NCBI RefSeq assembly: GCF_014636865.1
Contig: NZ_BMER01000003.1
Span: forward strand, 62,215-126,214
Length of the DNA stretch: 64,000 bases
Source of the DNA: Parapedobacter pyrenivorans
GTDB taxonomy: Bacteria > Bacteroidota > Bacteroidia > Sphingobacteriales > Sphingobacteriaceae
Direction of reading: 5' to 3'
Positions within the stretch are counted from its first letter, which is position 1. Every line of letters begins with the position of its first letter. The notes below the pieces were generated by a model. It made no database searches. It saw only the letters and a program-made list of their open reading frames with translations, and was not told the origin of the DNA. The translations under genes were made by a program, and so were the position numbers. Positions 1 through 64,000 of the stretch are shown one piece after another.

Positions 1-2
1 AA

Positions 3-758
3 TCCAAAATAAAATCGGCACTTAAGGAAGAGAAAAGGCGGGTCGCCGAAGATGGCAAGGAAATCCTGGAACGAAAGCTCAAATCGATAAAAATCACGTA
101 CAACACCGAAAACATTAATAAGCTGACGGCCCACTTCAAATTCCCGTCATCGCAGGATCTGTTTTACAATGTGGCCAAGGGAGAGATTGACATCAAAAAT
201 CTCAAGGAATTCGCGGCCAATGAAAAAAACGCCGGGCAACAAAATGGGCAGCAATTCAATTCACATATTAGCGGACTGGTTGAAAAAATCAATAAAAAGG
301 ATTACGAAACACTCTTGATCGGTGATGACCTGCAGAAAATCGACTACACGTTATCCCCATGTTGCAATCCCATTCCGGGTGACGACGTTTTTGGTTTCAT
401 TACGGTGAATGATGGCATCAAAATACACCGAACCAATTGCCCCAATGCGGCCAAATTGATGGCAAACTACGGTTACCGCATTGTAAAGGCGAAGTGGACC
501 TCCCAAAAGGAGCTGGCTTTCCTTACCGGGTTGCATATCGTGGGCATCGATGACGTGGGGCTTGTAAACAAAATCACCAAAGTCATTTCGGACGATTTCA
601 AAGTAAATATCCGTTCCATCATGATTTCCAGTAATGATGGTATTTTTGAAGGATCTATTATGATTTTTGTAAATGATACCGCCCATTTGGAAACGCTCAT
701 TAGGCACCTAAAGCAAATCAAAGGAATTACGGGAATCACCCGTTTTGATTCCGCTTAA
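3..758 (+). CDS. RelA/SpoT-family (p)ppGpp synthetase/hydrolase, C-terminal part (partial)
   Basis: This is the C-terminal part of a long-type RelA/SpoT protein, the cytoplasmic enzyme that makes and degrades the stringent-response alarmone (p)ppGpp. The frame is open from base 3 without a start, so the HD hydrolase, synthetase and most of the TGS domains lie outside the window. What is visible is the end of the helical region, a conserved-cysteine (zinc-finger-like) segment with Pro-Cys-Cys-Asn-Pro near 355-370 and His-Arg-Thr-Asn-Cys near 426-440, and an ACT domain from about 504 to the end. These C-terminal domains normally contact the ribosome and tRNA and restrain the enzyme. It ends 65 bases before fur, which has its own promoter. 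Confidence 0.93.
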   Translation, partial: SKIKSALKEEKRRVAEDGKEILERKLKSIKITYNTENINKLTAHFKFPSSQDLFYNVAKGEIDIKNLKEFAANEKNAGQQNGQQFNSHISGLVEKINKKDYETLLIGDDLQKIDYTLSPCCNPIPGDDVFGFITVNDGIKIHRTNCPNAAKLMANYGYRIVKAKWTSQKELAFLTGLHIVGIDDVGLVNKITKVISDDFKVNIRSIMISSNDGIFEGSIMIFVNDTAHLETLIRHLKQIKGITGITRFDSA

Positions 759-776
759 TTGACGGGGTTTACCAAC

Positions 777-807
777 TTGGATATCCAACCAATTATATGT
801 AAATTTG
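777..807 (+). promoter_or_regulatory. Bacteroidota-type promoter of fur
   Basis: TTG at 777-779, a 20-base spacer, then TAAATTTG at 800-807, a full match to the TAnnTTTG -7 element of the phylum. It lies 16 bases before the fur ATG, so fur can be transcribed separately from rel with a very short leader. Confidence 0.7.
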
Positions 808-823
808 TACGTTTAACTTTCGG

Positions 824-1333
824 ATGATGACTCAAACGGAGAATTACCAAACGGTAAAAAAGATTTTCGAAGCGTACCTGGAAAATAAAAGTCTGCGCAA
901 GACACCAGAACGTTATGCGATTCTGGAAGAAATCTATTCCAGAAACGACCATTTTGATGTGGAGTCGTTATATATCCACATGAAAAACAAAAAATACAGG
1001 GTGAGCCGGGCTACGGTGTACAATACCCTGGAATTGCTTGTTTCTTGTGATTTGGTAACCAAACACCAATTTGGCAAGAACATGGCACAATTTGAGAAAT
1101 CATACGGGTACAAGCAGCATGACCACATTATCTGCATCGAATGCGGTAAGGTCGTCGAGTTTTGCGATCCACGGATCCACCAAATCCAAAGCATGGTGGC
1201 TGAGCTCTTGAAGTTCGAAATCAAGCACCATTCACTCAATTTGTATGGTGTGTGTAATGACTGCGCTGCCAAAAAAGATCCTGTACGGGATGTGTCTGCC
1301 CCGACGAAAAGCGAGCTGGTGGAAACCCATTGA
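824..1333 (+). CDS. fur: Fur-family metal-responsive transcriptional regulator
   Basis: A 169-residue Fur/PerR/Zur superfamily repressor. Residues 1-95 form the winged-helix DNA-binding domain with the typical segment [13 protein letters not shown] (60-72). The C-terminal dimerisation part has the metal-site motif His-Asp-His (99-101), a CxxC pair at 104-107 and a second CxxC at 144-147, expected to hold structural zinc. Length and motifs fit Fur better than a distant relative, but the metal sensed (Fe, Zn, or peroxide via PerR-type chemistry) cannot be told from sequence alone. The start is the double ATG at 824, just after a consensus promoter. purA follows 170 bases downstream under a separate promoter; the rel-fur-purA order is, from memory, common in this family of bacteria. 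Confidence 0.92.
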
Positions 1334-1428
1334 GCGCTGGCCTTGCAGTACCGCCCATCCCATATCCCGATAAGGTGAACTTGATCCCGGCTTTTCGATT
1401 TATGAAGCGGAGAATATTAAAATAATGT

Positions 1429-1436
1429 TAGCTTTG
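1429..1436 (+). promoter_or_regulatory. Probable -7 element of purA
   Basis: TAGCTTTG fits TAnnTTTG and lies 66 bases before the purA start. No good TTTG is seen at the -33 position, so confidence is moderate. The 169-base fur-purA spacer contains no gene and no recognisable purine riboswitch. Confidence 0.45.
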
Positions 1437-1502
1437 CGGGCGGATATGCTTACCATTTTCTCTAATAATTAATGTTTGTAATTTTTCAACGCTGATAAAA
1501 CT

Positions 1503-2777
1503 ATGCAAGTTGATGTGCTTCTGGGCCTGCAATGGGGCGACGAGGGGAAAGGCAAAATTGTGGACGTGCTTTGCCCGACTTATGATATGATTGCCCGTTT
1601 CCAGGGCGGACCAAATGCTGGACATACCTTGGAATTTGACAATCAAAAATACGTCTTGAATACCATCCCATCGGGGATTTTTAATGAAGCCACGTTGAAC
1701 CTTATCGGAAACGGGGTGGTCATCGACCCCATCATCCTCAAGCGGGAACTTGATACGTTAAAGAAAAATGGCTTTGACCCGGTTGCCACAGGAAAATTGG
1801 TCATTGCCCGAAAGGCTCACCTCATCCTTCCCACCCATCAGCTGCTCGATGCAGCATCGGAAAGCAAAATGGGCGCCGGCAAGATTGGTTCTACCCTCAA
1901 GGGAATAGGCCCTACTTACATGGACAAAACAGGTAGAAACGGCCTGCGGGTCGGCGATACGACACTACCTGATTTTATGGATCGCTACCAGCGATTGGTT
2001 GAGAAACATAAATCCATCCTATCCCATTATGGAGCGATTCCTGATTTCAGTGAGCGCGAGCAAGCATTTATGGAAGCCGTGGAATTCCTGAAGACCATTC
2101 CCCATGTAGACAGCGAGCATTTGGTAAACCAATACCTCAAAGATGACAAACGCATCCTGGCCGAAGGCGCGCAAGGCACGTTACTGGACATCGATTTTGG
2201 CTCTTATCCTTTCGTTACCTCCTCTAACACGACTACTGCGGGAGCCTGTACGGGTTTAGGCATCGCCCCCTCAAAGATTGGACGGGTCATCGGCATTTTC
2301 AAAGCGTATTGTACGCGTGTAGGCGGTGGTCCCTTCCCTACCGAATTGGAAAATGAAACTGGAGAAAAACTACGCCAATTGGGTCACGAATTCGGTGCTA
2401 CGACCGGGCGCGCACGCCGTACGGGATGGATTGACCTCCCGGCACTCAAATATGCAATCATGCTCAATGGGGTTACCGATCTGGTAATGACCAAGGCTGA
2501 TGTGCTGAGTGGATTCGATACCATACAGGTGTGTACCCACTATATCCAAAACGGGGAGAAGATCGATTACATGCCCTATGACATCATCAGTATCGAGCCC
2601 GAACCCGTATATGAATCGTTAAAGGGGTGGAATGAGGACTTATCCGGCATTACGGAGCCTGAACAGATACCGCAAACATTACAGGATTATATCGATTATT
2701 TAGAACAGCACCTCGGTGTACCCATCACCTACCTTTCGGTAGGACCTGATCGTAAGCAGACGCTGTTATTGAGTTGA
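1503..2777 (+). CDS. purA: Adenylosuccinate synthetase
   Basis: Catalyses IMP + L-aspartate + GTP to adenylosuccinate, the first committed step of AMP synthesis, in the cytoplasm. The 424-residue length is normal for bacteria. The N-terminal GTP/IMP loop GLQWGDEGKGKIVD (about 7-20) with the catalytic Asp and Lys is intact, as are GPNAGHT (about 38-44), the KLVIARKAHL segment, and the arginine-rich TTGRARRTGW loop near residue 300. The ATG at 1503 gives the usual short N-terminus. pabB starts 7 bases after the stop, so the two are probably co-transcribed. Confidence 0.98.
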   Translation: MQVDVLLGLQWGDEGKGKIVDVLCPTYDMIARFQGGPNAGHTLEFDNQKYVLNTIPSGIFNEATLNLIGNGVVIDPIILKRELDTLKKNGFDPVATGKLVIARKAHLILPTHQLLDAASESKMGAGKIGSTLKGIGPTYMDKTGRNGLRVGDTTLPDFMDRYQRLVEKHKSILSHYGAIPDFSEREQAFMEAVEFLKTIPHVDSEHLVNQYLKDDKRILAEGAQGTLLDIDFGSYPFVTSSNTTTAGACTGLGIAPSKIGRVIGIFKAYCTRVGGGPFPTELENETGEKLRQLGHEFGATTGRARRTGWIDLPALKYAIMLNGVTDLVMTKADVLSGFDTIQVCTHYIQNGEKIDYMPYDIISIEPEPVYESLKGWNEDLSGITEPEQIPQTLQDYIDYLEQHLGVPITYLSVGPDRKQTLLLS

Positions 2778-2784
2778 TATTCCC

Positions 2785-4062
2785 ATGGTATCATTAGCGT
2801 GCCATCTTGAGGATGGCGATACGTTTGTCCAAAAAGCACTGCAATGGGCAGCGCAGTTTGATCATGTGTGCTACCTGGACTCCAATGGCTATCGCGATAA
2901 CTATGGCAATATCAATGTGTTCGTTGCTGTGGGGGCTGCTGCATCATTTTTGTCGGACGGCCAAGATACCTTCACCAAATTGCAGCGCTTCCTCGATGCA
3001 CACCCCAACACTTGGGTACCTGGATTTCTGGGATATGATTTAAAAAACGAGCTGGAGGACCTTCGTTCCCAACACCCAAATCCTGCTGAATTTCCTGATG
3101 CTTATTTCTTTGTACCGCAGTATACGCTTCTTATCGGGCAATATAATGTTGAAATCAAGGGAGCTGATCCCCAGACCATCGTTCAGCAAATCGAAACAAC
3201 TGAAATAACTGATGAGCCTCTGGGATTTGATGGGCGACTGAAATACCGGATGAATAGATCCACCTATTTTTCGGCCTTTGCAAACTTGCAGCGCCATATC
3301 CGTAAGGGAGATATTTATGAAGTGAATCTTTGCCAGGAATTCTTTGCGGAAAAGGCAACCCTCAATCCGTTGGGTGCTTATCGGCGACTCAATGAAGTAT
3401 CTCCAACTCCGTTTTCGTGCTTTTTCAAATTTGGTGAGAAATACATTTTGTCCGCCTCACCCGAGCGCTTTCTATCTAAAAATGGAACAACCCTGCTTTC
3501 GCAACCGATAAAGGGAACGGCGCCCCGAGGTAAAAATGCCGCCGAGGATGAACAAATAAAGGCGACCCTTGCTACGAATCCAAAGGAAATCAGTGAAAAT
3601 ATCATGATCGTAGACTTGGTCAGGAACGACCTTACGCGTAGCGCCCAGCCAGGTACCGTGAAGGCCTCCGAGCTGCTTCAGATACATAGTTTCAAGCAAG
3701 TACACCAACTAATTTCAACCATCACCTGCCAGATAGGTGAAGGGATAAGCACTACGGAAACCATCCAAAACACCTTCCCGCCCGGTTCGATGACGGGAGC
3801 GCCGAAAATCAGTGCAATGAGATTGATTGACCAATATGAAAACAGTCGCCGGGGAGTCTATTCGGGTGCACTGGGTTACTTCAGCCCGCAGGGCAACTAT
3901 GATTTCAGCGTGGTCATCCGGACGATGCTATACAACGCCGAAAATGGCTACCTCTCTTTCCATACAGGGGGTGCCATTACCGACAATGCCGATCCAGAAA
4001 AAGAATACAATGAGTGTTTGTTAAAAGGGAAAGCGCTGTTTGAAGTACTGAAAAGCCAGTAA
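2785..4062 (+). CDS. pabB: Aminodeoxychorismate synthase component I
   Basis: A chorismate-utilising enzyme of the TrpE/PabB/MenF superfamily, 425 residues. It converts chorismate plus ammonia to 4-amino-4-deoxychorismate on the way to p-aminobenzoate and folate. The motif Pro-Ile-Lys-Gly-Thr near residue 240 carries the lysine that in PabB forms a covalent intermediate; anthranilate synthases have alanine there, so PabB is preferred to TrpE. Further family motifs are IVDLVRNDL, FPPGSMTGAPK and YSGALGYF. No glutaminase (pabA) or lyase (pabC) is adjacent, so its partner must be encoded elsewhere, perhaps shared with tryptophan synthesis. The gene follows purA by 7 bases and converges on the M16 genes. 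Confidence 0.9.
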   Translation: MVSLACHLEDGDTFVQKALQWAAQFDHVCYLDSNGYRDNYGNINVFVAVGAAASFLSDGQDTFTKLQRFLDAHPNTWVPGFLGYDLKNELEDLRSQHPNPAEFPDAYFFVPQYTLLIGQYNVEIKGADPQTIVQQIETTEITDEPLGFDGRLKYRMNRSTYFSAFANLQRHIRKGDIYEVNLCQEFFAEKATLNPLGAYRRLNEVSPTPFSCFFKFGEKYILSASPERFLSKNGTTLLSQPIKGTAPRGKNAAEDEQIKATLATNPKEISENIMIVDLVRNDLTRSAQPGTVKASELLQIHSFKQVHQLISTITCQIGEGISTTETIQNTFPPGSMTGAPKISAMRLIDQYENSRRGVYSGALGYFSPQGNYDFSVVIRTMLYNAENGYLSFHTGGAITDNADPEKEYNECLLKGKALFEVLKSQ

Positions 4063-4076
4063 CCAATACGTGGTTA

Positions 4077-5360
4077 TTACAGTCGGCCTACAACAACCTT
4101 TACCATCCGATCATAATCCAGGTATGTATTTGCCAGCCTAAGGATCTCATCCGGTGTGATCGTATTCACAACATTCGTATAGTAGTCGTAGTAATCCAGG
4201 CCAAGATTCGAAAAGTAAGCGTTTTTAAATTTATCGGCATGTGAGAACACATTTTCGAGGCTTCCCAATGTCGACCCCATCAGGTAATTGCGTACCAACA
4301 TCAATTCGGATTCGGCGACCGGTTCCTTACGCAACTTGTTTATCTCTTTCTCGATTTCCGCAAGTGTAGCTGCCGTCACGTCAACGCCGACTTCCGAGGC
4401 GATGGTCAAGAAAGCGCCATGTTTGAGCGATGCCAGCCCCGACCCGATGTTATAGGTATAGCCTTTGTCTTCCCTGATATTGGCCATCAACCGGGAGCCG
4501 AAATAACCGCCCAACAACGTGTTGAGTACTTGCAAGCCCGGAAAATCCGGATGGGATCGCTGGATGCTTTGGCAGCCCAACCTGATAGCGGATTGCAGCG
4601 CATCCGCGCGTTCATCCACGATCAACGATCCGTCGGGGATGATGAGGGGCGATGGCGGAATATCCAACGGCGTAGCTGCTCCGCTGGCCTGCCATTCAAC
4701 GCCAAAAAGTGACTCCAACCTGAGGAGTACCTCGTCTGTTACCTTGCCAGCAATGATCAAGGTGCCATTTGACGGCTGGTATTGTTGACGAAATAACGTC
4801 AAAAGCGCATCACGCGTAATCCGGTCGTAGTCTGACACATCGGGCACATAACCGTACCGCATCGATCCAAATACCGTTTTATTAAACAGCCTACGGGCAA
4901 CAAAACTATTTTTCTTAAGCGATACTTGCAGCTTTTGCTTGTTGTTGCGGATATAGGTGGTCAGCTCTTTTTCAGGAAAAATGGAATCGGTGAGCACATC
5001 TTTCACCAAAGGCAGTAAACGATCCAAGTGCTTGTTGAGGGAAAACAACGTCAATGAGGATTGGTCGTAACCAACCGTCGGGATAAGGAACGCGCCATGG
5101 AAATCCACCAGTTCGGCCAGTTGTGCACTGGTATGGGTGGACGTTCCTTCGAGCAATAATTCACAGGCACACGTATTCAACAAGGCATGATGTTCATCGG
5201 CCAAAACATTCCCGAAGGCCCATTCAATCCGCACCAACTCCTGCTCTCCGGCATCGAACATAAAAACTTGCAGCCCATTCGGGAACGTGATATGCTTGGG
5301 TTCGATCAAATCAAAATCCCTGATTGGGTAGTAAACGGGAGGTGATGTTCTATCTAGCAT
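4077..5360 (-). CDS. M16-family peptidase, non-catalytic (substrate-binding) subunit
   Basis: A 427-residue M16 (pitrilysin/insulinase) family protein without the HxxEH zinc motif: the matching N-terminal position reads CACELLLEG. It keeps the C-terminal-half signature Arg-x-Asp-Lys-Gly-Tyr-x-Tyr (near residue 300) that binds substrate in this family. It overlaps by 11 bases the upstream gene, which has the opposite pattern. By analogy with known two-subunit M16 enzymes the two should form a heterodimer in which one chain supplies zinc and the other the Arg/Tyr pair. No signal peptide is apparent, so it probably acts in the cytoplasm. Last gene of the gpsA-ggt-hemF-M16 run. Confidence 0.9.
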   Translation of the reverse strand: MLDRTSPPVYYPIRDFDLIEPKHITFPNGLQVFMFDAGEQELVRIEWAFGNVLADEHHALLNTCACELLLEGTSTHTSAQLAELVDFHGAFLIPTVGYDQSSLTLFSLNKHLDRLLPLVKDVLTDSIFPEKELTTYIRNNKQKLQVSLKKNSFVARRLFNKTVFGSMRYGYVPDVSDYDRITRDALLTLFRQQYQPSNGTLIIAGKVTDEVLLRLESLFGVEWQASGAATPLDIPPSPLIIPDGSLIVDERADALQSAIRLGCQSIQRSHPDFPGLQVLNTLLGGYFGSRLMANIREDKGYTYNIGSGLASLKHGAFLTIASEVGVDVTAATLAEIEKEINKLRKEPVAESELMLVRNYLMGSTLGSLENVFSHADKFKNAYFSNLGLDYYDYYTNVVNTITPDEILRLANTYLDYDRMVKVVVGRL

Positions 5361-6597
5361 CTTCTTGGCTTATGTAAATAAGAGTTGACGAATTTTCTTT
5401 CCTAAACAGGTGTTGCGCTTGCCGTTGAATATCCGTAGCGGAGACGGCTAGATAACGATCTACCTCGCGATTAAATTCGGCTGCATCGCCAAGTAGTTCA
5501 AAATACGCGAGATTCATCGCTTTTTCCAGGATGGCCATTTCGGCAAAAACCAGTGTCGATTCTACCTTGTTTTTCACCTTTTCCAGTTCGTAGGGTTCAA
5601 TCGGGATGCTGCTGAGCCGCTCCAATTCAGACCAGATCGCGTCCTCGGCTTCCTCCGTACTTACGTTGGGCAGCAGCTTGCCCTCCACCACGAACAGATT
5701 CGGATCCAAACTCCCCGTTTGATACGCATTGATCTCGCTAAATAGTTCACGCTCCTTCACCAGCCGGCGATACAGCCTAGAAGATGCGCCGGGTGCCAAC
5801 ACATCGGCAATCAAATCCGTAGCATGGTAATTTTCATCGAGGCGTGCAGGACCATGGAAAGCAACGTAAATCGCGTTCTGCGGCACGCCGGCACGTACCA
5901 CTTCCCGGCGGGCCTCCCGCTGTTCGGGCTCCGCCGGTAGTTGCCGGAGGTATTTCCCCGTGGCGGGAATCGGGCCAAACCATTTTTCAGCAAGCTGCTT
6001 TACCGTATCGGTATCGACATTTCCCGCTACAACCAAGCAGGCATTGGCGGGCGTATAATGTTTTGCAAAAAAGGCTTTGACATCATCCATCCTCGCTTGC
6101 TCAATATGCGCAAGCTCTTTGCCGATCGTTGCCCACCGATACGGGTGCATCTGGTAAGCCAACGGTCGCAATCGTAGCCACACATCGCCATAGGGCTGAT
6201 TGAGATACCGTTGCTTAAATTCTTCGCAAACCACATTGCGTTGTACTTCGAGACTCTTCTCGTTGAATGCCAGTCCGAGCATACGATCGCTTTCCAACCA
6301 AAATGCGGTTTCGAGGTTTGCTGCCGGCAACGTGATGTAATAATTGGTGATATCGTTGCTGGTGAATGCATTATTCTGCGCACCCGCGGCCTGCGATGGG
6401 CCATCATAGTGGGGAATATGAACAGAGCCACCGAACATCAGGTGTTCAAACAAATGCGCGAATCCCGTTTGCCCCGGATCTTCGTCTCGCGCGCCGACGT
6501 CATACAATATGTTGACAACGGCCATGGGTGTAGCCTCATCTTGATGTACCAGTACGCGGAGGCCATTGGCCAATATAAATCGATCGAATGTGACCAT
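5350..6597 (-). CDS. M16-family zinc peptidase, catalytic subunit
   Basis: A 415-residue M16 metallopeptidase. The inverted zinc motif His-Leu-Phe-Glu-His is at 48-52 in the context FAHLFEHLMFGG, and the third ligand glutamate is expected in the VVCEEF segment about 75 residues later. The first half is well conserved, while the C-terminal region has a degenerate version of the substrate-binding motif (LVKERELFSEIN), which the downstream partner supplies in canonical form. There is no clear signal peptide, so peptide turnover in the cytoplasm is the likely role. The 11-base overlap with the partner suggests translational coupling and equal amounts. It follows hemF by 35 bases. Confidence 0.92.
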   Translation of the reverse strand: MVTFDRFILANGLRVLVHQDEATPMAVVNILYDVGARDEDPGQTGFAHLFEHLMFGGSVHIPHYDGPSQAAGAQNNAFTSNDITNYYITLPAANLETAFWLESDRMLGLAFNEKSLEVQRNVVCEEFKQRYLNQPYGDVWLRLRPLAYQMHPYRWATIGKELAHIEQARMDDVKAFFAKHYTPANACLVVAGNVDTDTVKQLAEKWFGPIPATGKYLRQLPAEPEQREARREVVRAGVPQNAIYVAFHGPARLDENYHATDLIADVLAPGASSRLYRRLVKERELFSEINAYQTGSLDPNLFVVEGKLLPNVSTEEAEDAIWSELERLSSIPIEPYELEKVKNKVESTLVFAEMAILEKAMNLAYFELLGDAAEFNREVDRYLAVSATDIQRQAQHLFRKENSSTLIYISQEDAR

Positions 6598-6632
6598 CCT
6601 TTAATGTGAGTTGGTATCCATATAAAACGTTG

Positions 6633-7535
6633 TTATTGAGCTAGCCAATCTACCCCCCCTTTGAGCATTGACAAGGTAAACGCTTCGTCGCTATCCGGCT
6701 CCGGCTTGAAATCATACATCCATTGGGCGTGTGGGGGCAAGCTCATTAAAATGGATTCGATACGGCCATTGGTTTCCAATCCGAATTTTGTTCCGGCATC
6801 ATACACCAAGTTGAATTCCACGTACCGTCCGCGCCGAAGATATTGCCACTGTTTCTGCTGCTCGGTATACGTCCGGTGCCGGTTTCTATTGACCAGTTCG
6901 GCATAGGTGGGCACGAATGCATCGCCCACAGCACATGAAAAATCAAAAAGATCCTCCCAGGATACCAATGTCTTTTCGGGAGTGAGCCTATCGTAGAAGA
7001 TACCACCGATGCCGCGTGTCTCCGCCCGATGCTTGATGTAAAAATAGCGGTCGGCAAATGCCTTGAACTCCGCATAGAATGAAGAGCTGTACCGATCACA
7101 AATATTTTTGAGTTGCCGATGAAAATAAGACGCATCATCCAGCTGAATATAATGAGGGGTCAGATCGATGCCGCCACCAAACCACCTCACCTTTTCATTT
7201 AATTCAAAATACCGGATATTCATGTGAATAATCGGAACAAATGGGTTATTGGGATGGATTACAATGGAAACACCTGTCGCAAAAAAATCTTCGTCATCTA
7301 CCTGAAATGCATTTTTAATCTGTTCGGGCAACACACCATGTACCGCTGAAAAATTTACACCGCCCCTTTCGATAAACGAACCATTTTGGATAATGCGGGT
7401 TCGCCCACCACCACCGCCCTCGCGCTGCCATAGCTCCTCGACGAAAGTTGACCCTCCATCTAGTGCCTCCAGCCCGCGGCATATCTCGTCTTGGAGGATT
7501 TTATATCGTTCAGCTATCTGTTGTTTATCCATCAT
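6633..7535 (-). CDS. hemF: Oxygen-dependent coproporphyrinogen III oxidase
   Basis: HemF oxidatively decarboxylates coproporphyrinogen III to protoporphyrinogen IX using O2, in the cytoplasm, for haem synthesis. With the start at the ATG-ATG pair (7535/7532) the protein is 300 residues, the usual size. A longer frame upstream would overlap the end of ggt and has no family similarity. Recognisable segments are REGGGGGRTRIIQNG near the N-terminus, the HPNNPFVPIIHMN strand, WWFGGG-like RWFGGGIDLTPHY and the RRGRYVEFNLVYDAGTKFGL region. It lies 16 bases after ggt in the same run. Presence of HemF implies the organism makes haem aerobically. Confidence 0.95.
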   Translation of the reverse strand: MMDKQQIAERYKILQDEICRGLEALDGGSTFVEELWQREGGGGGRTRIIQNGSFIERGGVNFSAVHGVLPEQIKNAFQVDDEDFFATGVSIVIHPNNPFVPIIHMNIRYFELNEKVRWFGGGIDLTPHYIQLDDASYFHRQLKNICDRYSSSFYAEFKAFADRYFYIKHRAETRGIGGIFYDRLTPEKTLVSWEDLFDFSCAVGDAFVPTYAELVNRNRHRTYTEQQKQWQYLRRGRYVEFNLVYDAGTKFGLETNGRIESILMSLPPHAQWMYDFKPEPDSDEAFTLSMLKGGVDWLAQ

Positions 7536-7551
7536 TACATATTTTCGGAGT

Positions 7552-9270
7552 CTAATAACCCAGGGCCACATCATCCCCGCGGGGATCAGCTCCTCCTTGC
7601 AAGCTACCATCAGCCAGTACCCGTATCGCGTCAACCCTGCCAATGGCGTTCCGATTGATCAATTTGTAGCCGGTTTTAGTTAGCGAATGACGAACAGACT
7701 GGCTAATGGCATCCTTTTCGACAGCTACCTCGTCTGGCAACCACTGGTGATGAAATCTTGGTGCCGAAACCGCCTCTTGCATATCCATCTCAAAATCCAC
7801 CACATTAAGGATGGTTTGGAATACCGAGGTCATAATGGTAGATCCGCCAGGCGTTCCCACTACCATAAACAATCCGCCGTCCTTTTCTAATATCGTCGGA
7901 GTCATCGAACTTAACATGCGCTTGCCAGGCTCGATGGCGTTTGCAGTACCGCCTATCAGACCATACATATTCGGAGCGCCGGGTTTGACCGAAAAATCAT
8001 CCATCTCGTTATTCAGTAGAAAGCCAGCACCCGCCACCACGACCTGCGAACCGTAAGAACCATTAATGGTTGTCGTGATGGCCACCGCATTTCCCTCTTC
8101 ATCGACAATGGAGAAATGCGTGGTTTCCTCGTGCTCGATTTTGGAAAGCTCACCTGCATAGATGTCACTACTGAAGGAAGCATGACTGAAATTCATATTA
8201 CGCATCCGATCCGCGTTGTATGCGGAATCAATGAGCATCGCTTGGGGCACCTCGTAGTAATCGGGATCGCCGAGGTGTGTAGCCCGATCGGCATATACCC
8301 GGCGTTCGGCCTCAATCATCACGCGCATAGTTGAATCCTGTTGGAAGCCCCAATCGGACAACGGATAAGCCTCTACCGATTTGAGCATCGATATCAATGC
8401 GATCCCACCGCTCGATGGCGGTGGCATGGATACAACCCGATGTCCGCGATAGCTCGCAACGACGGGCTCCCGCCACTTGGCCTCATAGTTTTTCAAATCG
8501 TCATACGTGATGATGCCATTGCCGCTGGCCATCTCTTCAACAATCCGATCGGCGATTTCACCGGCATAAAAACCCGCTCTGCCCTTTTCACTAATCAATA
8601 CCAAAGTATGGGCAAGTTCCAGCTGCACCAGGGTGTCTCCGGCTGCCCATTCGTCCGCCTTCACGAAGGCTGTCCCCTTGGGGTTATATTTTTCAAAACT
8701 TTCCTTTCTGCCGTTGAGTTCCTGCGCCTGCATGGCAGTGATGGCAAACCCATTGCGCGCCAAATGGATAGCGGGTTGTAACAGTATGGACCAATCCAGT
8801 TTCCCGTAACGCTGGTGTGCTTTCACCATGCCGTCAACGGCACCAGGTACCCCCGAGGCCAGCTGTCCACGCAAACTAAGGTCGACAATCGGATTGCCAT
8901 GCTCGTCCAAGTACATATCCCTCGTGGCCGCCGCGGGAGCGGCCTCCCGGAAGTCCAGGGAAGCGAAACCAGCGTCGGCATCGCGATAAACCATAAAGCC
9001 GCCGCCACCGATGTTGCCCGCATTGGGGTACACCACCGCTAGCGCAAATTGAACCGCCACGGCCGCATCCACCGCATTACCGCCATCTTTGAGTATCTGC
9101 AAACCCACGGCCGATGCCTCGGGGTGCGCAGTAACCACCATGCCACGATGATACGTTGACGAGCGTTTGTTCTCCCGAAACGCGCCGCATGAAGTGATGG
9201 CAATCGTCAAAAAGACGGCCAGCAACTGGTATAGCCGGACGCTTCTACCGATAGGTAAATACCTCTTCAT
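7552..9270 (-). CDS. ggt: Gamma-glutamyltransferase, lipoprotein
   Basis: A 572-residue Ntn-hydrolase that cleaves gamma-glutamyl bonds of glutathione and related compounds or transfers the gamma-glutamyl group. The precursor self-cleaves before the nucleophilic threonine, seen here in Glu-Thr-Thr-His-Phe-Ser near residue 384. The substrate loop (GSYGSQVVV...GFLLNNEMDDF) and the C-terminal GTPGGSTI oxyanion segment are present. The N-terminus has a signal peptide with lipobox ITSC (Cys about residue 28), so it should be a periplasm- or surface-facing lipoprotein that recovers amino acids from peptides. It begins 3 bases after gpsA in the same run. Confidence 0.95.
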   Translation of the reverse strand: MKRYLPIGRSVRLYQLLAVFLTIAITSCGAFRENKRSSTYHRGMVVTAHPEASAVGLQILKDGGNAVDAAVAVQFALAVVYPNAGNIGGGGFMVYRDADAGFASLDFREAAPAAATRDMYLDEHGNPIVDLSLRGQLASGVPGAVDGMVKAHQRYGKLDWSILLQPAIHLARNGFAITAMQAQELNGRKESFEKYNPKGTAFVKADEWAAGDTLVQLELAHTLVLISEKGRAGFYAGEIADRIVEEMASGNGIITYDDLKNYEAKWREPVVASYRGHRVVSMPPPSSGGIALISMLKSVEAYPLSDWGFQQDSTMRVMIEAERRVYADRATHLGDPDYYEVPQAMLIDSAYNADRMRNMNFSHASFSSDIYAGELSKIEHEETTHFSIVDEEGNAVAITTTINGSYGSQVVVAGAGFLLNNEMDDFSVKPGAPNMYGLIGGTANAIEPGKRMLSSMTPTILEKDGGLFMVVGTPGGSTIMTSVFQTILNVVDFEMDMQEAVSAPRFHHQWLPDEVAVEKDAISQSVRHSLTKTGYKLINRNAIGRVDAIRVLADGSLQGGADPRGDDVALGY

Positions 9271-9273
9271 TCA

Positions 9274-10281
9274 TTATGTTAGTTTATCAGCCAATAATTT
9301 CATTTCTGCCGAAGGTGACCGATGCTGATACAGCACATTATATACCGCATTGCAGATAGGCAGTTCGATATCATATTTCAAGCAAATCTGTTGAATGCAA
9401 TTTGATGCATGATATCCTTCGGCCACCATATTCATTTCCAACTGTGCCGATTTGGCGGAATAGCCTTTGCCAATCATATTTCCAAAAGTACGATTACGGC
9501 TGAATTGAGAATAGGCGGTTACCAATAAATCCCCCAAATAAGCCGATTCTTTGATGTCACGCGCTATCGGGTGAACGACATTCACAAAATGCGACATTTC
9601 CCGGATTGCATTTGACACCAGTACGGCTTGAAAATTATCTCCAAACCCTACGCCGCGGCATATGCCGCCCGCCACCGCATAAATATTTTTAAGCACCGCT
9701 GCATATTCCGTTCCATAGATATCGTCCGAAACATTGGTTTTAATATAACGGGTGCTAATTAATGCTGCCACCGATGCCGCTACCTCCACACTCTGGGAGG
9801 CCACGGTGAGGTATGACAATTTTTCGAGCGATACTTCTTCCGCATGGCAGGGGCCACCGATAACGGCAATATTTTCTATGGGTATTTGGTATTGTTCCTG
9901 AAGGTAGTCACCGACAATCTGATTTTCGTCGGGCACAATGCCCTTGATAGCCGATACGACAATCTTTCCCGCCAGCATCTCGGCAGTGACGCCCGTCAAG
10001 GCGTCCTTTAAAAAAGCAGCGGGTGTATTCAGGATGACGATATCGCTGTGTGTGATAACCGCACAAACATCTGCGTGGATATTACGTTTAGGGATGTTGA
10101 TGGTTACGGCGCTGAGGTAATTGGGATTATGCTTGTATGTACGGATATAGTCGGCCGTTTCGCCATTACGCACCCACCAGTGGACCGCTTTATCAACTTC
10201 ATTATCGCCCAGCATTTTAATCATCGCTGTGGCCCAACTGCCGCTTCCGACTACCCCAACCGTTCGTTTTATTAAATCCAT
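9274..10281 (-). CDS. gpsA: NAD(P)H-dependent glycerol-3-phosphate dehydrogenase
   Basis: GpsA reduces dihydroxyacetone phosphate to sn-glycerol 3-phosphate, the backbone for phospholipids. The 335-residue protein has the Rossmann motif VGVVGSGSWATAM (9-21), the GGPCHAEEV segment and the catalytic-lysine region EYAAVLKNIYAVAGG near residue 190. The ATG at 10281 gives an N-terminus typical of Bacteroidota GpsA. It is the first gene of a tightly spaced run (gpsA, ggt, hemF, two M16 genes), so lipid and haem synthesis share a transcript with peptide degradation. plsY, the next step in phosphatidic acid synthesis, is elsewhere in the window (37.6 kb). Confidence 0.96.
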   Translation of the reverse strand: MDLIKRTVGVVGSGSWATAMIKMLGDNEVDKAVHWWVRNGETADYIRTYKHNPNYLSAVTINIPKRNIHADVCAVITHSDIVILNTPAAFLKDALTGVTAEMLAGKIVVSAIKGIVPDENQIVGDYLQEQYQIPIENIAVIGGPCHAEEVSLEKLSYLTVASQSVEVAASVAALISTRYIKTNVSDDIYGTEYAAVLKNIYAVAGGICRGVGFGDNFQAVLVSNAIREMSHFVNVVHPIARDIKESAYLGDLLVTAYSQFSRNRTFGNMIGKGYSAKSAQLEMNMVAEGYHASNCIQQICLKYDIELPICNAVYNVLYQHRSPSAEMKLLADKLT

Positions 10282-10348
10282 CGCTTACTTAATATACCGA
10301 TATTGAAAATTGGTAACTGGTCAGCGCTTCTCGAATGCCTGTCGCTAA

Positions 10349-10381
10349 CAAAAAAGCCCCTCAATTGGACATCAAGAGGCT
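10349..10381 (-). terminator. Rho-independent terminator after tRNA-Arg
   Basis: On the minus strand AGCCTCTTGA and TTGAGGGGCT form a 10-bp stem (some G-U pairs) with a 7-base loop, followed by six T. It starts 4 bases after the tRNA 3' end. Confidence 0.85.
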
Positions 10382-10384
10382 AGT

Positions 10385-10461
10385 TGGTACGCCAATCAGG
10401 ATTCGAACCTGAGACCGACGGTTTAGAAAACCGTTGCTCTATCCAGCTGAGCTATTGGCGC
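10385..10461 (-). tRNA. tRNA-Arg (anticodon UCU)
   Basis: A complete cloverleaf of 77 bases. The acceptor stem is GCGCCAA/TTGGCGT (the outer pair is G-U), the anticodon stem ACGGT/ACCGT encloses loop TTTCTAA with anticodon TCT, and the T-arm has GGTTCGAATCC. The 3' CCA is encoded (10387-10385). It reads AGA and AGG codons. It has its own promoter upstream and a strong terminator directly downstream. Confidence 0.97.
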
Positions 10462-10475
10462 ATCCAATTTCGGTG

Positions 10476-10506
10476 CAAATTTAGGTAAATTTGTTAGAAT
10501 TGTAAA
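10476..10506 (-). promoter_or_regulatory. Promoter of tRNA-Arg
   Basis: On the minus strand TAAATTTG (10483-10476) matches TAnnTTTG, with TTT at 10506-10504 after a 20-base spacer. It is 14 bases before the tRNA 5' end. Confidence 0.65.
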
Positions 10507-10535
10507 CTATTGTCTTCTTTTCTCTATGTAGCGAA

Positions 10536-10556
10536 CAAAAAAAAGCGATTACCGCT
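10536..10556 (-). terminator. Possible terminator of the RND efflux operon
   Basis: A short stem AGCG/CGCT with 5-base loop followed by eight T on the minus strand, about 20 bases after the last efflux gene. The stem is weak, but position and U-tract fit an intrinsic terminator. Confidence 0.45.
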
Positions 10557-10574
10557 GGTTATGTACCTGATTAT

Positions 10575-11684
10575 TTACTTGATTATCGTGCCCACTTTGA
10601 TTTCAGCCGAAGGCTTTAAAAGAATGCTGTCCTGAGGGGAAATGTCGCCAAATACTTCGGTAAGACTGTCCAATCGGACACCTTCCGTTACAGGGATACG
10701 TCTGATTTCTCCAGCATTCCATGTCATGATATAGGTTCCGGACTGTGTGTTCAGCAGACTTTTACCGGGCACCCAATAGGAAGGACTATGGCGCTGTAAG
10801 GTTAGTTTTGCCTGTGCATATTCTCCCCCCTGTAATTGGCCCAAGGAATTATTGACGTCAAACTCCAATGTAAGGGAGCGGTTTTGTTGGTCGAGCAATC
10901 CAGCCGTGCGGGATAGTACAACACTGAACGTTTTTCCCGGTTGTGAACGCACCGTAAATGTAGCCTGCATATCCTGCTTTACCGACGAGGCGTGTTTTTC
11001 AGGCAGGGATAATGTCAAACGCAACCGATGTCCCTGCGCCACCATAAACAATGGCACGTTAACCCCGGTTCCTGCCATCGCACCGACAGAAACATTCCTT
11101 TCGGTAATCACACCGTCGAAAGGAGCTGTAATACGAAGGTATTGCTGCAGCTGCGAAGCATGGGCAGCTCCGGCTTTGGACGCTTCATAGGCCGATCTTG
11201 TACTTTCCATGGTGCTCTTAGCCCGGTCCAGTTCAATGTGGGCCACCGCTCCTGCTGTTTTAGCAGCATCCACCAAACGGTCATACGCCTGTTTGGCGTA
11301 CAAGTAATCGCTATGTACCTTTTGCGCCATGGATTTATCAGCAAGGTATTGTTGTTCCATCTCCGGGGCTTCCAATACGGCCAAAAGCTGTCCTTTGCGC
11401 ACCCGGTCGCCAAGGTCGACATGCAACTGCTTTACAAATCCCGTAACTTTAGCATATACCGCCACCTGTTCATAGGGTTTAAGTTCGGCCGGAATGGATA
11501 TTTCATATTCGGGGTTGATCAACTGCACAGGAGCCGTGGGGTACGTAGCGGGCTTCACATCCGCGTTCGGCTCTTGTCCTTTTTCCTTCTCGTCTTGAGA
11601 ACATGCGGCGAACAGGAATGTCAACGTGATCGTCATTGCTAGCAGTACCGCGGAAGTCATATTTTTTGAGATGTGTCGAAACAT
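10575..11684 (-). CDS. RND efflux periplasmic adaptor (membrane fusion) lipoprotein
   Basis: A 369-residue HlyD/AcrA-type adaptor linking an inner-membrane RND pump to an outer-membrane channel. The N-terminus has a signal sequence with a lipobox ending at Cys about residue 29 (FLFAACSQ), so it should be anchored by lipid. It is followed by a lipoyl/barrel-sandwich half-motif (VYAKVTGFVKQLHVDLGDRVRKGQLLAVLEAPE), a helical hairpin rich in Ala/Gln, the second lipoyl half (APFDGVITERNVSVGAMAG) and beta-barrel and membrane-proximal domains. It is the last gene of a TolC-AcrB-AcrA-like operon, 23 bases after the pump gene. The substrate class cannot be read from sequence. Confidence 0.93.
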   Translation of the reverse strand: MFRHISKNMTSAVLLAMTITLTFLFAACSQDEKEKGQEPNADVKPATYPTAPVQLINPEYEISIPAELKPYEQVAVYAKVTGFVKQLHVDLGDRVRKGQLLAVLEAPEMEQQYLADKSMAQKVHSDYLYAKQAYDRLVDAAKTAGAVAHIELDRAKSTMESTRSAYEASKAGAAHASQLQQYLRITAPFDGVITERNVSVGAMAGTGVNVPLFMVAQGHRLRLTLSLPEKHASSVKQDMQATFTVRSQPGKTFSVVLSRTAGLLDQQNRSLTLEFDVNNSLGQLQGGEYAQAKLTLQRHSPSYWVPGKSLLNTQSGTYIMTWNAGEIRRIPVTEGVRLDSLTEVFGDISPQDSILLKPSAEIKVGTIIK

Positions 11685-11707
11685 TGTCGTGTTATTTTAA
11701 GTTTTTG

Positions 11708-14700
11708 CTATATCGTTTGTTGTTCTGAATAATACTTGCTCGCCTTATCATCCGGGTCTAACGACGGGCTGATGATTGAGGTCCTTGACATCAGGGAAGA
11801 AAAGAAATGCGGAATCAACACCAGAATGGTTACCGTGGAGGCAATAAGTCCGCCAATAACAGCCCTGCCAAGCGGAGCCACCTGTTCTGCTCCATCGCCC
11901 ACGCCCATTGCCATCGGCAGCATGCCGGCAAGCATCGCTGCGGCAGTCATCAATATCGGCCTCAATCTGGAAGAAGCTGCCAGCCTTGCCGCATTGGCGG
12001 GCTTAAGTGCCAATTGCCTCCGGTGATATTCGGCTTGGTTAACCAGCAGTACCGCGTTCGATACCGACACGCCAAGCGACATGATAATCCCCATGTACGA
12101 TTGGAGATTGAGCGTACTGCCGGTAAGGACAAGCATGAGCAGACTTCCGGCAATTACCGCAGGTAATACCGATAGAATGATTAATGGCACTTTAACGGAC
12201 TGATAGTACGCCGATAGCATCAAGAATATGGCAATGACCGCCACGCCTAGACCCGCCAAAAGACTACCCAATGTATCATTCAGCAACTGCAGGGTCCCTG
12301 CTGTCCAAACGGTGGTTCCGCGGGGCGGTTCTCCAGCATCTACAATAGCCCGGCCAACCGCTCCCGAAGCCGTGCCCAGATCCTTTCCATATACGTTGGC
12401 CACCACGGTTACATAACGGTTAGGTCCCTTACGGTTTACTTGTGCAGGTGTGGTAATCCTACGTATCGTTGCCACATCGTCCAATACGGGGCGGAGGCTT
12501 CCTGTTTTCAACGGTAACGAGCGCAATCGCTCTTCCGAGGCCATGATTCCCTCCGGTATCTGCACCTGCGTTTGGAATACCAATCCGGACCCCGGATCTA
12601 CCCAAAGGTTCTTGTCGGTAAAACGTGTGGATGAAGTAGCCGTGACGAGACTCCGTGTAACGTCCTGCATAGTCAGTCCGAACTGCCCTGCGAGATCACG
12701 GTTGACCTCGATTTCCAATGTAGGATAGGCTAGCGCTTCGACAATACGGACATCCCTTAAATAGGGAACCTTTTTTAAGTTGGTCTCAATTTTTGACGCA
12801 TGAGCAAATGCAGCGTCTACCTGGTTTGCCCCCACTTTTACTTCAATGGGTGTCATAGCTCCTTGCCCCATAATCTTTTCGGTTAGCTCCATCGGTTCAA
12901 AATTGAACCGCACTTCGGGATACTTTTCAGCAATCGAATTCCTGATGCGTTCCTTTAGGTCTTCCATCGAACCGACGTAAACATCCTGATTAACGGACAC
13001 TTGTAGTAAAGCTTCATGTGAGGCACTGGTAAAAAGAAAAATGGGGTTGATCGGAGACGCGGCCGGGTGCACGCCTACAAATGCCGAGGTGATGTTCAAC
13101 CCTTGATCAGGAACCTGCTTGCCGATATCCTCTGTGATATCCCTGACCAATTGCTCAGTCTTTTCAAGGCTGCTGCCCTGTGGAGCCTGTATACGCAGTT
13201 GGAAATCTCCGCTGTTTGAAACCGGCATCACATCGGTGCCGACCACGTTCAACAACATGGCGGCAATGCCCCCCGCTACCATAATGTACACAACGAAAAG
13301 TGGAAGTGATTTGGTCGACCATTTACGCATCCGGTAGGAATAATTCACCCGGAACCTTTCAAAGAACACCCGCTTTCTGGGTGCAGTGGTTTCCCTGTTG
13401 TGTTTGTTCTTCATCATCCAATTTGCCAGTATCGGCACAAAGGTTTGCGAGGCTAAAAAAGACGCCACCATTGCAAAAGCGACCGCCATGGACAAGGGCA
13501 TGAACATGTCTTTTGGGATACCGGTCATAATAAAAGCAGGTGTTAGCACCGCAAGGATACAGAGCAATATCAACAGTTTGGGAACGGAGATTTCAAGAAG
13601 CGCATCCAGAATGGCGCGCTGTTTATTTTTTCCGATTTCCATATGCTGGTGGATGTTCTCAATCGTTACCGTGGCCTCATCAACCAGGATACCGATGGAT
13701 AAAGCAAGGCCGCTCAATGTCATGATATTAATGGTCTGCCCAAAAAGGTGCAGTGCCGTAACCGCCGAAAGGATAGCAATGGGAATCGTGAATACCACGA
13801 TTAGGGCTCCACGGGTGTCTCCAAGAAATAATAGGATCACCAATCCGGTGAAAACAGCACCCAAGATGCCCTCAAGAATCAGGTTTGACAGCGACCGTTC
13901 AATGTATTGCGACTGGTCGAACTCGTAACGGACATCCACATCCTCCGGCAGCTGTTCTTTCAGCAAGGGCAGGGATGACTTCAGATTCTCCACCACGTCC
14001 AACGTCGAAGCATCCGCCTTTTTGATGATGGGCAGGTAAACCGAACGCTTACCGTTGATTAGCGCATAGCCGACAGTCTGGTCGGCACCATCCATTACGC
14101 TGGCAACATCCCGCACATATACCGTATGGTTTTCCCTTGTTTTTACCGGTGTATTCAAAAATTCCTCCGGCCCTTTGGCGATGGAATTTATCGGAGCCAT
14201 CAGGTTTTCATCGCCAATGCGGATGTTTCCGGCTGGCGAGGGAAGGCTGTTCCTGGCAATAGCTGCCGTGATGTCTTCCGGATTTAACCCGTTGGCCTGC
14301 ATGGCTTCGGGATCAACATTGATGACAATGGAACGGATATTACCACCGAACGGAGCCGGAGAAGTGATGCCGGGAATTTCAACGAACATGGGTCTTATCC
14401 GGGTAATGGCAAGCGTTTGCAACTCATTGACCGAACGTTGGTCACTCTCAAACACAAGTTGGCCAACGGGAAGCGAACTGCCGTCAAATCGTACAACCAT
14501 GGGAGGAACGGCGCCCGGAGGCAAAAATCCCATTGCTCTTGAAACCGACGTGGAGACCTCACCGGCAGCTTGCGCCATATCAGTTCCGGGATAAAAGGTC
14601 AATTTCATGAGGGTTAGTCCCTGCACGCTTTTGAAATCAATGTTCTTTACCCCACTTACAAATAGCAGTACCTTTTGGAACTCATTGGCCATGAAGCCAT

Positions 14701-14878
14701 CCATATAGGATGGCGACAGCCCGCCATAAGGCATGGCGATATACACTGCGGGTAATTCCACTTCAGGAAAAATGTCTATGTTTATTTTTTTTATCGTGCT
14801 GTAGGAAAAGAAAGCTATCGCCAATAGCACGACCATGATGGCAACCGGCTTTCTTAATGCAAATCTTATCAGGTTCAT
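11708..14878 (-). CDS. RND multidrug-type efflux pump, inner-membrane subunit
   Basis: A 1056-residue AcrB-like resistance-nodulation-division transporter that uses the proton gradient to export substrates. The predicted layout is one N-terminal membrane helix (KPVAIMVVLLAIAFFSY), a large periplasmic loop, six helices, a second periplasmic loop and five or six helices. Helix 4 has Ile-Leu-Val-Asp-Glu-Ala, where the aspartate is a proton-relay residue (the usual motif is Asp-Asp). Lack of the methionine and charged residues typical of Cus metal pumps favours a hydrophobic or amphiphilic drug-type (HAE1) substrate, but this is inference. It sits between the TolC-like gene (9 bases) and the adaptor gene (23 bases). 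Confidence 0.95.
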   Translation of the reverse strand: MNLIRFALRKPVAIMVVLLAIAFFSYSTIKKINIDIFPEVELPAVYIAMPYGGLSPSYMDGFMANEFQKVLLFVSGVKNIDFKSVQGLTLMKLTFYPGTDMAQAAGEVSTSVSRAMGFLPPGAVPPMVVRFDGSSLPVGQLVFESDQRSVNELQTLAITRIRPMFVEIPGITSPAPFGGNIRSIVINVDPEAMQANGLNPEDITAAIARNSLPSPAGNIRIGDENLMAPINSIAKGPEEFLNTPVKTRENHTVYVRDVASVMDGADQTVGYALINGKRSVYLPIIKKADASTLDVVENLKSSLPLLKEQLPEDVDVRYEFDQSQYIERSLSNLILEGILGAVFTGLVILLFLGDTRGALIVVFTIPIAILSAVTALHLFGQTINIMTLSGLALSIGILVDEATVTIENIHQHMEIGKNKQRAILDALLEISVPKLLILLCILAVLTPAFIMTGIPKDMFMPLSMAVAFAMVASFLASQTFVPILANWMMKNKHNRETTAPRKRVFFERFRVNYSYRMRKWSTKSLPLFVVYIMVAGGIAAMLLNVVGTDVMPVSNSGDFQLRIQAPQGSSLEKTEQLVRDITEDIGKQVPDQGLNITSAFVGVHPAASPINPIFLFTSASHEALLQVSVNQDVYVGSMEDLKERIRNSIAEKYPEVRFNFEPMELTEKIMGQGAMTPIEVKVGANQVDAAFAHASKIETNLKKVPYLRDVRIVEALAYPTLEIEVNRDLAGQFGLTMQDVTRSLVTATSSTRFTDKNLWVDPGSGLVFQTQVQIPEGIMASEERLRSLPLKTGSLRPVLDDVATIRRITTPAQVNRKGPNRYVTVVANVYGKDLGTASGAVGRAIVDAGEPPRGTTVWTAGTLQLLNDTLGSLLAGLGVAVIAIFLMLSAYYQSVKVPLIILSVLPAVIAGSLLMLVLTGSTLNLQSYMGIIMSLGVSVSNAVLLVNQAEYHRRQLALKPANAARLAASSRLRPILMTAAAMLAGMLPMAMGVGDGAEQVAPLGRAVIGGLIASTVTILVLIPHFFSSLMSRTSIISPSLDPDDKASKYYSEQQTI

Positions 14879-14887
14879 GCGTAGTTA

Positions 14888-16273
14888 TTAAAGGTTATTA
14901 AACAGAAAATTGAAATCGGCGGTGAGTTCCGCCTCGTAAGCAAGCAGCATCCAATAATCACGCGAGGCCTCGATATAGACGCTTTCTGCCTGTTCCAGCA
15001 AACGGCGTATCTGTAGGAGTTCACTCAGCGTGATAAGCCCGCTTTTATACCTCGCCAGGTACATATCGTATGCATCCTGCGATTGCTTTACAGCGAGCCC
15101 TGTTTTTCTGAGCTGCTCCTCTTGTTGCTGGATTTTTGCCCGTGATGCAGATACGTCGGCCTGTATGGATTGCTCGTATTGCGAATGGAGTAACTTCGCA
15201 CTTCTTGCTTTCTTAAAAAGCTCCTCTCCTTTCAGCTTGTTGGTATAGAGATCCGTCATGTTCCAGGTGATGCCGATACCCACAAGCATATTGCTGGTGG
15301 AATTGTTAAACCCTGCATTCCAAGCACCCGATACATATCCATTGGGGTTAATACCGGTACCGCGGTAGGCATAGCCCCCTAATACACGGAAAGAAGGCAA
15401 TGCCGATCTTTTTTGCGCCTCCCCGCTGAGGTTATGGTATCGTGACTGCATGTCTAATGCATCCAATATCGGATGCGAAGGGTTTCCGGTGTTTACTCCC
15501 TTTGGCTGATTTACCGCCGGATGACTGAAACGGATGACAGACGCTGTGTAATCAATGGTATCGTCGCCATACAGTTCCGAAAGCTTGATAGCTGATGCCA
15601 CCCGATACCCCAACCATTTCTCACGTTCACCCAGTGCCTGCACATACGAAGCGGATGCAAGCAGGCTGTCTGCCGCAGGTATTAGGCCAGCCGCCGAAAG
15701 ACCGGCCGTAATGGCCCGTATGGTGTTGAGGCGATTTACATTTTTTTCCGTCCATGTCAGTTTCGCATGGTGAAATAAAACGGCAATGTACCGTTCGGAT
15801 AGTGCTTTTTTGAGGTTAAGTAGATAAGCATCCTTTTCGCTTACGGTTTTACGAAACAGGGTAGCTGCGGCCTCGCTTTCCTTGCGCAGCCTTCCAAAAG
15901 AAAACAACTCCCATTCTATGGTAGCGGAGCCGAAACTATTGGCTGCCATAGCGCTGCCGGTCAACGCATTGATCTGCCCGCTTACATTGAAGAAACCAGG
16001 CTGCGGAAAAAATGCCCCAGCACTACCTTCATAGGTACCATAAGTATGTTGTACCTGTGTTTTTACCTGTGGTAGCATTTCGCTCTTTATTGCGCGTTCA
16101 TGGAGCTTTGCAGCGTCAATTGCAGAGATTTTTGCACTTACACCGGGATAGTTCCTTTCGACTGTTGGCCATAAACTGCCCAATGTATTCTCCTGTTTTA
16201 GCTGTGCATATAATGGAGATATAGCAGCGATAGCAAAGCATGTCATGATGGCGACGAAAATATGCTTTATCAT
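14888..16273 (-). CDS. TolC-like outer-membrane efflux channel
   Basis: A 461-residue outer-membrane factor of the TolC/OEP family. An N-terminal signal peptide (about 1-23, ending SPLYAQ) is followed by two repeats of long alpha-helical hairpins and short beta segments, visible as Ala/Gln/Leu-rich heptad stretches around residues 55-200 and 290-440. It should form a trimeric channel docking to the RND pump and adaptor encoded just downstream (9-base and 23-base gaps). The order channel-pump-adaptor is common in Bacteroidota. Confidence 0.93.
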   Translation of the reverse strand: MIKHIFVAIMTCFAIAAISPLYAQLKQENTLGSLWPTVERNYPGVSAKISAIDAAKLHERAIKSEMLPQVKTQVQHTYGTYEGSAGAFFPQPGFFNVSGQINALTGSAMAANSFGSATIEWELFSFGRLRKESEAAATLFRKTVSEKDAYLLNLKKALSERYIAVLFHHAKLTWTEKNVNRLNTIRAITAGLSAAGLIPAADSLLASASYVQALGEREKWLGYRVASAIKLSELYGDDTIDYTASVIRFSHPAVNQPKGVNTGNPSHPILDALDMQSRYHNLSGEAQKRSALPSFRVLGGYAYRGTGINPNGYVSGAWNAGFNNSTSNMLVGIGITWNMTDLYTNKLKGEELFKKARSAKLLHSQYEQSIQADVSASRAKIQQQEEQLRKTGLAVKQSQDAYDMYLARYKSGLITLSELLQIRRLLEQAESVYIEASRDYWMLLAYEAELTADFNFLFNNL

Positions 16274-16388
16274 ATTCGTATAAAGTTTTTGAGAGGTCGC
16301 AGCCGACCTCCGATTGAAATGAAAACAATAGCAATGTTACCTAATGCCACGTCGTAGCAATTAGGAGAAAAGGAAAGTCAGAAGGGTA

Positions 16389-16784
16389 TTAAATGATGAG
16401 TTTCTGGTACTGAAGAAAGATGGGTAAAGTACCAGGGATTTTTAGGCTTCCATAAAGGGGATGTGATTGTTCGTTGCGCCAGGTATAACCAGGCAGAAAA
16501 AGGAAAGTCACCACGAGAATGGCGATGGGTAACCAGTCATTCGTTTGAAAAGAAGTGGTTGGGGAGATTTTTGTATCCGCAGTTTCTCCTACCACGCATC
16601 GTTCTGAGCCGACGACATCGTTTTTTTTAACTAAGCCCTGTTCCGTATTAGCCGGAATACCGGCTAGGCTTTTGATGCTGCTTTTCACCGGACAGGATGT
16701 GAGCAATACCAAAACCACGACAATGCATACAAAAAGGCACCGCTGTGAGTATTCCTTGGTATTTGACAATGTCCAGTCCATCAA
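16389..16784 (-). CDS. Hypothetical small membrane/lipoprotein upstream of the efflux operon
   Basis: A 131-residue protein of unknown function. It has an N-terminal hydrophobic segment ending in a possible lipobox (VLVLLTSC, Cys about residue 31) and a second membrane segment WLPIAILVVTFLFLPGY near residues 85-101. I recognise no family. It is on the same strand and 115 bases upstream of the TolC-like gene, so it may be the first gene of the efflux operon and could modify or localise the pump. Spacing and membrane character support a real gene. The absence of a known domain keeps confidence moderate. Confidence 0.6.
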   Translation of the reverse strand: MMDWTLSNTKEYSQRCLFVCIVVVLVLLTSCPVKSSIKSLAGIPANTEQGLVKKNDVVGSERCVVGETADTKISPTTSFQTNDWLPIAILVVTFLFLPGYTWRNEQSHPLYGSLKIPGTLPIFLQYQKLII

Positions 16785-16869
16785 TCCGCGAATTTAGCCT
16801 TATTTAGTTAAGGACAAAAAAAACAGCTTACCATTCATATTATTTTTACATTCTAACTATTCCTACATA

Positions 16870-17238
16870 CTATTTTGCCCTAATAGCTTTACGGTGGGAC
16901 ATTCCCCACTGCAATAATTGTTCGGCTACAGGAACGAAAGACTTTCCGTATTCAGTCATGGTGTATTCTACGGTAACAGGTTTGGTGTCGTGGACAATAT
17001 GTTTGACAAGTCTATTCATTTCTAAATCCTTTAACTCTTTGGATAGCATTTTACCCGAAATGCCGGGTATCCCTCTAACCATTTCCATAAAGCAATTTTT
17101 GTCATTAGCTTTTATGGTTAGGTATAGCAAAATCATCAATTTCCATTTTCCGCCCCAAATTTCGATACTATCTCTTAACGCCAACATTGCTTCATTACAA
17201 TCTTCAGGCGACACATTTTTTCTCGATTTAATCTTCAT
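16870..17238 (-). CDS. HxlR-family winged-helix transcriptional regulator
   Basis: A 122-residue HxlR/DUF24 regulator. The core CNEAMLALRDSIEIWGGKWKLMILLYL near residues 12-38 carries the conserved cysteine found in many redox- or electrophile-sensing members, followed by the MVRGIPGISGKMLSKELKDLEMNRLV recognition region. The ATG at 17238 is chosen over an upstream GTG because the upstream stretch overlaps a repeated GTTACC operator. It is divergent from an NAD(P)-binding protein gene, 99 bases apart, the usual arrangement for an HxlR repressor and its target. The pair is visibly AT-richer than the genes beyond tRNA-Ser, suggesting acquisition. Confidence 0.92.
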   Translation of the reverse strand: MKIKSRKNVSPEDCNEAMLALRDSIEIWGGKWKLMILLYLTIKANDKNCFMEMVRGIPGISGKMLSKELKDLEMNRLVKHIVHDTKPVTVEYTMTEYGKSFVPVAEQLLQWGMSHRKAIRAK

Positions 17239-17248
17239 TATCAATATA

Positions 17249-17272
17249 GTTACCTTTTGGTAATTAGTTACC
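17249..17272. promoter_or_regulatory. Probable HxlR operator
   Basis: Three half-sites in 24 bases: GTTACC (17249-17254), GGTAAT (17259-17264) and GTTACC (17267-17272), forming two overlapping inverted repeats. It lies between the divergent HxlR and NAD(P)-binding genes, where the regulator should act. Confidence 0.65.
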
Positions 17273-17336
17273 AATGGTTAATCCTTTACAAAATTACACG
17301 AAATGACCCCGAACTTTGCCCACAAAACAAAATAAC

Positions 17337-17975
17337 ATGACAATTACAATTTTTGGAGTAACAGGAAGGATGCAGCAGTTGTTGGTGCAACAAGCTCTTG
17401 ACAAAGGGTACAGGGTAGTCGGCTACGCACGGACACCTTCCAGAATGACAATTCAACACCCTAATCTAATCCTGAAAAAAGGAACGATGCTTGATAGAAC
17501 GACAATTGAAGAGGCTATACAAGGTAGTGATGTCGTAATAGAAACAGTGGGTTGCGTGAGCGAGGGAACAAAACTCATTATTCAAGCCATGAAAAAATTC
17601 AACGTAAAACGTCTTATTGTCGTTTCAACCTCAAACGCCAGGGACGGCAAAGATTTGCCTGACAAAAAATTCACTCTGCTGCTTGGAATGACGAGAGGGG
17701 CATTGAAACTCTTGGGATTGTTCCACAGACAGTATCGTAATGCTGTTTATGAACTTCGTAAGATAGCCGGAATGGTGCGAAATTCTGATTTGGATTGGAC
17801 GTTGGTAAGAGTTGCAGGGTTGACAAACAAAGCTAAATCCAACGATGTCAAGTCGGGATATCTGGGCCAAGGAATCATCAGTTTTTCTACTTCCCGTGCG
17901 GATATGGCGGACTTTCTTTTGCAACAAGTAACGGATAAAACGTACATACGGCAGGCACCAGCGATTAGTAGCTAA
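17337..17975 (+). CDS. NAD(P)-binding (atypical SDR / NmrA-like) protein
   Basis: A 212-residue protein with a Rossmann fold of the NAD(P)H-binding/NmrA-like type. The dinucleotide motif is Ile-Phe-Gly-Val-Thr-Gly-Arg-Met near the N-terminus (ITIFGVTGRMQQLLV), and VVIETVGCVSEGT and LIVVSTSNARDGK follow as expected for strands 4 and 5. Members are putative quinone or flavin-type reductases. The ATG at 17337 is preferred to an in-frame TTG at 17316, which overlaps a -7-like element (GAACTTTG, 17311-17318). HxlR regulators often control such reductases in response to quinones or aldehydes, so a detoxification role is plausible. Confidence 0.85.
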   Translation: MTITIFGVTGRMQQLLVQQALDKGYRVVGYARTPSRMTIQHPNLILKKGTMLDRTTIEEAIQGSDVVIETVGCVSEGTKLIIQAMKKFNVKRLIVVSTSNARDGKDLPDKKFTLLLGMTRGALKLLGLFHRQYRNAVYELRKIAGMVRNSDLDWTLVRVAGLTNKAKSNDVKSGYLGQGIISFSTSRADMADFLLQQVTDKTYIRQAPAISS

Positions 17976-17997
17976 ACAAATCTAAAAAGCTACTAGC

Positions 17998-18100
17998 CAA
18001 AATAAGCGTCGTGGGCATCTATCCATAGCCAGGGATTGGCTACGTCGCTCACTCCCCGCACACGTGGCCGCAGCCATCCCTTGCTGGGGGAGGCTACAAT
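17998..18100. other. Unexplained GC-rich, self-complementary spacer
   Basis: Between the NAD(P)-binding gene and the tRNA-Ser terminator lies a GC-rich stretch unlike the AT-rich DNA to its left. It contains a hairpin TAGCCA/TGGCTA (18026-18042), and AGGGATTGGCT (18031-18041) can instead pair with AGCCATCCCT (18072-18081), so two folds compete. GGCTAC occurs twice (18038-18043 and 18092-18097). No convincing protein is encoded. It may be a dispersed repeat, a remnant of an integrated element at the tRNA 3' side, or an RNA. Confidence 0.35.
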
Positions 18101-18181
18101 CAAAATCGAGCCATTCGCTTCGCTTATTTCTTTTTTCATTTTCTGCTTTTGTCTGAGCACACTCACAAAATTCTGAAAACG

Positions 18182-18204
18182 AAAAAACCCCGCTATTGCG
18201 GGGC
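18182..18204 (-). terminator. Rho-independent terminator after tRNA-Ser
   Basis: On the minus strand CCCCGC/GCGGGG with loop AATA, followed by six T, 13 bases after the tRNA. Confidence 0.92.
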
Positions 18205-18215
18205 TTTATTTGGGC

Positions 18216-18303
18216 TGGCGGAGAGTGAGGGATTCGAACCCCCGGTCCTTTGACAGACAACGGTTTTCAAGACCGCCGCATTCGACCACTCTGCCAACTC
18301 TCC
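18216..18303 (-). tRNA. tRNA-Ser (anticodon UGA)
   Basis: An 88-base class II tRNA with encoded CCA (18218-18216). The acceptor stem is GGAGAGT/ACTCTCC, the anticodon stem GCGGT/ACCGT holds loop CTTGAAA with anticodon TGA, a long variable arm follows, and the T-arm has GGTTCGAATCC. It reads UCA/UCN codons. The promoter lies immediately upstream. Confidence 0.97.
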
Positions 18304-18307
18304 GCCG

Positions 18308-18338
18308 CAAAAGTACAAACTCTGCCACATTTTGCAAA
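18308..18338 (-). promoter_or_regulatory. Consensus promoter of tRNA-Ser
   Basis: On the minus strand TTTG (18338-18335), exactly 19 bases, then TACTTTTG (18315-18308). Only four bases separate the -7 element from the mature tRNA 5' end, so the primary transcript should have almost no 5' leader. Confidence 0.85.
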
Positions 18339-18454
18339 TTCAATTGTACTTTTTTTGGTAACACGTACACTGTGAGGGAAAAAAACTTTTATGTTTTTGT
18401 CCAATCTGAGAAATCCGTTTGTCATTGGGGTATAAACATCAAAAATTTATTAAA

Positions 18455-18907
18455 ATGGAAACTAGAATTAATGCATTTGAAAAAGGACAAAAAGCGCTAA
18501 CGACGTTATTCGGGATCGGCAGCTATTTGCGTAAATCTACCATCGACAAACAACTATTGGAATTGGTGAATTTCAGGGTATCACAAATCAACGGCTGCGC
18601 CTTCTGCTTGGATATGCATTCCAAAGAATTAAGGGCTGCTGGAGAGACGGAGCAACGCCTCTACGGAATCAGTGCCTGGCGGGAAACGCCGTACTATACC
18701 GATCGTGAGCGGGCGGCTTTCGCGTGGGCCGAGGCGGTAACCGCCACGCACGTAGCTGACGAGGTGTATCAGCTAGCTAAATCCCAGTTCTCAGATGAGG
18801 AACTGATCGATCTTACCTTGGCCATAACGACCATCAACACGTACAATCGCTTCAATATTGCTTTTGCAACGGTGCCGGGCGGGTACGAAGTCGGCATGTT
18901 TGGCTAA
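18455..18907 (+). CDS. AhpD-like carboxymuconolactone decarboxylase-family protein
   Basis: A 150-residue alkylhydroperoxidase D-like protein. The active-site motif Cys-Ala-Phe-Cys-Leu-Asp-Met-His (CxxC with histidine three residues later) is intact near residues 48-55, which points to a thiol peroxidase/disulfide function rather than lactone decarboxylation. The ATG at 18455 starts the recognisable family N-terminus (METRINAFEKGQKAL); an in-frame TTG upstream is not needed. It is followed 75 bases later by a YCII/DGPF protein and then by a convergent ECF sigma factor, a combination that suggests a sigma-controlled redox response. Confidence 0.92.
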   Translation: METRINAFEKGQKALTTLFGIGSYLRKSTIDKQLLELVNFRVSQINGCAFCLDMHSKELRAAGETEQRLYGISAWRETPYYTDRERAAFAWAEAVTATHVADEVYQLAKSQFSDEELIDLTLAITTINTYNRFNIAFATVPGGYEVGMFG

Positions 18908-18982
18908 AAAGTGTGAAATGAAGAGCTAATTTCCTAGCTTTATCGCACGATTTTAGCACGTATAAACCAATAGGTATGACTG

Positions 18983-19324
18983 ATGAATGAGTTTTTATTG
19001 ATTTTCCGGAGAGATTTTACCACGGCGGCGGATCAGCCTTCCGCCGAATCGTTGCAGCAGCACTACCGGGCGTGGAAAGAATGGTTCGAAAACCTTGCGG
19101 CACAGGATAGATTGGTGGGACCGACTAAGCGATGGGATGGTGCGGGAAAAGTGGTCCGAAACGCCAAAGATGTGACGGATGGCCCCTATGCAGATATCAA
19201 GGAGTCTATTGGCGGTATGCTGATCATCAAAGCCAACGACTACGATGAAGCCGCAGAAGTCGCGAAAGATTGCCCGATATTTGCCTTCGGAGGCAACGTC
19301 GAAATACGGAAGGCGCTAAGCTGA
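18983..19324 (+). CDS. YCII-related (DGPF-domain) protein
   Basis: A 113-residue ferredoxin-like alpha/beta-barrel protein of the YCII/DGPF family. The family tetrapeptide appears as Asp-Gly-Pro-Tyr in VTDGPYADIKESIGG (about residues 65-80). Biochemical function is unknown for most members. In many genomes DGPF genes lie next to ECF42-type sigma factors, and here such a sigma factor gene converges on it 82 bases away. ATG at 18983 is used; another ATG at 18976 is out of frame. A long-stem terminator follows. Confidence 0.9.
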   Translation: MNEFLLIFRRDFTTAADQPSAESLQQHYRAWKEWFENLAAQDRLVGPTKRWDGAGKVVRNAKDVTDGPYADIKESIGGMLIIKANDYDEAAEVAKDCPIFAFGGNVEIRKALS

Positions 19325-19354
19325 CCTGTACTTCGTGGCCGCATAAGCGTTGCA

Positions 19355-19408
19355 TAGCCAACAACCGACTCCCCTGCCCCTGGCTTGGAGTTGGTTGTTG
19401 CTTTTTTT
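19355..19408 (+). terminator. Terminator after the YCII gene
   Basis: A long imperfect stem (AGCCAACAACCGACTCC with GGAGTTGGTTGTTGCT) closes a 14-base loop and is followed by seven T on the plus strand. The T run overlaps the stop of the convergent sigma-factor gene. Confidence 0.85.
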
Positions 19409-20648
19409 ATAGCGCTGCACTCAGCTGCCGCATATTTCCCGTGATGACCGTTTTGTCACCCGCCGTCTTGGCGAGGTCCAGTGCCGTTCTGAAATGGGCC
19501 AGTGCCTTCTTATTGTCGACATCGGTATAAAGATGCCCCAATAGTGCATAGTAAAGGTGGCTATCCAACGGCGTTAGCTTCGATGCGGCGTGGATTGCTT
19601 CTTGCTTTCCGTTCACTTTGGAAAGGGCGTAGATTCGATTCAGTGCAGCTATCGGTGAGTCTTCGATAAGCAACAGGCTGTCGTAGAGCGCAAGTATGTG
19701 CGTCCATTTCTGTACGGTGTCTTCTTTTTTGGTATGCCAATAAGCGATGCCGGCTTCTACATGGTACTTAGATAAGGCTTGCCCCGAGGATGACTGGTTC
19801 AGGAAATAACCGCCGCGTTCGATCAATTCCATATTCCATAACGATTCGTCCTGATCGGGATACAGGATGAGTTCACCGCTTTCGGTAGTCCGGGCATCGA
19901 ACCTGGAAGCGTGAAAACACATGAGTGCCATCAGGGCATTAACTTGGGGGAGATTGGTGGATTCATTTTGTATGAGCAGGTAGACCAGCCGCATCGCTTC
20001 CGTACAGAAATCTTTTCGCAAGGCCACATCCTGCGAGGTGGAGTAATAGCCTTCGGAAAACAGGAGGTAAATGGTCTTCAGCACGCTATCAAGCCGATCT
20101 ACGACTTCTTGCTCAGTGGGATAGGCAATGGCGATATTTTCTTCCTTTAGCTTCTCTTTGGCACGGTTTATCCGCTTATAGATGACCTCCCTATTGGTTA
20201 GGTAGGCATCGGCGATCTCATTGACGTTGAAACCGCAAAGCAGGTTGAGCGCTAAGGCAATTTGGGCGGCATGGGGATTGCAGGGATGGCAGACCGCGAA
20301 GATCATCGCCAGTTGGCTGTCCGTAATGTTTTTTTCGGAGAGGTCGACCTCGATTTCATAGCCTTGGTTTTGCGCACGGTAAGCCAATTCGGGCGTGATC
20401 TTTTGCTCATAGGTATTACTCCGCTTGAAATAATTTCGGGTTTTATTCTTTGCAACCGTATACAGCCAGGCTGTCGGGTTTTCGGGCACTCCTCTGAGCG
20501 TCCAAACCTCTGTGGCGGAAAGAAAGGTGTCACTGACAATGTCCTCTGCGATTTCGATATGTTTGATGCCAAACAGGTTACTCAGTACCGAGACAATCTT
20601 CTGGTATTCCGTTCGGAACAACCGAGGTATCAATGTTACGACGTCCAT
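19407..20648 (-). CDS. ECF42-type RNA polymerase sigma factor with C-terminal extension
   Basis: A 413-residue extracytoplasmic-function sigma factor, about twice the usual length. Region 2 is at about 10-80 (FLSATEVWTLRGVPENPTAWLYTVAKN) and region 4 at about 120-175 (ALNLLCGFNVNEIADAYLTNREVIYKRINRAKEKL). From about 185 on there is the large helical/TPR-like extension of the ECF42 group with the conserved stretch near DQDESLWNMELI. The extension is thought to replace an anti-sigma factor as regulator. The group is characteristically linked to DGPF proteins, and one is encoded convergently next door. It follows the ABC-F gene by 71 bases on the same strand. Confidence 0.9.
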   Translation of the reverse strand: MDVVTLIPRLFRTEYQKIVSVLSNLFGIKHIEIAEDIVSDTFLSATEVWTLRGVPENPTAWLYTVAKNKTRNYFKRSNTYEQKITPELAYRAQNQGYEIEVDLSEKNITDSQLAMIFAVCHPCNPHAAQIALALNLLCGFNVNEIADAYLTNREVIYKRINRAKEKLKEENIAIAYPTEQEVVDRLDSVLKTIYLLFSEGYYSTSQDVALRKDFCTEAMRLVYLLIQNESTNLPQVNALMALMCFHASRFDARTTESGELILYPDQDESLWNMELIERGGYFLNQSSSGQALSKYHVEAGIAYWHTKKEDTVQKWTHILALYDSLLLIEDSPIAALNRIYALSKVNGKQEAIHAASKLTPLDSHLYYALLGHLYTDVDNKKALAHFRTALDLAKTAGDKTVITGNMRQLSAAL

Positions 20649-20719
20649 ATTAAAAAATACCTGGGTAAAGGTACAAAGGCATTTTTAAAGTTTTACGGTG
20701 ATCTTGTCAAACGAACGAA

Positions 20720-22312
20720 CTAGGCTATTTCGATAGTATGTGTTACCTTTATCTGCTTCAGGAAATAGGTATCGTGAGAGATGACCAATAGTGTTCCGCG
20801 ATATTCATTGATCGCCGCCGTCAGTATTTCGATATTCTGAATATCCAGGTTATTTGTCGGTTCATCCAACACGATGATATCGGGCGCCCGGTTATCGATC
20901 GTCATGCAACAGATGAGCAGTCGCATTTTTTCGCCGCCGCTCAATACGGCGCAGGGTTTTTCCCAGTCGTCCTTCGTAAACAGAAACCGGTGCAGACAGA
21001 TTTTCAGCTCGTGGTCGGGGCGTGCTTCAGAATTGAATTGATGTGCTTGCTCGACAACAGTTAGCTCATTGGCGATCAACGAGTAATCCTGATCGATATA
21101 AATGACCTTGGCATCTGCCCGATGTAGCGATCCGATACGGGGATGGAGGTTGCCCAACAGCACGTTGATCAACGTGGTCTTGCCCGACCCGTTCGCGCCG
21201 TTGATGGCCGTGCGATCGCCACTTAAAACCTGGAAGCTCAACGGCTTTTTCCACAGCGGCGGCTGATCACCGTACCCGAAATTTATGTTGTCGGCTACAA
21301 GCAATCGCTTGCCTTGGTGAAGCGTTGAATGGCTGATCGCCAGCTTCATTTTGTCGATATCGGGCAAGGCGTCGCGCAGTCGCCCCAGCTCTTCGGATAT
21401 AGCGCCCGTTTTTTCTGCATGGATCCCCTTCATGCGCGATGTACTTTTTTCCGCGTTGTCCTTCAGGGTTTTCATGACGATGGTGGGAAGCCCAGCCTTT
21501 TCTTGCTTTTTCTTACCGCGGGCATCCAGTTTGTGCTGCCGTTCCATGGATTCCCGTGCGGTTTCTTTTGCCTTCCGGAGCGATTTCTCGGTATTCTTAA
21601 GCTGTTGGTTCAACGCACCGGTCGCGATCGCCTTCTGCGTAGTATAGAAATCATAGTTGCCGCCATATACCGTTATACCTTGTGGGCCAAGCTCGCAAAC
21701 CTTATTTAGGCGATTCAGCAATGCCCTGTCGTGGCTGACCACCACCAGGGTATGCCTGCAGGAGGTTACATAGGTATATAGTAGTTCCCTGCCAAGTGAA
21801 TCCAGATGGTTGCTTGGTTCATCCAACAAAACGATATCCGGCTGGTGTATATCGATTCCGGCAAGGAATACCCTGGCCTTTTGACCGCCACTAAGGGTGC
21901 CAAGTTGGTCGCTTAGGGCTATCCCGTCTAACCCCCAATGGGCAAATGCGGCTGCACAGCGCTCTTCGATCATCCAATCATCATCGAGCGCCTCCATGTT
22001 CACTTCCGTGGCGTGACCGGCCAAGATTTCCTGTAGCGCATGTAGTTTGTCTGCTACCTGGAGGGCCTGGGCAATGGGTTGGTCATTGAACTGGCCGAAA
22101 AGCTGTGGCAGGTAGTAGGGTTTGCTAGCAGCCCGTACCTGCCCGCTCGACGGAAGCAGATGACCAGCCAGAAGCTTTAACAGGGTTGATTTTCCGACGC
22201 CATTGTTGCCGATTAACGCAACCTTTTCTTGTTTATTGATGGTGAGATTGATGCCATCAAACAATAAATCACTATTGGGATGGGTGTATGTGACACCTTG
22301 TAGGGTAAGCAT
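20720..22312 (-). CDS. ABC-F family ATP-binding protein
   Basis: A 530-residue protein with two fused ABC ATPase domains and no membrane segment. Walker A motifs are GNNGVGKST (near 36) and GANGSGKTT (near 345). Signature motifs LSGGQ and LSGGE and Walker B regions VLLDEPSNHLD and IVLDEPTNNLD are all intact. The charged linker between the domains (about 225-310, Lys/Glu/Arg-rich) is typical of ABC-F proteins, which enter the ribosomal E site and can rescue translation or protect from antibiotics. The start at 22312 is preceded by AAAGGAA; a longer frame to 22372 lacks family similarity. Housekeeping and resistance roles cannot be separated by eye. Confidence 0.93.
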   Translation of the reverse strand: MLTLQGVTYTHPNSDLLFDGINLTINKQEKVALIGNNGVGKSTLLKLLAGHLLPSSGQVRAASKPYYLPQLFGQFNDQPIAQALQVADKLHALQEILAGHATEVNMEALDDDWMIEERCAAAFAHWGLDGIALSDQLGTLSGGQKARVFLAGIDIHQPDIVLLDEPSNHLDSLGRELLYTYVTSCRHTLVVVSHDRALLNRLNKVCELGPQGITVYGGNYDFYTTQKAIATGALNQQLKNTEKSLRKAKETARESMERQHKLDARGKKKQEKAGLPTIVMKTLKDNAEKSTSRMKGIHAEKTGAISEELGRLRDALPDIDKMKLAISHSTLHQGKRLLVADNINFGYGDQPPLWKKPLSFQVLSGDRTAINGANGSGKTTLINVLLGNLHPRIGSLHRADAKVIYIDQDYSLIANELTVVEQAHQFNSEARPDHELKICLHRFLFTKDDWEKPCAVLSGGEKMRLLICCMTIDNRAPDIIVLDEPTNNLDIQNIEILTAAINEYRGTLLVISHDTYFLKQIKVTHTIEIA

Positions 22313-22440
22313 GATTCCTTTCGTTAAAACGTGAGCAATTGAATAAACCTGAGCCTGCAGGTCTTTTCGCATTCCTGAAAGAAATCAAATCTTACATATA
22401 CGTGCCTTTTGTTGACGATGCAAAGGTAAGTAAAAATATA

Positions 22441-22471
22441 ATTGCATATAGAAGCAACTTTAGTTAAGTTT
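22441..22471 (+). promoter_or_regulatory. Promoter of the Gfo/Idh/MocA gene
   Basis: ATTG (22441-22444), 19 bases, then TAAGTTTG (22464-22471), a full -7 match, about 70 bases before the start. Confidence 0.65.
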
Positions 22472-22541
22472 GCTCTCCAGCGAAAAAATCAAACAATCCG
22501 GTTGCGATTGCGTTGGCCATAACAGACAAACCCATAACGAT

Positions 22542-23657
22542 ATGATGACAACTTCTCGTCGCGATTTCCTACAAAAGTTGGCCGTGTCGGCGGCGGCCGT
22601 GCCATTCCTGTCGACTGATGTATTTGCTGGTCTACGACCCACTGCGCAGGGCTCTGTGCTACGGGTAGCACTTATGGGGCTCGGGGGCTATGCCTCGCGG
22701 GTAGCCGAGTCCATGCAGTCCTGCAAACGGGCTAAAATAACCGGATTGATCAGCGGCACCCCGGCCAAGCTAGATGAATGGGGTGCGAAATACGGCGTTC
22801 CCGAAGGGAGCCGGTATAACTATGAAAATTTCGACAAGATCAAGGATAATCCGGATATTGATGCGGTATACGTGATTACGCCAAATGCCCTCCATCACGA
22901 CCAAGTAATCCGGGTGGCTAAAGCCGGTAAACACGCCATCTGCGAAAAGCCAATGGCGCTCAATGCGGCAGAAGGCGAGGAAATGATAGCGGCCTGTGCT
23001 GCTGCCGGCGTGAAATTACTGGTGGGTTATCGGCTGCATTTTGAAGCTAAAACATTGGAAGTGGTGAGAATGCGCAGCGAAGGTGAATTTGGGAAAATCA
23101 AATTCTTTCAAGGGCAATGTGGTTTTCGGATCGGCGACCCGAACCAGTGGCGGCTAGATAAGGCGCTAGCGGGTGGCGGTGCGATGATGGATATCGGTAT
23201 ATATGCGATAAACGGGGCTCGCTATATGGTGGGTGAAGAGCCAATTTGGGTAACCGCCCAAGAAACCAAAACGGATACGGTAAAATTTAAAGAGGGGGTG
23301 GATGAAACCATTCTCTTCCAATTGGGCTTCCCAAGCGGTGCTGTGGCCTCTTGCTTGTCTACCTACAATATGAATTACCTCGACCGCTTTTTCCTCAACG
23401 GCGAAAAAGGGTTTGCTGAGTTACAACCGTCTACCGGGTATGGTCCCATTGAAGGGCGCACGAACAAGGGTAAACTGACACAGCCCCATGTAACCCACCA
23501 AACGCAACAAATGGATGAAATGGCGGGCATTATCTTGGACGGCAATGAGCCAGTGGTACCGGTAGACGGCCTCGAAGGGCTGAAGGACCTGAAGGTAATC
23601 GATGCGATATACCGGGCTTGTGCAACAGGCGAACGGCAGGAACTGAAGCTAGTTTAG
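22542..23657 (+). CDS. Gfo/Idh/MocA-family oxidoreductase with Tat signal
   Basis: A 371-residue NAD(P)-dependent sugar or polyol oxidoreductase. The N-terminus MMTTSRRDFLQKLAVSAAAV is a twin-arginine signal (SRRDFL), so the folded protein with bound cofactor should be exported to the periplasm. The Rossmann part (ALMGLGGYASRVAES) and the Glu-Lys-Pro motif of the family (AICEKPMALNAAEGEEM) follow, then GYRLHFEAKT. Periplasmic relatives include glucose-fructose oxidoreductases. The substrate is not predictable. The start at 22542 is set by the Tat motif and lies after a consensus promoter; the codon before is also in frame but unneeded. Confidence 0.93.
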   Translation: MMTTSRRDFLQKLAVSAAAVPFLSTDVFAGLRPTAQGSVLRVALMGLGGYASRVAESMQSCKRAKITGLISGTPAKLDEWGAKYGVPEGSRYNYENFDKIKDNPDIDAVYVITPNALHHDQVIRVAKAGKHAICEKPMALNAAEGEEMIAACAAAGVKLLVGYRLHFEAKTLEVVRMRSEGEFGKIKFFQGQCGFRIGDPNQWRLDKALAGGGAMMDIGIYAINGARYMVGEEPIWVTAQETKTDTVKFKEGVDETILFQLGFPSGAVASCLSTYNMNYLDRFFLNGEKGFAELQPSTGYGPIEGRTNKGKLTQPHVTHQTQQMDEMAGIILDGNEPVVPVDGLEGLKDLKVIDAIYRACATGERQELKLV

Positions 23658-23687
23658 CGATTTGCTGTGGCCCGCACTGATGGCTAG

Positions 23688-24413
23688 CTACAGGAGCTTG
23701 GTCCACTTGCCGGACTTCTTGAAGTACTTGATAGTGCCGTAATAAACAGCCAGGATTAGCAGTATGACAATAAGCCAGGTGTTTCGGGTGGTTGTATCCC
23801 ACTGCCAATGGGTGTACTTGAATACCAATATCAGCGTGATCGCTAACAGCCAGATCACTTGTGTATTGTACTCCCGCACCAGCCAGCGCCGCCATGAAAA
23901 ATGCATACCGGAGATGGTTTTCCCCAACCCTACGGGATTGATCAACCACCGATGTACGCGTTTTGAATAGGCGTCGAACTGGCTACCAAACTTGTTTCTC
24001 AGAAAATGTTCCTCGGCCAAAACAATGGCTTGGTAAATAAAGAGGAAAAGCGGAATGAAAACCAATACGTATAGCAATGAATTGACAAGGATCCCCACGC
24101 CGACCAGCATCAAGATGTTGCCTACATATAATGGATTACGGCAATGCGCAAAGATGCCATTGGTGACCAATTCGTTGGCATACACTTTTTTATCCTTACC
24201 ACCCCGCACAATGTAGGCCAACGAAATCGTCGCCCCGCGGATAAGCTGCCCCAAAATGGTCACAGTAAGGCCGATAAACAGGGGAAACTTGTAATAGCCA
24301 AGGCCAAAGGTCGCCTCGTCGAAAATTGATCGCGACGGAATGAAAAGCGCAAGGTAAAGGAAAATAAAGACGTAATTCCGGTACTTGAAGAAAAAATTGC
24401 CAATCTGAATCAT
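23688..24413 (-). CDS. Isoprenylcysteine/phospholipid methyltransferase-like membrane protein
   Basis: A 241-residue integral membrane protein with about five hydrophobic segments. It shows the ICMT/PEMT family core: LVTNGIFAHCRNPLYVGNILMLVG (near 90-113), in which the Arg-Asn-Pro-Leu-Tyr stretch binds S-adenosylmethionine, and the downstream Glu-Glu pair in VLAEEHFLRNKFG. It should methylate a lipid or lipid-anchored small molecule at the inner membrane. It is 7 bases downstream of the CmoA-like gene, so the two SAM-related proteins are likely made together. The substrate is unknown. Confidence 0.82.
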   Translation of the reverse strand: MIQIGNFFFKYRNYVFIFLYLALFIPSRSIFDEATFGLGYYKFPLFIGLTVTILGQLIRGATISLAYIVRGGKDKKVYANELVTNGIFAHCRNPLYVGNILMLVGVGILVNSLLYVLVFIPLFLFIYQAIVLAEEHFLRNKFGSQFDAYSKRVHRWLINPVGLGKTISGMHFSWRRWLVREYNTQVIWLLAITLILVFKYTHWQWDTTTRNTWLIVILLILAVYYGTIKYFKKSGKWTKLL

Positions 24414-24420
24414 TACAACA

Positions 24421-25155
24421 TTAATTTTTTACGGCAATAAATCCTGAAAAATTATACCATTTAAAGAATACTTCCGTATGGCTGAAACCAGCTTCCATTA
24501 GCATCTTCATGTTTTCGCTCAGCTTATAGGGAATCAGCACATTCTCCAATGCTTCCCGTTTTTGGGAAATCTCCAATTCGCTATAATGGTTGCGACGTTT
24601 GTAATCGTAATAATAGGTAATGAAATTACGGTTGAATAGGCTGTCTTCTGCCAATATCTTTTCTGAAATAAGCAATACGCCACCCGGTTTAAGGCCTTCG
24701 TATACTTTCCTAAGCAACCTCTCCCGGTATATCGGCCGTACAAACTGGAGCGTGAGACAAAGGATTACCACCGATGCATTTTCAATTTCGAAATCTTGGT
24801 GAAGATCGGCATTTTTCAACTCATACTCCCGCGTAAGCCCGGCCTCTTTGAGCTTCTCCGCACATTTCTGCAACATATCTTTTGAGTCATCTACGCCTAC
24901 AAAGCGTACCCGCCCATCCACCAGTGGATCCAAGTTGAGGAATGTGGTACCCGTTGAGCAACCCAGGTCGTAAACATTGGTATCTGCAACAGCGAATTCT
25001 GCCGCTTGTTCGATGATCATCCGTTGGATTTCGGTATAAAATGGAACGGAGCGCTCCACCATATCATCAAATGCATTGGCTACGGTTGCACCAAACTTGA
25101 AATCTGAGGGCTTTTTGATCACCTCATTGAATACATCGTCCTTTTTCTTTGTCAT
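24421..25155 (-). CDS. cmoA: CmoA-like carboxy-S-adenosylmethionine synthase / methyltransferase
   Basis: A 244-residue class I SAM-dependent protein that resembles E. coli CmoA along its whole length, from VANAFDDMVERSVPFYTEI near the N-terminus to the SAM loop VYDLGCSTGTT, the ENASVVILCLTLQFV strand, LLISEK and the near-identical motif YSELEISQKR. CmoA converts SAM and prephenate to carboxy-SAM, which CmoB uses to make cmo5U in the tRNA wobble position. No cmoB is in the window, and instead a membrane methyltransferase follows by 7 bases. It may therefore be a true CmoA or a relative with another acceptor. Confidence 0.8.
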   Translation of the reverse strand: MTKKKDDVFNEVIKKPSDFKFGATVANAFDDMVERSVPFYTEIQRMIIEQAAEFAVADTNVYDLGCSTGTTFLNLDPLVDGRVRFVGVDDSKDMLQKCAEKLKEAGLTREYELKNADLHQDFEIENASVVILCLTLQFVRPIYRERLLRKVYEGLKPGGVLLISEKILAEDSLFNRNFITYYYDYKRRNHYSELEISQKREALENVLIPYKLSENMKMLMEAGFSHTEVFFKWYNFSGFIAVKN

Positions 25156-25243
25156 AAAGTTCCTAGGCTACACACCTCAGTGATTGAATGGCGACCAAAG
25201 TAGCCGCGAAATCTGGAAAGAATCTGGAAAGAATGCGCAAACG

Positions 25244-26299
25244 TCAATGCTCTTCCTTAAAATATACCTTGTAGTAATTCATGCCCTTTTCGTCGTCGTA
25301 ACCCTTTTCGATATACTCCCTTTTGCCATGTACGTAGATGTGGAAGTTTTTATCCAATTTCAACACACTTTTATAAGTAGCCTGAGCTTTTTTCACGGCT
25401 CCACTTGAGATATCGAACTGTTCACCAAAAGGAGATTCATAGTCCGTTTCAAATTGCTGGCGATAACTGTCAAAGAGCGTAGCTGCCTTCGGGTTGCCCA
25501 ACACTTCTTCTTCGAATTCTTGCTTTTTGAATGTTTCATGTTCCTTGAAGTAATCCATAGAGCGGTTTAGCAGGTCAATTTTATCGGTGCGTTCCAATTC
25601 AAACGCGTCATCCAGGCCTTCATTCACGAACTGCTTATATACCTTCAGGAAATTGCCCGTTTTGTTGAAGCCGTCGTTGCGTACGCGCACACCTAGGAAA
25701 TCATCTTTCCAATATACGGCCTCCTGCTGGCGGTTGGTCTGGTCAACGACCAGCACCTTATATCCTTGGTCGCTTTCCGTATTGATGATAAGACATCCTT
25801 TATCCAATTTGTTGATATTGATCGCTTCTTGCTCATACCCCAGATGAAACATCCCCTGGGCGGGAGAAACTTTAAGAAAAGGCTCCTTGGTCTCTGATTT
25901 AAATATCCCGATAGCATCGTGGACCTCCCCTTCCAGTTGCACATCACGGAGTTGCACTACATAGAGTTCGCCCCCCTTGATATTGGGATGGTTGGATGCC
26001 TCAAAGAGGTGCTTGCCGATTTGCTGCCCGAATGCCTGAAAATCCAATTCGCCTTCAAAAAATGATTTACAAAAATGGTAGATCTCATTCAACGCCAGCG
26101 TTTCGCTGGAATGGAATAGCCGATATACCTCATTGAGCTTGGCAAATGGGCTGAGGAAATAATGCATCAATAAGGTGGCCAATAGCTCATCCTCCAAAAC
26201 GAAGGGCGATTCACTAAGTACATAGAATTCGTCATTCTGCTTATTGCCTACGCGATGAATAGCTAATTGTTCGATAGTAGCGTCTGTATGGTAAAACAT
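25244..26299 (-). CDS. NdpA/YejK-type nucleoid-associated protein
   Basis: A 351-residue protein of the 37-kDa nucleoid-associated family (PF04245). Family members bind DNA non-specifically or interact with topoisomerases and the nucleoid; a few occur in defence loci. The start at 26299 (MFYHTDATIEQLAIHRVG) gives the canonical N-terminus; the longer frame overlaps the preceding gene and has a non-family sequence. The body has the expected pattern, with LYVVQLRD, GIFKSETKEPFLKV, KGCLIINTE and the acidic-basic helix FEEEVLGNPKAATLFDSYR. It starts 23 bases after the deacetylase-like gene, so both are probably in one operon. Confidence 0.85.
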   Translation of the reverse strand: MFYHTDATIEQLAIHRVGNKQNDEFYVLSESPFVLEDELLATLLMHYFLSPFAKLNEVYRLFHSSETLALNEIYHFCKSFFEGELDFQAFGQQIGKHLFEASNHPNIKGGELYVVQLRDVQLEGEVHDAIGIFKSETKEPFLKVSPAQGMFHLGYEQEAININKLDKGCLIINTESDQGYKVLVVDQTNRQQEAVYWKDDFLGVRVRNDGFNKTGNFLKVYKQFVNEGLDDAFELERTDKIDLLNRSMDYFKEHETFKKQEFEEEVLGNPKAATLFDSYRQQFETDYESPFGEQFDISSGAVKKAQATYKSVLKLDKNFHIYVHGKREYIEKGYDDEKGMNYYKVYFKEEH

Positions 26300-26322
26300 G
26301 TTCTTAAATGGGTTAATGCATT

Positions 26323-27225
26323 TCAATGATATAGTTGGATGGCCGCTTCGAAGGTGTGGCAATGCGCATCGACAATATCTCGGATCTGAACGGAATAGCC
26401 GCCGCCCATACTCACCTGCACAGGCACTCGGGCTGCGTGACAATAGCCGAACACCAATTCATCCCGCTTCCGGCAGCCCGCCTTGGTTAACGCCAGCTTG
26501 CCCAGCTTGTCGGTCGCAAGCACGTCAACCCCAGCCTGATAAAACACAAAGTCGGGCTGAACGCGTTCGAAAATCAAGGCTAAATGATATTGCAGCAACT
26601 CAAGATAAGCCTCGTCTCCCACTCCGTCGGGCAGCCCGATATCTACGTCAGACCGTTCCTTGCGAAAAGGGAAATTCCGCTCGCCGTGCATGGAAAATGT
26701 AAACACGCGCGGTTCCTCCTCAAAAAGCTGTGCTGTACCATTGCCTTGATGAACATCCAAATCGATGATCAACACGCGCTGGCGAATGGCGCTGTTGAGC
26801 AGCCAGGCCGCTGCTATCCCCTGATCGTTGAGCAGGCAAAACCCCTCGCCCCAGTCGCGCCCGGCATGATGCGTACCTCCAGCTACGTTAAATGCCACGC
26901 CGTGCGTTATCGCAAATAGGCACCCATCAACCGTGCCCTTTACAATACGTAATTCACGTTCCACCAATGGCGCGGAAAGCGGAAATCCGATACGCCTAAT
27001 CATGGCAGGAGACAGGGCTACGTCAAGCAATTGGCGACAATACTCCGGCGCGTGGGCTTGGACAATGGTCGCTAAGTCTGCCGGCTCGGGCTCAAAGAAG
27101 CTGGATACCGGTACCGTTCCACGATGCAATAGTTGCGCAGGTATCAGATCGTATTTTTCCATCGGAAAGCGATGGCCCGCTGGCAACGGATGCGAATAAC
27201 TGGGATGGTAAGCAATCTTGAGCAA
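26323..27225 (-). CDS. Histone deacetylase-family (AcuC-like) amidohydrolase
   Basis: A 300-residue zinc hydrolase of the arginase/deacetylase superfamily. The catalytic and metal motifs are visible: GGTHHAGRDWGEGFCLLND (His-His pair), LIIDLDVHQGNGTA (Asp and His ligands), FVFYQAGVDVLATD (Asp ligand) and the terminal MGGGY. Substrates in bacteria are acetyl-lysine or other acetylamides. No ATG gives the usual N-terminus; a TTG at 27225 makes MLKIAYHPSYSHPLPAGHRFPM-like, which fits the family, so I use it. It lies directly upstream of an NdpA-like gene (23 bases) and is divergent from a YceH-family gene. Confidence 0.9.
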   Translation of the reverse strand: MLKIAYHPSYSHPLPAGHRFPMEKYDLIPAQLLHRGTVPVSSFFEPEPADLATIVQAHAPEYCRQLLDVALSPAMIRRIGFPLSAPLVERELRIVKGTVDGCLFAITHGVAFNVAGGTHHAGRDWGEGFCLLNDQGIAAAWLLNSAIRQRVLIIDLDVHQGNGTAQLFEEEPRVFTFSMHGERNFPFRKERSDVDIGLPDGVGDEAYLELLQYHLALIFERVQPDFVFYQAGVDVLATDKLGKLALTKAGCRKRDELVFGYCHAARVPVQVSMGGGYSVQIRDIVDAHCHTFEAAIQLYH

Positions 27226-27344
27226 TGGACCACACGTTTGATTCGACGAAGATAGCAATTGAGTACGCCTTTTTCATACAAAGTTGTTTTATTGAGATAA
27301 AAATTCCATTTTTGGGAGTTAACAAAGATGTGATAAGCCGAACC

Positions 27345-27992
27345 ATGGATAGTACACCAACACTCCCTATTTTATCAGCCGAAGAACAGCGTATACTGGG
27401 CTCGCTGATGGAAAAATCAAAAACCACCCCTGAATATTACCCGCTCACCCTGAACGCGTTGGTTGCAGCATGCAATCAGAAAACATCTCGGAAACCTGTG
27501 GTGAATTACGATGACAGTACGGTTGTCGCCACATTAGACTCACTCCGGAAAAAGGGATTGGTATCAACGGTTGTGGGCGGCTCCAGCCGGGTTACTAAGT
27601 ACAAACACAATTTTGCAATCGTATTCCCGGTGGTTCCGGCCGAGGTGACCATCATATGCCTGTTGCTATTGCGCGGACCACAGACGCCGGGCGAACTGAA
27701 TACGAACTCGGGAAGGATGCACGAATTCGAATCATTGGAGGAAGTGCAATCACTTTTGGACAACTTAGCCAATGCGGAATCTCCATATGTAAAGCAACTG
27801 CCCAAGCGACCGGGACAAAAAGAAGCCCGGTATATGCAGCTGCTGGGGGGAGGCACCATCCCGGACGAAAGCGACCTGGAGCTCAGTGATGGGAGCACAT
27901 CAGCCGAACTGGCCAACCGAGTTACCAAACTGGAAACGGAATTGGCCGCCCTGCGTGCCGAATTTGACAAATTGATGCAGGAATTATCATAA
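27345..27992 (+). CDS. YceH-family (DUF480) protein
   Basis: A 215-residue protein with two winged-helix domains of the DUF480/YceH family. Typical segments are LSAEEQRILGSLMEKSKTTPEYYPLTLNAL near the N-terminus, CNQKTSRKPVVNYD, and the second-domain stretch LRGPQTPGELNTNSGRMHEF. A short coiled coil ends the protein. The family is conserved but has no firmly known molecular role; DNA binding is likely. The ATG at 27345 starts exactly at the family N-terminus; an earlier in-frame start at 27225 would run through the divergent promoter of the deacetylase-like gene. Confidence 0.92.
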   Translation: MDSTPTLPILSAEEQRILGSLMEKSKTTPEYYPLTLNALVAACNQKTSRKPVVNYDDSTVVATLDSLRKKGLVSTVVGGSSRVTKYKHNFAIVFPVVPAEVTIICLLLLRGPQTPGELNTNSGRMHEFESLEEVQSLLDNLANAESPYVKQLPKRPGQKEARYMQLLGGGTIPDESDLELSDGSTSAELANRVTKLETELAALRAEFDKLMQELS

Positions 27993-28077
27993 TTATGATG
28001 TACCGGAAGCGCACAAAAACTAAAACCAGTTAATCGTTGTTATATTTACGGAAGTTATCGATATCAACCCAGTAGTT

Positions 28078-28548
28078 ATGGAAACAAAACCAGTAACATA
28101 CACCCGCATACTCATCGCAACAGATGATAGCGAGTGTTCAAAAAAGGCGTTGCAGCATGGATACGGACTTGCCAAACTGATGGAATCGTCTGTGGCATTG
28201 ATTCACGTAATCGAACCTGCCGCGCCGACCAATTATGGTGCCGATCCGCTGATGGGGCAACAACCGATCATCATCCCTGAAACCACGGAAATGCAGGAAG
28301 AAAATTCCAAAACCATGTTGGATGAGATCAGCAAAGGTCTTCAAGATGTGAAAGAAGTGTTTACGTTCAGCCGAATAGGCAACCCAAAGCAGGAGATACT
28401 TACCGTAGCCAATGAATGGGCGGCCGATCTTATCATTATGGGCACCCACGGCCGAACGGGGTTTGATCATTTTATATCAGGCAGCGTATCCGAAAGCGTA
28501 ACACGCAGAGCACCTTGTCCGGTATTGGTAGTGCCCGGCAAATGTTAA
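28078..28548 (+). CDS. Universal stress protein UspA family
   Basis: A single-domain Usp of 156 residues. The nucleotide-binding pattern G-x2-G-x9-G-S/T is present in GTHGRTGFDHFISGSVSESV (near 123-142), so it is probably of the ATP-binding type. The N-terminal strand ILIATDDSECSKKAL carries the conserved Asp. Such proteins are induced by growth arrest or envelope stress. The gene stands alone: the YceH gene ends 85 bases upstream, and a bidirectional terminator separates it from the convergent ferredoxin. TATATTTA, close to a -7 element, lies about 40 bases upstream. Confidence 0.92.
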   Translation: METKPVTYTRILIATDDSECSKKALQHGYGLAKLMESSVALIHVIEPAAPTNYGADPLMGQQPIIIPETTEMQEENSKTMLDEISKGLQDVKEVFTFSRIGNPKQEILTVANEWAADLIIMGTHGRTGFDHFISGSVSESVTRRAPCPVLVVPGKC

Positions 28549-28572
28549 ATAAGGGCAAGTTCATAAACCACT

Positions 28573-28608
28573 AAAAAGGCCCTCCGTCGATTGAAAGAGG
28601 GCCCCTTT
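28573..28608. terminator. Bidirectional terminator between usp and ferredoxin
   Basis: GGCCCTC/GAGGGCC stem with a 12-base loop, flanked by A-rich and T-rich ends that extend pairing and give U-tracts in both directions. It serves two convergent genes. Confidence 0.85.
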
Positions 28609-28639
28609 ACATATTTTTCGAGAAACGCAGCCCCTTGCA

Positions 28640-28990
28640 TCACTCCCCGTGCAGCCACGCCTTTTTGGCTAACAGCTCTTCTTCCGTTTCACGGATATCT
28701 TCGTCATCCACACAACAGTCTACCGGACATACCGCGGCACACTGCGGCTCGTCATGAAAACCCACACATTCCGTGCATTTATCGGAAACGATGTAATAAA
28801 CTTCATCGGACAAGGCGACTTGTTCTTCGTCCGCATCAAGCGTCGTACCGTCGCCGAAATCAATAACGCCGCTCAGATTAGTACCTTCAGCAAACCGCCA
28901 ACTCACCCCAGCATCGTATATTGCATTATTCGGGCATTCCGGCTCGCACGCCCCACAATTGATGCATTCATCTGTTATCTTAATTGCCAT
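28640..28990 (-). CDS. 2[4Fe-4S] ferredoxin
   Basis: A 116-residue bacterial ferredoxin. The first cluster motif is CINCGACEPECP (Cys-x2-Cys-x2-Cys-x3-Cys-Pro) near residue 9. The second is CTECVGFHDEPQCAAVCPVDC, with an 8-residue insert between the second and third cysteines as in Allochromatium-type ferredoxins. An acidic stretch between the two halves, longer than usual, and an acidic C-terminus are expected for a soluble electron carrier. It is divergent from the LuxC-like reductase gene, to which it could supply electrons, though LuxC enzymes normally use NADPH. Confidence 0.93.
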   Translation of the reverse strand: MAIKITDECINCGACEPECPNNAIYDAGVSWRFAEGTNLSGVIDFGDGTTLDADEEQVALSDEVYYIVSDKCTECVGFHDEPQCAAVCPVDCCVDDEDIRETEEELLAKKAWLHGE

Positions 28991-29026
28991 CTAACTTCTA
29001 CGAAATATAATTAAAATAAAAAAACC

Positions 29027-29058
29027 TACTTTTGCAACTTGATGTGAAAAAGTTCACT
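29027..29058 (+). promoter_or_regulatory. -7 element and CRP-like palindrome before the acyl-CoA reductase gene
   Basis: TACTTTTG (29027-29034) is a full -7 match. Nine bases later TGTGA-N6-TCACT (29043-29058) fits the CRP/FNR-family consensus with one mismatch and would cover the transcription start, a repressing position. No TTTG is seen at -33. The shared spacer also drives the ferredoxin gene on the other strand. Confidence 0.4.
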
Positions 29059-29146
29059 ACAAAACTAGTCGTCTTTTTGTTACCAACCAAATTTGGTCAC
29101 AAATATACAACAAATCTCGTGTATTACAGCTCTTAAGATTCATATT

Positions 29147-30163
29147 TTGACAAAGAAACAACGTATAGAAGCTTTCGTTCAACTTGGGAAATACCTCATT
29201 TCCGGCAACCCGCACCTACGGCAAATCATCGAATCCGCCCAATACCATAACCCGTGGTTTACATTGCCCAATGTCCAGAAGGCGGTGAATGCGATTGCAT
29301 TGAATTTATCGGAAGATCGGCTGCAAAAATGGCTGGCCCCCTACCCCTTTGATGATGAGTCGAATAAAACCGTTGGACTCGTCCTAGCCGGAAACATCCC
29401 GCTAGTTGGCTTCCACGACATCCTGTGTGTGCTTTGTGCGGGCTTTAACGTACAGGTAAAGCCCGCAACAGACGACCCTACAGTTACCGCACACCTACTT
29501 GAAAAACTTCAGGATATCAACCCTGCCTTTGCTTCCGAGATCCGTATTACTGAGCGGCTTAAGGATTTCGATATGGTAATCGCCACCGGCAATGATAACA
29601 GCGCCCGGTACTTTACGTATTATTTCGGCGAAAAGCCGCATATCATCCGGAAAAACCGCAACAGTGCAGCGGTACTGACCGGCAAGGAAAATGCACACGA
29701 CCTCCAACAACTGGGTAACGATGTGTTTGACTATTTTGGCCTCGGCTGCCGGAGTGTCTCTAAGCTATTCGTACCCCAGGACTATGACATTTCGGTATTT
29801 TTTGATGGCATATCTTCTTTTCGCGATTGCATCAATCATCACAAATATGCCAATAATTACGATTACAACAAGTCCATTTACCTCATCAACGGCAATCCAC
29901 ATTTTGACAATGGATTCTTGTTGGTCAAGCCCGACGAACGGATGGCTTCGCCATTGGGAGTACTGCACCTCGAGGAATACCGAGATGCGGACTCGCTGAC
30001 TAAGCGGCTGAACGCACTGCACGACCAGCTACAATGTGTAGTCAGCAGCGATCAATTGGCGATTGCTACACCGCAAGTCGACTTCGGGCAAAGCCAGCAG
30101 CCCGCGCTCAACGACTATGCGGACGGTTTGAACACGTTGGATTTTTTGGCCAAACACCGATAA
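29147..30163 (+). CDS. LuxC-type acyl-CoA (fatty acid) reductase
   Basis: A roughly 338-residue member of the LuxC acyl-CoA/acyl-protein reductase family, related to aldehyde dehydrogenases. It has the dinucleotide region GLVLAGNIPLVGFHDILCVLCAG, the MVIATGNDNSARYF strand and the active-site cysteine in FGLGCRSVSKLFVP. It would reduce an activated acyl group to an aldehyde. No ATG fits; the TTG at 29147 gives the family-like start MTKKQRIEAFVQLGKYL, and an in-frame TTG at 29093 is also possible. Bacteroidota often carry this gene near serine-biosynthesis genes and a ferredoxin; only the ferredoxin is here. It is not a sign of bioluminescence. Confidence 0.85.
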   Translation: MTKKQRIEAFVQLGKYLISGNPHLRQIIESAQYHNPWFTLPNVQKAVNAIALNLSEDRLQKWLAPYPFDDESNKTVGLVLAGNIPLVGFHDILCVLCAGFNVQVKPATDDPTVTAHLLEKLQDINPAFASEIRITERLKDFDMVIATGNDNSARYFTYYFGEKPHIIRKNRNSAAVLTGKENAHDLQQLGNDVFDYFGLGCRSVSKLFVPQDYDISVFFDGISSFRDCINHHKYANNYDYNKSIYLINGNPHFDNGFLLVKPDERMASPLGVLHLEEYRDADSLTKRLNALHDQLQCVVSSDQLAIATPQVDFGQSQQPALNDYADGLNTLDFLAKHR

Positions 30164-30167
30164 CCCC

Positions 30168-30198
30168 TTTATCTTTCACGTAATTAATACTAACTTTG
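30168..30198 (+). promoter_or_regulatory. Promoter of the small protein/ftsE operon
   Basis: TTTA (30168-30171), 19 bases, TAACTTTG (30191-30198). The start codon follows six bases later, so the mRNA is nearly leaderless. Confidence 0.7.
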
Positions 30199-30204
30199 CA
30201 CACC

Positions 30205-30408
30205 ATGTATCTGATCAAAGTTAAGGGTGTGGCCAAAATACCGGATTATGTCCAACTGCGTGACGATGCCTTCACTTTGCTTGCTTACTTCAGGGTAGAC
30301 CGCCCTGACAAATCCTTGGAAAAATTAGGGCTGGGCAATAAAGCAGTGTACATTATGGAAGTTGTCAGGGAAATGCCTTTCGGACAAATTAAAAAAATAG
30401 AATTGTAA
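30205..30408 (+). CDS. Conserved small protein of unknown function preceding ftsE
   Basis: A 67-residue soluble protein starting MYLIKVKGVAKIPDYVQLRDD. Its sequence alternates charged and hydrophobic residues, with no membrane segment, cysteine or known motif. The ATG at 30205 is used because a promoter -7 element lies six bases upstream. It ends 6 bases before the FtsE-like ATPase gene, so it is almost certainly co-transcribed with it. From memory, a similar small gene often precedes ftsE in this lineage. A role in the FtsE/FtsX divisome or cell-wall hydrolase control is inference only. Confidence 0.78.
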   Translation: MYLIKVKGVAKIPDYVQLRDDAFTLLAYFRVDRPDKSLEKLGLGNKAVYIMEVVREMPFGQIKKIEL

Positions 30409-30414
30409 AACATT

Positions 30415-31095
30415 ATGATAGGCGATACGGTAATCACACTCAAAAACGTCGATATCTACCAACCCAAGCATCTCGTACTTGCTAATGTTAACCTGAAAAT
30501 CGATAAGGGCGAATTTGTATTCCTAATCGGCCAAACCGGGAGTGGCAAGAGCAGCCTGTTGAAAATCATCTATGGTGAACTACACATTGCCAGTGGTGAA
30601 GGGATGGTTGCCGGCTTCGACTTAAAAAAACTCAGTGAACGAGAAGTACCTTTCCTGCGTAGAAAATTGGGCATCGTTTTCCAGGATTTCCACCTACTCA
30701 CGGACCGTACCGTAGAAAAGAACCTGGAATTTGCCCTTCGCGCCACGGGTTGGAAAGACAAAAACCTAATCACCAACCGGATGCTGGACGTGCTCGAAAA
30801 GGTAGGCCTCCGCTCTAAGCTCAAGAAAATGCCTCATGAACTATCCGGTGGTGAGCAGCAACGCGTGGTCATTGCCCGTGCTTTGCTCAATAATCCCGAA
30901 ATTATCCTGGCCGATGAACCTACCGGCAACCTGGACCCCGAGACCTCTGAAGAAATCGTTTTGTTATTGAAAGAAATCAGTCGATCCGGAACTGCAATCC
31001 TAATGGCCACGCATGATTACCAAATCATCCGTAATATGCCTTCACGTATCATCAAAACGGGAGATGGCGCATTGCAAGACAATGTGTCAATATAA
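30415..31095 (+). CDS. ftsE: FtsE-like cell-division ABC transporter ATPase
   Basis: A 226-residue ABC ATPase. Walker A GQTGSGKSS (near 38-46), Q-loop VFQDFHLL, signature LSGGEQQRV, Walker B IILADEPTGNLDP and the H-loop ATHDY are all intact. The pattern and length match FtsE, which with the membrane protein FtsX controls peptidoglycan hydrolases at the septum. LolD/MacB-type ATPases are similar, so this is a family-level call. No ftsX lies nearby, which is usual in Bacteroidota as far as I recall. It follows the 67-residue protein by 6 bases and precedes grpE after a 142-base spacer. Confidence 0.85.
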   Translation: MIGDTVITLKNVDIYQPKHLVLANVNLKIDKGEFVFLIGQTGSGKSSLLKIIYGELHIASGEGMVAGFDLKKLSEREVPFLRRKLGIVFQDFHLLTDRTVEKNLEFALRATGWKDKNLITNRMLDVLEKVGLRSKLKKMPHELSGGEQQRVVIARALLNNPEIILADEPTGNLDPETSEEIVLLLKEISRSGTAILMATHDYQIIRNMPSRIIKTGDGALQDNVSI

Positions 31096-31099
31096 GCCT

Positions 31100-31142
31100 G
31101 CTTACATGGCGAAAGCTAGCGCTAATGCGCCATTTTGTAAGC
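31100..31142 (+). other. Branched hairpin between ftsE and grpE
   Basis: GCTTACATGGCG pairs with CGCCA-TTT-TGTAAGC (12 pairs with a 3-base bulge), enclosing a small AGC/GCT helix. No T run follows, so this is at best a weak terminator or a processing/regulatory structure of the ftsE mRNA end. Confidence 0.4.
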
Positions 31143-31184
31143 ATGGCGCGCCGCGAAACTGACAGGGTGACGGAGTTTCATAGC

Positions 31185-31200
31185 TGGCAATGAAATTGCG
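31185..31200 (+). promoter_or_regulatory. Sigma-54-like promoter of grpE-dnaJ
   Basis: TGGCA (31185-31189), six bases, TTGCG (31196-31200): the -24/-12 spacing and GG/GC dinucleotides of the RpoN consensus. The start would fall near 31212, before the ATG codons at 31229 and 31238. No TAnnTTTG element is seen in this spacer. Confidence 0.5.
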
Positions 31201-31237
31201 TGACCGAACTACGGTTGACAACAACAGGATGACAGCT

Positions 31238-31822
31238 ATGGCAAAAGACAAGAACAAAAGAAATTACGATAACAACGACATAATGGGAGAAAAAGAAGCT
31301 GCTGCGCAGGAAATCCAGACGGCCGACGATGCCCAAATCGAAAAAGAAATTGATCCTGCGGCTGATGAGCCTACAGAAACACAACGATTGACTGCCGAAT
31401 TGGCTGCGGCCAATGACAAGTATATGCGCTTATATGCTGAGTTTGATAATTACAAGCGCCGGATTGCAAAGGAGCGCGTCGAACTCATGCAAACCGCCGG
31501 CAAGGAAATCATTGCCAACCTACTACCGGCAATCGATGATTTCGACCGGGCGTTAAAGGCCTTTGAAACCGCTACTGAACTCGCTCCGTTGCAAGAGGGC
31601 GTGTCTTTGGTTGGCCAAAAGCTGAAGACCATCCTTACCAACCAGGGATTGAAGGAGATGGAATCGATAGGAAAACCGTTCGATGCAGAGTTGCAGGAAG
31701 CGATCACCAACGTACCGGCTGCCAGTGATGACCTGAAAGGCAAGGTAATTGACGAAATCGAAAAGGGCTACTTTTTACATGGTAAGGTGTTGCGCCATGC
31801 CAAAGTCGTTGTAGGCAGTTAA
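31238..31822 (+). CDS. grpE: GrpE nucleotide exchange factor
   Basis: GrpE (194 residues from this start) releases ADP from DnaK and forms a dimer with a long N-terminal coiled coil. The charged N-terminus, the coiled-coil region ([31 protein letters not shown]) and the beta-domain motifs ([26 protein letters not shown], and [16 protein letters not shown] at the C-terminus) are clear. Three in-frame ATGs exist (31190, 31229, 31238). The first overlaps the sigma-54-like promoter, and AGGA lies 8-10 bases before 31238, so that start is used. dnaJ follows after 13 bases. dnaK is not in the window. Confidence 0.95.
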
Positions 31823-31835
31823 CAGACAAGCAAGC

Positions 31836-32984
31836 ATGGCAAAACGAGATTATTACGATGTATTAGGTATTTCCCGCAACGCCGATCAAGCCGAGATAAA
31901 GTCGGCTTATCGGAAATTGGCTATTAAGTACCACCCAGACAAAAATCCAGACAACAAAGAAGCCGAAGAGAAATTTAAGGAAGCTGCTGAAGCTTATGAA
32001 GTACTCAGCAACTCCGAAAAGCGGCAACGCTATGACCAATTTGGCCATGCCGGTGGTGCTTCAGGTGGTTTCGGTGGCGGTGGTATGAATATGGAAGATA
32101 TATTCAGCCAATTTGGAGACATCTTCGGCGGCGGCGGCAGTCCGTTTGAAAGCTTTTTCGGTGGTGGGGGCCAACGTGGTGGTCGTCGTGTCACCAAAGG
32201 ATCCAACTTACGTATCAAGGTAAAACTCACCCTGCACGAAATCGCTAAGGGTGCCGAAAAGAAAATCAAGGTAAACAAGCAAGTGGTATGTTCCACCTGC
32301 GACGGCAGCGGCGCCAAGGATAAATCTTCATTCCACACCTGTCGCACCTGCGGCGGCACGGGTGCTGTACGACGGGTTACCAATACCATTTTGGGCCAGA
32401 TGCAAACAACCAGCACTTGCCCTACCTGTAATGGCGAAGGCGTAGAAATATCCGCGAAATGTACGGCATGCCATGGCGACGGACTGGTGCGTGGTGAAGA
32501 AACAATCAGCATCAACATACCTGCCGGCGTAAGCGAGGGCATGCAGTTATCCATGAGTGGAAAAGGAAATGCCGCCCCGCGTGGCGGGGTACCCGGCGAC
32601 TTGATTATCCTTATTGAAGAGCTACCACATGAAAGCCTGAAAAGGGACGGAACAAATGTTATCTATGACCTGTATGTCAATTTTGTCGACGCGGCATTGG
32701 GTACTAGCGTAGAAATCCCCACCATAGACGGCAAAGCGAAAATCAAAATTGAATCGGGCACTCAAGGCGGAAAAATACTGCGACTAAAGGGAAAAGGCGT
32801 GCCTGAGGTCAACTCCTACCATAAAGGTGACCAGCTCGTGTATGTCAATGTATGGACGCCTAAAGCGGTATCGTCAGAAGAGAAAGATCTGCTCGAACGC
32901 CTGCGCAACTCTCCAAATTTCAAACCCCAGCCCGGCAGGAATGAAAAAACCTTTTTTGAACGAATAAAGGAATATTTCGAATAA
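31836..32984 (+). CDS. dnaJ: DnaJ chaperone
   Basis: A 382-residue type I J-protein, co-chaperone of DnaK. The J domain (1-70) has the His-Pro-Asp motif in [11 protein letters not shown] glycine/phenylalanine-rich region follows (about 72-120), then four zinc-binding repeats [24 protein letters not shown] and CTACHGDG (about 150-215), and the C-terminal substrate-binding domains. All eight cysteines are present. It is co-transcribed with grpE (13-base gap), and a perfect hairpin terminator ends the operon. Confidence 0.98.
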
Positions 32985-33012
32985 TAAGAGCATCGCTCCT
33001 TTAATCATATTG

Positions 33013-33042
33013 AGCTAAGCACCACAGTGCTTAGCTTTTTTT
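33013..33042 (+). terminator. Terminator of grpE-dnaJ
   Basis: Perfect 10-bp stem AGCTAAGCAC/GTGCTTAGCT, loop CACA, then seven T. Confidence 0.95.
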
Positions 33043-33060
33043 GTATGAACTTATGCAGAC

Positions 33061-33075
33061 TGACATTTAATGTCA
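33061..33075. promoter_or_regulatory. Perfect palindrome, candidate activator site
   Basis: TGACATT-T-AATGTCA is a perfect 15-base inverted repeat, about 200 bases upstream of the sigma-54-like promoter of the outer-membrane barrel gene, a distance usual for enhancer-binding proteins. It shares TGAC/GTCA ends with the repeat at 33285-33299. The remainder of the 380-base dnaJ-barrel spacer holds no gene; the longest frame, from 33140, is 14 codons. Confidence 0.4.
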
Positions 33076-33264
33076 AAAAGTCAATATGAAATAAGACAAC
33101 ATGGCGCGGCACGTTCAAACGGTTCAAAAAACGCAATAAACATGTTAGTTAATAGCGCAATCATCGTAAAAAAAAGCTTGATTTAAGCACTGAACCTATC
33201 CATTAAGCTCGTCCAATCAAAAGCGACACCGGGATGACAAAACGGACCATTTGGTGACAAACTT

Positions 33265-33280
33265 TGGCATTTGTATTGCA
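33265..33280 (+). promoter_or_regulatory. Sigma-54-like promoter of the outer-membrane barrel gene
   Basis: TGGCA (33265-33269), six bases, TTGCA (33276-33280), an exact match to the core RpoN consensus. The predicted start near 33291 lies inside the inverted repeat TGACTT-CAT-AAGTCA (33285-33299), giving a 5' leader of about 75 bases. The alternative TTTG at 33250 has no -7 element 19 bases later. Confidence 0.5.
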
Positions 33281-33364
33281 TAACTGACTTCATAAGTCAA
33301 ATAGTTCAAATGCAAAAAATGAGGACTGGATGACAATAATTTTAACTAAATTTTTAATAACATC

Positions 33365-33949
33365 ATGAAAAAACTATTTTTAACTTTAACAGCAGCCGTA
33401 GCAGTAACATTCGCAGCTAATGCACAAACCGAAAAAGGAAAGACTATCCTTGGCGGAAATGTGTCGTACGATTACACCAATGTAAAAGATGTTGACGGAA
33501 GTGTTCAGGGTTTTTCTATCTTACCTAATGTCGGCGTATTTGTTAGCGACAATGTGGCGGTTGGATTGGGAATAGGCTACGCTTGGAATCAGGAAGATGA
33601 TGGCACTGAGAAAGCTAAGCTTGGGCAATTCGTGGCCGCTCCGTATGCCAGACTTTACAAAGGCGACGGCGACTTTAAGTTCTTCGGTCAAGTATCCGTT
33701 CCAATGGCTTGGGGCAACTCCAAAGTCGATGATACGAAAATTTCCAAATCAGAACATTACGGTGTTGAATTGGCACCAGGCTTTGCGTACTTCCCTACCG
33801 ACAAGATCGGCATTGAATTTTCCGTACGAGGCTTGTATTATCAAAATGCCAGCACTACGCCTGAAGGCGGTAGCAAAACCAGCACCAACTCATTTGGTTT
33901 GAACGCCAATTCATTGGCCCCGAAAATCGGTGTCCAGTTCTATTTCTAA
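33365..33949 (+). CDS. Outer-membrane beta-barrel protein
   Basis: A 194-residue protein with a cleavable signal peptide (MKKLFLTLTAAVAVTFAANAQ) followed by alternating hydrophobic/polar strands and a C-terminus ending in Phe-Tyr-Phe (GVQFYF), the outer-membrane insertion signature. It fits the small eight-stranded barrel (porin family, PorT/OmpW-like) group common in Bacteroidota. Function unknown; these are often abundant surface proteins induced by stress. It is monocistronic: a long regulatory spacer precedes it, with a sigma-54-like promoter and two inverted repeats, and a strong bidirectional terminator follows. Confidence 0.85.
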   Translation: MKKLFLTLTAAVAVTFAANAQTEKGKTILGGNVSYDYTNVKDVDGSVQGFSILPNVGVFVSDNVAVGLGIGYAWNQEDDGTEKAKLGQFVAAPYARLYKGDGDFKFFGQVSVPMAWGNSKVDDTKISKSEHYGVELAPGFAYFPTDKIGIEFSVRGLYYQNASTTPEGGSKTSTNSFGLNANSLAPKIGVQFYF

Positions 33950-33967
33950 GAAATAGACACAACGGAT

Positions 33968-34006
33968 AAAAAAGCGCCTTGGCCAACCGCCAAGGCGCTT
34001 TTTTTA
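33968..34006. terminator. Strong bidirectional terminator
   Basis: GCGCCTTGGC/GCCAAGGCGC with a 5-base loop, flanked by six A and seven T, so it works in both directions: for the barrel gene (+) and for anything transcribed leftward from 34.16 kb (-). Confidence 0.93.
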
Positions 34007-34088
34007 TATAAATTAAAGATAAGCTAATGCTTTCTTACCCGAGTTGTTGTTGTCCGTCGTTTCGCCTCGCAGAATAGAGACTTGAACC

Positions 34089-34157
34089 AAAAAAGAAAGG
34101 TTTCCAAACGGGGAGAATGGAAACCTTTACTAACCAATTATAAACCTAAATTATGAA
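34089..34157 (-). ncRNA. Candidate small RNA (about 69 nt) with own promoter and terminator
   Basis: A consensus promoter (34162-34192, minus) points into a spacer with no leftward gene. About 30 bases after the expected start, AAAGGTTTCC/GGAAACCTTT (34128-34119 and 34105-34096) forms a perfect 10-bp stem followed by C and six T, an intrinsic terminator. The transcript has no useful reading frame. Read-through would stop at 33968. The complementary strand here resembles the leader of a SusC-type gene, so a decayed leader is an alternative. Confidence 0.4.
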
Positions 34158-34161
34158 GCTG

Positions 34162-34192
34162 CAAAGGTACTATTTATTTTACACTTTGCAAA
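34162..34192 (-). promoter_or_regulatory. Orphan consensus promoter downstream of nuoD
   Basis: On the minus strand TTTG (34192-34189), exactly 19 bases, TACCTTTG (34169-34162): full matches to both elements with ideal spacing. No gene starts downstream of it on this strand. Confidence 0.7.
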
Positions 34193-34276
34193 TTATTTTA
34201 ACTTATTTTCAAAAACCCCACACAGTAAACAACCAATCGACATAAAGTGCTTTATACCAATCCTATACACAACTAT

Positions 34277-35482
34277 TTATCGGTCTACCTCTCCCAAAAC
34301 AATATCTATGGAACCTAATATCGCCACCAAGTCTGCAATCAGCACACCTTTCGCCAATTCCGGCAACACCGAAAGGTTGTTGAAACTTGGTCCCCGGGCT
34401 TTCACCCGTTTAGGGATATCGGTCTTTTCCTGAGTAACAAAATAGAAACCCAGTTCGCCCTTCGGGTTTTCGGCCCTCACATAATAATCCTGGGCTTTCA
34501 AGTTGACCTTTTTGGGCACGAGTGCACGCGGATCAAAATCTGCCGTGCGCTTCAGTTCCTTGGTCAACAGCGCTAAGCATTGCTCGATAATCCGTACGGA
34601 CTCCCTAACTTCATCTACCCGCACCTTGAAACGGTCCCAGCAGTCGCCCAAGCGTCCAGCCTGCCCCTTACCCACCGGAATATCAAACTCAAGCTCGGGA
34701 TATACCGAATATCCATCTGCCCTTCGTAAATCCCACTTGATTCCGGAGGCGCGCAACATGGGTCCGGAACAACCATAGTTGATGGCAACGTCGGCGGGCA
34801 ACATACCAATATTTGCGGTTCGCGAAATAAAAATCTGGTTTTCGGTAAGGAGTTCATCCAATTCTATCAATTTCGGCTTGAAATATCGGATAAATTCGAT
34901 GCAACGTTCCTCGAAGCCTACGGGCAGGTCGTAGAATAAACCACCTACCCAGATGTAATTGTATAGCATCCTTGATCCCGAAGCCCACTCCAGCATGTTC
35001 ATGATATGCTCCCGATCCCGGAAACACCACATAAATGGCGTAAATGCTCCAATATCGATACCGTATGTACCTATCGCAATCAGGTGCGACGCGATGCGGT
35101 TGAGTTCACATACCAGTACGCGGATGTATTCGACCCGTTTAGGAATTTGCTTATCGATACCCAGCATACGCTCTACCCCCATTACAAAAGCATGGCTATT
35201 ATTCATCGAAGCCAAGTAATCCATCCGGTCGGTAAACGGAATAGTCTTCCCGTAATTCATCGATTCCGCATGTTTCTCAAAGCAGCGGTGCAAATAGCCA
35301 AGATGTGGGATGACTTCCTTGACGATTTCCCCATCAGTAATCAACTGCAACCGCAACACGCCATGGGTAGATGGGTGTTGGGGCCCCATATTGATAATCA
35401 TCTCCTCCGCTGCTATCGACTCCAACCGCGCTTCATGCGCCCGTTGTGCTTCTTGATAAAGGTTGTTCGCTACCGCTGGCAT
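34277..35482 (-). CDS. nuoD: NADH-quinone oxidoreductase subunit D
   Basis: NuoD (49-kDa subunit, 401 residues) helps form the quinone-binding site of complex I on the cytoplasmic side of the membrane. Typical segments are [16 protein letters not shown] near residue 32, [30 protein letters not shown] and [14 protein letters not shown]-like [17 protein letters not shown]; the C-terminus ends with [12 protein letters not shown] as usual. Fourteen-gene nuo operons are the norm, but here only nuoC and nuoD are found, with pdxH upstream and a terminator region downstream, so the remaining subunits must be elsewhere. Confidence 0.96.
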
Positions 35483-35495
35483 AATGTTCGCTTCT

Positions 35496-35996
35496 TTATT
35501 TAATCGCTATTCCATGGTATGCTTCAGCTTCCTTATAATCTTTGCGCAAAGGGTATCCTTCCCAGTCATCCGGCAATAATATCCGCCTTAGGTCGCGATG
35601 TCCTTCAAAATAGATTCCCACAAGATCAAATGCTTCCCGTTCGTGCCACTCCGCTGTTCGCCATACCTCGCTCACCGTGGGTATGACGGGAAGATTATCC
35701 AATTGCCTGTCATTTTGCACAATTACCTTAAGGGTAAGCTGCTGATTATACGGTATTGACGCTAAGTGATAAACAACGGTAAAGGTACCTGCCGTCACCC
35801 CATCATCCACCGCGCTGATACAGGAAAGGAAATCAAAATAGGTTTCTTGGTGATCCCGAAGAAACAAGCATACCTGCGGTAGGGCTTCCTTGGCTACAGT
35901 CAGTGCCGGCTGCAACACCGACTGTTCGTCAGCGATTACTATCTCCAAGCCAAACGCTGCTTCCAGTAATTCCCGTATACGTGCTATCGTTTCCAT
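35496..35996 (-). CDS. nuoC: NADH-quinone oxidoreductase subunit C
   Basis: NuoC (30-kDa subunit, 166 residues from this start) of complex I. It shows the family C-terminal signature [36 protein letters not shown], preceded by the [10 protein letters not shown] segment. [11 protein letters not shown] at 35996 is the natural start; the longer frame to 36044 overlaps the end of pdxH. It sits 20 bases after pdxH and 13 before nuoD, so complex I subunits C and D are probably expressed with the pdxH/M48/plsY run rather than with the other nuo genes. Confidence 0.94.
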
Positions 35997-36016
35997 ATGG
36001 TTAAGGATTATAAGGA

Positions 36017-36664
36017 TTAGGGCGCTAGTCTTGTTATGTTCCAACCTCTTTCAAACCGCCTGTAGACCAATCGATCATGGAGTCTGCTTGCCCTTCCCTG
36101 CCAAAATTCCAAGGTATCGGGTAAAAGCCTATATCCGCCCCAATACGCTGGCCGTGGAATTGGTTCAATAGCTTTATAACGCTTCTCCAATTCAGCCAAT
36201 TGTGTATCCAGCATCAGCCGATCAGGAATCTCTCGGCTCTGCGGGGAAGCGATGGCGCCCAATTGACTTCCTTTGGGCCGGGAGTGAAAGTATGCATCAG
36301 AATGCGCTGCGGACATTTTCTCCACGCGCCCCGTTACGCGCACCTGCCGCTGCAATTCCGGCCAGAAAAACAGCAAAGCCGCATAGGGATTTTCAGCCAA
36401 TTCCGCTCCTTTCTGGCTTTCGTAGTTAGTGAAAAAACCGAAACCAGTCTCATCCAAATCCTTCAACAGTACAATTCTTGAAGATGGTCGACCAGAGGCC
36501 GATACGGTAGACAACGTCATCGCATTGGGCTCCATGACCTTTTTGTCTATCGCGTCGTCAAACCAATGCCGGAATTGCTCAATAGCATCTGTAACGACTT
36601 CATACTCACTCAACTCCCCCATTCGATACTCTGCCCGGATGGCTGCGATATCGGTTTGCTTCAT
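36017..36664 (-). CDS. pdxH: Pyridoxamine 5'-phosphate oxidase
   Basis: PdxH oxidises pyridoxamine or pyridoxine 5'-phosphate to pyridoxal 5'-phosphate with FMN and O2. At 215 residues it has the expected length and motifs: IRAEYRMGEL at the N-terminus, the FMN-binding SGRPSSRIVLLKDLDETGFGFFTNYES, VRVTGRVEKM, FHSRPKGSQLGAIASPQS and the C-terminal RLHDRLVYRR. The enzyme is cytoplasmic. It is 3 bases after the M48 protease gene and 20 before nuoC, within a seven-gene minus-strand run. Confidence 0.96.
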   Translation of the reverse strand: MKQTDIAAIRAEYRMGELSEYEVVTDAIEQFRHWFDDAIDKKVMEPNAMTLSTVSASGRPSSRIVLLKDLDETGFGFFTNYESQKGAELAENPYAALLFFWPELQRQVRVTGRVEKMSAAHSDAYFHSRPKGSQLGAIASPQSREIPDRLMLDTQLAELEKRYKAIEPIPRPAYWGGYRLLPDTLEFWQGRASRLHDRLVYRRFERGWNITRLAP

Positions 36665-36667
36665 TCG

Positions 36668-37480
36668 CTATTTCTTGTAATAGGTCATGGCCTCTGGTAT
36701 CAACTTTTGGATATTGTTTATCCGCCGTGCATCGCTGGGGTGCGTACTGAGAAATTCAGGCGGGGCACCTCCACCCTGGGCTTGCTTTGCCTGAGCCATA
36801 CGCTCCCAAAACCCGATCGCTTCATTGGGATTATAGCCGGCCATAGCCATAAAGACCAATCCCAACCGGTCGGCTTCGCTTTCTTGGTTGCGTGAATAAT
36901 TCAGTAACGCAAGTTGCCCCCCTAGCCCGTATGCCGTGTTGAGCACCGATCGGGTTGTGCTGGATTTTTCTGAAGTGGCTACATCCACGGCTACTCCCCC
37001 TGCTTGCGCGATAATGGTTTGTGACATGCGCTCAGCCGAATGTTTCGCGATGGCATGGGCTACTTCATGCCCCATTACCGTAGCCAGCCCCGCTTCGTTT
37101 TTGGTAACGGGCAGTATGCCGGAATAAACCGCCACTTTCCCGCCAGGCATGCACCATGCATTGATTTGGTCCTCTTGTATCAAGTTAAACTCCCAGTCGA
37201 AATTGTACTGGTCACCGTATCCGTTTTCTTGCAGGAAACGATTCACGGCTCCTGCAATGTTTTTACCTACACGCTGCACCATTTGTGCTTGCGACGTGCT
37301 CTTGACTACTTTGGTCTTCGAATCGTTGAGTAAATCCTTATACACCAGCGCTGCTTGTTGCTGGATTTCGGATTCATTGACTAGACTCAACTGTCTCCGT
37401 CCGGTCAACGGCACGGTCGCGCACGATGCAATGACAACAAGGGTCAATAATAAACAGGAACTTTTAACGAATGCGTTCAT
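36668..37480 (-). CDS. M48-family metalloprotease lipoprotein
   Basis: A 270-residue M48 peptidase of the LoiP/YggG type. It has a signal peptide with lipobox IASC (Cys20), so it should be a periplasmic membrane-anchored lipoprotein. The zinc motif His-Glu-Val-Ala-His is at 138-142 (MGHEVAHAIAKH), and the third ligand is the Glu of ESEADRLG near 205. Such proteases cut misfolded outer-membrane proteins or help envelope maintenance. It lies 75 bases after plsY and 3 before pdxH. Confidence 0.93.
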   Translation of the reverse strand: MNAFVKSSCLLLTLVVIASCATVPLTGRRQLSLVNESEIQQQAALVYKDLLNDSKTKVVKSTSQAQMVQRVGKNIAGAVNRFLQENGYGDQYNFDWEFNLIQEDQINAWCMPGGKVAVYSGILPVTKNEAGLATVMGHEVAHAIAKHSAERMSQTIIAQAGGVAVDVATSEKSSTTRSVLNTAYGLGGQLALLNYSRNQESEADRLGLVFMAMAGYNPNEAIGFWERMAQAKQAQGGGAPPEFLSTHPSDARRINNIQKLIPEAMTYYKK

Positions 37481-37555
37481 GATATTTAAAATTAAATGCG
37501 ATGGTCAATATCCACTACGCCTACATAAAGCAATATATATGCCGAATTCGCAGCG

Positions 37556-38206
37556 CTATTCCTTGGCCCTTTTACCAAATAAATAAACCTTCGATTCCTT
37601 ACCTTTCAGTAAACGTTCTATATTTTTCTGATGGGTGATCAGAATCAATACGCAGATACACATGCCGTAAAGCAGCACCGACTTTACCGATGTATGAAAC
37701 AGAAAAACAATGCTGAACGGAAAAGCAAATCCGGCACTGATGGAACTCAGCGATACATACCGCGTAAGGAGCAGCACGACAAGGAAAACGGACACACATA
37801 CCAATGCGGCTTGGAAATGCACAGCCAGTATCATCCCAAACAGTGTAGCGACCCCTTTTCCACCCCTGAAGCCCGCAAAAATCGGAAACAGATGCCCTAC
37901 TACCGCAATTACGCCCAAAGCTAGTTGATAATTAACAAATTGAGCAGCCGCTTGTGGACCGGTAACCGAAGGACCGATAAAATAAGCAAGATTAGTAGCC
38001 GTCCACCCTTTTAAGATGTCGATAAGCATTACGGCTACACCAGCCTTCGTACCGAGTACCCGGAAAGTGTTCGTGGCTCCTGCATTGCCGCTGCCATACT
38101 CCCGAACGTCCACGCCGTAAAAAGACTGGCCCAGCCATACCGCCGTGGGTATGGAGCCAAAACAATAGGCTAACAGGACAGCGCCGATCAAATAAATCGA
38201 TATCAT
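37556..38206 (-). CDS. plsY: Acyl-phosphate:glycerol-3-phosphate acyltransferase
   Basis: PlsY transfers the acyl group of acyl-phosphate to glycerol 3-phosphate, giving lysophosphatidic acid. The 216-residue protein has about five to seven membrane helices. The catalytic loops are GSIPTAVWLGQ, GSGNAGATNTFRVLG (near 40-55) and FRGGKGVATLFG, all of the canonical pattern. The ATG at 38206 is preferred to an in-frame TTG at 38215. A partial -7 element, TTAATTTG, lies just upstream. gpsA, which makes its substrate, is at 9.3-10.3 kb. Confidence 0.96.
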   Translation of the reverse strand: MISIYLIGAVLLAYCFGSIPTAVWLGQSFYGVDVREYGSGNAGATNTFRVLGTKAGVAVMLIDILKGWTATNLAYFIGPSVTGPQAAAQFVNYQLALGVIAVVGHLFPIFAGFRGGKGVATLFGMILAVHFQAALVCVSVFLVVLLLTRYVSLSSISAGFAFPFSIVFLFHTSVKSVLLYGMCICVLILITHQKNIERLLKGKESKVYLFGKRAKE

Positions 38207-38253
38207 GAATTGCAAATTAACGAAAAAGAAGCAAAAAATAACACCTACTTTAT

Positions 38254-39114
38254 TTAATCGACGACTTTTGCCTTTAAGCTCATATCCAAACTTTTTACGG
38301 AGTGCGTAAGCGCACCGATAGAAATATAGTTCACTCCCGCTTCTGCATAGTCACGGACATTTTCGTCGGTGATACCTCCAGATGCTTCCGTCACAAACCG
38401 GCCATTGATAAGTGCCACGGCTTCGCGCACCTGCTCGGGCCTGAAATTGTCCAGCATGATCCGCTCCACATTACCCACCTCCAACACCTGCCTGACCTCT
38501 TCGAGGTTCCGTACTTCTACCTCGATCGCTATGGGACGATCCAATGCATGACGATATTGATTTGCCCGTTCAATTGCGTTCTTAATTCCACCGGCGTAGT
38601 CCACGTGATTGTCTTTGATCAACATCATATCATACAAACCGAAACGGTGGTTTACGCCCCCCCCAATTGCCACAGCCTTTTTTTCCAAAAATCGAAGCAA
38701 TGGAGTGGTTTTACGGGTATCCAACACCTCGGTACCTGTCCCTTCCAAGATAGCCGCAATCCGACGCGTGGTCGTCGCGATCCCACTCATGCGTTGCATG
38801 ATGTTGAGTACAAGTCGTTCCGCAACCAAAATACTATGAATGTTTCCCTTCACCCGCAACGCAATGTCTCCCGTCTGAACAACTTGGCCATCGGTGACCA
38901 TTGTAGTTATAGCGAGCGCTTCATCCACCTCGTGGAATACAGCAACTGCCTCTTCCAAGCCAGCGATGACACCTTGTTCCTTGATGATCAATTGGGCTTC
39001 GCCAACCTTCCCCTCGGGAATGGTAGACCGCGAAGTATGATCCCCGTCACCTACGTCTTCAGCAAGCGCAGCCGCGATAAAATGCCTCAGCTGCTTATTT
39101 TCTTCATGAGTCAT
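38254..39114 (-). CDS. nadC: Nicotinate-nucleotide diphosphorylase (carboxylating)
   Basis: NadC (quinolinate phosphoribosyltransferase, 286 residues) turns quinolinate and PRPP into nicotinate mononucleotide and CO2 in de novo NAD synthesis. Recognisable parts are AEDVGDGDHTS at the N-terminus, the substrate-binding RKTTPLLRFLEKKAVAIGGGVNHR stretch, DNHVDYAGG, the EVEVRNLEEV acidic pair and the EASGGI phosphate loop. The cytoplasmic enzyme is usually a dimer. nadA and nadB are not in the window. It precedes plsY by 47 bases and follows the DUF4783 gene. Confidence 0.97.
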   Translation of the reverse strand: MTHEENKQLRHFIAAALAEDVGDGDHTSRSTIPEGKVGEAQLIIKEQGVIAGLEEAVAVFHEVDEALAITTMVTDGQVVQTGDIALRVKGNIHSILVAERLVLNIMQRMSGIATTTRRIAAILEGTGTEVLDTRKTTPLLRFLEKKAVAIGGGVNHRFGLYDMMLIKDNHVDYAGGIKNAIERANQYRHALDRPIAIEVEVRNLEEVRQVLEVGNVERIMLDNFRPEQVREAVALINGRFVTEASGGITDENVRDYAEAGVNYISIGALTHSVKSLDMSLKAKVVD

Positions 39115-39259
39115 TGGTCGTCGATAAAAAAGCTTACATGGTACACCAAGCCCGTTACGTCAGCTCGGATAAGTACATAAGCAATGCCGTTAAAACGCCG
39201 CTAAGATGGCTATTTAAAACAAAAAAGAAAGAATAAAAATAAAAATCGGATATGGGTGG

Positions 39260-39676
39260 TTAGTAAATTGGTTCAACGCGAAACTCGGTAACCTGAAACG
39301 CATTATCATTATTCGTCAGTTTGTAAGAAACCCGAAATGTATCCTTGGGGGTTTCAAGATTGAGTACCACGTACCTAAAATTGGGGTTTGAATCCAGTCG
39401 ATGAGCGATTTTAACACTCGTAGGGGTGTTTTTCCCAAAGAAATCGCGCAGGATAATCTCCGCCTGCACGCGCGAGTAAATCCCTTCATCATTCAGCAAA
39501 GTCATGCTCACCGTAGACGAAAAATACTTAGACAGCTCCTTGGTATTTCCGCCTTTGATACACGATGCAATGTCGTCAATTACGTCATTGATATTAGCAA
39601 GGCACATTGTCATAGCTAAACACATTACTCCAGCCATCCCTGCTTTTCTGATCAATCTGATTCCCTTCACGTTCAC
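39260..39676 (-). CDS. DUF4783 domain-containing exported protein
   Basis: A 138-residue protein with an N-terminal signal-like hydrophobic stretch (GMAGVMCLAMTMCLA, about 13-27) followed by a compact domain that matches the DUF4783 family of Bacteroidota (INDVIDDIASCIKGGNTKELSKYF, then RDFFGKN and VLNLETPKDTFRVSYKL). Its fold is likely NTF2-like. Function is unknown. It is upstream of nadC on the same strand with a 145-base gap. A short hairpin with T-rich loop (39748-39765) lies in the divergent spacer toward gpmI. Confidence 0.82.
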   Translation of the reverse strand: MNVKGIRLIRKAGMAGVMCLAMTMCLANINDVIDDIASCIKGGNTKELSKYFSSTVSMTLLNDEGIYSRVQAEIILRDFFGKNTPTSVKIAHRLDSNPNFRYVVLNLETPKDTFRVSYKLTNNDNAFQVTEFRVEPIY

Positions 39677-39880
39677 TGTAGTTGTTTATTCAAATGTCAA
39701 TTCTATTTTGGTAGCCAACAATATTATCGCTTTTGTCAGTAAAAAAGTGTAGATTTTTTTCTACAAAAGCTTTTTTTCACCATGCTTCTCGTTCACCGGA
39801 CAACGTATAGCTAAAAACATGCCATCTTTTCCCTATGCCCAAAGCCCGCGCCTCCGTGAATCCGATTCCATGAAAATGCG

Positions 39881-39888
39881 TATATTTG
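39881..39888 (+). promoter_or_regulatory. -7 element of gpmI, almost abutting the start codon
   Basis: TATATTTG is a full -7 match only four bases before the GTG start codon, so transcription should begin at or next to the start: a leaderless or near-leaderless mRNA. The -33 region is poor. Confidence 0.6.
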
Positions 39889-39892
39889 CCCT

Positions 39893-41422
39893 GTGAACAA
39901 CGAAAAGAAAATAGCGCTAATAATCTTAGATGGTTTAGGTTATGGCAAAAAGGATCAATCCAACGCTGTACTGGCTGCAAGCACCCCTTATTTAGATCAG
40001 TTGCTATCCCACTACCCCAATGCCAAACTAGAGGCCTCTGGAGAAGCTGTGGGTCTTCCGGCGGGTCAAATGGGCAATTCCGAGGTCGGCCACATGAATT
40101 TAGGCGCCGGAAGAGTGGTTTACCAAGAGCTTGGAAGAATTCACAAGGCGGTTGCCGATGGTGAGCTGGACGTAAACGAGACGTTACAGGAAGCTTTTCG
40201 GTATGCGAAAACCGCGAATAAGCGCGTGCATTTTATAGGGCTATTGTCTGATGGTGGAGTGCATGCACACACCAAGCATTTAAAGGGATTATGTAATGCG
40301 GCGAAGAATGCTGGATTGGCAAGCGATCAAGTGTTTGTACATGCATTTTTAGACGGTCGCGATACCGACCCTCGTTCCGGGATCACATATATTACTGATA
40401 TCGAGCAATTTCTAACCACAAGTGTAGGAAGACTTGCTTCGGCCATTGGTCGATACTACGCCATGGATCGCGACAATCGATGGGAGCGGGTCAAACAGGC
40501 CTACGACCTCTTGGTAAACGGCGTTGGAACGCCCACACAAGACCTTGCCCAAGCCATCCAGCGTTCGTACGATGCCGGTGTTACCGATGAGTTTGTAAAA
40601 CCCATCCTAAAAACAGACAACAATGGATCCGCTATTGCAACCATCCAAGATGGCGACGTAGTGATTTGCTTTAACTTCCGCACAGACCGCGGCCGTGAAA
40701 TCACGATCGCACTCACGCAACAGGATTTTCCTGAATACGATATGCATCCGTTAAACGTACGTTACCTTACCATGACGACCTATGACGAAACGTTTAGGCA
40801 TGTCGGTGTTCTGTTTCTTAAAGATAACCTTAGTAATACGCTTGGCGAGGTGTTGGCAGCGGGTACCAAAACACAGACCCGGATTGCCGAAACCGAAAAA
40901 TACCCGCATGTGACGTTCTTCTTTTCCGGTGGACGTGAGCAGGTATTCGAAGGCGAGAACCGTATCCTCATCCCTTCTCCGAAGGTGGCGACGTATGATT
41001 TGCAGCCGGAAATGAGTGCTCAACGTGTTGCAGATGCCATCTGTGCCGATATGACCGCCAATAAGCCTGACTTCATTTGCCTCAATTTCGCGAATCCGGA
41101 TATGGTAGGGCATACCGGTGTGTTCGACGCCGTCGTCAAAGCCGTTGAAACGGTTGACCGTTGCACGAAACAGGTTGTGGAATGTGGGCGCCAAGTAGGC
41201 TATACGTTCATCATCATCGCTGACCACGGAAATGCGGAATTCATGATCAATGATGACGGGTCCGTCAACACGGCACACACCACCAATCTAGTACCTTGTA
41301 TCCTTATTGATGACGATTATCAAGCGATATCTGATGGCAAGTTGGGTGACATCGCACCCACTATCTTAAAGATCATGGGATTGCCCATCCCACCGGACAT
41401 GACAGGGCATACGTTGATTTGA
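39893..41422 (+). CDS. gpmI: 2,3-bisphosphoglycerate-independent phosphoglycerate mutase
   Basis: GpmI interconverts 3- and 2-phosphoglycerate in glycolysis with two metal ions, usually Mn. The 509-residue protein starts at GTG (39893) as MNNEKKIALIILDGLGYG with metal-ligand Asp13. The phosphoserine nucleophile is Ser63 in GQMGNSEVGHMNLG. DGRDTDPRSG, the RYYAMDRDNRWER substrate loop and the C-terminal metal sites NPDMVGHTG and IADHGNAE are intact. No in-frame ATG gives a complete N-terminus, so the GTG is well supported. A lipoprotein gene follows after 12 bases. Confidence 0.97.
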   Translation: MNNEKKIALIILDGLGYGKKDQSNAVLAASTPYLDQLLSHYPNAKLEASGEAVGLPAGQMGNSEVGHMNLGAGRVVYQELGRIHKAVADGELDVNETLQEAFRYAKTANKRVHFIGLLSDGGVHAHTKHLKGLCNAAKNAGLASDQVFVHAFLDGRDTDPRSGITYITDIEQFLTTSVGRLASAIGRYYAMDRDNRWERVKQAYDLLVNGVGTPTQDLAQAIQRSYDAGVTDEFVKPILKTDNNGSAIATIQDGDVVICFNFRTDRGREITIALTQQDFPEYDMHPLNVRYLTMTTYDETFRHVGVLFLKDNLSNTLGEVLAAGTKTQTRIAETEKYPHVTFFFSGGREQVFEGENRILIPSPKVATYDLQPEMSAQRVADAICADMTANKPDFICLNFANPDMVGHTGVFDAVVKAVETVDRCTKQVVECGRQVGYTFIIIADHGNAEFMINDDGSVNTAHTTNLVPCILIDDDYQAISDGKLGDIAPTILKIMGLPIPPDMTGHTLI

Positions 41423-41434
41423 TGCCGTATCCTA

Positions 41435-41995
41435 ATGACCCAGCACCATCATATCCGACGTATGTGCCTCACCTGTGTGATTTTAGCATGGGGCGCCTCG
41501 TCCTGCAATGGGCCCAATAGCGCGTCCGTAGTCGGTTCTTCAACATCGTATTTCAGTTTGGTCGACTACTTCGACCGCGAAGCAACACGGCTGCAACAGC
41601 TCGCCCCTTCAATTGTCAAAACCGTAGCCAAAAATGGCGAACAGGAAAGTAAGGAAATCCGCATCATAGATTGGAGGGAAGAATTCGCGTTATTTATCGA
41701 CGCTGACATCAACAAGCCTGCTTGGCAAAACAGTTACCATGTAGACAGCTCCAACGTATCGGCGGTAATCTATAAAAGCATAGACCCCAAATTGCGTACC
41801 GCTCAAATCACCGTCGAGAAGCAGGAAGACGGATCGGTTACGCACATTCAGATTATCAACAAAGTTAGCAATATGCTCTACCATACGGATGAAGAGCTTG
41901 ACTATTACCCTGATTCCTTATACCGAATTGTCAAACGGCAAGGGGTGCGGGTCATTGGCGAAAGTGACTACACGGTGATAGGCAAATGGAAATAA
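41435..41995 (+). CDS. Hypothetical lipoprotein
   Basis: A 186-residue protein of unknown function. A basic N-terminus and a hydrophobic stretch end in lipobox ASSC (Cys24), then a soluble domain with mixed beta/alpha pattern. It starts 12 bases after gpmI and is probably co-transcribed. The domain has no cysteine or recognisable motif; segments such as REEFALFIDADINKPAW and the C-terminal VIGESDYTVIGKW are the most distinctive. It may be a lineage-specific envelope protein. Confidence 0.72.
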   Translation: MTQHHHIRRMCLTCVILAWGASSCNGPNSASVVGSSTSYFSLVDYFDREATRLQQLAPSIVKTVAKNGEQESKEIRIIDWREEFALFIDADINKPAWQNSYHVDSSNVSAVIYKSIDPKLRTAQITVEKQEDGSVTHIQIINKVSNMLYHTDEELDYYPDSLYRIVKRQGVRVIGESDYTVIGKWK

Positions 41996-42025
41996 AAAAG
42001 GCTATGGCATCAACCTGCCATAGCC
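41994..42025 (-). terminator. Terminator of the TPR gene
   Basis: Perfect stem GGCTATGGCA/TGCCATAGCC with a 6-base loop, followed on the minus strand by six T. It can also fold in the plus-strand transcript, but without a T run. Confidence 0.88.
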
Positions 42026-42049
42026 TCTAGATTCGCCTACACCAATCAA

Positions 42050-42703
42050 TTATTTCAGGTTATCGCGATAGACTTTAGCCTTTCTGATTTCCGTTTGAAT
42101 ATCCTTTTTCCCTGGGGTCATCGCCAGCACCTGTTCAAAATCCACAATGCTTTTATCGTACGCCTCAGTTGCAACCACTTTGTCGTAGTTGGCCGTACCC
42201 GCCGTTCCCCGCAAAATACCTAAATCCCGATAGGCAATACCTCTATTTTGATAATATTTTACATCGCCGTTATTTAGATCGATGGCTTTCGTATAATCTG
42301 CAATCGCCGTATTCAGCATCTTCTCCCGGTTGCCCGAACTGATCTTGGTCTCGGTTTGAACAGCAAGGATATTATTGGCCTTCCCCCGGTAATAGTATGC
42401 AGACTCATGGTCGGGCCGCAATTGGATGACTTTACCAAACGCATCCAGCGCTTTCCTATACTCTCCGATTTGATAATGCGAATACCCTAACATATACATG
42501 ACATCCGGATCGCCAGCCTCGGCAGGAAGCGCTTTCTGCAAGTGGGTGGCGGCGGCCTTAAAATCACCATCAATCAGTGCTTTCTGCCCCAGCCGTACGT
42601 GGGGATTGCTGGGAGCGGTTTCCGTTGTTTGCGCTTGTGCTACTAATGTAGTGAAACACAGCATCCCGACTACAATACCACAGTTAAGCTTGTTAAAAAA
42701 CAT
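42050..42703 (-). CDS. Exported TPR-repeat protein
   Basis: A 217-residue protein with a signal peptide (MFFNKLNCGIVVGMLCFTTLVAQAQ) and about four tetratricopeptide repeats: the segments around KALIDGDFKAAATHLQKAL, YMLGYSHYQIGEYRKALDAFG, AYYYRGKANNILA and the DYTKAIDLNNGDVKYYQNRG region fit the TPR consensus. Such proteins scaffold periplasmic or outer-membrane complexes. The ATG at 42703 gives a normal signal peptide; an in-frame ATG at 42724 adds seven residues. It is divergent from lon across a 464-base spacer that holds possible sigma-54 elements in both directions. Confidence 0.85.
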   Translation of the reverse strand: MFFNKLNCGIVVGMLCFTTLVAQAQTTETAPSNPHVRLGQKALIDGDFKAAATHLQKALPAEAGDPDVMYMLGYSHYQIGEYRKALDAFGKVIQLRPDHESAYYYRGKANNILAVQTETKISSGNREKMLNTAIADYTKAIDLNNGDVKYYQNRGIAYRDLGILRGTAGTANYDKVVATEAYDKSIVDFEQVLAMTPGKKDIQTEIRKAKVYRDNLK

Positions 42704-42800
42704 GTTTAAATAATCTCGTTTCATCACTATTAAATTATACAAATCCTTTATGCATTACCGGTTGCACGCGGCTCGGTAAGTCGCTAATATTTCCCACTAC

Positions 42801-42816
42801 TGCAATTTCCGTGCTA
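42801..42816 (-). promoter_or_regulatory. Weak sigma-54-like element facing the TPR gene
   Basis: On the minus strand TAGCACG-N4-TTGCA (42816-42801) matches the extended RpoN consensus except for the second base of the GG pair, which is usually essential. It lies about 95 bases before the TPR start. Confidence 0.25.
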
Positions 42817-42823
42817 CAAACAT

Positions 42824-42945
42824 AGCGATAAGCTTCGCTCCCTGCAACACCACCGTCACGGAATTTTAACTTTAAACTCCAAAACGATTATTTTATTATT
42901 TTAAGAACTGCGTTTTATCGCAAAACATACTATATTAGCGATAAA
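42824..42945. promoter_or_regulatory. Repeated GCGATAA sites between the TPR gene and lon
   Basis: GCGATAA occurs at 42825-42831, inverted as TTTATCGC at 42914-42921 and again as GCGATAAA at 42938-42945; the last two form an 8-bp inverted repeat with a 16-base spacer. They lie 120-240 bases upstream of the lon sigma-54-like promoter, an enhancer-like distance. The rest of the 464-base spacer contains no gene; a 29-codon frame from 42951 is not supported. Confidence 0.35.
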
Positions 42946-43067
42946 TCCATATGCAACTAATCAATGTACGCAGTGCAACCGGCCTTCTTGTTCCCAAGCT
43001 GACTTTTTTGCAGTATGTATACCTTAATAATATTACTTAACAGCGAAATAGCAAAGAAGTTTACTAT

Positions 43068-43083
43068 TGGCATAGGCATTGCA
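43068..43083 (+). promoter_or_regulatory. Sigma-54-like promoter of lon
   Basis: TGGCA (43068-43072), six bases, TTGCA (43079-43083): exact core RpoN pattern, 85 bases before the lon ATG. No TAnnTTTG element is found close by. Confidence 0.5.
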
Positions 43084-43167
43084 ATTACTTAATAGTTATA
43101 CATAGTTGAGTTAGCACAGAGTTCATGGCTGCCAATATGGCGCCACATCATAGACGAAAAGATATTC

Positions 43168-45627
43168 ATGAGCAATTTTGATCCATTTGATTTTAACCAG
43201 GCAATCCCTATCATAAATGAAGATACTGAATTCTTCCCCTTGTTGAGCCAACAAGATGAAGATGAGATGAGCAATGCCGATCTTCCCGAATCACTTTCTA
43301 TTCTCCCCCTACGAAACACCGTGTTATTCCCCGGCGTGGTCATTCCGATCACAGTAGGCAGGGACAAATCCATTAAATTGGTAAAGGAGGCATACAAAGG
43401 CGACCGCATTATCGGTGTGGTGGCGCAAGAGAACATGACGATCGAGGACCCGACGTTTGAGCAACTCTATCAGGTGGGCACCGTAGCCATGATTATCAAA
43501 ATACTGCAGATGCCCGATGGCAATACGACTGTTATTATACAGGGCAAACAGCGTTTCAGATTACGTGGCCTTATTCAAAACGAGCCCTACATCAAAGCGC
43601 AGATTGAACGCTTCGAAGAGAAAAAACACAAAGCGAATCGGGAGTTCAATGCGTTGATTTCTTCCATCAAAGAGATGGCCTTGCAGATCATTCAGCTTTC
43701 CCCGCACATACCCAGCGAGGCAGGCATTGCTATCAAAAATATTGAGAGCCCGGCTTTTCTCATCAATTTCATTTCTTCCAACCTCAATGCCGATCTCGAA
43801 TTCAAGCAGCAATTGCTGGAAATCGCTGATTTAGACAAACGAGCATCCAAAGTACTCGAACAACTCAATGTAGAACTTCAACTATTGGAGCTCAAGAACC
43901 AAATACAGAATAAGGTAAGGGGTGATCTTGACAAACAGCAACGGGATTATTTCCTTAACCAGCAATTGAAGACCATCCAGGAAGAATTGGGCGGCAACAC
44001 GCCCGACCTGGAAATGGAAGATCTGCGCAAACGTGCTCGGACAAAAAAATGGTCTAAAGAGGTCAATGAGCATTTCGGCAAAGAACTTGACAAACTGGCC
44101 CGCATCAATCCTGCCGCGGCCGATTATTCGGTACAACTCAATTACCTGGAATTGATACTGGAGTTGCCGTGGAATTATTTCACGAAAGACAATTTCGACC
44201 TTGTTCGTGCCAAGCGTGTTTTAGATCGGGATCATTATGGGTTGGAAAAAGTAAAGCAGCGTATCATCGAATACTTGGCAGTATTGAAGCTAAAACATAA
44301 CATGAAGGCCCCCATCTTATGCCTGGTTGGCCCACCGGGGGTGGGAAAAACATCACTGGGCAAATCCATCGCGAAAGCACTCGGGCGAAAATATGCACGT
44401 ATGGCGCTGGGCGGGATCCGCGATGAAGCTGAAATCAGGGGCCACCGCAAAACCTATATCGGTGCAATGCCGGGACGTATCATCCAATCATTGAAGAAAG
44501 CCGGCACGTCAAATCCGGTGTTCGTACTCGATGAAATCGATAAGGTAGGGAGTGACTTCCGGGGAGATCCCTCTTCTGCGTTACTTGAAGTGCTCGATCC
44601 TGAGCAAAACAGCGCGTTTTATGACCACTATGTGGAGCTGGATTATGACTTATCCAATGTGATGTTCATTGCCACAGCTAATTCGTTGAGCAATATACAG
44701 CCCGCGCTGCTAGACCGCATGGAGATCATCGAAGTTAACGGCTACACCATTGAGGAAAAAATTGAGATCGCGAAGAAACACCTCATTCCGAAACAGCGGG
44801 AGTCACACGGGCTCCAGGCAAAAGATTTTTCCGTTCGATCCAAAGTCATCGAGAAAATCATCGACGAATACACACGCGAATCGGGCGTACGCGGTTTGGA
44901 AAAGAAAATCGGTTCTATTGTTCGCGGAGTGGCTACCCACCTGGTGATGGAAGACCCGCTTCAGAAACCAATCGATGCCACAATCGTAGAAAAAATCCTC
45001 GGTGCGCCGATATTCGACAAAGAATATTATGAAAACAACGAAGTAGCCGGCGTCGTTACCGGACTCGCGTGGACACAGGTTGGTGGTGATATCCTCTTTA
45101 TCGAATCGAGTCTGAGCCCCGGAAAGGGCAAATTGACATTAACGGGCAATTTGGGCGAGGTGATGAAAGAATCGGCAAGCATCGCTATGGCCTATCTCCG
45201 TGCAAATGCCAGCGAATTCGACATTGATTACCGCGTCTTCGACAAATGGGACGTCCACGTCCATGTGCCAGCAGGCGCCACGCCTAAAGACGGTCCTTCA
45301 GCTGGCATCACCATGCTTACCGCATTGGCATCGAGTTTTACGCAACGTAAAGTAAAGGAAAAGCTGGCCATGACAGGCGAAATCACGCTGCGTGGCAGGG
45401 TGCTGCCAGTAGGTGGCATCAAAGAGAAAATTTTAGCTGCCAAACGGGCCAATATCAAAGAGGTAATTCTTTCTAAAGCAAATCGAAAAGATATTCTGGA
45501 AATCAAGGAGGATTATATCCGTGACCTCACATTCCACTATGTTTCCGAAATGCACGAAGTTGTCAATATCGCTTTGCTGAAGCAGCAGGTCAAAAAGCCT
45601 AAACAACTGCTACAGGATGAAGTATAA
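43168..45627 (+). CDS. lon: Lon ATP-dependent protease
   Basis: Lon (819 residues) degrades misfolded and regulatory proteins in the cytoplasm. The N-terminal substrate-binding LAN domain (about 40-240, [20 protein letters not shown]) is followed by a coiled-coil region, an AAA+ domain with Walker [10 protein letters not shown] (near 387) and Walker [12 protein letters not shown], and a Ser-Lys protease domain with the catalytic serine in KDGPSAGIT (near 710) and lysine about 43 residues later ([10 protein letters not shown]). The first 40 residues are an acidic extension. No TAnnTTTG promoter is seen; a sigma-54-like element lies 85 bases upstream. Confidence 0.98.
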
Positions 45628-45680
45628 TGCCAGACCCCATCGTCCTTTTGTTTATATAAATTAATTATTATCTTAGCTTC

Positions 45681-46973
45681 ATGCTTACAGAATCGCTGAT
45701 TATCTTGGCGTTAATCCTCTTGAATGGCATTTTGTCGGCTTCCGAAATTGCCATCGTATCAAGTCGGAAAGCCCGTCTACAAGTGCTCGTCGACCGGAAG
45801 AACGCCACAGCCAAACAAGTACTTAAACTGAAGGATGCCCCCAACCAATTCCTTTCCACCGTACAGATCGGCATCACACTTATTGGCATTCTGACAGGTA
45901 TTTTCGGCGGGGCCACGATTGCGCAACGCTTGGACGTTTACCTATCGGAGGTACGCTGGCTTGACGGCTATAGCTCCCAAATCTCGGTTTTGATTGTTGT
46001 TATCGCGATTACTTTCCTCACCTTGGTATTCGGGGAATTGGTACCGAAACGCATTGGCTTGGCCATGCCCGAAAAATATGCAATGGTCGTGGCATTCCCC
46101 ATGAAGTTCCTCAGCAAGGCGGTGGCACCTTTTGTGTGGCTGCTAAGCATGACCACCGAGGGTGTAGTTCGCTTGCTCAATATCAAGACTTCCCAAAATG
46201 CGGTTACAGAAGAGGAAATCAAAGCGCTTGTGGACGAAGGTGCTGACATTGGTGCCATCGAGCACATCGAGCACGAAATTGTGGATCGGGTTTTCAGTCT
46301 TGGTGACAAAAGGGCCACCAACTTAATGACCCACCGCAGTAACATCGTGTGGTTGGATATCAATGACGGGTATGAGGTGCATCGCAGTACCATATTAAAG
46401 AACGGGCATACGGTATATCCGGTATGTCAGGGTGGGTTGGACAATATTACGGGCGTAGTGCATATTAAATCGCTGCTTAACCAATACTTGATCGAACAGC
46501 CTATTCAACTCCAAGAGCTAGCCCAGCCGCTTAACTATGTGCACGAAAACAGCTCGGCATATAGCATCCTGAATAAGTTCAAGACGTCCAGAATACATCA
46601 GGCAATTGTCCTTGATGAGTATGGATCATTGCAAGGCATCGTCACGATCAACGATATTCTAAGCAGCCTCGTTGGGGACATCTCGGATGGCGATACCGCC
46701 GAAAAGCCGGAAATCATTGCGCGTGAAGACGGGAGCTTGTTGATCGACGGTCAATATCAGCTAGATGACCTCTTCTCGGCACTCAATATCGACGCTTCCG
46801 ACGAGGAAGAAGATGAGTTAAGCAGTATCAATACCATTGCAGGACTTATCCTGCTTAAGTTGGGCAATATGCCCACCCCCGGCGAGCGCATGCGGTGGAA
46901 GGATCATGAGTTTGAAGTGATGGATATGGACGGTAATCGGATAGACAAGGTATTGGTGACCTACTTAGGCTAG
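45681..46973 (+). CDS. DUF21/CBS-pair membrane protein (CorC/TlyC hemolysin family)
   Basis: A 430-residue protein with three to four N-terminal membrane helices (DUF21/CNNM domain, about 1-200), a tandem CBS pair (about 215-335, including [14 protein letters not shown] and [14 protein letters not shown]) and a C-terminal CorC_HlyC domain (about 350-428). Such proteins are linked to Mg2+/Co2+ export or tolerance; the name hemolysin is historic. It starts 54 bases after lon. Its stop codon overlaps by 4 bases that of the convergent pyrF. Confidence 0.93.
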
Positions 46974-47806
46974 CTAATAATTCCTTTTTCCAGCAATTCA
47001 TGCTCCATCTGCTGCTGTAGCGCCAATGCTTCTTCCCGGGCTTTCTCAGCAAAATCGGTTCCTTTGGAGGCATAGATAATGGAGCGGGTTGCATTGACAA
47101 GCAGCCCGCAGTCGGTATTCATGCCATATTTACAGACCTCACTCAAGCTTCCTCCTTGCGCCCCTACCCCAGGCACCAACAGAAAATGGTTTGGTGCATG
47201 TTTACGGATGGTAGCAAAAGCTTCCCCGCGCGTGGCACCTACCACATACATCAGATTGGTTACATCACCCCACGTATTGGTCTGCCGAATAACCTGCTCG
47301 AAAAGCTGCTGCCCATTTACATCCCGGCCAACTTGGAAATCCAATCCGCCTGCATTGGAGGTAAGCGCCAAGACGATCCCCCATTTGCCGGAAAATTCAA
47401 GAAAGGGTTTGACGGAGTCGTGCCCCATATAGGGAGCAATTGTAATGGCATCAAATCCCAGTCCTGACGTTTGCTGCTCAAAAAAGGCCTTCGCATACAT
47501 CTTGGAAGTATTGCCGATATCCCCACGTTTTGCATCGGCGATACTCAGGCAGTCTTTTGGAAGCGCAGCCCATGTTTTCTGTAGACTTTTCCATCCGGCT
47601 ACCCCCCTGCTTTCGTAAAACGCGATGTTAGGTTTATAAGCCACGCACAGATCGGCAGTTGCCGCAATAATTTGGCGATTGAATTCAAAAACAGGATCTT
47701 CATGATCAAGAAGGTGCTGTGGTATTTTATCGATGTCGGTATCAAGGCCGACGCACAGGAAGGACCGCTTGGTTTTAATTTGATGGATAAGTTCGTTCCG
47801 GGTCAT
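46970..47806 (-). CDS. pyrF: Orotidine 5'-phosphate decarboxylase
   Basis: PyrF converts OMP to UMP, the last step of de novo pyrimidine synthesis. From the ATG at 47806 it is 278 residues, the longer type found in Bacteroidota and actinobacteria. The substrate strand [13 protein letters not shown] is near the N-terminus, and the catalytic Lys-Asp network is in [15 protein letters not shown]. The phosphate-binding part is near [12 protein letters not shown] longer frame up to 47833 is possible but not needed. It converges with the CBS-domain gene (4-base overlap of stops). Uridine kinase, for salvage, is at 60.7 kb. Confidence 0.95.
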
Positions 47807-47888
47807 AGCGGGATATGCTTTTCGTTCCCGCAAACCTAAGACAAAAATCGTTGTTAAAAAATAAAAACCTTATATTTACTCGGTAGTA

Positions 47889-48869
47889 ATGGCCTCCATA
47901 TTTATAACACGCAATGTCCCCGCGCTCATCAAACAATCGTTGGTCGACGAGGGACATACACTTTCCGAGTGGACAGAAAAACGGGATCTCACCGCTGACG
48001 AATTAATTCGACATGCTCAACGTTGTGATGCATTGTTCAGCGTCGGCGCGAATCAAATTAACAAATCGTTCCTCAATGCATGTAAACATCTGCGTGTCAT
48101 CGCATTATGCAGTGTAGGCTATGACCAAGCAAATGTTACCGAAGCTACCAAACTCGGTATCCCCATCGGCAACACGCCGGGCGTACTGAGTAAAGCAACT
48201 GCCGACGTGGCGTTCCTGCTGATGCAGAATGTAGCCCGTAAAGCCATCCACAAACACAAGGAAATCCTACGCGGAAATTGGGGCTTTTTTGATCCCATGG
48301 CCGATCTCGGCATAGAACTACAGGGTAAAACCCTTGGAATATTCGGCTTAGGTCGTATCGGCTACGAAATGGCCAAGAGTTGCCGCGGCGCTTTTGACAT
48401 GCGAGTTATCTATCACAACAGAGGGCGCAACGAAATGGCCGAAACGGAATTGGATGCCGGCAGCGTATCGTTTGAAGAGTTATTGCAACAAAGCGATGTA
48501 CTGAGTGTACATGCTAACCTCAACAAAGAAACACGTGGGCTGTTTAATCGTGATGCATTCTCCAAAATGAAAGCATCAGCCATCTTTATCAATACCTCGC
48601 GGGGATCTTTGCACAATGAATCGGACCTTAGGCAGGCCCTTGAAAGTGGTACGATTTGGGGAGCAGGATTGGATGTAACCGCCCCGGAGCCGATGGCTCC
48701 CGACAACCCGCTGCTTCTGCTACCCAATGTGGCCGTCCTTCCGCACATCGGCTCGGCAACAATCGAAACACGGATGAAGATGATGCAGTTGACCGTCGAA
48801 AACCTAATTGCCGGACTGGCCGGTAAGCGTCTGCCCTACTGTGTGAATCCCGAAGTCTATGAAGGGTAA
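47889..48869 (+). CDS. D-2-hydroxyacid dehydrogenase (glyoxylate/hydroxypyruvate reductase-like)
   Basis: A 326-residue NAD(P)-dependent D-isomer 2-hydroxyacid dehydrogenase. The Rossmann motif is LGIFGLGRIGYEMAK (near 138-152). The catalytic Arg (INTSRGSLHNE), Glu (DVTAPEP) and His (LPHIGSAT) are all present. The overall pattern is that of glyoxylate/hydroxypyruvate reductases (GhrB type), which remove glyoxylate or hydroxypyruvate; D-glycerate dehydrogenase is equally possible. A near -7 element (TATATTTA) lies about 18 bases upstream. The stop codon directly abuts the convergent TlpA gene. Confidence 0.92.
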   Translation: MASIFITRNVPALIKQSLVDEGHTLSEWTEKRDLTADELIRHAQRCDALFSVGANQINKSFLNACKHLRVIALCSVGYDQANVTEATKLGIPIGNTPGVLSKATADVAFLLMQNVARKAIHKHKEILRGNWGFFDPMADLGIELQGKTLGIFGLGRIGYEMAKSCRGAFDMRVIYHNRGRNEMAETELDAGSVSFEELLQQSDVLSVHANLNKETRGLFNRDAFSKMKASAIFINTSRGSLHNESDLRQALESGTIWGAGLDVTAPEPMAPDNPLLLLPNVAVLPHIGSATIETRMKMMQLTVENLIAGLAGKRLPYCVNPEVYEG

Positions 48870-49463
48870 TTATTCTGCAATCAGCTTATTGATAAAATCC
48901 GCTACTTCGGGGCGACTGTAATCCGCCATTCCCTCGTGTTTAGTTGCGATCTGCCCCTGCTTATCAAGTATTAGGGTGGTCGGAATGGCACCCCCAAGCC
49001 AATGATCCGGAATATCACCCGAAGGTACATGAACAGGCAGGCTTAGCTTCTTGCTGTCCATGAATTGTTTGGACTTTTCATACTGATTGTCTACATCGAC
49101 CATTACGAAAACGATTTGCTCGTTATCTTTAAATTGTTGGTAAAGCTTATCGATAGATGGCATTTCAGCGATACAGGGCGGACACCACGTGGCCCAGAAA
49201 TTAACAAACACTACTTTCCCTTCTTGGTTAGCCGCGTCAATACGGTTTCCTTCGCCATCCGAAAAAAACACGGACGGCTTTCCTGCTACGCTTGCCGATG
49301 CCTTTTCCGGATTTTCGGCCACACGTTCCAAATCCGGCTTGAACAGGCCGATTTTCATTAAGCCGCGGCTCACCCAGGCCTTCGTATCCGGACTGAACAA
49401 TAAGACGACAACAAACGCGCCTAAAACAACGGTGAGGATCGTGGAAATTTTAACTTTCTTCAT
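48870..49463 (-). CDS. TlpA-like thiol-disulfide oxidoreductase
   Basis: A 197-residue thioredoxin-fold protein anchored by an N-terminal membrane helix (ILTVVLGAFVVVLLF, about 8-22), with the domain in the periplasm. The active site is Trp-Cys-Pro-Pro-Cys in VNFWATWCPPCIAEMPSID, and the cis-proline follows in GGAIPTTLILDKQG. It probably reduces periplasmic disulfides, for instance of apocytochrome c. The ATG at 49463 (MKKVKISTIL) is chosen because the longer frame has an unlikely N-terminus. It is convergent with the dehydrogenase, with no intergenic base. Confidence 0.93.
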   Translation of the reverse strand: MKKVKISTILTVVLGAFVVVLLFSPDTKAWVSRGLMKIGLFKPDLERVAENPEKASASVAGKPSVFFSDGEGNRIDAANQEGKVVFVNFWATWCPPCIAEMPSIDKLYQQFKDNEQIVFVMVDVDNQYEKSKQFMDSKKLSLPVHVPSGDIPDHWLGGAIPTTLILDKQGQIATKHEGMADYSRPEVADFINKLIAE

Positions 49464-49517
49464 ATCAGCAATACAGTGCACAAAAAACAAAGGTAGGCAA
49501 AAAACAGCTCATTTGTC

Positions 49518-50414
49518 TCATAGCTCACCCTCTACACCCAAGCCAAATAGGGCAAAATCATATTTAACGGGGTCGTCCGCATCCAATAGCCTCAGGTTGC
49601 CCGTCAATTCACAGGCCGTTTTCCAATCGGATTGCTTTCGTTGGATCAGCCCCAATGTACGCGCCACCCGCTCTACATGTACGTCACAGGGACAAACCAA
49701 TTGAGACGGTACCATTCGCCGCCATAATCCGAAATCGACTCCGCGATCATCTCGGCGGACCATCCAGCGCAAAAACATATTCAACCGTTTACATGCCGAG
49801 TTCTGCAATGGCGAACTGATATGCTTTCGGGTACGTAGCGGGTAATCCGGAAGGCTAAAGAAATAGGTACGGAAATGGTTCAACGCTTGTGCGATGTCAA
49901 AAGTTGAATCGGTTAACGCTCCCAAATAACAAGCGGGTGATGAAGGAGCGCCGACCTCGGGCACTACGGGAAAATCATCCACGTATTCCGTTCTAAATTC
50001 GCGGTTTACCGTGGGCGGAATAAAAGCATCTTCCAATGAGTCGTACCGGGCATAATGCATACGGAAAAAACTAACAAAGTAAAGCAGGTCGGTATCGTTA
50101 AACGTGCGGTGCTTGAATCCCAGCAACGACTTGAGATCGCCTGCCTGGTGATTCTTAATAAAATCAAACGGTGAGCCTTCCATACGATGAATCAGCTCGT
50201 TACACTTGTTGATGATGGTTTTCCGTTGGCCCCAAGCCAGCACAGCCGCGAAAAAACCCGCAATCTCCACGTCCTGTTTGCACGTAAACCGATGGGGAAT
50301 ACAAATGGGGTCATTTTCGATAAAGCCCGGCCGGTTATATGCGTCTACTTTGCGGTCCAGAAAACCCTTTATGTCATGCTGCCGATCGGCAAAGATCCCC
50401 TCAATCTGTGTCAT
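49518..50414 (-). CDS. TIGR02757/DUF2400-family protein
   Basis: A 298-residue soluble protein of the TIGR02757 (DUF2400) family, conserved in Bacteroidota and other phyla but without established function. Family segments are NDPICIPHRFTCKQDVEIAGFFAAVLAWGQRKTI near the N-terminus, the KRLNMFLRWMVRRDD motif and VCPCDVHVERVARTLGL; the last looks like a helix-hairpin DNA glycosylase region, so a nucleic-acid role has been suggested by resemblance only. It lies 15 bases after the cystathionine gamma-synthase gene, probably in one transcript. Confidence 0.88.
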   Translation of the reverse strand: MTQIEGIFADRQHDIKGFLDRKVDAYNRPGFIENDPICIPHRFTCKQDVEIAGFFAAVLAWGQRKTIINKCNELIHRMEGSPFDFIKNHQAGDLKSLLGFKHRTFNDTDLLYFVSFFRMHYARYDSLEDAFIPPTVNREFRTEYVDDFPVVPEVGAPSSPACYLGALTDSTFDIAQALNHFRTYFFSLPDYPLRTRKHISSPLQNSACKRLNMFLRWMVRRDDRGVDFGLWRRMVPSQLVCPCDVHVERVARTLGLIQRKQSDWKTACELTGNLRLLDADDPVKYDFALFGLGVEGEL

Positions 50415-50429
50415 TTACGTTCCACCACA

Positions 50430-51575
50430 TTAGCCCAACGCCTGCGCTAAATCAGCCAACAAGTCGTCGATATCTTCTACACCTACGCTGATGCGGATCA
50501 GGTTGTCTACCACCCCCACTTTTTCCCGCACGTCTTTCGGAATCGAACCATGCGTCATGGTAGCCGGATGGTTGATCAACGATTCTACGCCACCCAGTGA
50601 CTCTGCCAATGTAAATACCTTAAAAGACGACGCGACCTTGAATGTATCTTCGAGCGACGCGTCTTTGAGCACGATGGATACCATCCCGCCAAAATCACGC
50701 ATCTGCTTTTTCGCAACAGCGTGCCCGGGGTGGTCTTCAAAACCAGGCCAATAAATTCTATCGATTCTTGGATGTTTTTTCAAGTATTCAGCCACCTTGC
50801 GGCCGTTTTCACAATGGGCTTTCATGCGAAGGTGCAAGGTTTTTATCCCACGCAATACCAGGAAGCTATCTTGCGGCCCTGGTGTACCACCGCAGGCGTT
50901 ATAGTAAAAAAACAACTGATCATACAATTCCCTGTCGTTAACGACTAAAGCTCCCATCACCACATCGGAATGCCCGCCGATATATTTGGTTACCGAGTGC
51001 ATCACGATGTCGGCCCCCAGATCCAGCGGATTTTGCAAGTACGGAGATGCAAACGTATTATCAACTGCAAAAAGCACGTTTGCGGCCCTGGCCACCCGCC
51101 CAATCGCTTCAATATCTGCTAGCTTTAAGGTAGGGTTTGTTGGGGTCTCAATCCAGATCAAACGGGTATTATCGTTGATCTTTGCCGCGATGTGGTCGGG
51201 TTCTGATGTATCGACAAAATGGAATTTTATACCGTAATGCGCAAACACCTTGGTAAAGATCCGGTACGATCCACCATACAGGTCATCCCCGGTAATCACT
51301 TCATCACCGGGTTTAAGCAGCTTCAGCACCGTTTCCGTCGCCGCCATTCCGCTGGAAAAAGCCAGTCCGTGACTACCGTTTTCTAACGCAGCGACACAGT
51401 CCTCCAAGGCTTTCCGAGTAGGGTTGGTACCCCGTGAATACTCATAACCCTTATGGTCGCCCGGCGCGGCCTGTTGATACGTAGATGTTTGGAAGATGGG
51501 GGTCATCACCGCGCCCGTTGTCGGGTCAGCGTGTTGTCCAGCATGGATGGCTTTTGTCGCAAACTTATATCCCAT
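50430..51575 (-). CDS. Cystathionine gamma-synthase / gamma-lyase (PLP enzyme)
   Basis: A 381-residue Cys/Met-metabolism PLP enzyme. The PLP-lysine is in MHSVTKYIGGHSDVVMG (near 198). The phosphate-binding SSGMAATETVL, the TYQQAAPGDHKGYEYSRGTNPTRKALE active-site arm and the SLGGVESLINHPA C-terminal motif are present. Members make cystathionine from an O-acyl-homoserine and cysteine (MetB) or cleave it (CGL); sequence features do not separate the two. The ATG at 51575 (MGYKFATKAIHAGQ) is the natural start. No SAM riboswitch is seen in the 85-base upstream gap. Confidence 0.92.
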   Translation of the reverse strand: MGYKFATKAIHAGQHADPTTGAVMTPIFQTSTYQQAAPGDHKGYEYSRGTNPTRKALEDCVAALENGSHGLAFSSGMAATETVLKLLKPGDEVITGDDLYGGSYRIFTKVFAHYGIKFHFVDTSEPDHIAAKINDNTRLIWIETPTNPTLKLADIEAIGRVARAANVLFAVDNTFASPYLQNPLDLGADIVMHSVTKYIGGHSDVVMGALVVNDRELYDQLFFYYNACGGTPGPQDSFLVLRGIKTLHLRMKAHCENGRKVAEYLKKHPRIDRIYWPGFEDHPGHAVAKKQMRDFGGMVSIVLKDASLEDTFKVASSFKVFTLAESLGGVESLINHPATMTHGSIPKDVREKVGVVDNLIRISVGVEDIDDLLADLAQALG

Positions 51576-51660
51576 GATTGTCAAAAAATTTAAATCGAAG
51601 TAACGGGGTAAAGTTATCAAACTTTAGCGAGTAAACGAATTCACAGTGGTGGAATGCCAA

Positions 51661-52449
51661 TCAAAATTGCAGTGGAGAAGGATAGCTAAACTGGTAAGCC
51701 AAATCACTTATCAGCCGCTTTGGCGACACGACCTTGGCTGTTTTGTCAGTTTCCGAATACCCCAGTGGCAGGTCGTAGCCATACGCGGCGGCAGAAGCTT
51801 CAATCACATCCTTCTTCAGTGGATGTTCAGGGCAAACGAGATTGTAGGTTTTACCTTGCGATTCTTGCGCAATCATTGCCCGAATAACGCCATAAACATC
51901 GACTACATGCACGGAATTGGCGGTTTGATAGCCGATATCACAGATTTTGCCGGCGAAGTATTTCGCCATAATACGATCGAGTCCAAACAATCCGCCCAAT
52001 CGCAGCACGTTCAAATTGGGGTATGCAGTTTTAAGCTTGGATTCTCCCAGCAGAAGCTTATTATCTAGTACCTTGTCGGAAAATGTGTCTTCCGCAATGG
52101 TGGCGCTCACCTTGGGATAAATACCCACCGAACCGAAAAAGAACGATTGGCGGAATGTCATTCCCGCCAAAAAAGTCAGCAATTTCGTGAAACGATGGCT
52201 CGCTACATCAATATGGTCCTTACGCTTAATCGGCACACTGATAATCGCAACATCAAACACTTCCTGCTCAAAACGAGGGATGGGTCCCTTATGATCAAAA
52301 TCGGCAACGAGCGAATGTAATCCCATCTTCCTCAATTGCCCGGCTTTATCCGGTGAGGTGCAGGTCGCCCATATCCGATGCCCCGCCCCAAGCATTTCGG
52401 CAGCGACATACGTACCTACCCATCCACAGCCAACAATCAGTATATCCAT
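51661..52449 (-). CDS. NAD(P)-dependent epimerase/SDR (YeeZ-like)
   Basis: A 262-residue extended-SDR-like protein. It begins MDILIVGCGWVGTYVAAEMLG, a Rossmann GxGxxG variant, and has the FFFGSVGIYP segment with the Ser/Tyr region, VLRLGGLFG and a C-terminal SDLAYQFSYP strand. It resembles the YeeZ/WcaG-like NAD(P)-binding proteins whose substrates are mostly unknown. It ends 85 bases before the cystathionine gamma-synthase start and begins 17 bases after proS, so it may be in the proS transcript. Confidence 0.85.
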   Translation of the reverse strand: MDILIVGCGWVGTYVAAEMLGAGHRIWATCTSPDKAGQLRKMGLHSLVADFDHKGPIPRFEQEVFDVAIISVPIKRKDHIDVASHRFTKLLTFLAGMTFRQSFFFGSVGIYPKVSATIAEDTFSDKVLDNKLLLGESKLKTAYPNLNVLRLGGLFGLDRIMAKYFAGKICDIGYQTANSVHVVDVYGVIRAMIAQESQGKTYNLVCPEHPLKKDVIEASAAAYGYDLPLGYSETDKTAKVVSPKRLISDLAYQFSYPSPLQF

Positions 52450-52466
52450 TTAGCCGATCTGCTAAT

Positions 52467-53939
52467 TTAGTAAGCTTTTGCAAACAGTACACGTTGGGTC
52501 GATGGCTTCCCGGTACGTATACATACACCTGCTTCAGCTTTGTTGTTCAACGGTATACAACGGATCGTTGCCTTAGTTTCCTCCTTAATGAGTTTTTCGG
52601 TCTCAGCGGTACCATCCCAGTGGGCGGCCACAAAGCCACCATTTCCATCGAGCACCTCCTTAAATTGGTCGTACGTATCCACTGCTATGGTATTGGCATC
52701 ACGGAATGCCCTCGCTTTATCATAGATATTGCGCTGAATATCCGCCAACAGTTGTTCGATTCGATCCGACAGGCCCGCTTGAGGTACCGTTTCTTTGGCT
52801 TGCGTGTCGCGGCGAGCTATTTCTACCGTGCCACTTTGCATATCGCGCGTGCCCACAGCGATACGAACCGGCACGCCTTTCAATTCCCACTCAGCAAATT
52901 TGAATCCCGGCCGCTGGGTATCGCGGTCGTCATACTTGATGGAAATTCCCTTAGCTTTCAATTCGCCGATTAGTACATCCACTAAGTTTCCAATCGCCTG
53001 CCGTTCGTCTTCCGTCTTATAGATCGGCACGACAACAACCTGTATAGGCGCGAGCTTGGGTGGCAGTACCAACCCCTGATCATCCGAATGTGCCATGATC
53101 AGTGCACCGATCAATCGGGTAGATACCCCCCACGACGTAGCCCAGACATGATCCAGCTTCCCTTCCTTCGATGTGAACTTTACATCAAATGCCTTGGCGA
53201 AATTCTGCCCTAGAAAATGGGAAGTGCCTGCCTGCAGTGCCTTTCCATCCTGCATCAACGCCTCGATACACAAGGTATCCAATGCACCCGCAAACCGCTC
53301 ATTTTCACTTTTCCGCCCCCGTACCACGGGCAGTGCCATCCAGTTCTCCGCAAAGTCGGCATATACTTCCAACATGCGGTGTGCTTCCACTACGGCCTCT
53401 TCTTCCGTTGCATGGGCAGTATGCCCTTCCTGCCACAAAAATTCGGCAGTACGCAAAAACAACCGGGTACGCATTTCCCACCGGACCACATTGGCCCACT
53501 GATTTACTAAAATCGGCAAATCGCGATAAGACTCGATCCATCCGCGGTAGGTATTCCAGATGATGGTCTCCGAGGTTGGCCTTACAATCAACTCCTCCTC
53601 CAATTTGGCATCTTCATCGACCACAATGTTACCAGCGCCATCATTTTTCAATCGGTAGTGAGTTACTACTGCACATTCTGTGGCAAAGCCCTCCACGTGG
53701 GACGCCTCCTTGGAGAAAAATGATTTTGGAATGAACAACGGGAAATAAGCATTGCTGTGGCCAGTGTCTTTAAACATTTTGTCCAAAGCCGCCTGCATCT
53801 TTTCCCAAATGGCGTAGCCATAGGGTTTGATGACCATACACCCCCGCACGGCGGAGTGTTCGGCGAGGTCAGCCTTTGCAACAAGTTCATTGTACCATTG
53901 GGAATAATCCGTTTCGCGGCTCGTAATTCCTTTGCTCAT
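52467..53939 (-). CDS. proS: Prolyl-tRNA synthetase (eukaryote/archaeal-like)
   Basis: ProS charges tRNA-Pro with proline in the cytoplasm. The 490-residue protein is of the short eukaryote/archaeal-like type without the editing insertion domain, as is usual in Bacteroidota. Class II motifs: motif 1 around [17 protein letters not shown], motif 2 in [16 protein letters not shown], and motif 3 with [12 protein letters not shown]-like [24 protein letters not shown]. The anticodon-binding domain follows from about 290 and the C-terminus ends FAKAY. A -7 element TACCTTTG lies on the minus strand at 54011-54004, 65 bases upstream. Confidence 0.97.
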
Positions 53940-54125
53940 CGTTGATTTTCTGTAAAATTATTATAACATTTGCGGATTGACGCACGTATTGAATTTCGCC
54001 TAGCAAAGGTATATGGTTTTGTCAAATTACCGAATAAAAAATGATCCGACAATTAAACCAATCTCCTATAAAACAGTCTATACGTACAAAAGCATGGGCT
54101 TTAACCAAACGAAAGGATAGTTAAA

Positions 54126-55310
54126 ATGAAAACCAATAGATTAAAAATCAGCGTAATAGCTTTGGCAAGTTTGCTGTTTTTAGGTGCATGCAGCACCTCT
54201 CGGCAGGCGGCATTCCGCGATGATGTCTATAACAATAATACCCGGGCAGTGGAAGAAAGCTACCAAAGCCCCGATTATTATTATGACGAAGGCGCTGCGC
54301 AAGAAGAGCAGTATGCCGAAGAGGGCTATTACGAAGACGGATATACGGATGATGGTTATTCCAACGATTACTATGCCGATGACTATAGTGACAGTGAATA
54401 CGCCAACCGGATCAATCGCTTTTATTACAATACGCCAGGCATGGGTTACTATGATCCCTGGTTTGATCCGTGGTACGGAATGAACTCGTTTTACGGCTCC
54501 GGTTGGGGTTGGAATAGCGGGTGGAGTCTCGGCTTCGGCTGGGGTGGTGGTTTCGGTTGGGGTGGTGGTTGGGGCCTCGGTTGGGGCAGCAGCTGGTACA
54601 ATCCCTACTACGGCGGTTACTGGGGCTGGGGATCGCCCTACTATGGCAGAGGTTTCGGTGGCCCATATGCGTACAACCGTTGGGGTTGGGGCGGCGGATG
54701 GGGTGGTTATTATCCCGGCGGTGGCATTATTATAGACAATCGCCGCATGGCTGTCCGTTCCTCATCACGTGACCGGATGAATACCCGTACTTCCCGCTCT
54801 TCGTCGCGGAGTGCTACGCGCACGGCAATTTCAAGAGATGCCAGTGGACGCATTTCCACACGCACGGTAGCGGCACGAGGCAGTGAAGACTCGAATGTAA
54901 GGAGCGGCACACGTGCATCCGGTACGCGCGAAGGAGTTCGTCCGAGCGCTACACGCGGCTCGCGTAACACCGAAGGTGTACGGAGCGGTACTACGCGGAG
55001 ACCCGCCGGTCAAACCGTGAGACCGTCATCCGGTACTTCTCGGAGGCCTTCAGAAGGAGTTCGTCCGTCATCTACCCGCCGCCCATCAGGTAGCAGCGCA
55101 CGCCCTGCACGGCCTTCTTCTTCGCGGCCAAGCGCAACGCCGTCCCGTCCTTCGAGACCAAGTAGCGCAGCACCCCGTTCTTCTGGAAGCAGCTCACGTG
55201 GTTCGTCGGTATCGCCTCCTTCAAGATCTTCGGGCTCAAGTGGAAGCAGTAGCCGTGGAAGCAGCGGAAGCAGTGGAAGTAGCCGCGGAAGCAGCGGCAG
55301 AGGCCGTTGA
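54126..55310 (+). CDS. Low-complexity lipoprotein: acidic-Tyr, Gly/Trp-rich and Arg/Ser-rich segments
   Basis: A 394-residue protein with a signal peptide and lipobox GAC (Cys about 22), then three different low-complexity parts. Residues 30-100 are acidic and tyrosine-rich (many Tyr with Asp/Glu). Residues 115-200 are a Gly/Trp/Tyr region with repeated GWGGG-like units. Residues 205-394 are a strongly basic Arg/Ser/Pro/Thr tail ending in repeated SGSSRGSS-like units. No catalytic motif is seen. It should be anchored to a membrane, possibly surface-exposed. The acidic and basic halves could associate. It is just upstream of a FadL-type porin on the same strand, with a terminator between. A similar class exists in related genera as far as I recall. 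Confidence 0.8.
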   Translation: MKTNRLKISVIALASLLFLGACSTSRQAAFRDDVYNNNTRAVEESYQSPDYYYDEGAAQEEQYAEEGYYEDGYTDDGYSNDYYADDYSDSEYANRINRFYYNTPGMGYYDPWFDPWYGMNSFYGSGWGWNSGWSLGFGWGGGFGWGGGWGLGWGSSWYNPYYGGYWGWGSPYYGRGFGGPYAYNRWGWGGGWGGYYPGGGIIIDNRRMAVRSSSRDRMNTRTSRSSSRSATRTAISRDASGRISTRTVAARGSEDSNVRSGTRASGTREGVRPSATRGSRNTEGVRSGTTRRPAGQTVRPSSGTSRRPSEGVRPSSTRRPSGSSARPARPSSSRPSATPSRPSRPSSAAPRSSGSSSRGSSVSPPSRSSGSSGSSSRGSSGSSGSSRGSSGRGR

Positions 55311-55340
55311 TAGTTAGTTATTAGCACATTTGACCCAAGG

Positions 55341-55400
55341 GCCAACTAAATTCTATTCTTGACGGGGCATTTCCCAGAACTGTAATTTAGTTGGCTTTTT
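55341..55400 (+). terminator. Long-loop terminator after the low-complexity lipoprotein gene
   Basis: A perfect 12-bp stem GCCAACTAAATT (55341-55352)/AATTTAGTTGGC (55384-55395) with a 31-base loop and five T. The loop is longer than usual but the stem and T run are strong. Confidence 0.65.
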
Positions 55401-55422
55401 CATAAACTTAGTTCGAACCCCT

Positions 55423-57015
55423 ATGAATATGTATATAAAAAAAATAGCACTGTCAGCGCTGTTGCTAAGTGTATGTTGTATAGCTGCACAAGCCCAGTAT
55501 TTACAAGACGTCCTTCGTTTCTCACAGCCTGAACAGGGTGCAACAGCACGGTTTAAAGGACTAGGGAATGCCCAGACTGCTTTGGGAGGCGACTTAAGCT
55601 CCATCTCGGGCAATCCGGCCGGTTTAGGTTTTTTCGGCCAATCAGATATCAGCATCTCCCTAGACTATTCCAATGACCTGAATAAGGCAGGTTACTTCGG
55701 CACCAACAGCCAAAATTCCGTGGACAAATTAGGTTTTAACCAAGCAGGCGTCGTATTTCATATCCCTGCCCGTAGAGCGAGGGGAAGTAACCTTACATCG
55801 GGCTGGCTTAATTTCAACATCGGCATAGGATATAGCAAAACCAATAATTTCAACACGACCGTTGGCTATACTGGTGAAAACCCCTCATCCACATTTGCAC
55901 ACTTTTTATCGGATGAAATCGACCTTTTCGATTCAAATCTAGGTCAGTTTGGATACGACAGTTACCTTGTTGATTTCAATGGAATGGACCCAGACAACAC
56001 CTACCACTATCCTATTGCAGTAGAAGGTGGAAATTCTCAACAAAATGCGTTCACCAATACAGGATCGCAATCGGAAACCAACATTTCTTTTGGCGCCAAT
56101 TATAGTAATAAATTTTATGTGGGGGCGTCGATCGGCTTTGCTGCTTTCAATTACAATTCAAAACAGTTGTTCAAAGAATTTGGTTATACGAAAAACGTGG
56201 GAGAAATCTTCCCGGACAATCCTGACTCCGAATTTCTCGACGAAACATCAGATGCTTATGACATTCTGAATGCAGAATACGATTTGGTATACGATTACGA
56301 TCAAATCACTCGCGGCCGTGGTGTAAATGCGAAGTTAGGCTTCATTTACAAGCCCGTTCCCCAGGTTAATATCGGGATATCCGCCACCACCCCTACTTGG
56401 TATAACGTGACGGATGATGCCCAAGAATTGCTTGATGTATACTATTACGACAATGCAGATGCCACCGATCCTTTTTTTGAATATTTGTCCAATGAAGACG
56501 ATGGTTCTTATTATCTCGAATATAAACTACGCACTCCTTACCGGCTGAATGGCGGTGTTTCCGCAATATTCGGGCAAGGGCTGATCAGTGCTGATGTGGA
56601 ATATGTGGATTATACAAGCATGCACTTTTCTGCGAGCGATGCATTGGGATTAGACGAAAAAACGCGCATCGACCAAGACATGACCGACGGTGTCGCCAAT
56701 ACCTATAAGGGTTCGGTAAACGTCCGTGTAGGGGGCGAATACGTGTTGGCCGACGGCCTATTAGTTCGTGCAGGTTACGGGCATAATGGCTCGCCATATA
56801 AAAACCAAAGCCTCACTACGCAAACCGTATCAGGGGGTCTGGGCTATCGCGTTAACAATATGTATATCGACCTCACGTACCAACACTTTTCACAATCGTT
56901 TGATAGCAGCCCATATACGGTAGACGAATGGTGGGGAGCCGACGTTACGACGCCGGTAGCCGCAATAACGAACAGTCGCAGTAGTGTGTTCCTCACATTG
57001 GGCGTAAAATTTTAA
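55423..57015 (+). CDS. OmpP1/FadL-family outer-membrane transport protein
   Basis: A 530-residue outer-membrane barrel of the OmpP1/FadL/TodX group, which usually carries long-chain fatty acids or other hydrophobic compounds. A signal peptide (about 1-25, ending AQAQ) is followed by the typical N-terminal segment GATARFKGLGNAQTALGGDLSSISGNPAGLGFF. The rest alternates amphipathic strands and loops, and the C-terminus ends in FLTLGVKF, a barrel insertion signal. An ATG at 55429 is an alternative start. PorV-like proteins of the type IX system belong to a related fold, but this protein lacks clear evidence for that role. It is monocistronic, between two terminators. Confidence 0.85.
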   Translation: MNMYIKKIALSALLLSVCCIAAQAQYLQDVLRFSQPEQGATARFKGLGNAQTALGGDLSSISGNPAGLGFFGQSDISISLDYSNDLNKAGYFGTNSQNSVDKLGFNQAGVVFHIPARRARGSNLTSGWLNFNIGIGYSKTNNFNTTVGYTGENPSSTFAHFLSDEIDLFDSNLGQFGYDSYLVDFNGMDPDNTYHYPIAVEGGNSQQNAFTNTGSQSETNISFGANYSNKFYVGASIGFAAFNYNSKQLFKEFGYTKNVGEIFPDNPDSEFLDETSDAYDILNAEYDLVYDYDQITRGRGVNAKLGFIYKPVPQVNIGISATTPTWYNVTDDAQELLDVYYYDNADATDPFFEYLSNEDDGSYYLEYKLRTPYRLNGGVSAIFGQGLISADVEYVDYTSMHFSASDALGLDEKTRIDQDMTDGVANTYKGSVNVRVGGEYVLADGLLVRAGYGHNGSPYKNQSLTTQTVSGGLGYRVNNMYIDLTYQHFSQSFDSSPYTVDEWWGADVTTPVAAITNSRSSVFLTLGVKF

Positions 57016-57043
57016 CATCAACAGTTAGTTTGAACAATAACAT

Positions 57044-57078
57044 AAAGCGGGCGGTAGTTATCAACTACCGCCCGCTTT
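57044..57078. terminator. Hairpin terminator between the porin gene and dps
   Basis: A perfect 16-bp stem AAAGCGGGCGGTAGTT/AACTACCGCCCGCTTT with a 3-base loop. It serves convergent genes but has only three T at either end. Confidence 0.7.
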
Positions 57079-57110
57079 GCGTAAATAAATCCGCGTTTTA
57101 AATTGCGCTG

Positions 57111-57590
57111 CTACGCCTTATTCACAAAGGCCCGAAGCATCCAGTTTTGCTTTTCATTGAACTGCATGAACGCGTTGATCATGTCATTGGTGCCTTCATC
57201 GTCCGCTGCCGAGGTAATTTCAAGCAAGTCACGCTGCATGGCGATTAGTGCCTCCAGGTCGTCGATTATTGCCTTTACCATATCAATATCCTTCATACCG
57301 ATCGTGTCGATTTCCCCGATTTCGGAATGCTCCACATAATCCTTGAATGTACTAAAAGGAGATTTCCCCAAGGTAAGGATACGCTCTGCCAATTCATCGA
57401 TGGTGGTCAATGCATTGGTATACAACTCTTCAAACTTCGCGTGTAACGTAAAGAAATGGTTGCCGCGCACATTCCAATGGCATCCCCTCAATTTCTGATA
57501 ATGGATATGGTAATTGGCCAGCAGGTCATTCAAGTGGTCAACAACAGGTCTTAACTTTTTTTCCTCTAAACTGATTGCTTTTGGGTTCAT
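57111..57590 (-). CDS. dps: Dps-family DNA-protection/ferritin-like protein
   Basis: A 159-residue ferritin-like four-helix protein that forms a 12-mer, oxidises Fe2+ with H2O2 and stores iron, protecting DNA. The ferroxidase ligands of the family are present: the His of LRGCHWNVRG, then LHAKFEELYTNALTTIDELAERI carrying the second His, Asp and Glu. The N-terminus is short. It stands alone on the minus strand between a hairpin terminator and nfeD. The 62-base upstream gap gives no clear -7 element or Fur/OxyR box, so regulation cannot be read. Confidence 0.93.
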   Translation of the reverse strand: MNPKAISLEEKKLRPVVDHLNDLLANYHIHYQKLRGCHWNVRGNHFFTLHAKFEELYTNALTTIDELAERILTLGKSPFSTFKDYVEHSEIGEIDTIGMKDIDMVKAIIDDLEALIAMQRDLLEITSAADDEGTNDMINAFMQFNEKQNWMLRAFVNKA

Positions 57591-57652
57591 GATGTTAAAA
57601 TTTATATGTCCGCTGATAAAACAGCGTAAGCTACAAAAAGTTTACATCGGCG

Positions 57653-59011
57653 TCATGATGTACGTTTTTTTCTGACAAATAAATTATAGTTCACATGCTT
57701 CTCCACATAGATTTCCTCACCAATGTCGATAAAGCCATCAAGTGCAACAGCATCGTACCACTTACCTTCAATTTCTACCTTTCCCGATGGGCGGAGTACA
57801 GTCTTGGCTACCCCCTCCTTATTCACCAACGCCTGGTCAGTCGGGGAGGATGTATAACCTTCCGTCGAACGTTGCTCATCCTGCAAAACAAGGCGTTTGA
57901 ATGCCCGTGTATTGAGCAGACTCTTACCGAAAATCACCATCAATATGGTTGCCAACACTACCGAGGCAATGACCAATAGAAATGAATTGAACAACATACC
58001 CGGTTCAGCTATCGAAAAATTAAAATAATCATTGACCACCATACTGAAGGCCAGCCCACAGACCAAACAAATAATGCCCAATATACCCGCTACTCCAAAT
58101 CCCGGAATAACGAATAGTTCCAATAGGATCAATACAATACCCGCTACAAAGAGGGCTATCTCCCAATTATCGGCGAGTCCCTGGATGTACAAGGGCGCAA
58201 AAAACAGCACGGCAGCGATGATGGCCACTACCAACGCAAATCCGATCCCTGGCGTTTGCATCTCAAAATAGATTCCGCCGATGATGAGCAGTATGAGTAT
58301 TCCGCTGACCGCCGGATTGATGAGAAACGATATAATCTGATCGATGATTGTTACCCGATGTGTCGTGATATCGGAATTACTGATACCTTCGGCAGTCAAC
58401 ACATCGGCAATGGTCGACGCTTCTGCCTCCGCCAATTGGATCTTCACCGCTTCGGCGGATGTCAGGGTCAGGATTTTACCCGTGGGCTTGATATTGGGCA
58501 AATCCACATCGCCATCCACAAATGCCTCGGCAACCTTGGGATCGCGTCCCTTGGCTTCCGCCGTTGCTCGCATCAATCCGCGCATATAAGACTGGTGTTT
58601 CTCAGGAAGCACCTGGCCGGACTGGTCCACCACACTGGCAGCGCCAATACTGGATCCCTTACTCATATAGATACGATCCGCCGCCAACGATATCAGGGCA
58701 CCTGCAGATGCTGCATTGTGGTTGATGAAAACAACGGTTTCCAAAGGCGAATCCAATATCCGGCTACGGATCGAATCGGCAAAGTTGACCATTCCTCCGA
58801 AGGTATTCATTTCAATAAGCATCAGATCTACCTTAGCAGCCTCCGCCTGGGAATACGCGTTCTTTACCGTCCGCCAAGCACTGGGCCCGATATCTTCCTT
58901 TAAATCAAATCGGTAAACCTGCTGCGCCTGCACGACCGATACAGCCAGCATCAAACAGGCTACGACCGCCGATAGCATCAACAGCTTCTTTTGTGGTATT
59001 TTTTTATGCAT
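57653..59011 (-). CDS. NfeD/ClpP-class membrane serine protease
   Basis: A 452-residue protein of the long NfeD type. A signal peptide (LSAVVACLMLAVSVVQAQ) precedes a ClpP/SppA-like protease domain with nucleophilic serine in NHNAASAGALISLAADRIYM and catalytic lysine expected near KHQSYMRGLM. Four or five membrane helices (about 235-370) and a C-terminal OB-fold NfeD domain (about 385-445) follow. Such proteases are usually paired with a stomatin-like protein and act in membrane quality control; no stomatin gene is adjacent. The ATG at 59011 is used; the longer frame to 59173 overlaps the DUF4905 gene and lacks a signal. Confidence 0.9.
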   Translation of the reverse strand: MHKKIPQKKLLMLSAVVACLMLAVSVVQAQQVYRFDLKEDIGPSAWRTVKNAYSQAEAAKVDLMLIEMNTFGGMVNFADSIRSRILDSPLETVVFINHNAASAGALISLAADRIYMSKGSSIGAASVVDQSGQVLPEKHQSYMRGLMRATAEAKGRDPKVAEAFVDGDVDLPNIKPTGKILTLTSAEAVKIQLAEAEASTIADVLTAEGISNSDITTHRVTIIDQIISFLINPAVSGILILLIIGGIYFEMQTPGIGFALVVAIIAAVLFFAPLYIQGLADNWEIALFVAGIVLILLELFVIPGFGVAGILGIICLVCGLAFSMVVNDYFNFSIAEPGMLFNSFLLVIASVVLATILMVIFGKSLLNTRAFKRLVLQDEQRSTEGYTSSPTDQALVNKEGVAKTVLRPSGKVEIEGKWYDAVALDGFIDIGEEIYVEKHVNYNLFVRKKRTS

Positions 59012-59051
59012 ATCATTCAAATCGTTATATTTTTGAAGCCAGTAACGGCGA

Positions 59052-59807
59052 ATGGATAAATATACATTAAAAACCGCATTCAGAAAAAGTTTTTTGGGCA
59101 TCGTATGGCGGATTGAGGCCGATATGGCCAACAACATACTGGCCATAGAAACTCGCGATGAAGCCACCGGCAACCCATCGTTTTCCGTTTTTGATTACAC
59201 GACCGGCACATCGCTTGTCCATGAGCGGCCTTATGGCGACCGCAATTGGGCCTTGGCCGGAACCACGGACAGGAAGCTGATCGTGCGGGCATTCGGCCAG
59301 AATAGCCCCGACAGCGCTGGGATAGCCTGCATAGATGCGACAACCGGTGAGCTCCTATGGGAGCAATTCAACTACATGCTGGTGGGCATAGGTGACCAGC
59401 AACTCACTGTACGGCATCGGAATTTTGCAAGTGGTTATGAACAACGCATCGATATCCATACCGGAAATTTAACACAAGTCGATCAACCGACGGACAAACC
59501 TGCGGAATTAGCTATCGTCTTACCTCAACGGCATATCGGTAATGTGCCTGCGTTGCTCGCAAACTATGAGATACACGGTGATATATTCTGCTGTCCGATC
59601 GGATCAAAACAGGTGTGGGCATTTCATGAAGTAACACACCAAAAATACCGCGTAAGACTGGTCATATCCAACGGTTTAAATATCTTGTCCGAGGAGGTTG
59701 TTTTAACGAATCTGGCACACATGATTCCCGAACTGTTCTTTGCTATTGACAGGCAGCTTTTCTTAGTCAGCGATAATAAACGGGAAATTGTATCGTATTT
59801 AGTATAA
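59052..59807 (+). CDS. DUF4905 domain-containing protein
   Basis: A 251-residue protein of the Bacteroidota-specific DUF4905 family. The sequence is rich in beta strands with beta-propeller-like repeats (DYTTGTSLVHERPYGDRNW, DATTGELLWEQFN and DIHTGNLTQV resemble PQQ-type blades). Function is unknown and no signal peptide is evident. A -7 element TATTTTTG (59028-59035) lies 16 bases before the ATG. The LysM protein gene begins 18 bases after the stop, so DUF4905, LysM and uridine kinase genes are probably one operon. Confidence 0.82.
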   Translation: MDKYTLKTAFRKSFLGIVWRIEADMANNILAIETRDEATGNPSFSVFDYTTGTSLVHERPYGDRNWALAGTTDRKLIVRAFGQNSPDSAGIACIDATTGELLWEQFNYMLVGIGDQQLTVRHRNFASGYEQRIDIHTGNLTQVDQPTDKPAELAIVLPQRHIGNVPALLANYEIHGDIFCCPIGSKQVWAFHEVTHQKYRVRLVISNGLNILSEEVVLTNLAHMIPELFFAIDRQLFLVSDNKREIVSYLV

Positions 59808-59825
59808 TTGCAACGAATTTTAAAC

Positions 59826-60719
59826 ATGGACATCACATATCGGACCTACTTATATCGTGCATCTTTTTTCGCAGCCATGCTGATAGGCTGTTGCACCCAG
59901 TCATTGAAAGCAGCCTCAACCCCATTGGATTCCATCGGTGTGGAGTATGAAGACGGCAGGAAAATCATTATCCATCAATTGGAAGCCAAGGAAACCTACT
60001 ATGGGTTGAGCCGGAAATACCACGTATCCGTGAAAAACATCATCGCGGCCAACAGGAATAAAGCATTAAAAATCGGAGACACCGTACGCATACCTGCTGA
60101 AACCATGAGTGTCGCCGCAAATACAAGTACGACGACCACGGCGCAGCAACCCACCGCCCCGCCACCAACATTGGCTCAAGATGAATATACATCCTATAAG
60201 GTGGGGAAAGGCGAAACATTGTTTACCATTTCCAAGCGTTTCATCATCTCTGTCGAGAGCATCAAAAGGGCAAACGGACTTGCCAACGACTCGATTAAAG
60301 TAGGCGCCATTCTCAAAATACCCCATGAGGAGCTACCCCCGCCGCCTGTCACAGCAAACGAAATCATCCTTACGGATACCACAACCAACGACGAGGCCGA
60401 TGTAGAAATCCCCGCCAATCGGTATGGCATCCGGGAGATGACAGAAAAGGGCATCGGGGTGTGGATAGACGATTTGAACCAGGAAAGTGGCAGCATGTTG
60501 GCGCTGCATAAAACCGCTCCCATCGGCACGGTTATCAAAATCACGAATCCCATGACCCAGCGCATAACGTTTGCTAAAGTCGTTGGTAAATTCGCGGATA
60601 CTGCTGAAACCCAAAACGCCATCATTGTCATTTCCAAATCGGCCGCATCGCTAATTGGCGTGCTAGACAGGCGTTTTCAGGTAGAAATAGCCTATGGTGC
60701 GCCCAATGAAGAAAACTAA
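59826..60719 (+). CDS. Exported LysM protein with two LysM domains and a C-terminal barrel domain
   Basis: A 297-residue secreted protein with an N-terminal hydrophobic signal (about 12-30). The first LysM domain (about 50-90) reads HQLEAKETYYGLSRKYHVSV and NKALKIGDTVRIP. A Pro/Thr-rich linker is followed by a second LysM domain (about 125-170, KVGKGETLFTISKRF and VGAILKIPHEE). The C-terminal 95 residues (GVWIDDL...TPMTQRITFAKVVGKF-like) resemble a double-psi beta-barrel of the RlpA/lytic type. It should bind peptidoglycan. ATG 59826 is preferred to TTG 59808. It follows the DUF4905 gene and overlaps udk by 14 bases. Confidence 0.9.
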   Translation: MDITYRTYLYRASFFAAMLIGCCTQSLKAASTPLDSIGVEYEDGRKIIIHQLEAKETYYGLSRKYHVSVKNIIAANRNKALKIGDTVRIPAETMSVAANTSTTTTAQQPTAPPPTLAQDEYTSYKVGKGETLFTISKRFIISVESIKRANGLANDSIKVGAILKIPHEELPPPPVTANEIILTDTTTNDEADVEIPANRYGIREMTEKGIGVWIDDLNQESGSMLALHKTAPIGTVIKITNPMTQRITFAKVVGKFADTAETQNAIIVISKSAASLIGVLDRRFQVEIAYGAPNEEN

Positions 60720-61350
60720 CCCCCCCTTCGTAATTGGCATTGCCGGAAGCAGCGGATCGGGAAAGACTTTTTTTCTAAAACGCTTTCTTGATCACTTTGC
60801 ACCGCATGAAGTGGCGCTCATTTCGCAAGACGATTACTATATACCAGCGAATACAAAAACCCAGGAAGAAAACAAACGCTATAATTTCGATCTTCCCACT
60901 GCTATCGACCAGTCTGCATTCCAGCGCGACATCAATTTACTTTTCGACGGCCAAACGATATACCGCGAAGAATATACATTCAATAATCCGGCACGGAAGC
61001 CAAAAATACTCGAAACCAAACCAGCACCGATTCTGATCGTCGAAGGGTTATTTATTTTTTATTATACAGCGGTCAATGCGTTGCTAAACCACCGCATATT
61101 CTTGCATGCGGAAGAGGAAATTGCATTGCAACGACGGTTGAAAAGAGATTTTATAGAACGGGGCTACAATGAAGACGACGTGCGCTATAAGTGGGTAAAC
61201 CATGTGATGCCCGCTTACCGGCAATACTTACTGCCTTTCCGGGACCAATGCGACCGCATCATCATCAACAACACAGATGATCCAGCCCCCATCATCACCA
61301 TCACCAATGAAATATCTGCCGAATTGCGGGCCTTGGTTTCCACGTCGTAA
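60706..61350 (+). CDS. udk: Uridine kinase
   Basis: Udk phosphorylates uridine and cytidine with GTP or ATP in pyrimidine salvage. The 214-residue protein has Walker A GIAGSSGSGKTFF (near 10-22), the SQDDYY substrate-binding Asp-Asp-Tyr motif, and the LIVEGLFIF Walker-B-like strand; a lid with RRLKRDFIERGY follows. The ATG at 60706 is chosen (MKKTNPPF); another in-frame ATG at 60694 is possible. It overlaps the LysM gene by 14 bases and ends 7 bases from the convergent scoB. Confidence 0.93.
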   Translation: MKKTNPPFVIGIAGSSGSGKTFFLKRFLDHFAPHEVALISQDDYYIPANTKTQEENKRYNFDLPTAIDQSAFQRDINLLFDGQTIYREEYTFNNPARKPKILETKPAPILIVEGLFIFYYTAVNALLNHRIFLHAEEEIALQRRLKRDFIERGYNEDDVRYKWVNHVMPAYRQYLLPFRDQCDRIIINNTDDPAPIITITNEISAELRALVSTS

Positions 61351-61357
61351 CCCGGTC

Positions 61358-62017
61358 TTATAAATCCATTTCGGGCACGTGAACAGGTGCAAAGAATTTG
61401 CCCGCTGTAGCATTTCTTATTTCATCAACACTGATGCCCGGCGCCCGTTCCAACAGGTGAAAACCACCATTTTCAGCATCTACCTCAAAGACGGCCAGTT
61501 CCGTAACGATCTTACGGATACACCGTACACCCGTTAGGGGCAACGTGCATTGACGAAGCAACTTACTTTCGCCCGCTTTGTTTACCTGCTGCATGGCGAC
61601 AATGATATTTTTAGCGGAGGCCACCAAATCCATTGCTCCACCCATACCTTTCACCAGCTTTCCCGGGATTTTCCAATTGGCGATGTCACCGTATTCAGAT
61701 ACTTCCATCGCACCGAGAATGGTTAAGTCTACTTTTTGGGATCTGATCATTCCAAAACTCATGGCCGAATCAAATATGGCCGATCCCGGCAACATGGTAA
61801 TGGTCTGCTTGCCAGCATTGATCAAATCGGCATCTTCTTCGCCTGCATGGGGAAATGGCCCCATGCCCAACAGGCCATTCTCGGATTGGAGCACTACATT
61901 GATGTTTTCAGGGATATAATTGGCAACCAATGTAGGTATCCCAATCCCCAAATTTACATAGTAGCCGTCTTTTATTTCCTTTGCAATTCGCTTCGCTATT
62001 CCGTTTTTGTCTAACAT
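61358..62017 (-). CDS. scoB: 3-oxoacid CoA-transferase subunit B
   Basis: Subunit B (219 residues) of succinyl-CoA:3-ketoacid CoA-transferase, which activates acetoacetate with succinyl-CoA. The catalytic glutamate is in VVLQSENGLLGMGP (near 50). MLDKNGIAKRIAKEI is the natural start at 62017; the longer frame overlaps scoA and shows no similarity. GSAIFDSAMSFGMIR and KGMGGAMDLV are further family motifs. It follows scoA by 10 bases. The pair allows use or turnover of ketone bodies or poly-hydroxybutyrate. Confidence 0.94.
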   Translation of the reverse strand: MLDKNGIAKRIAKEIKDGYYVNLGIGIPTLVANYIPENINVVLQSENGLLGMGPFPHAGEEDADLINAGKQTITMLPGSAIFDSAMSFGMIRSQKVDLTILGAMEVSEYGDIANWKIPGKLVKGMGGAMDLVASAKNIIVAMQQVNKAGESKLLRQCTLPLTGVRCIRKIVTELAVFEVDAENGGFHLLERAPGISVDEIRNATAGKFFAPVHVPEMDL

Positions 62018-62027
62018 GTTATCCGAT

Positions 62028-62726
62028 TTAATGACCACGTACAGTCCGTTGCTCGATACGCTTCTCGTAATTCGTCCCTTGAAAGATCCGATGCACATAG
62101 ATTCCGGGAGTATGGATATGGTCGGGATCAAGCGCTCCCACGGGTACCAACTCTTCCACTTCGGCAATGGTGATTTTGCCGGCCATGGCCATAACCGGAT
62201 TGAAATTACGCGCGGTCTGCCGGTAAACGAGGTTTCCTGCCGTATCGCCTTTCCAAGCCTTAACGATAGCAAAATCGGCATCGAAGGCCATTTCCATCAA
62301 ATAATCCTTACCTCCGAAATTGCGTACTTCCTTTCCCTCAGCTACCTCTGTTCCCACACCAGCGGGTGTAAAAATAGCGGGCATTCCATAGCCTGCTGCC
62401 ATGCAGCGAGTGGCCAGCGTGCCCTGCGGCACCAATTCCACTTCCAACTCACCGGTGAGTAGCTGCCGTTCAAACTCTGCATTCTCCCCCACATAGGAGG
62501 CAATCATTTTCTTCACCTGCCGCTTCCTAAGCATGAGCCCGATGCCGAAGTCATCCACACCGGCATTGTTCGAAATACACGTCAAACCAGAAATCCCCCG
62601 TGCAACAATTTCACGGATGCAATTTTCCGGGATACCACATAGACCGAACCCACCCAGCATAAGTGTCATCCCATCGGTTATGCCCGCAATAGCGGCTCCG
62701 GCATCTGTCACTACTTTATTGATCAT
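62028..62726 (-). CDS. scoA: 3-oxoacid CoA-transferase subunit A
   Basis: Subunit A (232 residues) of 3-oxoacid CoA-transferase. The CoA-binding segment DGMTLMLGGFGLCGIPENCI near the N-terminus, SNNAGVDDFGIGLML, and the ATRCMAAGYGMPAIFTPAGVGT loop are typical. It pairs with scoB downstream (10-base gap) to form the heteromeric cytoplasmic enzyme. The 150-base gap upstream holds the promoter of the miniprotein on the other strand; no clear -7 element faces scoA. Confidence 0.94.
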   Translation of the reverse strand: MINKVVTDAGAAIAGITDGMTLMLGGFGLCGIPENCIREIVARGISGLTCISNNAGVDDFGIGLMLRKRQVKKMIASYVGENAEFERQLLTGELEVELVPQGTLATRCMAAGYGMPAIFTPAGVGTEVAEGKEVRNFGGKDYLMEMAFDADFAIVKAWKGDTAGNLVYRQTARNFNPVMAMAGKITIAEVEELVPVGALDPDHIHTPGIYVHRIFQGTNYEKRIEQRTVRGH

Positions 62727-62861
62727 ACGCGCTTTAAAATTGGTCCTTCCCTATAAATCGGGATGCCGACAAGGTACAAAAGTTGCGATAATCCTACAAG
62801 TTGAAATGATGGAAACACGAAACTTCGCGCACTTAATTGGAATTTTTCTAAATAAAAATAT

Positions 62862-62869
62862 TACCTTTG
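62862..62869 (+). promoter_or_regulatory. -7 element of the cysteine-rich miniprotein gene
   Basis: TACCTTTG, a full TAnnTTTG match, seven bases before the ATG; the transcript would have almost no leader. No convincing -33 TTTG is seen. Confidence 0.6.
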
Positions 62870-62876
62870 CAGCGCA

Positions 62877-63056
62877 ATGTGTGAGGAATATCCTTTTTTT
62901 AGCATAGACCAGTTGCCCTGCTCACGGCCTTATGCTACCGACCCGCAAAATTTCAAAGGACTGAACCCCTACAGTGAGGGCTGTGGCTGTGATTTCAAAA
63001 AATGCTGCAAGAAATATAAACGTGGCAAACGGTGCGGGAAATGCCCAAAACGTTAG
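62877..63056 (+). CDS. Cysteine-rich miniprotein (59 residues)
   Basis: A short frame, MCEEYPFFSIDQLPCSRPYA to the C-terminus GKCPKR. It has seven cysteines out of 59: Cys2, Cys15, then CGC, CC, and a CGKC pair within the last 25 residues, and a strongly basic tail (CGCDFKKCCKKYKRGKRCGKC). A full -7 promoter element sits just before its ATG, and the gene stops within the end of the convergent MFS gene (4-base overlap). I recognise no family; a metal-binding or Zn-ribbon-like fold is plausible. Small size lowers confidence, but the promoter, composition and clean start favour a real gene. Confidence 0.65.
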   Translation: MCEEYPFFSIDQLPCSRPYATDPQNFKGLNPYSEGCGCDFKKCCKKYKRGKRCGKCPKR

Positions 63057-64000
63057 CGTTCCACAAAGTCCAAATCCCGGCTAAAACTTTCTTTCAATTG
63101 GCTAAGCGCAAATATGGCAATACCTGTAAGCAAGAACACCATGAGGTAAGCGGCCGTGATAATATCGGTACGCCTCACGAAAAATTCAAACAATAAGGTC
63201 GATGGTATCAACGCTCCGCGTACGAAGTTTGGCGCGGTTGTCGTTACGGTAGCCCGGAGGTTGGTGCCGAATTGTTCAGAAGCAATGGTCACAAAGGTAG
63301 CCCAATAGCCGATGGCAATCCCCATAAAGAAGGCTATCCAATGGAAACGTTGTTCGGTAAGCCCATCGCTGCCCAGGTACCATATCGACGAGACGATGAT
63401 CAATCCTTGAAAAATAAATACGGCCAGCCTACGTGATTTGGTGATTTGGGCAAACAAGCCTGCGAGCACATCACCCAATGAAAGCCCTAGATAGGTAAAT
63501 AGGATCCCTTTTCCGGCGCTCAGCGTTATCGGCGCATTCAGCGCATGGCCAAATTCAGGTGCCTGCGTGATCAGTATCCCTACAACAAACCAGATTGGCA
63601 ATCCGATCAACAGGCAATATACATACCGTTTAAAGCGTTTTCGATTCGTAAACAACATACTGAATTTCCCTTTTTCAATCGACTTACCCGCCACGTCTTT
63701 GAACATGCCCGACTCAAACGTTCCGATCCGCAAGACCAGTAACAGCAACCCCATTCCGCCACCCACAAAATAGGCACTGCGCCAATCGAAAAATTCGGAA
63801 ACATAATATGCGGCAATAGCCCCTAATACCCCTACCGAGGCCACGACCATGGTACCATAGCCCCGCTTGTTTTTGCTCATCGTCTCACTTACCAAGGTGA
63901 TACCTGCTCCCAACTCGCCTGCTAGGCCTATTCCTGCGATAAAACGGATGATGGCATAGGAATGGATGTCGGTCACCAATCCATTAGCGATATTGGCGAG
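63053..64000 (-). CDS. MFS transporter (partial, N-terminus beyond the window)
   Basis: The C-terminal 315 or so residues of a major facilitator superfamily transporter; the frame is open to the window edge, so the start lies beyond 64000. About nine to ten membrane helices are visible. The segment IAGIGLAGELGAGITLVSETM at about residue 14 of the visible part resembles the helix 4 region of metabolite:H+ symporters. SKNKRGYGT is the loop after it. The inner cytoplasmic loop is short (GKSIEKGKFSMLFTNRKRFKRY). Substrate unknown. Its last bases overlap the end of the convergent miniprotein gene. Confidence 0.88.
   Translation of the reverse strand, partial: LANIANGLVTDIHSYAIIRFIAGIGLAGELGAGITLVSETMSKNKRGYGTMVVASVGVLGAIAAYYVSEFFDWRSAYFVGGGMGLLLLVLRIGTFESGMFKDVAGKSIEKGKFSMLFTNRKRFKRYVYCLLIGLPIWFVVGILITQAPEFGHALNAPITLSAGKGILFTYLGLSLGDVLAGLFAQITKSRRLAVFIFQGLIIVSSIWYLGSDGLTEQRFHWIAFFMGIAIGYWATFVTIASEQFGTNLRATVTTTAPNFVRGALIPSTLLFEFFVRRTDIITAAYLMVFLLTGIAIFALSQLKESFSRDLDFVER

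Follow-up and report, generated by a model that had tools for sequence, protein, structure and literature searches.

A conserved sigma-54-type promoter element in front of grpE-dnaJ of Parapedobacter pyrenivorans and a candidate activator for it

The grpE-dnaJ locus

The genes grpE and dnaJ of Parapedobacter pyrenivorans lie one after the other in the window, which is the whole stretch of 64,000 nucleotides that was analyzed and is part of contig 3 of a 5.93 Mb genome in 11 contigs. The ftsE gene is co-directional with grpE and ends 142 nt before it. A sequence-only reading had placed a sigma-54-type promoter, TGGCA-N6-TTGC, between these two genes, and its sequence, orientation and spacing were confirmed: TGGCAATGAAATTGC, at positions 31185-31199 of the plus strand, is an exact match and is located 53 nt 5' of the conserved ATG of grpE at 31238. 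The features referred to in the text are the following.

31128-31140, plus strand: second and weaker half-palindrome, CGCCA-TTT-TGTAA, lying 32 nt or about three helical turns before the proximal one
31160-31171, plus strand: proximal half-palindrome TGACA-GGG-TGAC, separated by 13 nt from the -24 box that follows, a proposed activator site; present in 79 of 80 grpE loci and, together with TGGCA, in 14 of 20 further ones
31166-31205, no strand: imperfect inverted repeat with 19-nt arms, 79% complementary, centered on the -24 box (repeat scan)
31185-31199, plus strand: -24/-12 element TGGCA-N6-TTGC, the putative grpE-dnaJ promoter; exact match, conserved in orthologous loci, top composite score in the window
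31211, plus strand: predicted transcription start, 12 nt past the C at 31199
31238-31822, plus strand: grpE (Pfam GrpE, 3e-40; start kept in nine aligned sequences)
31836-32984, plus strand: dnaJ, the second gene, 13 nt after grpE (Pfam DnaJ domains; TIGR02349 above cut-off)
33265-33279, plus strand: -24/-12 match TTTGGCA-N6-TTGC before a beta-barrel gene (33365-33949); TGGCA-N6-TTG in 8 of 8 Parapedobacter
43068-43082, plus strand: -24/-12 match TTGGCA-N6-TTGCA before lon (43168-45627; Pfam Lon domains); the lon promoter given for F. psychrophilum in the promoter data of PMC9723704 is alike

The GG at -24 and the G at -12 stand at the fixed distance (TGGCA-N6-TTG) that defines a sigma-54 promoter. 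Transcription from such promoters usually starts about 12 nt after the -12 element, and the predicted start at 31211 is derived from this geometry. Another ATG, at 31190, is part of the promoter element itself and precedes the expected transcription start, while the ATG at 31238 aligns in the window and eight Parapedobacter sequences; the earlier rejection of 31190 as the start of grpE is thus upheld. In an alignment of nine spacers, the main conserved blocks are the palindrome, the -24/-12 columns and the ATG at 31238.

Two inverted repeats are found in the spacer. Judged by eye, the 40-bp repeat at 31166-31205 is similar in some Parapedobacter and near perfect around TGGCA in P. soli. It could be a repressor site at the level of the genus. 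The other, TGCTTACA / TGTAAGCA, occupies positions 31099-31143 directly 3' of ftsE, and the weaker of the two half-palindromes overlaps its right arm.

Exact matches to TGGCA-N6-TTGC occur four times in the window, all on the plus strand, compared to a mean of 0.92 in 100 dinucleotide shuffles. Two of the 100 shuffles also reach four matches, so the pattern alone is just modestly above chance. A clear excess is absent from the window when up to two mismatches to TGGCAC-N5-TTGCW are allowed (41 found, 37 expected). In the whole genome the pattern is found 106 times and its reversed form 54 times. The three matches that had been reported in front of three plus-strand genes were recovered before grpE (31238), the outer-membrane beta-barrel gene (33365) and lon (43168); the fourth, at 8742, is within a minus-strand open frame. 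The modest excess, four against 0.92, is what speaks for a chance occurrence of the nine-base match at grpE. The probability of this is negligible, and conservation of the site across genera and families speaks against it.

Conservation in orthologous loci

Comparison of orthologous grpE spacers, which the sequence-only reading had proposed as a check, was carried out on the best 80 of 214 relatives found. They are mostly Sphingobacteriaceae by their titles, and the closest to the window by GrpE, among these 80, are Parapedobacter species. A half-palindrome TGNCA-N3-TGNC followed by the -24 box is present in 79 of the 80 loci, a count in which these columns are conserved by construction because both the half-palindrome and TGGC were required. 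The gap between the two is 13 nt in 67 loci and 14 nt in 12. The remaining locus, L060, starts 192 nt before a GrpE match that itself begins at residue 41, and its spacer is largely missing. The 79 loci are related by kinship and non-independent, comprising 49 distinct promoter strings; TGGCA-N6-TTG is exact in 76 of them and one base shorter in the other three. The letter after TTG in the 76 exact sites is A in 50, T in 14, C in 9 and G in 3. Thus, of the TTGC originally described, TTG is kept in the orthologs, whereas the final C, and with it the GC at -12 seen in the window, recurs in just 9 of 76 sites.

The element extends beyond the family. Among 58 genomes with a GrpE match, 30 were taken as loci, and 20 upstream stretches were obtained from the other 28; 19 of these represent other families of the class, and the last one is from the same family. 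The palindrome and TGGCA occur together in 14 of these 20, mostly more distant, grpE loci and are absent as a pair from six, two of which (L165 and L183) have TGGCA-N6-TTG without the palindrome. The full composite was also found in 19 of 21 additional grpE loci of the same family.

A matrix was trained on 13 of the 14 composite-bearing loci, all from other families; L174 was excluded as a member of the same family. The training loci were picked for holding the composite, which six of the 20 fetched did not. With this matrix the grpE site is first in the window at 23.0 bits, and the next score in the 64 kb is 10.3. The maximum in 60 first-order Markov windows is 19.1, with a mean of 10.4. In 79 of the 80 loci the best match of the whole locus falls within 320 nt before the grpE match.

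It may be asked whether a sigma-70 promoter, or else read-through from ftsE, accounts for most of the transcription of grpE-dnaJ, TGGCA-N6-TTG being some other regulatory site. Read-through is favored by the direction and proximity of ftsE, and a scan of 30900-31400 found no terminator between ftsE and grpE. On the other hand, the exact -24/-12 spacing is kept in the orthologs, and a start mapped at grpE-dnaJ in Flavobacterium psychrophilum, as given in the promoter section of PMC9723704, has a motif of the same class. A TAnnTTTG box, the hallmark of sigma-70 promoters in Bacteroidetes, is missing upstream of grpE in the window, as had been claimed: neither TAnnTTTG nor TAnnTTGY is present at 31160-31237, and TAnnTTTG is found within 160 nt of the palindrome in just 5 of 79 loci. 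A sigma-70 promoter for grpE was rejected on this spacer without a box, and transcription mainly by either route is quite improbable.

The site is, very likely, a sigma-54 promoter of grpE-dnaJ, a conclusion that draws on the sequences together with starts mapped in another genus. Conservation of the element and its spacing in orthologous loci supports the original reading. The accompanying remark that heat-shock co-chaperones are not normally known as RpoN targets in this phylum is not supported: in F. psychrophilum, -24/-12 elements were reported at the mapped starts of groES-groEL, lon, dnaK, grpE-dnaJ and htpG, which form one co-expression cluster, and also before clpB and other genes (Guerin et al. 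2021, PMC9723704, promoter section). Since these starts were published in 2021, RpoN control of grpE-dnaJ is not new for the phylum.

The half-palindrome and its geometry

The conserved half-palindrome just upstream of the promoter, missing from the earlier description, is the most informative part of the locus. At grpE it nearly always lacks its last A; the full form is present in one of the 80 and two of the 20 grpE loci. A weaker copy 32 nt further up is found in part of the grpE loci, the window included, where it has a matrix score of 2.5 compared to 10.8 for the first. Over the 79 loci the offset of -32 has the top mean matrix score, -11.8 (the mean over offsets is -27.9, with a standard deviation of 4.95). 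The best single offset, however, varies between loci, being -59 in 20, -32 in 18 and -44 in 15. Paired-site offsets elsewhere have their best mean at +52 for groES; +52 at dnaK and +16 at miaB stand out little.

The palindrome is found in two geometries. The gap between it and the promoter is 47-95 nt at dnaK and groES, as is expected for an enhancer, 13-14 nt at grpE and 13 nt at the trxA gene of this genome. A palindrome at about -45, as predicted for grpE, is unusually close for an enhancer-binding protein. The palindrome alone is nonspecific, with four full copies in 152 kb of sequence from this genome where 2.3 are expected.

RpoN and the proposed regulon

The genome has one full rpoN gene, with all three Pfam sigma-54 domains, which supports the sigma-54 reading. 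RpoN and all the listed activator-domain matches lie elsewhere in the genome, and the earlier statement that they are outside the window is correct. An rpoN match is present in 58 of 60 genomes; one of the two genomes without a match is 76% complete.

Both parts of the composite recur at other chaperone operons. Upstream of dnaK (28 of 30 loci, after exclusion of one partial and one second-copy locus) TGGCA-N6-[ACT]TG was found in 26 of 28 loci, the full palindrome TGNCA-N3-TGNCA in 15, and the palindrome, a gap of 47-76 nt and the -24/-12 element in 15. Upstream of groES (28 of 30 loci, two weak Cpn10 loci being excluded; the start of L198 is misplaced and its count unreliable) the corresponding numbers are 18 of 28 for the element, 20 for the palindrome and 19 for the palindrome, a gap of 64-95 nt and the element, if any letter before TG is allowed. 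In the genus, the -12 box of groES reads ATG instead of TTG. Twenty-three permuted palindromes gave means of 0.09 loci at dnaK and 0.13 at groES; in one set, a single one of these 23 controls was present in 11 of 20.

In this genome the composite also precedes the thioredoxin gene trxA, and rpoN is next downstream (L164, 5108-5146). Five of nine genus genomes have a verified composite followed by trxA, and two more have a similar sequence about 3 kb before the rpoN domain. The composite pattern occurs in 50 places in the nine genomes; among the 34 examined as loci, 12 have a proper -12 box, and 11 of those 12 are grpE or trxA. Feed-forward on RpoN from the composite before trxA-rpoN is possible. 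By eye, a TATCTTTG box is seen just downstream of the trxA composite, so a sigma-70 promoter may coexist there.

The lon promoter has no strict palindrome upstream. The small outer-membrane beta-barrel gene at 33365-33949 is a likely further target of RpoN. Three other genes were considered and are not counted as members. A loose palindrome lies within 250 nt of hsp20 in 5 of 30 loci, the -24/-12 element there is inconsistent, and hsp20 of this genome has neither. Its clpB lacks both elements upstream, and its clpC has a degenerate match only.

One distant genome of the class, G037, has none of the elements at grpE, in front of groES, immediately upstream of dnaK or at its activator gene, which is diverged and unlinked. 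It is no case of loss: the palindrome and TTGGCA-N6-TTG are found there (L361) upstream of hsp20, the gene immediately before dnaK, and the regulon promoter sits in front of hsp20.

The element, its spacing, its conservation, RpoN and related palindromes at these operons (lon excepted) are present in the sequences themselves. With high confidence, the site in the window can be regarded as a sigma-54 promoter core that drives transcription of grpE-dnaJ, with a start at about position 31211, and belongs to a conserved, class-wide sigma-54 chaperone regulon. The proposed regulon, which forms part of the same claim, would comprise grpE-dnaJ, dnaK, groES-groEL, probably lon, and trxA beside rpoN.

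A candidate activator encoded next to groESL

The gene order on contig 1 is miaB, an activator gene, lptE, a gene with a weak TPR match, secG, groES and groEL. The miaB product has UPF0004, radical SAM and TRAM domains. In the activator protein the AAA+ (Sigma54_activat) domain runs from residue 12, a GSFTGA loop is present, and a Fis-type HTH_8 domain covers residues 376-412. This combination, a Sigma54_activat domain with a GAFTGA-like loop and HTH_8 and without Response_reg, is that of a receiver-less enhancer-binding protein. It is one of five strong activator proteins (above 200 bits) in the genome, and each of the other four has a receiver domain.

The receiver-less activator has a match with E below 1e-60 in 60 of 60 genomes, its own included, at 51-92% identity in the others; except in G015 and G041, nearly the whole protein is matched. 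Its gene lies within about 5 kb of groES on the same contig in 23 of 29 genomes, as assessed by eye. In an alignment of the 28 of 30 loci that had a usable reading frame, G[AS]FTGA is present in all 28, the sequences having been picked for containing FTGA. The helix-turn-helix has a mean identity of 90% to the copy in this genome, and the linker 58% with one conserved stretch. In the protein itself (L160, 6748-7995, minus strand) residues ~276-300 of the linker, between the AAA+ lid and the helix-turn-helix, are strongly conserved; judging from sequence, they are a candidate sensor or partner site.

A full palindrome was found upstream of the activator gene in 18 of 18, 18 of 20 and 11 of 20 stretches in three sets; in part of the later stretches only, miaB was recognized, by a short motif. 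In the first set a TAnnTTTG box follows 28-34 nt after the start of the palindrome in 17 of 18, which suggests control of a sigma-70 promoter of the miaB-activator operon.

These observations can be combined into a mechanism. The receiver-less enhancer-binding protein encoded between miaB and groESL would bind the palindrome TGNCA-N3-TGNCA. Its site would adjoin the promoter directly at grpE and trxA, would be some 50-95 nt away on the upstream side at dnaK and groES, and, in the activator's own operon, would serve to control a sigma-70-type box. What the linker senses, to speculate, may be unfolded protein or else free chaperone. That this miaB-groESL-linked protein activates the chaperone regulon is suggested by the sequence data with about an even chance of being right.

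The promoter might also depend on sigma-54 while the half-palindrome at grpE is bound by a different protein, either an activator with a receiver domain or a factor that is not an activator. Room for another binder is given by the grpE copy of the palindrome, which abuts the promoter and lacks its last A. The four activators with receiver domains are available in the genome, and the response regulator RprY of Porphyromonas gingivalis was reported, in the relevant section of PMC3646045, to bind the groES, dnaK and clpB promoters. Against this stand the presence of the receiver-less activator in 60 of 60 genomes (it was the one activator of the five used as a query), the vicinity of groESL in most, and the palindrome in front of the activator's own operon. 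A different binder is, on balance, a real but lesser possibility, to be put at roughly one chance in three.

Comparison with known systems

The proposed regulon has the same kind of target genes as RpoH or HrcA/CIRCE heat-shock control. The chaperone response of Bacteroidia might be run by one dedicated receiver-less activator that has near and far sites and controls its own sigma-70 promoter; there is as much reason to accept this as to doubt it. The same reading, at the same strength, would include feed-forward on trxA and perhaps rpoN, and would make the activator the phylum's counterpart of RpoH or HrcA. If true, this would explain chaperone control in a large group of bacteria from the gut and the environment, and would be evidence that the conserved site of an enhancer-binding protein can lie right next to a sigma-54 promoter.

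PspF of enterobacteria is an activator without a receiver domain that consists of an AAA+ domain and a C-terminal helix-turn-helix and controls its own sigma-70 promoter. The candidate activator is like PspF in lacking a receiver domain, in combining AAA+ with a C-terminal helix-turn-helix and, as proposed above, in controlling a sigma-70 promoter of its own. It differs in its linker of about 100 residues, in its neighbors (miaB, lptE and groESL) and in its score of 265.7 bits against TIGR02974 (NCBIfam), which is below the PspF cut-off of 443.55.

The present analysis makes RpoN control of grpE-dnaJ, an observation from Flavobacterium, probable for Sphingobacteriaceae as well and, given the conservation, for further families of the class. 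Furthermore, it offers a testable candidate activator and operator for a regulon whose activators the 2021 section left open, noting three activator-domain proteins (PMC9723704). A search of the open-access literature, covering the best-matching papers, found none that assigns the activator or describes the palindrome.

Among the closest known systems are the SM4 (sigma-54) promoters of F. psychrophilum, which in the promoter section of PMC9723704 have -24/-12 elements at grpE-dnaJ, dnaK, groES-groEL and lon. In that species THC0290_0733, which probably encodes a sigma-54 regulator, adjoins lptE and, by its locus tag, is near groESL; it is listed, however, with an SM5 and not a sigma-54 promoter, and the same section mentions no palindrome (PMC9723704). 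The sigma-54 regulons of Carrera-Reyna et al. (2025, PMC12316311) have the same chaperone targets, GroEL, GroES, GrpE, DnaJ, DnaK and IbpA being enriched among the predicted sigma-54 targets in Bacteroidota according to the passages on these regulons. For grpE being sigma-54-dependent in B. thetaiotaomicron and F. psychrophilum, that paper cites its reference 80, which deals with Blattabacterium and looks misnumbered. Those regulons differ from the one proposed here in being a statistical prediction.
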